NCBI GenBank assembly: GCA_021298285.1
Contig: JAJTFN010000023.1
Span: 1-40,879 of the forward strand
Direction: 5' to 3'
DNA: 40,879 bases
DNA from: Verrucomicrobium sp.
GTDB taxonomy: Bacteria; Verrucomicrobiota; Verrucomicrobiia; Limisphaerales; UBA9464
Part shown: one piece after another, positions 1-40,879 of the stretch
Position numbering within the stretch: position 1 is the stretch's first letter
Layout: each line of letters starts with the position of its first letter
The notes under the pieces: model-generated
Told to the model about the DNA's origin: nothing
Databases searched by the model: none
Seen by the model: the letters and a program-made list of their open reading frames with translations, nothing else
Program-made: the position numbers and the translations under genes

Positions 1-104
1 GCTCCGAGTGCGAGGCCCATGAATTCGATTACGTGCGGCTGGCCACCGACCAGCCGCTGGACCAGGCGCTCCGGGCCTACCTCGAACGGAGGACCCGCCT
101 GTGA
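1..104 (+). CDS. C-terminal end of a DUF58 domain protein (5' truncated)
   Basis: Only the last 33 residues are present, read from base 3 to the TGA at 102-104. The tail has the pattern DYVRLATDQPLDQALRAYL followed by a basic end. DUF58 proteins, the partners of MoxR AAA+ ATPases, commonly finish with such a 'YxRLxTDxPLxxAL' segment. The next gene starts 81 bases downstream on the same strand and is a BatA-type protein, which is the usual neighbour of DUF58 in MoxR/Bat clusters. The call rests on this short tail plus context. The catalytic or core part lies outside the window, and a MoxR ATPase gene would be expected further upstream. Confidence 0.6.
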   Translation, partial: SECEAHEFDYVRLATDQPLDQALRAYLERRTRL

Positions 105-185
105 ACCACCGTCCCCGGCTGGCAGCCTGGCCGACACCCTCGGTGACACCACGGCCGACAAGCCCCGGCTGAATCCCCGCCCGGC

Positions 186-2297
186 ATGCCCTTCCTCTTC
201 ACCCAAGCCTTCCTGCTGTCGGCCCTCGCGGGCCTGGGCATCCCCGTGCTGCTGCACCTGCTCCTGCGCCAGCGCAATCCCCGCAAGCGCTTCAGCACCC
301 TGCGCTTCTTCGAGGTCCAGGACACCCGGAGCAGCGCCCGCCGACGGCTGCGCAACCTCTGGTTGCTGCTGCTGCGGCTGGTGGTGTTCGCCCTGATCGT
401 GCTGGCCTTCGCCCGGCCCTACCTGCCCGACGGATGGAATGGCACCCCCCGCCGGCCGCGGCGCGACGTGGTGATCCTGCTCGACCGCTCGCTGAGCCTG
501 CGGGCCCGCGAGGGCGCGACACCCCGTTGGACCTCCGCGCTGGCCGCGGCCAACCGGATCCTCGACGGGCTGGCCGAGGGTGACCGGGCGGCGCTCGTCT
601 CCGTCGGCGAGCGGGCCGAGGTGCTCTCGGGCTTCGCGCCGCCGGACCGGGTGCGCGGGCTGCTGCAGGGACTGGCTCCCGGGGCCGGACGGGGCGACCT
701 GGCCGGGGGATTCCGCGAGGCGCTCGACCTGGTCGGCGGCCTCGAGGCGCCGGGCTCGGCCTCGGTCGAGGTGATCGGCGACCTCCAGCGGTCGGGGGCC
801 GATGGTCTGGCCACCGTGCCCCTGCCGCGCTGGCTGCCCGTCGGCTGGACGCGGGTCGGGTCGGCCGCGGTGCCCCCCAATGTGGCCGTCACCGACCTGC
901 GGCCCTCCGCCGGCGACCCGGGCGCGCTGTCGATCACGCTCGCCAACCTCGGCGACACGCCGGTCAACGACCGCATCGCCCGGTGCCTCGTCGACGGGAA
1001 GGCCGTGGCCGAGATCCCCTTCAGCCGAGCGGCCGGCCAGTCGGCCACGGTCGAGTGGAGGCCGCCCCGGCCGACCCCCGGATGGCACGAGATCGAGGTC
1101 CGGCTGACCGCACCCGACGCGCTGGCCGACGACGACGTCCGCCGGCTGACGCTGCAGGTCCCCGAGCCCGTCCGGGTCGCCGTCGTGGAGAACCGGAGCG
1201 GCGTGCGGTCCTTCGAGGAGCAGGGCTTCTTCCTGGCCGCCGCGCTCGACCCCTTCCTCGGCGGCACCAACGCCGGGCGGAACGGCTTCATCGTGGAGGT
1301 GCTCCGGCCGGAGGCGCTGGCCGGGGTGCTCGGGCGGAACGGCGGGCTCCCGGCGCCCCGGGTGGTGCTGCTGCCCGCCCAGCGGGCGCTGCCCGCACCG
1401 GCGGTCGCCGCGCTCGGCGCGTGGGTGGAACAGGGCGGTGGGCTGCTGCTCTTCGGCGGCGAGGACCTCGAGCCCTCGCGCTTCAACGCGGAGTTCGGCG
1501 GGCTCACGCCGGCCCGGCCGGGTGCCCCGGTGGCCTCCGCGGCCGAGGTGCCCTGGCGGATCGGCGCCTTCGACCGCGACAGCCCGGTCTTCCGGCCGTT
1601 CGGCCGGGCCCGGGCCGGCGGGCCCTCCGTGGCCGAGTTCACGCGGCGGCACGCGCTCGAGGCGGTGCCGGGAGCAACCGTGCTGGCCCGCTTCGACGAC
1701 ACCCGGCCCTTCCTGCTGGCACGGTCGGCGGGCGCAGGCCGGGTGCTCTTCGCCAACACCTCGGCCGACACGGCCTGGACCGACTGGCCCAAGCACAAGA
1801 GCTTCGTGCCCTGGGTCCACGCCTCGGTGTCATGGCTGGCCGATGGGGGCGCCGAGCGCCGGCCGCATGCACCGGAACCGCTGATGACCGGGACCGGGGC
1901 GGCGATCGCCCCGGCCGGCGACGGCGACCCGGGGCTGCAGCCCGTCCTGAGCGTTTCCCCGACGCCGGAAGGCCCCGTGCCGGAGGTCTCCCTGAGGGCC
2001 GATGGCACGGCCGTCTTCGAGGTGCCCCATGCCGGGATCTACCGCCTGGCCGACCCGGCCGGCACCGAACGCTGGCGACGGGCGGCCAACCCGCCCCCGG
2101 TCGAGTCCGACCTGGCCGCGCTCGACGCTTCCGCCGCGGCCGGCCTGCTGGCCCGGCGCACCGACGCCGAGTCCGACCTGCCGCCCGGCTGGTTCGGCAA
2201 CGAGCCGGGCCGCCGCGAGTGGTGGCGCCTGCTGATGGGCGCCGCGCTGGCCGTCCTGCTCATCGAGACCGTCGTCGCCAACCGATCCACCCCATGA
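186..2297 (+). CDS. BatA-domain / VWA-like membrane protein
   Basis: This is a 703-residue inner-membrane protein. It opens with the BatA (aerotolerance regulator) N-terminal domain: a membrane helix at about residues 5-27, a basic stretch containing NPRKRFSTLRFF, and a second helix at about 58-76. A von Willebrand A-like domain follows, with a MIDAS-type D100-R-S102-L-S104. The middle holds CARDB/Ig-like sheet regions, then a ThuA/GATase-like fold segment (GGLLLFGGEDLEPSRFN). A last membrane helix lies at about 681-698. The central soluble part is therefore likely periplasmic. The ATG at 186 gives a proper N-terminal helix. The stop overlaps the next start (ATGA at 2294-2297), so translation is coupled. 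Bat proteins work with MoxR/DUF58 in envelope stress or complex assembly; the exact role here is unknown. Confidence 0.8.
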   Translation: MPFLFTQAFLLSALAGLGIPVLLHLLLRQRNPRKRFSTLRFFEVQDTRSSARRRLRNLWLLLLRLVVFALIVLAFARPYLPDGWNGTPRRPRRDVVILLDRSLSLRAREGATPRWTSALAAANRILDGLAEGDRAALVSVGERAEVLSGFAPPDRVRGLLQGLAPGAGRGDLAGGFREALDLVGGLEAPGSASVEVIGDLQRSGADGLATVPLPRWLPVGWTRVGSAAVPPNVAVTDLRPSAGDPGALSITLANLGDTPVNDRIARCLVDGKAVAEIPFSRAAGQSATVEWRPPRPTPGWHEIEVRLTAPDALADDDVRRLTLQVPEPVRVAVVENRSGVRSFEEQGFFLAAALDPFLGGTNAGRNGFIVEVLRPEALAGVLGRNGGLPAPRVVLLPAQRALPAPAVAALGAWVEQGGGLLLFGGEDLEPSRFNAEFGGLTPARPGAPVASAAEVPWRIGAFDRDSPVFRPFGRARAGGPSVAEFTRRHALEAVPGATVLARFDDTRPFLLARSAGAGRVLFANTSADTAWTDWPKHKSFVPWVHASVSWLADGGAERRPHAPEPLMTGTGAAIAPAGDGDPGLQPVLSVSPTPEGPVPEVSLRADGTAVFEVPHAGIYRLADPAGTERWRRAANPPPVESDLAALDASAAAGLLARRTDAESDLPPGWFGNEPGRREWWRLLMGAALAVLLIETVVANRSTP

Positions 2298-4936
2298 ACC
2301 TCCCCGCCGACCAGGCCCGCGATCGACTCGCCCGGAACGCCGCCCGCAAGGATGCCGCACGCCGGCTCGGCCTCGCCGCCGCCACCGCCGCCGGCCTGCT
2401 GCTGGGCCTGCTGCTGGTGATGCTCCTGGACTACGGCCTCGGGCTGCCGACCGGGGTCCGGGTCGCCACCGGGGGCCTGCTGCTGGCCGCGCTGGCGGCC
2501 GGGTGGCGCCGGTGGCGGGCGGCGCGGCGGCACCGGACCTCGCTCAAGGAGGCGGCGCTGGACCTGGAATCGGCCCGGCCCGGCCTCGGGTGCGAGGTGT
2601 CGACGGCCTCCGAATACCTCTCGGGCCGCCGCACCCCCGGGGATCCCCACGAGTCGGAACTGGCCGAGGCCCTGAGCCTCCGGGCGGCGCGCGTGGCGTC
2701 GGACCAGGACGCGGTGGCGTACCGTCGTCGCCTCGGCCTTCCCGGGCTGCTCTTCGGCGGCGGCGTGCTGGCGGGCCTGCTGGGGTTCCTGGTGGTGGCA
2801 CCGCAGTCGGGAATCGCGCTGCGGCGCGCCGTGGCGCCCTGGTCCGGGGCTCACTTCACCGGGCTGTCGGTGGAGCCGGCGGGCGGGGAGTTCCCCGTGG
2901 GCCACCGGCTCACCCTGACCAACCGCCTGTCGGGACGGATCCCGCGCTCGGTCGAGTTCCAGTGGCGGCAGGAGGGCCAGCCGGGCTGGCGCACCGAGAC
3001 CGTGGGCGTGGCCTCGAACCTCCCGGTGGCCTTCCACAGCCTCCTGGTATCCACCTCGGGAACCTTCCGCATCCGCGCCGGCGACCACCTGTCGGCGGAA
3101 TTCCCGCTCGTCGCGTACGTCCCGCCCGAGGTGTCTGCCCTCACGGTGCGGCTGGTGCCGCCGGCCTATTCCGGGTTGCCGGAACTGCGCCAGACCTCGC
3201 CGGCCATCACCGCGCTGCGGGGCACCCGCGCCCTCGTCGAGCTCGCGGCGAACGTGCCGCTGGGCCGGGCCGAGCTTCGGCTCACCAACGGCCCGGTGGT
3301 CGTGCTGGCGCCGGGCGCCTCGAACCTCTGGCGGGGCGAGCTGACCGTCGCGGTGGACACCGAGTACTCCATCGTGCTGGCCGACGTCCGGGGCCGGCCC
3401 GGCCCGGCGAACGCGGTGCGCCACCCGATCCGCGCGCTGCCGGACCTGCCGCCGAAGGTGGATGTCACCGAGCCCGGCGAGGACATCCGGGCCGATCCCG
3501 ACGAGGTCCTCCCCCTCAAGGTGGCCGCCTCGGACGACTTCGGCCTGGAATCGATCACGCTGGTGTACCATGTGCTCGGTGGACCCGAGCAACGGCTGGA
3601 GGTGCGCGACCGGCACACGAAGGACGGCCAGACCCTGGGCGCGGTGGTGCTTCGCCTCGAGAGCCTGGGGGTCAAACCCTACGACGTGGTGGCCTACCAT
3701 GCGGAGGCCCGCGACAACAACACGCTCGACGGCCCCGGCATCGGACGGTCGCCGACCTACTTCATCGAACTCACCGACCGCTCCGGGCCACCGCCCACCC
3801 AACGCAAAAGCCAGGGTCCGCCGCAGCAGCGCCTCAACCTGATCGCGATCCAGAAGGGCCTCCTGGCGGACACCACGGGCCTGGCCACCAACGCCGCCCC
3901 GAAGGCCTTCGGCGACCTGGCGGGCCGCCAGCGCGAGGCCCGGGCGCTCACCGCCCGCTACCAGGAGCGGCTCGAGGCCATGAACGCCCCGAAGGGCGCA
4001 CAATTCGCCCTCGACGAGGCGCTGGAGGGCATGGACGACGCCGCCAAGGCCCTCGACCAACGGTCGGCGCCATCGGCCATCCCGGCCGAGGAGAAGGCGC
4101 TGGCGGCGCTCTACCGGGCCATCAAGGCCATGCCGCAGCTCAAGAACCTGCCGACCAACCCGGACCTGGCCCTGCAGCCCCCAGACCCGTCGGCCGAACC
4201 GCCTCCGCCGCAAATCGTCCTCGAGGCCATCGAGAAGAAGCCCAAGACCCCGGCCGAGTCGGCGGAGGAAAAGAAAGCCCTCGAGGAGGCGCTCCAGGAG
4301 GCCTTGGCCCTCGCCCAGGCGCAGTCGGAGCTGACCGACCAGATGGATGGCAAGGACGGCAAGGACCCGAAAGGCGACAAGGGCGACAAGGAGGGCAAGG
4401 AGGGCAAGGGGCAGGCCGGACAGAAGGGCCAGAAGGGTCAGGAAGGCCAGGGGGACTCTCCGGGTGAACCGGGCCAGCGCGGACAGGGACGGGGACGGCC
4501 GGGCCAGACTCCGGGCCCAGGTTCCGGACCGGGGCAACCGGGCGGAAAACCACCGGGGCCGGGGAGTCCTGGGGATCCGTCCATGGCACAGCGCCAGCGT
4601 CAGTTGCAGGAACGGGCCCGCCGCCTGGCCGAACGGATGGACCGGCTGGCCAAGCCGAAGACCGGCGAGTCGCCCGAGGCCCGGGCGGCCGGCCAGCGGG
4701 TGCTGACGGCGGCCGACCAGATGAGCCAGGCCGCCGAGGCCCTGGGTGACGGCCGCTCCGACGACGCCGGAACCAGCGGAAGCCTGGCGGCCGCCGGGGT
4801 GCAGTCGGCGGCGGACCTCCTCGAGCGGGCCCTGCGCCCGGGCCCGGAGCGCACCGACGTGTCGGCCGAGGAGGCGCCGGCCCAGTTCGAGGAGCAGATC
4901 GCCGAATACTTCCGCCGGCTGACCCGGGCCCAATGA
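2294..4936 (+). CDS. DUF4175-like large membrane protein with collagen-like linker
   Basis: This is an 880-residue protein starting at the ATG that overlaps the previous stop; the reading frame is open further upstream, but that part is antisense-like shadow. Membrane helices are at about residues 27-46, 55-70 and 146-170. A long beta-rich region with the phrase RLVPPAYSGLPELRQTSP follows, which resembles DUF4175-type proteins encoded beside BatA/VWA genes in PVC bacteria and alphaproteobacteria. After a helical, charged segment (about 500-680) comes a Gly-Lys-Gln-Pro-rich, collagen-like linker at about 684-763, then a helical C-terminus with Arg/Ala/Glu-rich coiled-coil character. It sits inside the BatA-VWA operon. 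The family assignment is by pattern and context; the molecular function is not known. A periplasmic scaffold or assembly factor is only a guess. Confidence 0.7.
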   Translation: MNLPADQARDRLARNAARKDAARRLGLAAATAAGLLLGLLLVMLLDYGLGLPTGVRVATGGLLLAALAAGWRRWRAARRHRTSLKEAALDLESARPGLGCEVSTASEYLSGRRTPGDPHESELAEALSLRAARVASDQDAVAYRRRLGLPGLLFGGGVLAGLLGFLVVAPQSGIALRRAVAPWSGAHFTGLSVEPAGGEFPVGHRLTLTNRLSGRIPRSVEFQWRQEGQPGWRTETVGVASNLPVAFHSLLVSTSGTFRIRAGDHLSAEFPLVAYVPPEVSALTVRLVPPAYSGLPELRQTSPAITALRGTRALVELAANVPLGRAELRLTNGPVVVLAPGASNLWRGELTVAVDTEYSIVLADVRGRPGPANAVRHPIRALPDLPPKVDVTEPGEDIRADPDEVLPLKVAASDDFGLESITLVYHVLGGPEQRLEVRDRHTKDGQTLGAVVLRLESLGVKPYDVVAYHAEARDNNTLDGPGIGRSPTYFIELTDRSGPPPTQRKSQGPPQQRLNLIAIQKGLLADTTGLATNAAPKAFGDLAGRQREARALTARYQERLEAMNAPKGAQFALDEALEGMDDAAKALDQRSAPSAIPAEEKALAALYRAIKAMPQLKNLPTNPDLALQPPDPSAEPPPPQIVLEAIEKKPKTPAESAEEKKALEEALQEALALAQAQSELTDQMDGKDGKDPKGDKGDKEGKEGKGQAGQKGQKGQEGQGDSPGEPGQRGQGRGRPGQTPGPGSGPGQPGGKPPGPGSPGDPSMAQRQRQLQERARRLAERMDRLAKPKTGESPEARAAGQRVLTAADQMSQAAEALGDGRSDDAGTSGSLAAAGVQSAADLLERALRPGPERTDVSAEEAPAQFEEQIAEYFRRLTRAQ

Positions 4937-4982
4937 CGCCGGACCTGGACAATCCGACCCCGATGACCCCACCCCCGTCGCC

Positions 4983-7301
4983 ATGATGCAGTTCTCGCAA
5001 ACGCCGGATCCCCGCTGGCTGATCGCCGGCGGCCTGGCCGTCACGGTGCTGGTCGCGGTCAGCCACGCGCTGGCCCGGGGCCGGTCCCAGCCGTGGGTCC
5101 GGGGCGTGTGCGCCTTCCTGCGGATGACCTCCTTCACCGGCCTGGTGCTCTGCCTGCTGGACCCGCAGTGGGTGGAGAAGATCGTCCAGCCCCGGAAGGC
5201 CCGGGTGGCGGTGCTGGTGGACACCTCGCGCAGCATGGCCACCGGCGACGTGCCGGAGGGTCGCCTCGGGGCCGCGCGGTCGTGGATCGCCCGGCATGTG
5301 CTCACCGCCAAGCCGGACACCGTCGAGGTGCTCGGCCTGCGCTTCAGCGCCTCGGTGACGGCCGAGACCAACGGCGTCGCCGGCGCGGCCGATGGACCCT
5401 CCAGCGGCCTGGGCCGGGCGCTCGAGAGCCTGTTGTCGCTGCCCCCGGAGGAACCGCTGGCCGGCGTGCTGCTCGTGTCCGACGGCATCGAGACCGACGG
5501 CCGGGACCCCGAGGCCGCCGCCCGCCGGCTCCGCCGCCACGGGCTGCGCGTGCACACCCTGCTCAGCGGCACCACCAACGAGCTGCAGGACGTGCGCATC
5601 ACCGGCGTCGAGGTGCGCCGGGCCGTGGCCGAGAAGGCGCCCACCCGCGTCTCGGTCGGCCTCCGGTCGCCGGGCTTCGCCGGGAGGCGGGTGACCGTCC
5701 AGGTACGCAAGGAGGGGCGCATCCTCGCCGCCCGACCCATCGACCTGGACGGCGGGGACCAACGCATCGAGCTGGAATTCACGCCGGGATCCCGGGGCTT
5801 CCAGGTCTACGAGGTGGCCGTCTCGGGCCTGCCCGGCGAATGGCTGGCCTCGAACAACCAGCGCCCCTTCGGCCTGGAGGTCGTCGATCCCACGCTGCGG
5901 GTCCTGTACATGGAGGGCACCCCGCAGAACAACCAGAGCCCGCAGCCCGAGTGGAAGTACCTCAAGGACGCGCTGCAGAGCGACCCGGGCATCCGGGTGA
6001 CGACGCTGTACCGGCAGTTCGGCAACAACGGCCAGTACCTGAACACCGTCGACTCCGACCCGGAGACCGGCGAGCGCATCTACCCGGTCGAGCACCCGAC
6101 CCAGGGCTTCCCGCGGACCCTCGCGGGCCTGCTCGACCACGACGTGGTGATCCACAGCGACATCCGGCGCGACTCGTTCAGCCCGTTGCAGCTCACCAAC
6201 ATGGCCCGCCTGGTCGAGGAATTCGGGGGCGGCTTCCTGATGATCGGCGGCAACTCGGCCTTCGGCCGGGGCGGATACCACCAGACCCTGCTCGACCGCA
6301 TCATCCCGGTGGCGATGGAGGGGGCCTACGACTCCTCCCGCGAGGACTTCCTGCCCAAGGTGCCCCGGGCCGCATGGACGCACCCCATCGTCGCCATCGG
6401 TGCCGATGCCGATGAGACGCGCCGGATCTGGACCGAGAAGTTCCCGGTGCTGCATGGCATCAACCGGATGGAACGGGCCAAGCCGGGCGCGCAGGTGCTG
6501 GCGTACGCCGACAACGCGCCACCGGGCTTCGAGGGCGACGTGCTGCTGGCGGTGCAGGAGGTGGGCCGCGGACGCACCATGGCCTTCACCTCCGACACCA
6601 CCCGGTCGTGGGGGTCGGACTTCGAGACGCTCTGGGGCGAGCCCCGGAATCCGAAGTGGCCGCTCACGGAGGACAACTCCGACTCGCGCTACTACCGTCG
6701 GTTCTGGGTCAACGCCATCCGGTGGCTGGCGGCCGGGCGGTCCAGCCGCACCAACCCGCCGGTGCAGCTCGACCTGTCCGGGTCGCTCATTTCCCCGGGG
6801 TCCACCGTGTCGGCCTCCGTGCAGGTGAGGGACGCGGGCCGGCAGGAGCTCACCGATGCCGAGGTCACGCTCTACGCCGGGTCGGGCACCTCGAGCAACG
6901 CCGTCGGCGTGGCGCGGTACGATCCCGCAAGCCGGGCCTACGTGGCGCCGGTCACGCTGCAGCGCCCGGGAAGCTTCATCATCACCGCCGTGGCCCGCCG
7001 CCAGGGTGAGCCCGTGGGGATCGACCGCCAACTGCTGGGGGTCGAGTCGGTGGACCCGGAAATGGCCGACCTCCAGGCCCGGCCGACGGTCCTGCAGGCC
7101 GTCGCGCGGGCGGGCGAGGGCGGGTTCCACCGCGTCGAGGACGCCGAGCCCCGCGGCCTCGAGGCGCTCTGGGGCGATCTTCCCCCTCCCAGGGTCGAGT
7201 TCCTGCGCAGGTCCCTGTGGGACCGCCCGCTCCACCTGGGGATCCTGCTGGGGCTGTTGGTGCTGGAATGGTCCCTGCGCCGGTGGAAAGGTCTGGCCTG
7301 A
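4983..7301 (+). CDS. VWA domain protein with glutamine-amidotransferase-like domain
   Basis: This is a 772-residue membrane protein. Two N-terminal helices (about 12-29 and 43-58) precede a VWA domain with a clear MIDAS motif D80-T-S82-R-S84. From about residue 305 to 455 there is a 'putative glutamine amidotransferase' type domain, recognised by LRVLYMEGTPQ and GGGFLMIGGNSAFGRGGY. I do not see the nucleophilic Cys of true class I amidotransferases, so it probably serves as a binding domain. Beta-sandwich sequence follows, and the chain ends with a membrane helix at about 750-765. The architecture is a sister of the BatA-like gene at 186, so the cluster encodes two related large VWA proteins flanking the DUF4175-like one. 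Start codons at 4983 and 4986 are equally possible; no Shine-Dalgarno sequence decides. Confidence 0.78.
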   Translation: MMQFSQTPDPRWLIAGGLAVTVLVAVSHALARGRSQPWVRGVCAFLRMTSFTGLVLCLLDPQWVEKIVQPRKARVAVLVDTSRSMATGDVPEGRLGAARSWIARHVLTAKPDTVEVLGLRFSASVTAETNGVAGAADGPSSGLGRALESLLSLPPEEPLAGVLLVSDGIETDGRDPEAAARRLRRHGLRVHTLLSGTTNELQDVRITGVEVRRAVAEKAPTRVSVGLRSPGFAGRRVTVQVRKEGRILAARPIDLDGGDQRIELEFTPGSRGFQVYEVAVSGLPGEWLASNNQRPFGLEVVDPTLRVLYMEGTPQNNQSPQPEWKYLKDALQSDPGIRVTTLYRQFGNNGQYLNTVDSDPETGERIYPVEHPTQGFPRTLAGLLDHDVVIHSDIRRDSFSPLQLTNMARLVEEFGGGFLMIGGNSAFGRGGYHQTLLDRIIPVAMEGAYDSSREDFLPKVPRAAWTHPIVAIGADADETRRIWTEKFPVLHGINRMERAKPGAQVLAYADNAPPGFEGDVLLAVQEVGRGRTMAFTSDTTRSWGSDFETLWGEPRNPKWPLTEDNSDSRYYRRFWVNAIRWLAAGRSSRTNPPVQLDLSGSLISPGSTVSASVQVRDAGRQELTDAEVTLYAGSGTSSNAVGVARYDPASRAYVAPVTLQRPGSFIITAVARRQGEPVGIDRQLLGVESVDPEMADLQARPTVLQAVARAGEGGFHRVEDAEPRGLEALWGDLPPPRVEFLRRSLWDRPLHLGILLGLLVLEWSLRRWKGLA

Positions 7302-7307
7302 GCCGCC

Positions 7308-8582
7308 ATGCCACGCCCCGCGGAATCCCCGAACCGAGTCCCGGCCGAGGCGCCCCCCGTCCCGGTTCGCCGGCCTCGGCACGGCAGACCGGCCGGTCCG
7401 GGGCCGGCGCTTCGGATCCTGCTGGCCGGGCTGCTGGCGCTTTGGGCCGCCGGCGGCGCCGTCACCGCCGGGCCGATCGCCTTCCGGGACGCCGGGCCGG
7501 GCCTGTCCGTGGCGCATGTGGTGCGCGACGAGCCGTGGTCGCTGCACGTGGTGCGCGTCGATCGCCATCACCCGGGCCTTGGGTTCTTCCCGTCGCTGGC
7601 CTTCCATGACCGCATCGGCCTCAACCCGCTCTCGGAGCAGGTGGCCCTGTTCCCCAAGGCGCTGGGCACCGTGGAGGCGGCCATCAACGGCGACTTCTAC
7701 GCCGTCGAGAACGACCCGATGCCGGGCGATCCACGCGGCCTGTTCCTCCAGCGGGGCTCCCTGGTCAGCGCCCCCATCGCGCGGGACTGCCTGTGGTTCG
7801 ACACCTCGGGCGCACCCCACGTCGACACCGTGCGCGCGCGGTTCACGGTGCGGGTCGGCGACTCCACCCCGGTGGACTTCGGCCTGAACGAGGACTTCGA
7901 CGGCGCGCGCCCGGTGGTGCTCACCCGGGCCGCGTCGCCGGCCCCGGACCCATGGGATCCGGGCGCCGGCTGGGTGCTGGCCCGCGACGGCTCCCACCCG
8001 TGGCTGCCGCTGTCCCCGGGCCGGACGCTGCGCGGCCGGGTGCGCGGGCCGGCCCGGACGGTCCGGCCGGAGATCGCTCCGGACACCCTGCTGCTGCATG
8101 CCGGACCGGGGCTCCGGCCCCACCTGCGCGAGGGGGCGACCGTGGTCTTGGAGACGGCCACCGAACCGTCGCTCGCCATGGCCGTCTCGGCCATCGGCGG
8201 CGGACCGGCCCTGGTGCACCTGGGCCGGGTGACCGGCAAGTCGGCCGCCAAGGCGTTCGAACGTCACCCGAGGTCGGCCTTCGGCTGGAACGGGCGGCAC
8301 GGTTTCCTGGTGGTGGTCGACGGCCGCCAGGCGGGCCTGTCGGTGGGGATGACCCTCGCCGAGTTGTCGGAGTTCCTCGTCGAGCTGGGCTGCGACGAGG
8401 CGATCAACCTCGACGGCGGCGGCTCCACCGAGCTGATCCTCGGCGACGGGATCCTCAACAGCCCGTGCTACGGGCGCGAGCGGGCCACGGCCACGGGCCT
8501 CCTGGTGGTGCGCGCTCCGGCCTCGGCCCCCACCGGCCGCGCCGAATCCCCGGGCACCAGCTCGGCCCGTCCCTCGCCATGA
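7308..8582 (+). CDS. Phosphodiester glycosidase family protein (copy 1)
   Basis: This is a 424-residue exported protein of the NAGPA family (phosphodiester glycosidase domain; the human homologue removes the GlcNAc cap from mannose 6-phosphate). Diagnostic blocks are INGDFYAVEND (about residue 126), AIGGGPALV, HPRSAFGWN, and the hallmark INLDGGGSTEL (about 367). A hydrophobic segment at about 43-60 (ILLAGLLALWAAGG) looks like a signal peptide or anchor after an unusually long Arg/Pro-rich N-terminus. The true start could therefore lie further downstream, but no in-frame ATG before the helix offers it. It starts 6 bases after the VWA gene and overlaps the next gene by ATGA, so it belongs to the same transcript. 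In bacteria the substrates are mostly unknown (exopolysaccharide or teichoic-acid-like phosphodiesters). Confidence 0.85.
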   Translation: MPRPAESPNRVPAEAPPVPVRRPRHGRPAGPGPALRILLAGLLALWAAGGAVTAGPIAFRDAGPGLSVAHVVRDEPWSLHVVRVDRHHPGLGFFPSLAFHDRIGLNPLSEQVALFPKALGTVEAAINGDFYAVENDPMPGDPRGLFLQRGSLVSAPIARDCLWFDTSGAPHVDTVRARFTVRVGDSTPVDFGLNEDFDGARPVVLTRAASPAPDPWDPGAGWVLARDGSHPWLPLSPGRTLRGRVRGPARTVRPEIAPDTLLLHAGPGLRPHLREGATVVLETATEPSLAMAVSAIGGGPALVHLGRVTGKSAAKAFERHPRSAFGWNGRHGFLVVVDGRQAGLSVGMTLAELSEFLVELGCDEAINLDGGGSTELILGDGILNSPCYGRERATATGLLVVRAPASAPTGRAESPGTSSARPSP

Positions 8583-9775
8583 ATCGCCGCCTCGCCGCCC
8601 TCCTCGGCCTGGCCGGGCTCACTGGGCTCACCAGGCCCGCCGGTCTGGACCTCCTGGCGGCCGAGGCCTCGGGGGACCCACCGCAGGCTCCCGTGGCCGC
8701 CGGGGTGCGCGCCCGGCTCTCGGACGGCTTCAGCTACCGCCAGGAAAGCCTGCCCGAGGGCCCTTGGTCCGTGCACGTCGTCCGCATCCGGCGGGACCGG
8801 CCCGACCTCGGCCTCCAGGTGCTGCTCGGCGGGGGGACACATCTCGGCGTCTCGACGCTGTCGCGGCAGGCCTCGGCCTTCCCCCGGTCCCGGGGTCGGG
8901 CGCTGGCCGCGCTCAACGGCGACTTCTTCGCCCGGGGCGGTCCCTGCCTTGGAGACCCGGAGGGCCTGTGCCTGCGGGACGGCGAACTCATCTCGGCCCC
9001 GAACGGCAAGAGCGCCTTCTGGATCGGCGCCGACCGCTCGTTCCACCTCGGGCCGGTGGTCTCGCTGCTGTCGATGATCGCCCCGGACGGCACCCCGGTG
9101 GCCATCGGGCTCAACGAGGAACGGCAGGACCGGCCGGTGCTCTACACCCCCGCCCTCGGGACCCGCACCCCGTCGGCCGCCGGGACCGAGGGCCTGTTCC
9201 TGCCCGCGCCGGGCACCGCACTGCCGATCCGGCCCGGGCTCCGCTCGGCCTTCCGGCTGGCATCGATCCACCGGGACGGCAACGTGCCCATCCCGGCCGG
9301 GGGCGTGGTGCTGTCGTTGCCACCGGGATCGGGGGCGGGGCGTCCTCCGCTGGAGGTGGGGGCGGTCTGGACGCTGTCGACGGCCACGCAGCCCGACCTC
9401 CGCGGGGCGACCACCGCCATCGGCGGCGGACCGGCGCTGCTCAAGGATGGCAAGCCCACCGGCTTCCAGTCGTCGGACGCTCGGCACCCGCGCTCGGCCA
9501 TCGGCTGGAACGCCACGTTCTTCTTCCTGGTGCAGGTCGACGGCCGCCAGCCGGGCGTCTCGGTCGGGATGTCGCTGGCGGAGCTGGCCGCGCACCTGGC
9601 CGGTCTCGGCTGCACCGAGGCCCTGAACCTCGACGGGGGCGGCTCCTCCACGCTCTGGGCGCGGGGACAGGTGATGAATTCGCCCTGCGAGGGGGGCGAG
9701 CGCCCGATGGGCAACGCCCTGCTCATCAGCCTCGGGAACGGGTTGACCGCCCCGAAGGACGGGCCGGCTCCCTGA
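8579..9775 (+). CDS. Phosphodiester glycosidase family protein (copy 2)
   Basis: This is a 398-residue paralogue of the preceding gene, starting at the ATG in an ATGA overlap. A short N-terminus with a hydrophobic Leu/Ala-rich stretch (about residues 5-27) looks like a signal peptide. NAGPA-family blocks are LNGDFFARGG (about 115), AIGGGPALLKDGKP, HPRSAIGWN, VQVDGRQPGVSVGMSLAEL, and LNLDGGGSSTLW (about 349). Copies 1 and 2 align over the whole domain but are clearly diverged, so the duplication is old. The pair closes the plus-strand cluster that begins with DUF58/BatA. A hairpin directly after the stop (9777-9794) may end the transcript. Envelope location and action on a sugar-phosphodiester are inferred from the family. 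Confidence 0.85.
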   Translation: MNRRLAALLGLAGLTGLTRPAGLDLLAAEASGDPPQAPVAAGVRARLSDGFSYRQESLPEGPWSVHVVRIRRDRPDLGLQVLLGGGTHLGVSTLSRQASAFPRSRGRALAALNGDFFARGGPCLGDPEGLCLRDGELISAPNGKSAFWIGADRSFHLGPVVSLLSMIAPDGTPVAIGLNEERQDRPVLYTPALGTRTPSAAGTEGLFLPAPGTALPIRPGLRSAFRLASIHRDGNVPIPAGGVVLSLPPGSGAGRPPLEVGAVWTLSTATQPDLRGATTAIGGGPALLKDGKPTGFQSSDARHPRSAIGWNATFFFLVQVDGRQPGVSVGMSLAELAAHLAGLGCTEALNLDGGGSSTLWARGQVMNSPCEGGERPMGNALLISLGNGLTAPKDGPAP

Positions 9776-9776
9776 C

Positions 9777-9794
9777 GGGGGCCGTGCGGTCCCC
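9777..9794. terminator. Hairpin between convergent genes
   Basis: Starting two bases after the stop of the second phosphodiester glycosidase, GGGGGCCG is followed by TG and then CGGTCCCC. This forms an 8-pair GC stem (one G-T pair) with a tight loop. A second palindrome, GGGTCGCGACCC, lies at 9805-9816. No T-run follows on the plus strand, so this is only a candidate. It sits in the 59 bases between the 3' ends of this plus-strand gene and minus-strand carA, where a two-way terminator is expected. Confidence 0.4.
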
Positions 9795-9834
9795 AACCCC
9801 GAATGGGTCGCGACCCTCCCGCATCGGTCCCGAC

Positions 9835-10995
<1,161 letters not shown>

Positions 10996-11016
10996 GGGGG
11001 ACTTCAGGTCGCCAAA

Positions 11017-11038
11017 CGCCCCGGCGATGGCCGGGGCG
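11017..11038 (-). promoter_or_regulatory. Hairpin in the carA leader
   Basis: A perfect 9-base-pair inverted repeat (CGCCCCGGC, loop CATC on the minus strand, GCCGGGGCG) lies 21 bases upstream of the carA ATG. The minus strand continues with TTTGG. carA leaders are regulated by attenuation in several bacteria, so this may be an attenuator or structured leader. No leader peptide or antiterminator could be recognised, so the function is open. Confidence 0.35.
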
Positions 11039-11141
11039 GGCGGAGTGTGCGCAAGCCCCCCGCCGAAGCAAGGCCAAGCCGAGGGACCCCGCGGGCGCCG
11101 AATCGCCTTGTCGACCGGATCCCGCGTGGTGAGATCGCCCC

Positions 11142-12341
11142 ATGACGATCCGAGGGCTGCGACGGCTGCTCGCCGGCCTGGCCGCTTCGGCCGGCCTGGC
11201 CGTGGCCGCCGTGACGCTGGAGCCCGACGGGTACCATGTGCGCCCGGGCGACCGCCTCCAGGACGCGCTGGACCTCGCCGCGACCAACGCGCTGCAGAAG
11301 ACCGTCCGGGTCCATGCGGGGACCTATCGCCCCGATTCAAGACGCCAGGCGCTGGTGGGGTTCAACCGGCGGCACGACGGCATCCGCCTCGTGGCCCTCG
11401 GCGACGTCACGCTCAGCGCCGCCAATCCCGCGCTGTCGCCCACCAACGAGCCGTCGCACCCGGCGGTGGTCAACCACGTGGTGTATTTCGGCGACGGCAT
11501 CTCGACCAACACGCTGATGCGCGGGTTCCGCCTGAGCGGGGCCAACGCCTTCCTGACCAAGGAGGGCACCCAGGCGCTCGAGCCCAACCGGACCGTCCTG
11601 AAGAACCACTTCTTCTACTCGGACGGCGGCGCGGTGAAGGTCTTCGGCCGCTCGGCTCCCCGCCTGATCGAGCTCACGATCGAGGACAATTTCACCCGCC
11701 CGTGCGGCGCGGGCATCTCCGTCCAGCAGCAGGGCTTCCGGGACACCCCGGTGCTCATCGCCAGCTGCCGGTTCCTCAACAACCGGGCGCAGGGGACCGG
11801 ACCGGCCATCGACCTGCTGGCCGGCAGCTCGGCCCGGATCCTCAACTGCCTGTTCGTCGGGAACGTCTCCAACACCGGGGAGGACCTGGTGGCCAAGGCC
11901 TCGGGAGAGAAGCCCTTCGCCAACAACGGCGCGATCACCATCTTCTGGGAGTCGCTGGCGCTGGTGCAGAACTGCACCTTCACCGGCAACCGCAACGGGG
12001 TGGACGACATGGGCGGCGACAGCGTCTACGTGGACAGCCTCTTCCACGGCAACCGGGCCGAGGGCGGGTTGCCCGGCTTCGCCCGCTATGAGCTGGCCGT
12101 CAACGCCGGGGCCCGGGTGGAGGGCTGTGCGATCCTCGGTCCGGTCCACGACGCCAAGAAGGTCATCGACCCGGCACGCAACCGACTCTCCGGTCCCGAT
12201 CCCCGATTCGACGCCGACTGGGTGCCGCAGGCCCCCGAATACGCCCGCGTCGGGTATCGGCCGCCGAGGCCGCCCGCAGGGACGCCGGGCGTCGCGGCCC
12301 CGCCGGTCACTTCGGCTCCACCAGCTCCAGCGTCCCGTTGA
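11142..12341 (+). CDS. Secreted right-handed beta-helix repeat protein
   Basis: This is a 399-residue protein with an N-terminal signal peptide (about residues 1-23, [15 protein letters not shown]). An opening then resembles DUF1565/pectate-lyase-like proteins ([28 protein letters not shown]). The body is a series of short hydrophobic/Asn-rich rungs (for example [32 protein letters not shown]) typical of a parallel beta-helix. No polysaccharide-lyase catalytic set is obvious, so substrate and activity are unknown. The C-terminus is Pro/Ala-rich. Its last 35 bases overlap the 3' end of the convergent CRTAC1-like gene. It is divergent from carA; a GGTGAG 9 bases before the ATG could serve as ribosome binding site. 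Confidence 0.75.
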
Positions 12342-14250
12342 GCGCGACGGGACCGGTACGGACCTGCCGCCGTCCCGAGGGCCAGACGACTTCGACGCGG
12401 TCCACGGCCGTCTCCGAACCCAGCCCGAAGAAGAGCGGCAGGCTGCTCTGCGCCAGGTACCCGGACTTGCCGTCGTGGAAGCGGGTCTGGACGCGTGAGC
12501 CGCAGTGGACGCGCACCGTCGCGCCCAGCCCGTCGCGGTTGGACACGGTGCCCACGAGCCGCACCTGGAGGAACCGCAGCGGGGCCCGCTCGGACAGGTC
12601 GCTCAGGAGGACCTGGGGTGCGTCGTTCCACTCGTTGGTCACCAGGTCGAGGTCGCCGTCGCCATCCACGTCCAGGGCCACCGACGACCGTGAGCTGGCC
12701 GTGCCCATCACGCGCACCGTGCCGGTCCGTCCCTTGGCGAGGGCATGGCGCCGACCCTCCGCCGTGGAGGTGTCGAGCACGAAGGCCTCGCGCAGGATGG
12801 GATCGCCGCGCCGCGGTTCGAGCCCCAGCACCGCGCCGGCCTCCACGAAGCGCTTCCCGCCTTCGTTGAGCAGCAACGAGTTGGCGACGTAGCGCAGCGG
12901 GTAACCCATGCCGGCCGTCACGAACACGTCCTCGTCACCGTCGGCGTTGAAGTCGGCGACGGTCACGCCCCAGGGCCAGTAGGTCTCGGTGCCCACGGCC
13001 GCCGAGACCTCGGCGAAGGACCGGCCCGCGCCCTGGTTCTGGAAGAAGGCGTTGCCGAAGAGGCTGCGGGAGGCCTGGCGGAACTGCTCGGGCTTCCACT
13101 CGGCGGCGCACCAGGCGTCGCTCCGGGTCTTCTCGAAGGCCGAGGTGAGGTTGGTGTCGCCGGCGTTGATCTGGGCCGTGGTCATGTCCGAGTGCATGTC
13201 GGTGACCAGCAGGTCCATGAGCCCGTCGCGGTTCTGGTCGAAGAACTTCACGCCCATCGAGCCCCATGGGGTCCTGGGGAAGAAGGCAGCCGTGCGGTCC
13301 TCGAAGCGTCCGCCCTGCCGGTTCCCATAGAAGCGGTCCTCGCCCGACATGCTCAGCACGTACAGCTCCGGGTAGCCGTCGGCGTCGAGGTCGCAGAAGG
13401 TCGCGTCACCGCTCCAGCCACGATGGACCAGGCCAGTGGCCGCGGAGGCGTCCTCGAAGCGCCCGTCGCCCCGGTTGCGCAGCAGCAGGCTCGTCTCGCT
13501 GCGCTCAGCGAACTGCCAGCCCTGGAAGGCGTCGGACCGGCCGACATACTCGCCGGCGCGGCCCTTCTCGTTGCGGGTGTACACGCCCACGTGGCAGACG
13601 AAGAGATCCAGTTTCCCGTCGCGGTCATAGTCGAAGAACACCGCGCCGGAGCCATGGGCGGGTTTGCCTCCGGCCAGGCCCGCCTGGGCCGTGATGTCGC
13701 GGAAGCGCCCGCCGCCCTCGTTGCGGAAGAGCGCGTGGCCCTGGCGCACGGTGGTGACCAGGAGGTCGGGCCGGCCGTCGTTGTCGAGGTCCGCGAACGA
13801 GGCGCCCACGCTGACCTTGCCCGCCAGCGCCACTCCGGCCGTCGCCGTGATGTCCTCGAAGCGTCCGCCACCGAGGTTCCGCCAGAGCTGGTTGCCCCCG
13901 CGCTGGTTGGCGAAGAACAGGTCGGGCCGGCCGTCGCCATCGACATCCGCCGCCGCGATGGCCGTGCCGTGATCGTAGTGCACGGCCTTGTAGTCGCGCG
14001 CACCGTCATCGACGGGCACCTGCCGAAAGGTGATGCCGCTCTCCGGCAGGCGGTCCCGGAAGCCGAACCCGTGGAAGACCTTCCACGACGACGCCTCGGC
14101 CCGCTGACGACGCCCCTCGGCCTGGAGGGCCGACCGCACCGAGTCCTGCAGGGCCGCATCTGGCACGGTCACCACCGCATCGGCGGACAGGCCGCCCGCC
14201 AACATGGCAAGGAGGGGAAGGCGGGGGGAAAGGCGCAAGGGGGCATTCAT
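12307..14250 (-). CDS. CRTAC1-type FG-GAP/ASPIC-UnbV secreted protein
   Basis: This is a 647-residue exported protein. The chosen ATG at 14250 puts a signal peptide at the N-terminus (MNAPLRLSPRLPLLAMLAGG); an in-frame start 18 codons upstream would bury it. At least seven FG-GAP/VCBS-like calcium-binding repeats are visible, with DVDGDGRPDLFF, DLDNDGRPDLLV, DYDRDGKLDLFV, DLDADGYPELYV, DQNRDGLMDLLV, DFNADGDEDVFV and DVDGDGDLDLV. The C-terminal ASPIC/UnbV domain (about 560-640) contains NRDGLGATVRV, GYLAQSS and VEVVWPSGRRQ. The repeats predict a beta-propeller, probably cell-surface or periplasmic. Such proteins are very abundant in PVC bacteria, but their function is largely unknown. It is convergent with the beta-helix gene and divergent from the SGNH-like gene. 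Confidence 0.9.
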   Translation of the reverse strand: MNAPLRLSPRLPLLAMLAGGLSADAVVTVPDAALQDSVRSALQAEGRRQRAEASSWKVFHGFGFRDRLPESGITFRQVPVDDGARDYKAVHYDHGTAIAAADVDGDGRPDLFFANQRGGNQLWRNLGGGRFEDITATAGVALAGKVSVGASFADLDNDGRPDLLVTTVRQGHALFRNEGGGRFRDITAQAGLAGGKPAHGSGAVFFDYDRDGKLDLFVCHVGVYTRNEKGRAGEYVGRSDAFQGWQFAERSETSLLLRNRGDGRFEDASAATGLVHRGWSGDATFCDLDADGYPELYVLSMSGEDRFYGNRQGGRFEDRTAAFFPRTPWGSMGVKFFDQNRDGLMDLLVTDMHSDMTTAQINAGDTNLTSAFEKTRSDAWCAAEWKPEQFRQASRSLFGNAFFQNQGAGRSFAEVSAAVGTETYWPWGVTVADFNADGDEDVFVTAGMGYPLRYVANSLLLNEGGKRFVEAGAVLGLEPRRGDPILREAFVLDTSTAEGRRHALAKGRTGTVRVMGTASSRSSVALDVDGDGDLDLVTNEWNDAPQVLLSDLSERAPLRFLQVRLVGTVSNRDGLGATVRVHCGSRVQTRFHDGKSGYLAQSSLPLFFGLGSETAVDRVEVVWPSGRRQVRTGPVALNGTLELVEPK

Positions 14251-14348
14251 GGCAGGTCTGGGTTCCTGGGAGGCTCTGGTATCACCGAGGCGGGGATTCT
14301 GCAAAGGCTCTCTGGGGGGAGAACGGGTCGGATCGGCGTTGGGACTTG

Positions 14349-14368
14349 GCGTTGGGGCTTTCCAACGC
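14349..14368. promoter_or_regulatory. Inverted repeat in a divergent promoter region
   Basis: GCGTTGG and CCAACGC form a perfect 7-base inverted repeat around a 6-base spacer, 43 bases upstream of the SGNH-like start and 98 bases upstream of the divergent CRTAC1-like start. A direct repeat of GGCGTTGGG starts nearby. It could be an operator or an RNA hairpin. No convincing -10/-35 pair was found beside it. Confidence 0.3.
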
Positions 14369-14411
14369 GGGGTCGGGCTGTTTGATTCACGGCACGTCCC
14401 TCTCGCTCCCC

Positions 14412-15356
14412 ATGAACCGGTTTCCCTGGATCCTCGTCGGCACGTTGCTCTGGAGCCTCCGGACCCCGATGGCCGCCCATGCCCAGGGCCCCGGGCCGTC
14501 GCGCCCGCTGCGCACCAACGACGTCATCGCCATCCTGGGCGGCGGCGGCGCCGAGGCGCGGGCCCGGGGCGCCCACTGGGAGACGCTCCTGATGGCCACC
14601 CACCCGGGCCACCGGCTGCGCGTGCTGAACTTCGCGCGGGAGGGCGACACCGTCTTCAGCCAGTTGCGCGACGTGAACTACCCGCCGCCCCTTCGGCAGG
14701 TGGCCGACGCGAAGGCGACCCTGTGCGTGCTCGATTTCGGCCAGGGCGAGGCCTACGGCGGCATCGATCGCCTCGAGGCCTTTGCCGAGCGGCTGGACCA
14801 GTGGGTGGTCGACGTGCAGGCCCTGGGCGTGCGCGTGGTGCTCGCCACGCCGGCCCCGGTCCTGCGACCCGAGCCGCCTCCGGTCGAGGCCTACGCCGAG
14901 CGCATCCGCCGGATCGCCCAGCATCGGAACCTGCCGCTCATCGACGTCTTCGAGGCCGCCCGAGGCCGCCGGGGTCTCTCGGAGGACGGCCGACGGCTCA
15001 GCGACGCCGGCCACGCACGCATCGCGGCGACGGCCCTCCGGCCCTGGCTCGGCAACCGGGCCGTTCCCGGGGTCGATGCCAACGGGCGCTTCCAGGAACC
15101 GTCCTGGGAGGCCCTCCGACAGGCCCTGGTCCAGCGCAACGCCCTCTGGAAAGGCTACACCCGCCCCACCAACTGGGCCTTCCTTGCGGGCGACCGCACC
15201 GAGCAACCCAGCAGCCGCGACCATCGGGACCTGAAGATCCGGTGGTTTCCGGCCGAGATGGAGCAGTTCGTGCCGCTGCTCCAGGCCGCCGACCGCCAGG
15301 CCGACGCCCTTGCCGCCAGCGCCGCACCCGTACCCGACTCCAACACCGCCCGCTGA
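14412..15356 (+). CDS. SGNH/GDSL-like protein with degenerate active site
   Basis: This is a 314-residue exported protein; the ATG at 14412 gives a signal peptide (FPWILVGTLLWSL, cleaved near AHAQ). The fold pattern follows the SGNH hydrolase-like domain that PVC bacteria encode beside, or fused to, their large heme proteins: DVIAILGGGGAE, HWETLL, LNFAREGDTVFSQLRD, VVLATPAPV, and LSDAGHARIA near the C-terminal side. Block I normally holds the nucleophile in GDS, but here it reads GGGG with no serine. The block III Asn is also not evident (DFGQGEAYGG). The Asp-x-x-His pair (D-A-G-H) remains. It is probably not a classical esterase. It ends 6 bases before the heme-binding dehydrogenase gene, which suggests a two-gene transcript and a shared role. 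Confidence 0.7.
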   Translation: MNRFPWILVGTLLWSLRTPMAAHAQGPGPSRPLRTNDVIAILGGGGAEARARGAHWETLLMATHPGHRLRVLNFAREGDTVFSQLRDVNYPPPLRQVADAKATLCVLDFGQGEAYGGIDRLEAFAERLDQWVVDVQALGVRVVLATPAPVLRPEPPPVEAYAERIRRIAQHRNLPLIDVFEAARGRRGLSEDGRRLSDAGHARIAATALRPWLGNRAVPGVDANGRFQEPSWEALRQALVQRNALWKGYTRPTNWAFLAGDRTEQPSSRDHRDLKIRWFPAEMEQFVPLLQAADRQADALAASAAPVPDSNTAR

Positions 15357-15362
15357 CCTGCC

Positions 15363-18300
15363 ATGCCCTTCCTCCACCGGTCCTTGGCCTCCCGCCCCGG
15401 CGTCTCCCGGACCCTGCTCGGGACGATGCTGGGCCTCTGCGGCCCGTTGCTCGCCACCCAGACCCCCGACGAGGAGCGGGCCACGCTGCGACCGCTCGAC
15501 GGGTATTCGATCCACCTTTTCGCCAGCGAGGCCGACGGCGTGGTCAAGCCCACCCAGATCCGCTTCGACGGCGACGGGCGGCTGTGGGTGGCCACGACCA
15601 CCAGCTATCCCCAGATCCGCCCCGGCGAGACCCCGCGCGACCGCATCGTGGTGCTCGAGGACACCGACCACGACGGTCGCGCCGACCGCACCACGGTCTT
15701 CGACGACCAGCTCCACATGCCCCTGGGCCTCGAGCTCGGCGACGGCGGCGTGTATGTGGGCGCGGCCGACGAGCTGCTCTTCCTGAAGGACACCGACGGC
15801 GACGGCAAGGCCGACCAGCGGCGGGTGATCTTCAGCGGGTTCGGAACCGGCGACACGCACCAGACGATCAACTCCTTCACCTGGGGTCCGGCCGGCGAGC
15901 TGATGATGAGCCAGGGCCTGCACGCGGTGAGCCGCATCGAGACGCCATGGGGCAACGAGACGCTGCACCAGGCCGGCGTCTGGCGCTTCTGGCCCCGCAG
16001 CCTCCGGCTCGACGCCTTCTGGGACGGCGCGATGGGCGCGCACAATCCCTTCGGCACCACCTTCGACCGCGCGGGGCAGCCCTTCGTCTTCGCCGGCAAC
16101 GGCCACGGCATCGCCCACCTGACCCAGGCGATGATCCGCACCGAGCACTTCGAGGCGCATCCGCCGCTGTGGAACCAGGGCCGCAAGTTCGGCGGGGCCG
16201 ACATCGCCGACAACGGCCACTGGCTCCCGGAGCACCGGGGCGAGTTCGTGGCCGGGGGCTACCTGCACAACAGCGTGGAGCGCTTCCGGATGACTCCGCG
16301 CGGCGCGAGCTTCCAGGTGGAGCGCCTGGCGCCGCTGGTGGAATCCACCAACACGGCCTTCCGGGTGGTGGACGTGCGCTTCGGCCCGGACGGGGCGCTC
16401 TACCTCTGCGACTGGTTCAACCCGCTCATCGGCCACTACCAGACGAGCTTCCGCCATCCCGACCGTGACAAGACGCGCGGCCGCATCTGGCGTGTCACCG
16501 CCAACGGCCGGTCCCCCCTGAAGGCACCCGCCCCCCTCGAGAAGGCGGCATTGCCCGCGCTGTTCGACGCGCTGCTCTCGCCGGAACGGTGGAACCGGCA
16601 ACTCGCCGCCCGGGTGCTCAAGGACCGGCCGACCGAGGCGGTCGTCGCGGGGGTGCGCGCCTGGGTCGCGGCCGCACCGTCGGACACGGCGCGTCTGGAG
16701 CGATGGAACGAGGGGGTCGGCATCCTGGCGGCCCACGAGGCGCCCGATCCCGGGTCCGTCATGGCCCTGTCGCGCTCGGCCGAACCCGACCACCGCGCCC
16801 GGGCCGCCCGCATCACCGGGCACTGGGCCACCCGCCTGAAGGATCCCCTGGAAATCCTGGGTCGTCTGGCCGCCGACCCGCACCCGAGGGTCCGCCTCGA
16901 GGCGGTGGTGGCCTGCGCCTACGTGCCGGACGCCCGGGGGGTCGAGGTGGCGTCGCTGGCGATGGAAGGGACCGAGGAGGCGCCGATCACCTACGCCTTC
17001 ACCCAGTGTGTCCACGCGCTCAAGCCGCTTTGGAAAGGCCCCTATGCCCGGGGGGCCCTGACCTTCGGCGGCAGCCAGCGCCGCAAGGAGGCCTTCACCC
17101 GCGCCGACCGCAGCGCCGACACGGTCGACGAGGCCGCCACGCGCCTGCGCCGGGTGCAGGAGGTGGCCCTGCCGGCCGACACCCAGGCCTCGCTGGTCGA
17201 GGCCGTTCTGGCAGCCGCACGGCCGCAGGACATCCCGCTGCTCCTGGCCCCGCGCACCCACACCGTCGGGTCGGCCCACGATGCCGGGGCCCATGCCCGT
17301 GCCCTCCTGCGGCTCGACACCCTCGGCCGCGACCTCGGTCTCCAACCGACCCAGGACCTCCGGCCCGCGCTGGCCCCGCTCCTGGCCGGGACGAACGCCG
17401 GGATCCGCGCCGCCGCCGCCCGGCTCGTCGGCCGCTGGCAGGTGGCCGCCCTCGAGGCCGATCTGGTGCGCCTCGTCGAGGCGGCGGACACGGAGGAACC
17501 CGTCCGGGCCGGAGCGATTCTCGGGCTGGCCCTCTTCCCCGCCCCCGAGCACACCGGTCGCATCCTCCGGGCCGCCGGACCCGGGGCAGGCCCGGCCCTC
17601 AAGACGGCCGCCGCCGCCGCCCTGCCCCCCCGCGACCCCGACGCCTCGGCCCGCCTGGCGGCCGAGGTGCTGGCCCGGGAGACCGACACCGCCTCGATCG
17701 AGGCGGTGGCCGCCCCGATCCTTCGGCAACCCCGGGGGGCGACCGCGCTGGCCCGGGCGCTGCAGGCCACCCCATCCCATCCCGCGTCGGCCCGGGCGCT
17801 GGCGGCCTTCCTGGCGCAGGCCGGCCGGAACGTCCCGGAGCTCGTCCCGGTGCTGGGACCCGCCCTCGGCCGGGCCTCCGCCGGACCGACCCTCACGGAG
17901 CGGCTGGCCTCCCCGGCCGCCCGGACGGCCTTCCTGCGGACGGTGTCGACCTCGGGCGACGCCGCCCGGGGAGCCCGGATCTTCGCGCGGGCCGAGCTGG
18001 GTTGCACGGCCTGCCACGGGGTCGGCGCCTCGCAACCGGGCCTCGGACCAGACCTCGGGGCCCTCGGCACCGCCCAGACACCCGAGTTCATCCTGCGGGC
18101 GATCCTCGAACCCCAGGCCGAGGTGAAGGAGGGTTTCATGGCCTGGAACCTCACCCTGGCCGACGGCGAGGAGCTGCAGGGACGCCTGGAAAGCAGCTCG
18201 GCCGACGAGGTGGTGCTGCTCGACGCGGCCACCCGCAAGCCCCTGCGGTTGGCGCGGAGCCGCATCCGTTCCCAGACCCAGGCCGGATCGATCATGCCCG

Positions 18301-18383
18301 CCGGGCTGGTCGATGCGCTGACCGAGGACGAGCTGCGCGACCTGCTCCGCCACCTCGCCGGCCTCGGCCGCCGGGAGCGATGA
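15363..18383 (+). CDS. PVC-type heme-binding CxxCH dehydrogenase-like protein
   Basis: This is a 1006-residue exported protein with an N-terminal signal peptide (LLGTMLGLCGPLLA). Residues ~35-400 match the membrane-bound dehydrogenase/NHL-type propeller domain (LRPLDGYSIHLFASEADGVVKPTQIRFDGDGRL is the pattern, with DxDGDG calcium-like loops and DVRFGPDGALYLCDWFNP). Residues ~400-850 look like HEAT-type alpha repeats. The C-terminus is the 'putative heme-binding domain' of this family: C881-T-A-C884-H885 binds heme c, followed by GLGPDLG, and an IMPAGL methionine (about 978) as a possible axial ligand. Such proteins probably oxidise sugars or alcohols in the periplasm, but substrates are unproven. 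The adjacent SGNH-like gene is the typical companion. Confidence 0.9.
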   Translation: MPFLHRSLASRPGVSRTLLGTMLGLCGPLLATQTPDEERATLRPLDGYSIHLFASEADGVVKPTQIRFDGDGRLWVATTTSYPQIRPGETPRDRIVVLEDTDHDGRADRTTVFDDQLHMPLGLELGDGGVYVGAADELLFLKDTDGDGKADQRRVIFSGFGTGDTHQTINSFTWGPAGELMMSQGLHAVSRIETPWGNETLHQAGVWRFWPRSLRLDAFWDGAMGAHNPFGTTFDRAGQPFVFAGNGHGIAHLTQAMIRTEHFEAHPPLWNQGRKFGGADIADNGHWLPEHRGEFVAGGYLHNSVERFRMTPRGASFQVERLAPLVESTNTAFRVVDVRFGPDGALYLCDWFNPLIGHYQTSFRHPDRDKTRGRIWRVTANGRSPLKAPAPLEKAALPALFDALLSPERWNRQLAARVLKDRPTEAVVAGVRAWVAAAPSDTARLERWNEGVGILAAHEAPDPGSVMALSRSAEPDHRARAARITGHWATRLKDPLEILGRLAADPHPRVRLEAVVACAYVPDARGVEVASLAMEGTEEAPITYAFTQCVHALKPLWKGPYARGALTFGGSQRRKEAFTRADRSADTVDEAATRLRRVQEVALPADTQASLVEAVLAAARPQDIPLLLAPRTHTVGSAHDAGAHARALLRLDTLGRDLGLQPTQDLRPALAPLLAGTNAGIRAAAARLVGRWQVAALEADLVRLVEAADTEEPVRAGAILGLALFPAPEHTGRILRAAGPGAGPALKTAAAAALPPRDPDASARLAAEVLARETDTASIEAVAAPILRQPRGATALARALQATPSHPASARALAAFLAQAGRNVPELVPVLGPALGRASAGPTLTERLASPAARTAFLRTVSTSGDAARGARIFARAELGCTACHGVGASQPGLGPDLGALGTAQTPEFILRAILEPQAEVKEGFMAWNLTLADGEELQGRLESSSADEVVLLDAATRKPLRLARSRIRSQTQAGSIMPAGLVDALTEDELRDLLRHLAGLGRRER

Positions 18384-18485
18384 CCGGGCCCCGGGGTCGC
18401 CCCACCGGTGACCGGGGGCGTCCCCAGACCGGGGCGGTCCGCGACGTTGACGGGGTGGAAGGCCTTCGGGGATGGTGAATCCATC

Positions 18486-21866
<3,381 letters not shown>

Positions 21867-21910
21867 GCGGGCCGCAGGGGCAGGTCCGTGGCCGCCCCCG
21901 CAGAAACGGC

Positions 21911-21942
21911 AAGGCCCGCCCCACGATCGCGGGACGGGCCTT
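21911..21942 (+). terminator. Hairpin terminator after the kinase/nucleotidyltransferase gene
   Basis: AAGGCCCGCCCC pairs with GGGACGGGCCTT (one internal mismatch) around the loop ACGATCGC, 44 bases after the stop codon. A short T-containing run follows (TTCGGTT). Its place between the 3' ends of two convergent genes fits a bidirectional terminator. Confidence 0.55.
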
Positions 21943-21953
21943 CGGTTCCGGAG

Positions 21954-21985
21954 ACGCTGAATACGCTGAATACGCTGAATACGCT
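21954..21985. repeat. Nine-base tandem repeat ACGCTGAAT, 3.5 copies
   Basis: Three perfect consecutive copies of ACGCTGAAT are followed by ACGCT. The array sits in the 205-base gap between the kinase/nucleotidyltransferase terminator and the efp stop. It is markedly less GC-rich than the surroundings. Apart from this array, the terminator and the duplicated efp end, nothing else was recognised in the gap. Confidence 0.9.
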
Positions 21986-22050
21986 CGCGGGCCGGGGCGG
22001 CCGAGCCTGCGGCGGGAACGATCCCGACCGGTCAAGCCCTTGGGCGCTCG

Positions 22051-22086
22051 GCTCAGGCGCGCTCCATCCGCTCAGGCGCGCTCCAT
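22051..22086. repeat. 17-base direct duplication at the efp 3' end
   Basis: GCTCAGGCGCGCTCCAT occurs at 22051-22067 and again at 22070-22086. The second copy is the coding end of efp (Met-Glu-Arg-Ala-stop on the minus strand); the first is a copy placed just downstream of the stop. The period is 19 bases. Confidence 0.85.
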
Positions 22087-22632
22087 GTACTTGCCGGTGC
22101 GGGTGTCGACCTTGATCTTCTCGCCGGTCTTGATGAACAGCGGGGCGTTGATCTCGACGCCGGTCTCCAGCGTCACGGTCTTCTGCACGTTGTTGGCGCT
22201 GTCGCCCTTGAGGCCCTCGGGGGCGTCGGCGACCGTGAGGACCACGCTCGAGGGCAGCTCGATGATGACGGCCTTCTCCTCCACGAAGGTCATGGTGACC
22301 TGGCTGTTCTCGGTCAGGTAGTTCTTGGCGTCGCCGACGAACTCCGGGGTCACGGTGACCTCCTCGTAGCTCTCCGGGTCGACGAAGACGAAGTCGTCGC
22401 CGCTCTTGTAGCTGAACTCCATCTTTCGGGTCATGAGCGGCACGGTCTCCACCTTCTCCGCCGAGCTGAAGCGCACATCCATGCTCTTGCCGGTGCGGAT
22501 GCTCCGGAGGATGGCCTGCACGAAGGCGCGCAGGTTGCCCGGGGTCCGGTGCGTGACCTCGAGGACGACGCAGATGTCGGAGTTGTACTGGATCGCTTGA
22601 CCCTTGCGGAGTTCGTTCGCGTTGACTGCCAT
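22072..22632 (-). CDS. efp: Translation elongation factor P
   Basis: This 186-residue EF-P resolves ribosome stalls at polyproline by stimulating peptide bond formation. All three beta-barrel domains are present: KOW-like N-domain (NANELRKGQAIQY), OB domain (FVFVDPESYEEV, with YLTENSQVTMTF), and C-terminal domain (DAPEGLKGDSANNVQKTV, TGEKIKVDTRTGKYMER). The start MAVNANEL at 22632 fits the family. The tip of domain I reads HRTPGNLRAFVQ. Asn33 sits where E. coli has the beta-lysinylated Lys34, so neither the lysine nor the arginine (rhamnosylated) modification is possible at this position. The gene is single, divergent from purS and convergent with the kinase fusion gene. No Shine-Dalgarno is visible. 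Confidence 0.96.
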   Translation of the reverse strand: MAVNANELRKGQAIQYNSDICVVLEVTHRTPGNLRAFVQAILRSIRTGKSMDVRFSSAEKVETVPLMTRKMEFSYKSGDDFVFVDPESYEEVTVTPEFVGDAKNYLTENSQVTMTFVEEKAVIIELPSSVVLTVADAPEGLKGDSANNVQKTVTLETGVEINAPLFIKTGEKIKVDTRTGKYMERA

Positions 22633-22679
22633 AGTGGGGACGGGATGACCCGCTGGGCCATCCAGCGGAAAGAACCGGA

Positions 22680-22707
22680 ACCCTATCGCCCGGCGACCGA
22701 CTGGCAA
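22680..22707 (-). promoter_or_regulatory. Possible efp promoter
   Basis: On the minus strand, TTGCCA (-35, 5 of 6 bases) and TAGGGT (-10, 3 of 6) are 16 bases apart, ending 47 bases before the efp ATG. It is the best pair in the 297-base divergent efp/purS gap. I see no riboswitch or other gene in that gap. Confidence 0.3.
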
Positions 22708-22929
22708 GCGTCCAATTCAGGCCTGTCCCATCCGGGTTCCGCGGCCGATCCGGCGTCCGGGCCAGCCAACCGCCGCCCCTGCTGCCGACCCGATCGGGCG
22801 CGCCACCTCGAGCGGTTCCAGGCCGGACGGACGCACCGGGGGAATTGGCTTCACCTCGGCCGGTCGCCTGCCCCATCTTCTGGCCCCACCCGGGGAGACC
22901 CGGGGCCTCTGCCCGTGCTCCCGCCGACC

Positions 22930-23175
22930 ATGAAAGCCAAGCTCGTCATCACCCCGAAGAAAGCCGTGCTCGATCCGCAGGGCAAGACCGTCGCCAATGC
23001 CCTCGAGCACATGGGATATGCAGGGGTCGCCGGAGTCCGCATGGGCAAGTACATCGAGATCGATCTCGCCCCGGGCACCAAGGCGGCCGAGGCCGAGCAG
23101 GCCCTGAACGAGGCCGCGCGGCGCTTCCTGAGCAACCCGGTGATCGAGGACTACCGGCTGGAGATCGTGGAATGA
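22930..23175 (+). CDS. purS: Phosphoribosylformylglycinamidine synthase subunit PurS
   Basis: This 81-residue PurS is the small structural subunit of the three-part FGAM synthase (PurS-PurQ-PurL) in purine synthesis. The pattern is typical: [38 protein letters not shown], and a C-terminal [14 protein letters not shown]. The length matches the family (about 80). The start at 22930 is the first ATG matching homologues; the frame is open upstream without similarity. It overlaps purQ by ATGA, so the two are made together. The presence of PurS predicts the small type of PurL elsewhere in the genome; it is not in this window. Confidence 0.95.
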
Positions 23176-23909
23176 GCCCCGGCAACCCGACCCCGACCAT
23201 GCGGCTGGCCATCCTCCAGTTCCCCGCCTCCAACTGCGACCAGGACTGCGTCCACGCGGTGCGCGCGATGGGGGCCCGGGCCCGGATGGTCTGGCACAAG
23301 GAGACCTCCCTCGGCGACGTCGACGCGGTGATCGTCCCCGGCGGGTTCAGCTACGGCGACGCGCTGCGGTGCGGCGCCATCGCCCGGTTCAGCCCGGTGA
23401 TGCAGGCCGTGATCCGGTTCGCCGAGGCGGGCGGCCTTGTGCTGGGCATCTGCAACGGCTTCCAGATCCTCTGCGAGGCGGGCCTGCTGCCCGGGGCGCT
23501 GATCCGCAACCGCGACCTGCGTTTCCACTGCGAGCAGGTCTTCCTGAAGACCGCCAACTTCGACACCCCCTTCACCTCGGGCATCGCCCGCGACGGCGCG
23601 CCGCTGCGCATCCCCATCGCCCATGGCGAGGGTTGCTACTTCGCCGACGCCCCGACCCTCGAGCGCCTCGAGGCCGGTCGCCAGATCCTCTGGCAGTACT
23701 GCGACGCGACCGGCGCGGTGACCGAGGCGGCCAACCCGAACGGCTCGGTGCGCAACATCGCCGGCATCGCCAACGAACGGTTCAACGTCGCGGGGCTCAT
23801 GCCCCACCCGGACCGGGCGGTCGAGGGCCTCCTGGGCAGCGAGGACGGCCGGGCGATCCTGTCCGGCATGATCGCCTCGCTGGAGTCGCGCCAGAAGGCC
23901 GCCGCCTGA
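23172..23909 (+). CDS. purQ: Phosphoribosylformylglycinamidine synthase subunit PurQ
   Basis: This glutaminase subunit feeds ammonia to PurL. Class I amidotransferase motifs are [28 protein letters not shown], the nucleophile elbow GICNGFQ (Cys94 with this start), HGEGCYF, and a C-terminal [11 protein letters not shown] with the catalytic His/Glu side. The ATG at 23172 overlaps the purS stop and has GGAG 8 bases upstream, so it is used here. Family alignment would instead favour the ATG at 23199 (236 residues, Cys85), because homologues start right at MxxAIxxFPxSNCD. The gene ends 17 bases before the convergent aat gene. Confidence 0.95.
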
Positions 23910-23926
23910 GGCCTCGCCGCGGGGCC

Positions 23927-24601
23927 TCACCACCGATCGGGCTGACAGACCGAGGGCCCGAGCCGGGCGAGGTAGTCGGCGCGCGGGATCTCCACCGCAC
24001 CAAGGGCCCGGGTCACGGGCGTGACCATCTGGCAATCGAACAGCGTGAAGCCCCGCGCCGCCAGGTGGCGGTCCAGGTGGTGCAGGGCGACCTTCGACGC
24101 GTCGTCGGCCCGATGGAACATGGACTCCCCTGCGAAGAAGGCCCCCAACGCCACGCCATAGACGCCGCCCACCAGCCGGTCGTCCTGCCAGCATTCGACG
24201 CTGTGGGCGTGTCCGGCACGCGCCAGCTCCAGGTATGCCGAGAGGAGCCCCTCCGAGATCCAGCTCGAGCGGACACCCCGGCGGGGCTCGGAGGCACAGG
24301 CGCGGATGACTCCCTCGAAGTCCTCGTCCAGGCTCACCCGGTAGGTGCCGCGCCGCAGCGTCCGGGCGAGGCTGCGGGAGACATGCAGGCCGCCCACCTC
24401 GAGGATGCCGCGCGGGTCGGGCGACCACCAGGTGACCGGGTCGGCGGACCACGGGAACAGGCCGCCCCGGTAGGCCTCGAGGAGCCGTTCCACCGACAGG
24501 TCGCCCCCGACGGCCACGAGCCCATCACCCCGGGCCCCGCGGGGATCGGGCAACCGGTCACCCGGCGCCACGAACGCGACGGCTCCGGCGGACCGGCTCA
24601 T
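23927..24601 (-). CDS. aat: Leucyl/phenylalanyl-tRNA--protein transferase
   Basis: This 224-residue GNAT-fold enzyme transfers Leu or Phe from aminoacyl-tRNA to the N-terminal Lys/Arg of proteins, which makes a primary N-degron for ClpS/ClpA(P). Family motifs are GLVAVGGDLSVERLLEAYRGG, FPWS, WWSPDPRGIL, SSWISEGLLSAYLELA, GHAHSVECW, GGVYGVALGAFFAGESMF, and FTLFDCQMVTPV. The start at 24601 overlaps the stop of the DUF2017 gene (ATGA), so translation is coupled. With clpS two genes upstream, the operon holds both the enzyme that creates N-degrons and the adaptor that reads them. Confidence 0.96.
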   Translation of the reverse strand: MSRSAGAVAFVAPGDRLPDPRGARGDGLVAVGGDLSVERLLEAYRGGLFPWSADPVTWWSPDPRGILEVGGLHVSRSLARTLRRGTYRVSLDEDFEGVIRACASEPRRGVRSSWISEGLLSAYLELARAGHAHSVECWQDDRLVGGVYGVALGAFFAGESMFHRADDASKVALHHLDRHLAARGFTLFDCQMVTPVTRALGAVEIPRADYLARLGPSVCQPDRW

Positions 24602-25074
24602 GCCGGGAAGGCGGCCGAGAGGAGGAAGCCCTGGATCCGGCTGGCGACCACCAGCTCGAACCAGGACCGGAACTCCGGGGCCTCGGTCGACAGGTCGTCC
24701 GGAGGCTCCGGCGGGTTCGGACACCCGAGCCGTTCCCAAGCCCCGAGCCGGACCTCGTTGAGCACCTGCAGGAACATTTCCAGGTCGGCAGGAGCCAGCC
24801 GCAGCAGCCGGCCTGGCCCGTCACCTTCCACGGTGCCGGTCGTGGGGGCGTCCTCGAGGAAGTCGAGCAAGCGCGCCCGTGTCGAGGCCCGGTGACCCTC
24901 CAGCTCATCGGCCAGCTCGATGGCGCCGGCCGCCTGCAGTTCGGGGGAGGCCCGGCTCAGTCGGGGGGCGTGCCTCGGGCCATGCGGGGTCCGGAGGATG
25001 GAGACCAGCAGCCCCCGTTCGACCTCGGCGAGGACCCAGGAGGTGCCCTCGGAGTCCTTCCCGAGCAGCCTCAT
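24598..25074 (-). CDS. DUF2017-like protein between clpS and aat
   Basis: This is a 158-residue, Leu/Arg-rich, probably soluble and mostly helical protein with no signal peptide or membrane helix. It resembles DUF2017, a family best known as the gene directly after clpS in actinobacteria. The C-terminal half has LRLAPADLEMFLQVLNEVRLGAWERLG and ends in ELVVASRIQGFLLSAAF; the pattern of an acidic 'ADLExxLQxLNExRLxLG' helix is what suggests the family. It overlaps clpS by 4 bases at its start and aat by 4 bases at its end, so all three are translated as a coupled unit. The function is unknown. Context suggests a part in ClpS/Clp-dependent N-degron proteolysis (inference). Confidence 0.7.
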   Translation of the reverse strand: MRLLGKDSEGTSWVLAEVERGLLVSILRTPHGPRHAPRLSRASPELQAAGAIELADELEGHRASTRARLLDFLEDAPTTGTVEGDGPGRLLRLAPADLEMFLQVLNEVRLGAWERLGCPNPPEPPDDLSTEAPEFRSWFELVVASRIQGFLLSAAFPA

Positions 25075-25394
25075 GGGTTGCCCGGCTCGATGGTGGCGTT
25101 GATCGAGTACTTCTGGAGGGCATGCACGTGGTGCTCGGCCATCTCGAAGCTCTCGCGAACAAGGGCGCTGCGTCCCTGCTCATGGACCTCCAGCATGTGG
25201 CGCTGGGCCTTCTCGTGCGTCCAGCCGAACACCTGCTGGAAGACATGGGTCACGTAGGGCATGAGATTCACGGGATCGTCCCAGGCGATGACCACGTAGT
25301 CGCGCTCCCGGATGCCTTGGGCCTCGGCGTCGGGGTCGACCTCGGGCCGCTGGATCTCGACGGTTCCGGGGGCGTTGCTGCGGGGATCGGTCAT
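25071..25394 (-). CDS. clpS: ATP-dependent Clp protease adaptor ClpS
   Basis: This 107-residue ClpS binds N-terminal Leu, Phe, Tyr or Trp of substrates and delivers them to a Clp ATPase. After a disordered acidic N-terminus (~1-30), the core is clear: YVVIAWDDPVNLMPYVTHVF, GWTHEKAQRHMLEVHEQGRS, and EMAEHHVHALQKYSINATIE. The DDPVNLM and VHEQG segments line the N-degron pocket in the family. The sequence resembles the actinobacterial type (WDDPVNLM...YVF) more than E. coli ClpS. GGGAG about 8 bases before the ATG is one of the few Shine-Dalgarno-like sites in the window. It is first in the operon with the DUF2017-like gene and aat. Confidence 0.95.
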   Translation of the reverse strand: MTDPRSNAPGTVEIQRPEVDPDAEAQGIRERDYVVIAWDDPVNLMPYVTHVFQQVFGWTHEKAQRHMLEVHEQGRSALVRESFEMAEHHVHALQKYSINATIEPGNP

Positions 25395-25458
25395 GGCGTC
25401 GGCTCCCGTCGGGACGGGACCTGATGCTCCAAGCTAACGGGAGGGTCCCGGAAACGCA

Positions 25459-25483
25459 ACGGCCGCCGGAATCCGGCGGCCGT
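25459..25483 (-). terminator. Terminator of the ATP synthase operon
   Basis: A perfect inverted repeat of 12 bases (ACGGCCGCCGGA/TCCGGCGGCCGT) lies 39 bases after the atpC stop. On the minus strand the stem is followed by TGCGTTT. It is the strongest hairpin in the window and separates atpC from the clpS promoter region. Confidence 0.65.
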
Positions 25484-25521
25484 CGGGTGCACGGGCCGTG
25501 AGGCCCGAATCTGGCCGGGCA

Positions 25522-25929
25522 TCAGCGCTTCTGGCGCCGCTTGAGGTTGAGCTGCGTGAGCGAGTGCATGAGCGAGGCCTGCGCCATCGCCTGTTCCTCA
25601 TCCCCGAGCTTCTGGGCCAGCCGGGCCTCCGCCTGACGGCGGGCCTCCTCGGCCTTGGCCTCGTCGATGTCGTCGGCGCGGATGGCCATGTCGGTGAGGA
25701 TCGCGACGCGGCTCCCGGTGATCTCGGCGAATCCCTCACCGACGGCCAGGAAGTGGTCCTGGCCACCCTTGCGGGCGATGATCTCGCCGTGGGCGATCTG
25801 GGTCATCAGCGGGATGTGCATCGGGAAGATGCCCATCTCGCCCTCGACCCCCGGCAGGGTGACCATCTCGACCTCCTCGGAATAGATGCGGGCCTCCGGG
25901 GTGACGATTTCCAGCTTGAGCGTGGCCAT
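25522..25929 (-). CDS. atpC: F-type ATP synthase subunit epsilon
   Basis: This is the 135-residue epsilon subunit of the central stalk, which links gamma to the c-ring and can inhibit hydrolysis. The N-terminal beta-sandwich is typical (LKLEIVTPEARIYSEEVEMVTLPGVEGEMGIFPMHIPLMT, shown only as a pattern of about residues 4-43), followed by VGEGFAEITGSRVAILTDMA. A helical hairpin follows (AKAEEARRQAEARLAQKL). It is last in the operon, 107 bases after atpD. That gap contains three GGGATCG words but no clear hairpin or gene. Confidence 0.95.
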   Translation of the reverse strand: MATLKLEIVTPEARIYSEEVEMVTLPGVEGEMGIFPMHIPLMTQIAHGEIIARKGGQDHFLAVGEGFAEITGSRVAILTDMAIRADDIDEAKAEEARRQAEARLAQKLGDEEQAMAQASLMHSLTQLNLKRRQKR

Positions 25930-26036
25930 GGCGTCGGTGTCTTGCGGTCGGGGTTCTGTGGGATCGTGGCTCTGGGATCGCGGTTCGCGTCGGGATCGGC
26001 GGACCGGAAGCGGGGGGAACCCGCCTCCGGGTCGGC

Positions 26037-29955
<3,919 letters not shown>

Positions 29956-29998
29956 GTCGTCAGTGGGATTGGTCGGCTGTTGGAAAGGGAACGGATCG

Positions 29999-30391
29999 TC
30001 AGAAACTCTTCTCAAGGGCCGCCAGGCGGGCCCTCACGGTGCCGTCGTACACGTCGCTGCCCACCTGGACCCGGAGGCCGCCGATGTGGGCGGGTTGCAC
30101 GGAGAACTGGAACTCGAGGCCCTGGCCATACCGGCGGCCGAGGGTCTCGCGGATCGACGCCTTGACCTCGGGGGACGGGTCGACCGCGCTCTCGACGCGG
30201 GCCGTGCGGCGGCCCACATCGATCTTGACCAGTGACAGGAAATGCTGCAGCGCCGCCAGGTGGTTGCGCGGCTTGGCCTGGATGACCTGGTCGACCGTCT
30301 GCCGGACGCGGGCCTCGTCGAGGATGCCGTCCCGCAGGCAGGCTCGGTAGAGATCCTTGCCGTCGCGGCGGGCCTGTTTTCCGATCTTCAT
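29999..30391 (-). CDS. atpH: F-type ATP synthase subunit delta, short form
   Basis: At 130 residues, this is clearly shorter than the usual 175-185. The C-terminal domain is well kept ([46 protein letters not shown]). The N-terminal helical domain, which caps the alpha3beta3 crown, is reduced to about 70 residues ([22 protein letters not shown]). No room exists for a full N-domain: atpF stops at 30444, 52 bases upstream of this start, and the upstream open frame there is only the antisense-free shadow of atpF. Place in the operon and the C-domain make the identity firm. Whether the short form is normal for this lineage I cannot tell. Confidence 0.88.
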
Positions 30392-30443
30392 CCGGTGGTC
30401 GGGGTTCTTGGGGAAATGGGGTGCTCGTTCCTTGGGCAGTCGC

Positions 30444-30986
30444 TCAGGCGGCGAGCTGCCGTTGGGTCTCCTCGGCCAGTCGCTTCTGGTCGTCGAGGGT
30501 GAGGATCTTGCCGGTGACCTCCACGCTGGCGGCAACCACCAGCCGGCCGAACTCCTTCCGGAGATCCGCCTTGAGGCGCTCCAGCTCGGCCTCGTTGGCC
30601 TGCCGGGCCTTGGAGACGATCTCCTCGGCGGCGGCCACGGCCCGGCGGGTCTCGGCCTCGGCGACGCGGGCGGCGGCGGCCCGGGCCTCCTCGAGGGCCT
30701 TGGCCGACTGGGCACCGACCTCGGCGAGGAGCTCCTGCGCCTTCCGCTGGGCAGAGGCGAGGTCCTCCTTGGCCTTGGCGGCATCGGCCAGCCCCTGGGC
30801 GATGGCCGCGCGACGCTCCTCCAGGGTCTTCTGGATGGGGCCCACGGCCCACTTCTTGAGGATGAGCGCCACCAGCACGAAGCTGATCGTGTTGGCGATC
30901 AGCGCCGGCACGTTGGCGCCGAAGGTCTTGGCGATCTGTTCGACGGGTCCGCCTTCGGCGGCCGCCAGGAGGGCGAGGAGGCTCAT
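30444..30986 (-). CDS. atpF: F-type ATP synthase subunit b
   Basis: This is the 180-residue peripheral stalk subunit. A single membrane helix near the N-terminus (about 26-44, ALIANTISFVLVALILKKW) is followed by a long Ala/Glu/Arg-rich coiled coil (KTLEERRAAIAQGLADAAKAK onward) and a C-terminal delta-binding region. Only one b gene is seen, so the stalk should be a b2 homodimer. It lies 147 bases after atpE. That gap has repeated GGATCCC words (about 31090-31125) that could fold, but nothing else I recognise. Confidence 0.95.
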   Translation of the reverse strand: MSLLALLAAAEGGPVEQIAKTFGANVPALIANTISFVLVALILKKWAVGPIQKTLEERRAAIAQGLADAAKAKEDLASAQRKAQELLAEVGAQSAKALEEARAAAARVAEAETRRAVAAAEEIVSKARQANEAELERLKADLRKEFGRLVVAASVEVTGKILTLDDQKRLAEETQRQLAA

Positions 30987-31133
30987 TTCGGTGGAAATCG
31001 GGATCGGGTGCGGATTCTGGGGCGGTCCGGGAGGCTCGAGTCTCTGGATGGTGGTCCGGACGGTTCGGTCAGGATCGGCGGGCCGGGCGCAGGATCCCGC
31101 CCGAGTGGGGGGATCCCGCGCCGGCGGTGCCGG

Positions 31134-31340
31134 TCACTTGCCGTTCCAGAGGAACAGCGCGAAGAAGACGATGCCCTCGGCGAAGGCGGTGCTCAGGATG
31201 GCCTGCACGAGGATCTTGGTCGCGGCACCGGGGTTGCGGCCGACGGCCTCGGCGGCGCTCTTGCCGATGAGACCGACGCCGATGGCGGCACCGAAGGCGG
31301 CTGCGGCCACGTGGATGTTTCCGGACATTTCTGCGATCAT
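31134..31340 (-). CDS. atpE: F-type ATP synthase subunit c
   Basis: This is the 68-residue proteolipid of the rotor ring. Helix 1 is AAFGAAIGVGLIGKSAAEA and the polar loop is GRNPGA. Helix 2 carries the ion-binding Glu55 in STAFAEGIVFFALFLW. The Na+-type signature (Gln in helix 1 and Ser/Thr after the Glu) is absent, since Gly follows Glu55. The ring is therefore predicted to use protons. Starts at 31340 (MIAEMSG) and 31328 (MSGNIHV) are both possible. Confidence 0.94.
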   Translation of the reverse strand: MIAEMSGNIHVAAAAFGAAIGVGLIGKSAAEAVGRNPGAATKILVQAILSTAFAEGIVFFALFLWNGK

Positions 31341-31414
31341 GTGGATGGGGTGTCGTGGTTGTTGTTGCGCGAGCGCCCCGGCAGTCTGGCCACCGTCTGG
31401 CGCCCGAAATCGGA

Positions 31415-32326
31415 CTAGTGGTGGGAGCCGTCCTCCCCGTGCTCCTCGTCGTGCGAACAGATGAGGAGGGTGAAGACCGCCGTCAGGAGCATGAAGACCA
31501 GGGCCTGGACGAGTCCGACCAGAAGTTCCATGAAGTAGAACGGCAGGGCCGTCAACCACCCCCAGGTGGCCCCACCCAGGTGCGTCATGGACTCGAGCAT
31601 GTTCTCGCCGGCGAAGACGTTGCCGTAGAGACGGAAGCTCAGGGAAACGGGCCGGAAGAGGATGGAGACGACCTCCAGGATGCCGACCGCGAAGAAAACC
31701 ACCACCAACACCAGGCCCATGAGGCCACCGAGGCCACCCTTGGCCCCGAAAAGATGCTTGAGGAACCCGACCGGACCGTTGGCCTGCAGGGCCCAGACCG
31801 TCCAAAGCACGAAGAAGACCAGCGCCATGGCGAAGGTCATGTTGAAATCGGCGTTGGCCCCGCGGAGGAGCGGCTCGGAAACGTGGAACCCGTGGTCGCC
31901 GGGATGTCCCCAACCGATGGTGCCGACGCCCGGCAGGAGCCCGAACCAGTTGGTCGTCACCACGAAGAGGAAGAGGGCCGAGAAGAACCAGAAGGTCTTG
32001 CGTACCAGGTCGGGCCCGATGATGCCGCCCAGGAAGTCGTAGAGTCCCTCGACGAGCCACTCCCAGAAGTTCTGCGCCCCCTCGGGGACCTGGCGGAGGG
32101 TACCGACGCCGATGCGCACGGCCAACACCAGGACCAGCGCGACCACCCAGGTGAGCACCATGGAATTGGTCACCGGCAGCGGGCCGACATGGAACAAGAC
32201 GGGCGCCGCCGACGGCAACCCTTGCTGGGCCGCGGCTTCGGCATGCGCGCCATGGTCGGCGGCCAGACCGCAGACCTGAAGGCCTGTGGCGGCGGCAAGG
32301 GCGACTGGAATGCTGGACCAACGCAT
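31415..32326 (-). CDS. atpB: F-type ATP synthase subunit a
   Basis: This is the 303-residue membrane stator subunit with the proton half-channels. From ATG 32326 it begins with a signal-like helix (SSIPVALAAATGLQVCG) and a His/Ala-rich periplasmic stretch. Typical helices follow, with EGAQNFWEWLVEGLYDFLGG, TNWFGLLPGVG, and the key SLSFRLYGNVFAGE holding the essential Arg. The C-terminus is His/Asp/Glu-rich. The frame is open for a further 250 codons upstream and includes an ExoD-like domain without any stop. Start 32326 is preferred because codons between the two domains lose the strong GC bias at third positions. An alternative start is ATG 32383. Confidence 0.92.
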   Translation of the reverse strand: MRWSSIPVALAAATGLQVCGLAADHGAHAEAAAQQGLPSAAPVLFHVGPLPVTNSMVLTWVVALVLVLAVRIGVGTLRQVPEGAQNFWEWLVEGLYDFLGGIIGPDLVRKTFWFFSALFLFVVTTNWFGLLPGVGTIGWGHPGDHGFHVSEPLLRGANADFNMTFAMALVFFVLWTVWALQANGPVGFLKHLFGAKGGLGGLMGLVLVVVFFAVGILEVVSILFRPVSLSFRLYGNVFAGENMLESMTHLGGATWGWLTALPFYFMELLVGLVQALVFMLLTAVFTLLICSHDEEHGEDGSHH

Positions 32327-33076
32327 CGTGTGGGGACGACCCACGGGCGCGACCACACCTTCACGGCGGATCAACGCGTCCATGGACCGGATGGGTTGAG
32401 ACTGGGAGATCGTGAAACTTTTCACAAGCGGTTTTTGCGGGCTTGGCAGAACGAATGGTTGTCCGCCGCACGAACGCGGATCGGCTGGCCGGAGGCCGGT
32501 CAATGGGCCAACCACTGGCGCAACCACTGCGCCGTCACGCTGGAGACGCCCCACACAGGCGAAGAAGATGATGAGCGCGGGCAGCGAGTTCTGAAGCGGC
32601 ACGACCAGGAACGGCACGGCGACCAACAGCCCACCGACAAGGATCAGCCACGCGGCCCCGCGCCGGCCCACCACCTCCACGAGGCGGAGCATGCGGTCGG
32701 GCCGGCTTACCCGGCCCAGCAGCCGGAGGAGCCCGCATCCGAAACCGGAGAAGGCATTCCACGTGGAGGGACCGGGCCGCGTCGATCGGATGCGGCCCGG
32801 CAACCAGACCGATTCATCCCCGCGCCGAAGGCGCCATCCGATGCCGGCGAAGGCCAGGCCGCCGAAGGTGGCGATCGGACCCGTGGGCAGCGGCTGGATG
32901 AAAGGCAGGGTGAGGATGAGGGACATGAGCCACGCGTTGCCGTCGCCGAGCCGGTCGAGGAACTCCCCGATGGTCTGCCCCCCGGAACGGGCGGCCAGCG
33001 CCGAGGCCCGGAGCGCCTGGATGAAATCGGACGCGGTGGCGCTCGGGGTCCGGTGGGGCTTCGGCTGGGAGGACAT
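32327..33076 (-). CDS. ExoD-like membrane protein, 3' end lost, open into atpB
   Basis: From ATG 33076 about 190 residues match the ExoD family (exopolysaccharide synthesis ExoD, small membrane proteins). The family phrases are SGGQTIGEFLDRLGDGNAWL, SLILTLPFIQPLPTGPIATF, GWRLRRGDESVWLPGRI, PFLVVPLQNSLPALIIFF and GRLQRDG. Family members continue with one more hydrophobic helix of about 25 residues. Here that helix is missing and the frame runs without a stop for about 60 low-GC3 codons into atpB, in phase. Either the protein is an ExoD-AtpB fusion, or it is a decayed exoD whose end was deleted. A nearby frame would end in AQWLRQWLAH-stop. It overlaps the operon path between the yqeY-like gene (18 bases upstream) and atpB. 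Confidence 0.6.
32412..32425. promoter_or_regulatory. Palindrome upstream of atpB
   Basis: GTGAAA-CT-TTTCAC, a 6+2+6 perfect inverted repeat, lies 86 bases before the atpB ATG in a local AT-rich patch. It could be an operator for an internal atp promoter. TTGTGA overlaps it on the minus strand as a weak -35, but no good -10 is found. Confidence 0.3.
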
Positions 33077-33093
33077 CCGGTGGCTCCCGGATC

Positions 33094-33540
33094 TCAAGGC
33101 AGGAGCCTGGAGACGAGCGCGCTGACGCTGCGCCCGTCGGCCCGGCCGTCCACCTTCGCCTGGGCGGCCTTCATGACGGCGCCCATGTCCTTCTTGGAGG
33201 TGGCACCCACCTCGGTGATGACCCCACGGACCAGGGCCTCGAGCTCCTCCGGCGTCAACGCCTTGGGCAGGAACCCGGAAAGGACCTCCAGCTCGGCGCG
33301 TTCGTTGGCGGCCATCTCGGCACGGCCGCCCTTCTCGAACTCCTCGATCGCGTCCCGGCGCTTCTTGGCCTCGCGCTGGATCACCGCCATCACCTCGGCG
33401 TCCGGAAGCGTGTCGGTCTTCTTCTCGATCTGGGCGTAACCCAGGGCCGCCTTGAGCATGCGGAGGGTGGCGGTGCGGACGGCCTCGCGGGCCATCATGG
33501 AGGATTTGAGTTCGTCGGTGACGCGTTGCTGGAGGCTCAT
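33094..33540 (-). CDS. GatB/YqeY domain-containing protein
   Basis: This is a 148-residue, helical, soluble protein with the complete YqeY pattern: MSLQQRVTDELKSSMMARE, LRMLKAALGYAQIEKK, VIQREAKKRRDAIEEFEKGGR, LEVLSGFLPKALTPEEL, and a C-terminal GAVMKAAQAKVDGRADGRSVSALV. Members resemble the tail domain of the GatB subunit of Glu/Gln-amidotransferase and may bind tRNA; the true function is not established. It overlaps the upstream UVR gene by ATGA and is followed 18 bases later by the exoD-like gene, so it leads into the atp operon. Confidence 0.92.
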   Translation of the reverse strand: MSLQQRVTDELKSSMMAREAVRTATLRMLKAALGYAQIEKKTDTLPDAEVMAVIQREAKKRRDAIEEFEKGGRAEMAANERAELEVLSGFLPKALTPEELEALVRGVITEVGATSKKDMGAVMKAAQAKVDGRADGRSVSALVSRLLP

Positions 33541-34298
33541 GTCTCGGAGGCTTGGAGTCTGCGGAGCTGGTCGCGGACGCGGGCGGCGGTCTCGTAGTCC
33601 TCGATGCGGATGGCCTCGGCCAGGGCGAACCTGAGCCGCTCGAGCTCGTTCTGGGGCGGTCGGGTGCGCAGCTCGTCGAGCCATCCTCGCAACGACAGCA
33701 CCTCGCCGCACTGCTCGATCTGCTCCTCGCGGTCGTGCTCCCGGTGGAATTCGGCCAGCTCCTCGAGGCCTGTCTCGATGGCCGCCATGGCGCCGTCGCG
33801 GTCGCCGCGTTCGAGGCAGGCCGCTCCGCGGGCCCGGGTGCGCATCATGAGCAGCTGGGGCGTGAACTGGACCACGCTCCAGGACAATTCATCGGACTCG
33901 GCGAAGCGGTCCACGAAACCGAAGACCTCGAGGTTGCGGGCGCAGTCGCGCTCGACGGCCTCATGGTCGCCGAGCTGGAAGAAGCAGATGTAGCGGTGGT
34001 GGTATTGGATGGCCTCCTGCTGCAGGCGGCCGCATTCCTCGGACCCGAGGACGAAATCGGGGTCGGCCCCATCGGCGGCGGCCGGAGCCTGCTCCATGCG
34101 CCGCCGGTAGACGTGATACCAGGACTCGTGGCCCAGGGGCTTGCGACCGTCCGGTCGCCCGAGGGCGTTCATCTGGAGGATGCCGAGGTCGACCCGGAGC
34201 TGGATCTTCTCGCCATCCTTGCCCTGGAAACGGCGCGCGACGACCTGGCCGGGTTTGTACTCCCAGTCCTGCAGCATCGCGGTGAGGTCGAACGACAT
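33537..34298 (-). CDS. UVR-motif protein of unknown function
   Basis: This is a 253-residue soluble protein. The N-terminus (MSFDLTAMLQDWEYKPGQV, VARRFQGKDGEKIQLRVDLGILQMNALGRP as pattern) and the Asp/Glu/Trp-rich helical middle (TPR-like) are not assigned to a known fold by me. Residues ~215-250 form a UvrB/UvrC (UVR) interaction motif: NELERLRFALAEAIRIEDYETAARVRDQLRRL. Similar PVC proteins are named only by this motif. It is the first gene of the set leading into the atp operon, with a promoter whose predicted transcript start is almost at the ATG. The stop overlaps the yqeY-like start. Confidence 0.75.
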   Translation of the reverse strand: MSFDLTAMLQDWEYKPGQVVARRFQGKDGEKIQLRVDLGILQMNALGRPDGRKPLGHESWYHVYRRRMEQAPAAADGADPDFVLGSEECGRLQQEAIQYHHRYICFFQLGDHEAVERDCARNLEVFGFVDRFAESDELSWSVVQFTPQLLMMRTRARGAACLERGDRDGAMAAIETGLEELAEFHREHDREEQIEQCGEVLSLRGWLDELRTRPPQNELERLRFALAEAIRIEDYETAARVRDQLRRLQASET

Positions 34299-34307
34299 CG
34301 GGTGGCC

Positions 34308-34336
34308 AATATGGGAACGACCCGGGACACCGTCAA
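34308..34336 (-). promoter_or_regulatory. Promoter of the UVR-yqeY-(exoD)-atp operon
   Basis: On the minus strand TTGACG (-35, 5 of 6) is followed after 17 bases by CATATT (-10, 4 of 6). The -10 ends only 9 bases before the ATG at 34298, so the predicted mRNA would be nearly leaderless. No other pair this good is seen upstream of the atp genes. Confidence 0.5.
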
Positions 34337-34368
34337 CGCGGCGACCTCGGATCACGCCGGGGATCGTC

Positions 34369-35844
34369 CTAGGCGAGGATGCCCCGGACGACCTCGCCGT
34401 GGACGTCGGTGAGCCGGTAATCGCGGCCCTGGAATCGGTAGGTGAGCTTGAGATGGTCCACGCCGAAGAGGTGGAGGATCGTCGCATGCAGGTCGTGCAC
34501 ATGGACCTTGTTCTCCACCGCGTAGAACCCGAACTCGTCGGTGCCGCCGTGGACGGTGCCCGGCTTGATGCCACCGCCGGCCATCCAGATCGTGTAGCCG
34601 TGGGGATGGTGGTCGCGGCCGATCTGGTCCGGCCGCAGGGCGCCCTGCATCATCGGCGTTCGGCCGAACTCGCCGCCCCAGAGGACGAGCGTCTCGTCCA
34701 GCAGACCGCGCTCCTGGAGGTCCTTGATGAGGGCGACCGATGGCTGGTCGGTCTCCGCGCAGCGCTTCTTGAGGTCGAAGACCAGGTTCCCGTCGGGACC
34801 GCCATGGTGGTCCCACCCGCGGTGGTACAGCTGCACGAAGCGCACCCCGCGCTCGACCAAGCGGCGCGCCAGGAGGCAGTTGTTGGCGAAGGACGCCCGA
34901 CCCGGGGTCGTGCCGTAGGCCTCATGGACCCTGGTCGGCTCGCCCGAGATGTCCATGACCTCCGGCACGCTGGTCTGCATGCGATAGGCCAGCTCGTAGG
35001 AGGCGATCCGGGTCTGGATCTCGGGATCCTGCAGCACGTCGTAGCGGGCCTGGTTGAGGTCCTTCAGCACGTCCAGGGTCTGCCGGCGGCGTTTGCGGTC
35101 CATGCCCGGGGGATTCCCGACATAGAGCACCGGATCGCCTTGCGAGCGCAGCGTGACCCCCTGGTGCACGGTGGGCAGGAACCCGCTGCCCCAGGCCGCA
35201 TTGGTCAGGGGCTGCCCCACGCCGGTCATCAGGACGACGAAGGCCGGAAGGTCCTTGTTCTCGCTGCCCAGCCCGTAGCTGAACCATGAGCCCATGCCGG
35301 GCCGGCCCGCGAGCTGGGCCCCGGTGTTCATGAAGAGCGTGGCCGGGTCGTGGTTGAAGGCCTCGGAATGGAAGCCCTTCACGAAACAGACCTTGTCGGT
35401 GATCGACGCCAGGTGCGGCATCAGCTCGCTGACCCACGCCCCGGACTTGCCGTGCTGGGCGAACCGGTAGGGCGAGGCCAGGAGCTTCGACTCCTTGCCG
35501 ATCTGGGCCAGGCGGATGTTCTTCACCAGCGCCTCCGGCACCCTCTGCCCGTTGCGCTTGGTGAGCTCGGGCTTCGGGTCGAAGAGGTCCAGGTGCGAGG
35601 GCCCGCCCGACTGGAACAGGTAGATGATGTTCTTGGCCTTCGGGGCGAAATGCAGGGTCCGCAGCGCCGGGCCGGCATCCGTGGCCCCCGGGGCGGCCGC
35701 CCGGAGGGACGGATTCAAGAGGCTGCCCAGCGCGAGGGCCCCGATGCCCGTGCCGCAATCCCGCAGGAAGCGCCGCCGGGTGGCGTTCTTCAGGGACTCG
35801 AGGACCGGGGAACCGGAATCCTGGCCGGGCGACTGCGGGTTCAT
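34369..35844 (-). CDS. DUF1501 (sulfatase-like) Tat-exported protein
   Basis: This is a 491-residue protein. A twin-arginine signal (TRRRFLRDCGTGIGALALGSLL, residues about 23-44) directs it to the periplasm. The body follows DUF1501 proteins, which have an alkaline-phosphatase/sulfatase-type fold: IIYLFQSGGPSHLDLFDPKP, GRPGMGSWFSYGLG, LPAFVVL, ARRLVERGVRFVQLYHRGWDHHG, LLDETLVLWGGEFGRTP, GRDHHPHGYTIWMAGGG. In PVC genomes it is usually encoded beside a DUF1549/DUF1553 cytochrome-type partner; none is seen here. The start at 35844 precedes the Tat motif. Substrate unknown. The 61 bases after the carbonic anhydrase contain a weak GCCGG-CA-CCGGC hairpin. Confidence 0.9.
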   Translation of the reverse strand: MNPQSPGQDSGSPVLESLKNATRRRFLRDCGTGIGALALGSLLNPSLRAAAPGATDAGPALRTLHFAPKAKNIIYLFQSGGPSHLDLFDPKPELTKRNGQRVPEALVKNIRLAQIGKESKLLASPYRFAQHGKSGAWVSELMPHLASITDKVCFVKGFHSEAFNHDPATLFMNTGAQLAGRPGMGSWFSYGLGSENKDLPAFVVLMTGVGQPLTNAAWGSGFLPTVHQGVTLRSQGDPVLYVGNPPGMDRKRRRQTLDVLKDLNQARYDVLQDPEIQTRIASYELAYRMQTSVPEVMDISGEPTRVHEAYGTTPGRASFANNCLLARRLVERGVRFVQLYHRGWDHHGGPDGNLVFDLKKRCAETDQPSVALIKDLQERGLLDETLVLWGGEFGRTPMMQGALRPDQIGRDHHPHGYTIWMAGGGIKPGTVHGGTDEFGFYAVENKVHVHDLHATILHLFGVDHLKLTYRFQGRDYRLTDVHGEVVRGILA

Positions 35845-35905
35845 GGATCGGAAAATGGCCCCGCCGGCACCGGCAATCAAGCACCGTGCCAGTCGGCCCT
35901 GCCAA

Positions 35906-36544
35906 TCACTCCTCGGGGAACTCGTAGGAGTAGATCGGGTCGAGGGGATGGCCCGGTTCCATCTGGGTGACCGTCTTGAGGCGCCCGGTGTGGATGTCGT
36001 AGATCCAGCCGTGCAGCGTCGGCTGCTGGCGGCGCTTCCAGGCCAACTGCACGAACGACAACTCCGCCAGGTTGTGCACCTGCTCCGCCACGTTCAATTC
36101 GACCAACCGCTCGATGCGGCGCTCCTCGTCGGGGATGGCGTCCAGCTCGGCCGCATGGGTCCGGTACACGTCCTTGATGTGCCGGAGCCACTTGTTGATG
36201 AGTCCCAGATGCATGCGGCTCAGGGCGGTCTTGACGCCTCCGCAGCCGTAGTGCCCGCAGACGATGATATGCTTCACCTGCAACACCTCGACGGCGTACT
36301 GGACGACGCTGAGCATGTTGAAGTCGGTGTGCACCACCATGTTGGCGACGTTCCGGTGGACGAAGAGCTCGCCCGGCTCGACCCCGGTGACCTCCTCGGC
36401 CGGGACACGGCTGTCGGAGCAGCCGATCCACAGGAACTCCGGCTTCTGCCCTCCGGAGTACCGGGTGAAGAAGTCCGGCCGGAGACTCATCTTGTCGGCA
36501 ACCCAGGCCTGGTTGTTCAGCAGCAGTCTCTGGTAGCTCTTCAT
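35906..36544 (-). CDS. can: Beta-carbonic anhydrase
   Basis: This 212-residue enzyme interconverts CO2 and bicarbonate. Zinc ligands are Cys42 (CSDSR), His98 and Cys101 (CGHYGCGG), with the Asp44-Arg46 dyad; numbering coincides with E. coli Can. The start MKSYQRLL at 36544 fits the family, and AGGA lies 11 bases upstream. It begins 11 bases after the SulP transporter, almost certainly on the same mRNA. The pair points to bicarbonate import or CO2 recycling. Gene symbol by resemblance to E. coli can. Confidence 0.95.
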
Positions 36545-36555
36545 GGATTCGGATC

Positions 36556-38145
36556 CTACTTGCGGGTGATTCCCTGGATGCTCCGGCACTCCGTCTGGAT
36601 GCCCCGGTGCGGGGCCGACTCGCAGAATTCGCGGATCACCTCCACCGCGTCATGGTCGACATAATGGGCCCGCACCCCGTCGATGACCAGACGGGACCCG
36701 TCGGGCACCTCCCGGAGCCGGGCCTTGAGCTCCTGTTTGTTGACGAAGGTCAGGTCCTTGTTGAAGCGGATCAGGTGGTCTTCACCGTCACGGACCACCG
36801 TCATGGCCGTGCGGGTGTAGGCGCGCATCACGAAGAACACGCTCACGCACAGGCCGATCAGGATGCCCTTGAGGAGGTCGGTCAGCACGATGCCGACGAC
36901 GGTGATGGCGAAGGGCAGGAACTGGGACCAGCCTTCCTTCCAGACCGACCGGATGATCTTCCAGGACGAGAGCTTGTAGCCGACCGAAAGCAGGATGGCC
37001 GCCAGGCACGCCAAGGGCACCCGGTTGAGCAGCGCCGGCACGAGCAGCACGGCCATCAGCAGGAGGACGCCGTGGACAATGGATGAGAGGCGGGTGCGGG
37101 CCCCGGCGTAGACGTTGGCCGAGGATCGGACGATCACCGAGGTCACCGGAAGCCCCCCGAGCAGCCCGGAAAAGAAGTTGCCGATGCCCTGGGCGCGAAG
37201 CTCGGCGTTCGGGTCGGAGATGCGCTTCTCCGGGTCGAGCTTGTCGACGGCCTCAAGGCTCAGCAGCGATTCCAGGCTGCCCACGATGGCGATGGTCACG
37301 GCGACCTTCCAGACGAGCGGGTCGGCAATCCGGGAGAATGCGGGCACCTGCAGGGCCCCAAGGAACTCCCGGAGCGAGCCCATGACCGGCAGCTCCACCA
37401 GATGGTGGCGTGCGGCCAGGAGCACCCACGACGGGGCGACCGACTTGAAGGCCTCGTTCATCAGGGTGCCCACCACCACGCACAGCAGGGGGGCCGGCAG
37501 CAACGAGGCCCAGCGGCGGCGCTTGATGGCCGGATGGTCCCAGCCGAAGAGGATCGCCAGCGACACGGCACTGATGAGGATCGCCCCGAGGTTGAACGAG
37601 CCCACCGACTCGGCCATCTCGTTGAAGGTGTTGAGATGGTCAGGCTGCTGGAAGCTTTCGTCGCCGACATAGTCGTTGTCGTCGCCGAGGGCGTGGGGGA
37701 TCTGCTTGAGGATGATGACGATGCCGATGCCGGCGAGCATCCCCTTGATGACCATGTTCGGGATGAAGTCGCCGATGACTCCGGCCCTCAGCAGCCCGAC
37801 GCCGAGCTGGAGGACCCCCGAGATCAGCACCGCCAAGGCGAAGGCGGGGAAGGACTTGAGCTCCTCGATCGCCTTCAGGACGATCACCGCCAGGCCGGCC
37901 GCGGGGCCGCTGACGCTGAGCTCGGAGCCTGAGAAGAAAGCCACGACGATGCCGCCCACCACACCGGCGATGATGCCGCTGAGCAGCGGGGCCCCGGATG
38001 CCAGGGCGACGCCCAGGCACAGCGGCAAGGCCACGAGGAACACGACCAGGCCGGCAGGCAGGTCGGCCGAGGACGACGCAAGGCTGGGGAGACGGAACCA
38101 GGACCGGGTTCCGGGTCGTGGGATCATGGGATCGGTGGATGCCAT
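36556..38145 (-). CDS. SulP family anion transporter with STAS domain
   Basis: This is a 529-residue inner membrane protein with about 10-12 helices. Family marks are [52 protein letters not shown] (pattern of residues 57-84), [37 protein letters not shown], and [23 protein letters not shown]. Residues about 450-525 are a STAS-like regulatory domain ([21 protein letters not shown]). The downstream beta-carbonic anhydrase makes bicarbonate the likely substrate; sulfate remains possible. A strong promoter lies 130 bases upstream. The start at 38145 has no Shine-Dalgarno. Confidence 0.93.
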
Positions 38146-38273
38146 TCGGAAGTTGATGAATCTGCGGGACAGACCGACGGACCCACGGGACCTGAGCTAC
38201 GGGACCCGTTCCCGAGAACAGCGGGACGGGAGGCCGACAGATCCGGAGGAATCAAAAATTGGGTGGTCGGTGT

Positions 38274-38301
38274 ACTATTCGAGCCAGCCTCCGTTTGTCA
38301 A
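38274..38301 (-). promoter_or_regulatory. Sigma70-type promoter of the SulP-carbonic anhydrase operon
   Basis: On the minus strand TTGACA (-35, perfect consensus) is separated by 16 bases from AATAGT (-10, 4 of 6), in a local AT-rich stretch of the 191-base gap. The leader of about 120 bases contains four CGGGAC words and a small CGGGA/TCCCG hairpin near 38200-38215; no riboswitch was recognised. Confidence 0.6.
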
Positions 38302-38336
38302 CCGGGTGAACCCGGGCGACGGCGGCGCCCGGCGCC

Positions 38337-39566
38337 TCAGGCGCCGTACTTGTCGAACATGCGGCCGTTGGCCTGCATGAGGCGGATGAGGTATTTGGCC
38401 TCGAAGATCCCGAGCGAACCGGAGTTGGCCCCGGTCTCGGTGAAGCGTTCCAACTTGTCACTGCCGCTGATCTCCGAGTGCAGGAGCACCGGCTGAGGGT
38501 GCCAGGAGTGCCCCTTGACGGCCACCGGCGTGGAGTGGTCGCCGGTGATGGCCAACACATCCGGCTTGCGGGCCAGGAGGATCGGCAGCGCCGCGTCGAA
38601 GTCCTCGATGGCCTTCACCTTCGCGGCGAAGTTGCCGTCCTCACCGGCCTTGTCGGTGTACTTGTAGTGGATGAAGAAGAAGTCGTACCGGTCGTAGTCC
38701 TGGACGTAGCGCTCGAACTGCTGGGCGATGGTCTCCGGCCCCTCGATCTTGACCATGCCGACGAGCTGGCTCAGGCCCTTGTACATCGGGTAGACCGCGA
38801 TGGCGGCCGCCTTGAGCCCGTAGCGCTGCTCGAAGGTGGGGATGTCGGGCTGGTGGGCCACGCCGCGCATCAGGAACCCGTTGGCCGTCTTCTCGGCCGC
38901 CAGGAGCGGGAGGGCCAGCTGGTAGAACTCGGCGATGAGCTGGGCGACCTTCTTCTGGCCGGCGCTCTTCGGGTCCACCGGCCGAGCCTCGGCGATGGGC
39001 AGGCCCTCGCGGTTGGGATCGGTGTCGGTCAGGGGCCCCTCGAGTCCCTTGCCCCGGAAGACCACGACGAAGCGGTGCTCCTTGCCGGGGTAGATGTGCA
39101 CCTCGGTCGAGCCGATCTTCTGGATCTTCGAGGCCAGGATGCCGCACAGGCGCTCGCAGACCTCGGTGGGGATGCGTCCGGCCCGCCGGTCGGTGACGAT
39201 GCCCTGGGAGTCCAGGGTGCAGAAGTTCGCCCGGGCCGCCACGTCGCCATTCTTGAGCTCAATGCCCAGGCCGAGCGTCTCGATGACCCCGCGGCCCACC
39301 TCCCACTCGATCGGATCATAGCCGAAGAGCGCCAGGTGGCCGGGCCCGGAACCCGGGGTGATGCCGGGCGCGACCGGGATCATGCGGCCTTGGGCGCAAC
39401 CGGACCGGGTGAGCGCGTCGAGGTTCGGGGTCCGCGCCGCCTCGAGGGGCGTCATCCAGTTCTGGGATTTGGTGGCCAGGTCTCCCAGGCCGTCCAGGAC
39501 GATGAGGGCCATCTTGGCGCCGGTCTTGACCTGCAGTTTCGCGTAGACGGAATCGAGTGTGCTCAT
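38337..39566 (-). CDS. apgM: Cofactor-independent phosphoglycerate mutase, ApgM type
   Basis: This 409-residue enzyme of the alkaline phosphatase superfamily interconverts 3- and 2-phosphoglycerate in glycolysis and gluconeogenesis. It belongs to the archaeal-type branch (no GpmI insert): MALIVLDGLGDLATKSQNWMTPLEAARTPNLD as pattern at residues 19-50, GSGPGHLALFGYDP, FFIHYKYTDKAGEDGNFAAK, LAITGDHSTP, and GHSWHPQPVLLHS. These hold the metal-binding Asp/His residues and the catalytic Ser region. The start at 39566 is preceded by pyrimidine-rich sequence, with no Shine-Dalgarno. It stands alone between the secretin gene (154 bases upstream, no convincing promoter; a GTTGAC/GTCAAC inverted repeat at 39641-39665) and the SulP promoter. 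Confidence 0.93.
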   Translation of the reverse strand: MSTLDSVYAKLQVKTGAKMALIVLDGLGDLATKSQNWMTPLEAARTPNLDALTRSGCAQGRMIPVAPGITPGSGPGHLALFGYDPIEWEVGRGVIETLGLGIELKNGDVAARANFCTLDSQGIVTDRRAGRIPTEVCERLCGILASKIQKIGSTEVHIYPGKEHRFVVVFRGKGLEGPLTDTDPNREGLPIAEARPVDPKSAGQKKVAQLIAEFYQLALPLLAAEKTANGFLMRGVAHQPDIPTFEQRYGLKAAAIAVYPMYKGLSQLVGMVKIEGPETIAQQFERYVQDYDRYDFFFIHYKYTDKAGEDGNFAAKVKAIEDFDAALPILLARKPDVLAITGDHSTPVAVKGHSWHPQPVLLHSEISGSDKLERFTETGANSGSLGIFEAKYLIRLMQANGRMFDKYGA

Positions 39567-39720
39567 GATCAGGAGGATGGACGGGAACGGGCCGGTCTCG
39601 CCAACGGGTGGACCGGTGCGGCTTCCCGCCGGGCGAGGCTGTTGACCGGTGGGACGGACGTCAACGACGCTTTGGATCGGGACGCGCGTCGTCGAGGAGC
39701 CCGGACGCCCCGCCCGGCGG

Positions 39721-40879
39721 TCACTTCTTGAAGAAACCCTTCGACTTCGGCGCCGGGGCAGGCGGCGACTCCGGCTTCACCGGCACCCGCTCGAGGAAGC
39801 GGTTGAGGTCATTCTCGGAGATGGAATTGGTGAGCAACGAGGCCTTGTGGGTCTCGGGGGTGGTCAACTGGGCCAGCTGGGCCGGGGCCTGGAGGATGTA
39901 GGGCGTCAGGAAGATGAGCAGCTCGGTCTTGGCATCGCTCTTGGCCCGGGTCTTGAACAGGTTGCCGAGTCCCGGGATGTCGCCCAGGTAGGGAACCTTC
40001 TTCTCGGTCTGGGACTGGTTGTTGGAGATCAGCCCGCCGATGACCACCGTCTCAGCATGGGGCGTGACCACCACGGTGTCGGCCGAACGCACATTGATGT
40101 ACGGCGCCGAGACGTCCTCGGAGAGGGACTGACGCTCGTTGGCCGAGACCGACGAGATCTGGGGCTGGACGATCATCTCCACCTGGCCGTTGGATCCGAT
40201 GAAGGGGGTGACGTTGAGGATGATGCCCACGTCGTTGTAGGTGACGTTGATGATGGGGATGACATTGGCCCCGGAGGTGGCGTAGGACACGCCGCTGGGC
40301 AGGGGCACCTGCTGGCCGACCACGATACGGGCGAGCTGACCGTCCCGGGCGATGATCGACGGGCGGGAAAGCACCTGGGCCTTGCCGGAGGTGGCCATCG
40401 CCCGGAGCGTCGCCTGGAACTCCGACCCGGCAATCTGGTAGAGCCCACCGGCTCCGCCGCCGGTGGCCGACGGGGTGAGCGCCGAGCCCATCGAGGTGCC
40501 CAGGCCGTTGAGGTTGGTCGTGACATTGTTCACGCCCGAGAGGCCGAACACCGTGCCCGCGCCGCTGCTGACGTTGTTGCCGATGTTGTTCTTGGCCCAC
40601 GCGCCCTCGACGCCCAGCTCGGAGCCGTTGTTCCGCTGGACCTCCATGAAGACCACCTTGATGAGGACCTGGGGCTTCGGCGAATCGAGGTTGCGGATGA
40701 CGTTGCTGATCTGCAGCGCGGTGAGCGAGTCGGCGATGACCACCAGGTTGTGGGTCTCGGGGGTGGTCAACTGGGCCAGCTGGGCCGGGGCCTGAAGGAT
40801 GTAGGGCGTCAGGAAGATGAGCAGCTCGGTCTTGGCATCGCTCTTGGCCCGGGTCTTGAACAGGTTGCCGAGTCCCGGG
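39721..40879 (-). CDS. Type II/IV secretin (GspD/PilQ-like), 5' cut at window edge
   Basis: At least 385 residues in frame to the window end; the 5' part is missing. The chain has the end of an N-domain (NLVVIADSLTALQISNVIRNLD), a secretin core (PQVLIKVVFMEV, ALRAMATSGKAQVLSRPSII, VGQQVPLPSGVSYATSG, DVGIILNVTPFI), and the signature VVIGGLISNNQSQTEKKVPYLGDIPGLGNLFK followed by TELLIFLTPYI (only pattern parts given). It ends in a Lys/Pro-rich tail. Secretins form the outer membrane ring of type II secretion or type IV pili; which system is not decidable here. The right edge carries a second copy of the C-terminal segment (GLGNLFK...TTPETH) in frame upstream of the core. See the repeat entries. 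Confidence 0.88.
   Translation of the reverse strand, partial: PGLGNLFKTRAKSDAKTELLIFLTPYILQAPAQLAQLTTPETHNLVVIADSLTALQISNVIRNLDSPKPQVLIKVVFMEVQRNNGSELGVEGAWAKNNIGNNVSSGAGTVFGLSGVNNVTTNLNGLGTSMGSALTPSATGGGAGGLYQIAGSEFQATLRAMATSGKAQVLSRPSIIARDGQLARIVVGQQVPLPSGVSYATSGANVIPIINVTYNDVGIILNVTPFIGSNGQVEMIVQPQISSVSANERQSLSEDVSAPYINVRSADTVVVTPHAETVVIGGLISNNQSQTEKKVPYLGDIPGLGNLFKTRAKSDAKTELLIFLTPYILQAPAQLAQLTTPETHKASLLTNSISENDLNRFLERVPVKPESPPAPAPKSKGFFKK
39845..39976. repeat. 132-base direct repeat, copy 1 (secretin C-terminal segment)
   Basis: This copy is identical to 40748-40879 except for one base, a synonymous Leu codon change (CTC versus CTT on the minus strand). The offset is 903 bases, exactly 301 codons. 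This copy sits in the natural C-terminal place of the secretin. Confidence 0.9.
40748..40879. repeat. 132-base direct repeat, copy 2 (at window edge)
   Basis: This is the second copy, running off the right end of the window. It joins the normal secretin C-terminal segment (ending TTPETH) to the N-domain end NLVVIADS in frame. That could be a tandem duplication or an assembly junction. Confidence 0.85.

Follow-up and report, generated by a model that had tools for sequence, protein, structure and literature searches.

We identified, in the window (the whole 40,879-nucleotide stretch of Verrucomicrobium sp. DNA analysed here), a single minus-strand frame that joins a truncated exoD gene to a complete atpB, and this arrangement is most probably a case of ordinary gene decay: exoD would have become a run-on pseudogene by recently losing about 95 bp, with AtpB still made separately. 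The frame runs from an ATG at 33076 down to 31415 and contains 553 codons plus a stop (554 in total; the stop codon is at 31415-31417, minus strand), with no internal stops; its stop-to-stop extent is 809 codons. It is composed of ExoD residues 1-186, a linker of 64 codons (residues 187-250), and then the complete AtpB (303 amino acids). A first-pass annotation of the window, which gave no strand, had described a 553-codon open frame uniting an ExoD part with ATP synthase subunit a; the translation is indeed stop-free, and both Pfam domains are matched. The translation of the plus strand of 31415-33076 is a spurious open frame, the real one being on the minus strand. The features of the region are as follows:

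33094-33540, minus strand: yqeY (Pfam PF09424), directly upstream of exoD (gap of about 18 bp).
32519-33076, minus strand: exoD, truncated (codons 1-186, without the last transmembrane helix and the stop); matches PF06055 positions 3-165 of 180; complete in 17 of the 17 same-genus genomes having the gene.
32517-32531, minus strand: neighbourhood of the deletion junction, from alignments with relatives (about 95 bp absent relative to the closest relative, a length of 3n+2 that shifts the frame; the exact point is ambiguous by 2-3 bp).
32487-32526, minus strand, approximate bounds: what is left of the former exoD 3′-end, reading QWLRQWLAH* in another frame (from frame translations and relatives).
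32327-32518, minus strand: linker, made of the old exoD end and what was once the exoD-atpB intergenic region; it is open in the joined frame (from GC3 and dN/dS).
32410-32427, minus strand: Rex-type operator, TTGTGAAAAGTTTCACGA, near-palindromic, at -101 to -84 from the atpB ATG (from alignment, genome scan, and an order-wide check).
31415-32326, minus strand: atpB, F1Fo ATP synthase subunit a, with a conserved ATG at 32324-32326 (from Pfam and alignment; 95% identical in the closest relative).

Residues 20-186 of the joined protein match the ExoD family above the curated cut-off (PF06055, Pfam search; 94.6-97.6 bits against a gathering cut-off of 23.8), and here the likeness to the family ends: the match covers profile positions 3-165 of 180, and the gene lacks the last helix, which lies after position 165, as well as its own stop. 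The helix is present in all 17 same-genus relatives and the full domain including it is absent from the window genome, which contains a single exoD copy; the window gene is thus a truncated exoD and not an intact member of the ExoD family, and the missing last helix proposed in the first-pass annotation is confirmed. The AtpB part matches the full-length ATP-synt_A domain above the cut-off (PF00119, 135.7 bits, positions 1-215 of 217). The NCBIfam equivalog TIGR01131 gave 97.9 bits against a cut-off of 102.6, with the fused 560-aa protein as query. The N-terminus of AtpB resembles a signal peptide (MRWSSIPVALAAATGLQVCGLAA), and the frames downstream of atpB were recognised by eye as those of the alpha, beta, and other ATP synthase subunits. 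An AlphaFold2 model of the fused protein (16 rows) was too poor for use (mean pLDDT 38, pTM 0.25, with the minimum over the linker).

The window genome is a draft metagenome-assembled genome (MAG) of 3.37 Mb in 244 contigs, 88.9% complete, the window being its contig 203, and the same-genus genomes compared with it are Verrucomicrobia MAGs, several of them named after lakes or ponds. Several of these relatives were deposited as Akkermansia muciniphila, yet they group with the Verrucomicrobia of this genus by exoD and atpB, and are probably mislabelled MAGs. We found ExoD relatives in 17 same-genus genomes (68-95% identity), each match stopping at residue 184-185 of the query. All 17 of these exoD genes run past the sequence LQRDG into a common last helix (MYLLALLSL... 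or a close variant; for example, AMYLLALLSLAVTLVYFALVTWVMFFAAEHSWQWFRQWLGR*) and then reach their own stop. In 12 of the 17 relatives atpB lies on the same contig downstream of exoD, with a gap of 121-441 bp; in G015 the atpB match begins at residue 19, so the true gap is smaller than the listed 360 bp. None of the same-genus genomes examined has an exoD-atpB fusion.

The closest relative, G016, shares 95% amino acid identity with the window in both ExoD and AtpB, and its exoD stop lies 153 bp ahead of atpB. Of the same-genus genomes compared, that of the window is alone in missing about 95 bp (3n+2) from the 3′-end of exoD, a length that was counted by hand on the G016 sequence and agrees with the alignment gaps. 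At the window junction, GACGGCG is fused straight to CAGTGGTTGCGCCAGTGGTTGGCCCATTGA, the G016 counterpart of which is CAATGGTTCCGCCAATGGCTGGGCCGCTGA. Since the missing length is 3n+2, the remnant of the old C-terminus is now readable only in a shifted frame (QWLRQWLAH*, compared with QWFRQWLGR* and MWFRQWLGS* in relatives), and the exoD frame has become the atpB frame. The history suggested in the first-pass annotation, a deletion that took the end of exoD, is therefore well supported, and the search of close relatives for a complete exoD that it recommended found one in 17 out of 17. An assembly error of one inserted or deleted base that masks the exoD stop, raised at first pass as a refuting condition, is ruled out as the explanation, since the entire last helix is gone and not merely its frame. 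The deletion is probably recent, judging from the coding sequence that is left: the exoD dN/dS between the window and G016 (0.062) is close to that of atpB (0.050), and the ExoD part bears no mark of prolonged decay. (The atpB dN/dS with G011 is invalid, because an internal TAG in the G011 sequence broke the codon alignment; this in-frame TAG stands where the others read Q, in ...VPDGA*NFWEW..., and probably reflects either a CAG-to-TAG substitution or faulty sequencing of the G011 MAG.) The window segment 35887-38333, in which a carbonic anhydrase (Pro_CA) lies with a SulP-transporter-like frame, has no aligned counterpart in the G016 stretch compared, where a DUF1501 gene nearly abuts the next common block; the segment is either an insertion in the window genome or a loss in G016.

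The linker differs from both of its neighbours. Its GC3 is 0.641, compared with 0.882 in the ExoD part and 0.884 in AtpB, in agreement with the loss of GC-ending bias described at first pass. For the 38 codons that could be aligned ahead of the atpB ATG, the comparison of the window with G016 gives a dN of 0.229 and a dS of 0.165, a ratio of about 1.4, which reflects the past of this DNA rather than its state after the deletion, since these codons are non-coding in G016. The mismatches fall at the three codon positions as 8, 9, and 4, a pattern that looks as expected for DNA not read as protein. In relatives this DNA is the intergenic control region, and its substitutions show no constraint at the level of protein. 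Conservation of another kind is conspicuous in it: when the window is aligned with seven relatives that have the two genes adjacent, one intergenic block stands out, CTTGTGAAA...TTCAC.ATCTC, and TTGTGAA-N4-TTCAC is also present in five other relatives that have exoD next to atpB. The aligned relatives keep the atpB start, reading CACGATG or ACGATG there. A scan of the region, limited to the sigma-70 type among promoters, returned no sigma-70-type promoter match, and no terminator-like site was found.

That the joined frame is intact is not improbable after a deletion in the exoD tail. Among shuffled linkers of equal composition, 19% are stop-free, and the 51 codons upstream of atpB in G016, back as far as the exoD stop, are free of stops in the atpB frame even without a deletion. 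We simulated every deletion of 10-200 bp with its start among the final 45 exoD codons and asked whether an open exoD-atpB frame resulted: this was so for 21% of the deletions in G016 and for 23-29% in G011, G018, G003, and G007, with 1-4% in five others tested. In G018, G003, and G007 the AtpB frame is open for 59 codons upstream and overlaps the exoD end in another frame, and a suitable deletion could give a similar run-on there.

The conserved block carries the operator consensus TTGTGAA-N4-TTCACRA (32427-32410, minus strand), 101 to 84 bases ahead of the atpB ATG. The sequence TTGTGAA-N4-TTCACAA is the Rex operator described for Streptomyces and S. aureus (PMC5355995, PMC2883068). We found three perfect sites in the window genome, compared with none for a reversed-pattern control. 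The second is ahead of nuoB, after which come further complex I genes, among them that of the 49-kDa subunit; the third precedes a gene for a small secreted-looking protein (with a weak CarboxypepD_reg match, below the cut-off) and the genes of a ctaA-ctaB-coxA operon, namely COX15/CtaA, a UbiA-family prenyltransferase that is probably CtaB, and COX1. The window genome also has a full-length rex gene (NF003992, 242.6 bits against a cut-off of 226), and 18 of the 19 genomes of the genus contain PF06971, all but G016. Across the order, 27 of 30 atpB loci have an upstream site with two mismatches or fewer, whereas shuffled upstream regions gave a mean of 0.0.

The nearest parallel is Streptomyces avermitilis, in which both atpIBEFHAGDC and nuoA1-N1 are targets of Rex binding and repression (the atpI site being TTGTGATACGGTTCACGA), the sites at the atpI and nuoA1 promoters overlap the -35 region, and NADH reduces Rex binding (PMC5355995). 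Both systems have an operator of the TTGTGAA-N4-TTCACRA type ahead of the atp operon, a rex gene, and a nuo site, but they differ in that the first atp gene after the site in the window is atpB, that the third window site is ahead of a cytochrome oxidase operon, and that Rex binding in the window genome is predicted from the sites. This match of sites and genes suggests a compact Rex regulon in the genus, predicted to cover ATP synthase, complex I, and cytochrome oxidase. A literature search, with most subscription journals outside its reach, found no paper on the Rex regulon in this lineage of Verrucomicrobia.

The deletion is known from one MAG, so an artefact has to be considered, in which the organism would have a complete exoD and about 95 bp would have been lost through metagenome assembly or a mixture of strains. 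In its favour, the deletion is seen in a single draft genome and exoD is complete in 17 of 17 relatives; against it, the 401 bp around the junction contain no direct or inverted repeats of at least 10 bp that would explain a collapse. In addition, when the atp/exoD region of about 9 kb is aligned with G016, the other indels lie at or beside intergenic gaps and no other gene is broken, and the genome has no second exoD. We consider the artefact unlikely.

The other question is whether the joined frame is used as such. As the first-pass annotation stated, an ExoD-AtpB fusion protein could formally be made, the frame being intact across 553 codons, and transcription from yqeY-exoD could read through, given that the scan found no terminator-like site; the linker would also stay cytoplasmic if the topology of ExoD is as expected. 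Nothing supports such a protein as a functional product, however: the fusion is unique to the window genome among the genomes examined, and the linker, with its dN/dS of about 1.4, is former intergenic DNA where conservation falls on a regulatory site and not on a protein sequence. A true fusion, in which one polypeptide would enter the ATP synthase and the signal-peptide-like N-terminus of AtpB would become an internal membrane segment or be cut off, would also have an ExoD part without a helix conserved in all relatives. Subunit a is a member of a fixed assembly, and an N-terminal addition of 250 residues is unlikely as its main form; a literature search on ExoD-AtpB fusions gave nothing relevant. 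We regard a true fusion as highly improbable. It is very unlikely, too, that part of the AtpB is made as ExoD-linker-AtpB from the upstream promoter, so escaping control by Rex, and that this form is either tolerated or else processed at the signal-peptide-like N-terminus of AtpB.

Gene decay would account for the region in the following way. A deletion of about 95 bp would have cost ExoD its last transmembrane helix and changed the reading frame, so that the exoD frame bypasses its old stop, crosses the former intergenic region, and enters atpB, the two being open in the same frame by chance. The Rex-type operator inside the linker would mark a separate atp promoter, with about 32410 to 32327 as the putative promoter and untranslated leader of the atp operon, and translation of AtpB would begin at its own conserved ATG. 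AtpB most likely still starts at 32326, because the linker is unconstrained at the protein level and the conserved operator lies about 100 bp before the conserved ATG. The ExoD-linker-AtpB polypeptide would come only from transcripts begun upstream at the promoter of yqeY and exoD, which are probably co-transcribed, and would be a by-product. The arrangement is similar to the run-on frames that result from deletion of the stop codon in a decaying gene, in that the 3′-end and stop are lost, the frame is joined to the next gene, a single lineage is affected, and the neighbours are complete in relatives; it differs in that the run-on leads into an ATP synthase gene whose own conserved operator lies within the joined stretch.

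A single small deletion can thus give rise to a plausible-looking fusion gene, and an automatic pipeline could report as an "ExoD-AtpB fusion" a frame whose linker is a probable promoter region. The predicted Rex regulon is a more useful by-product of this analysis than the fusion, with the atpB operator kept across most of the order examined.
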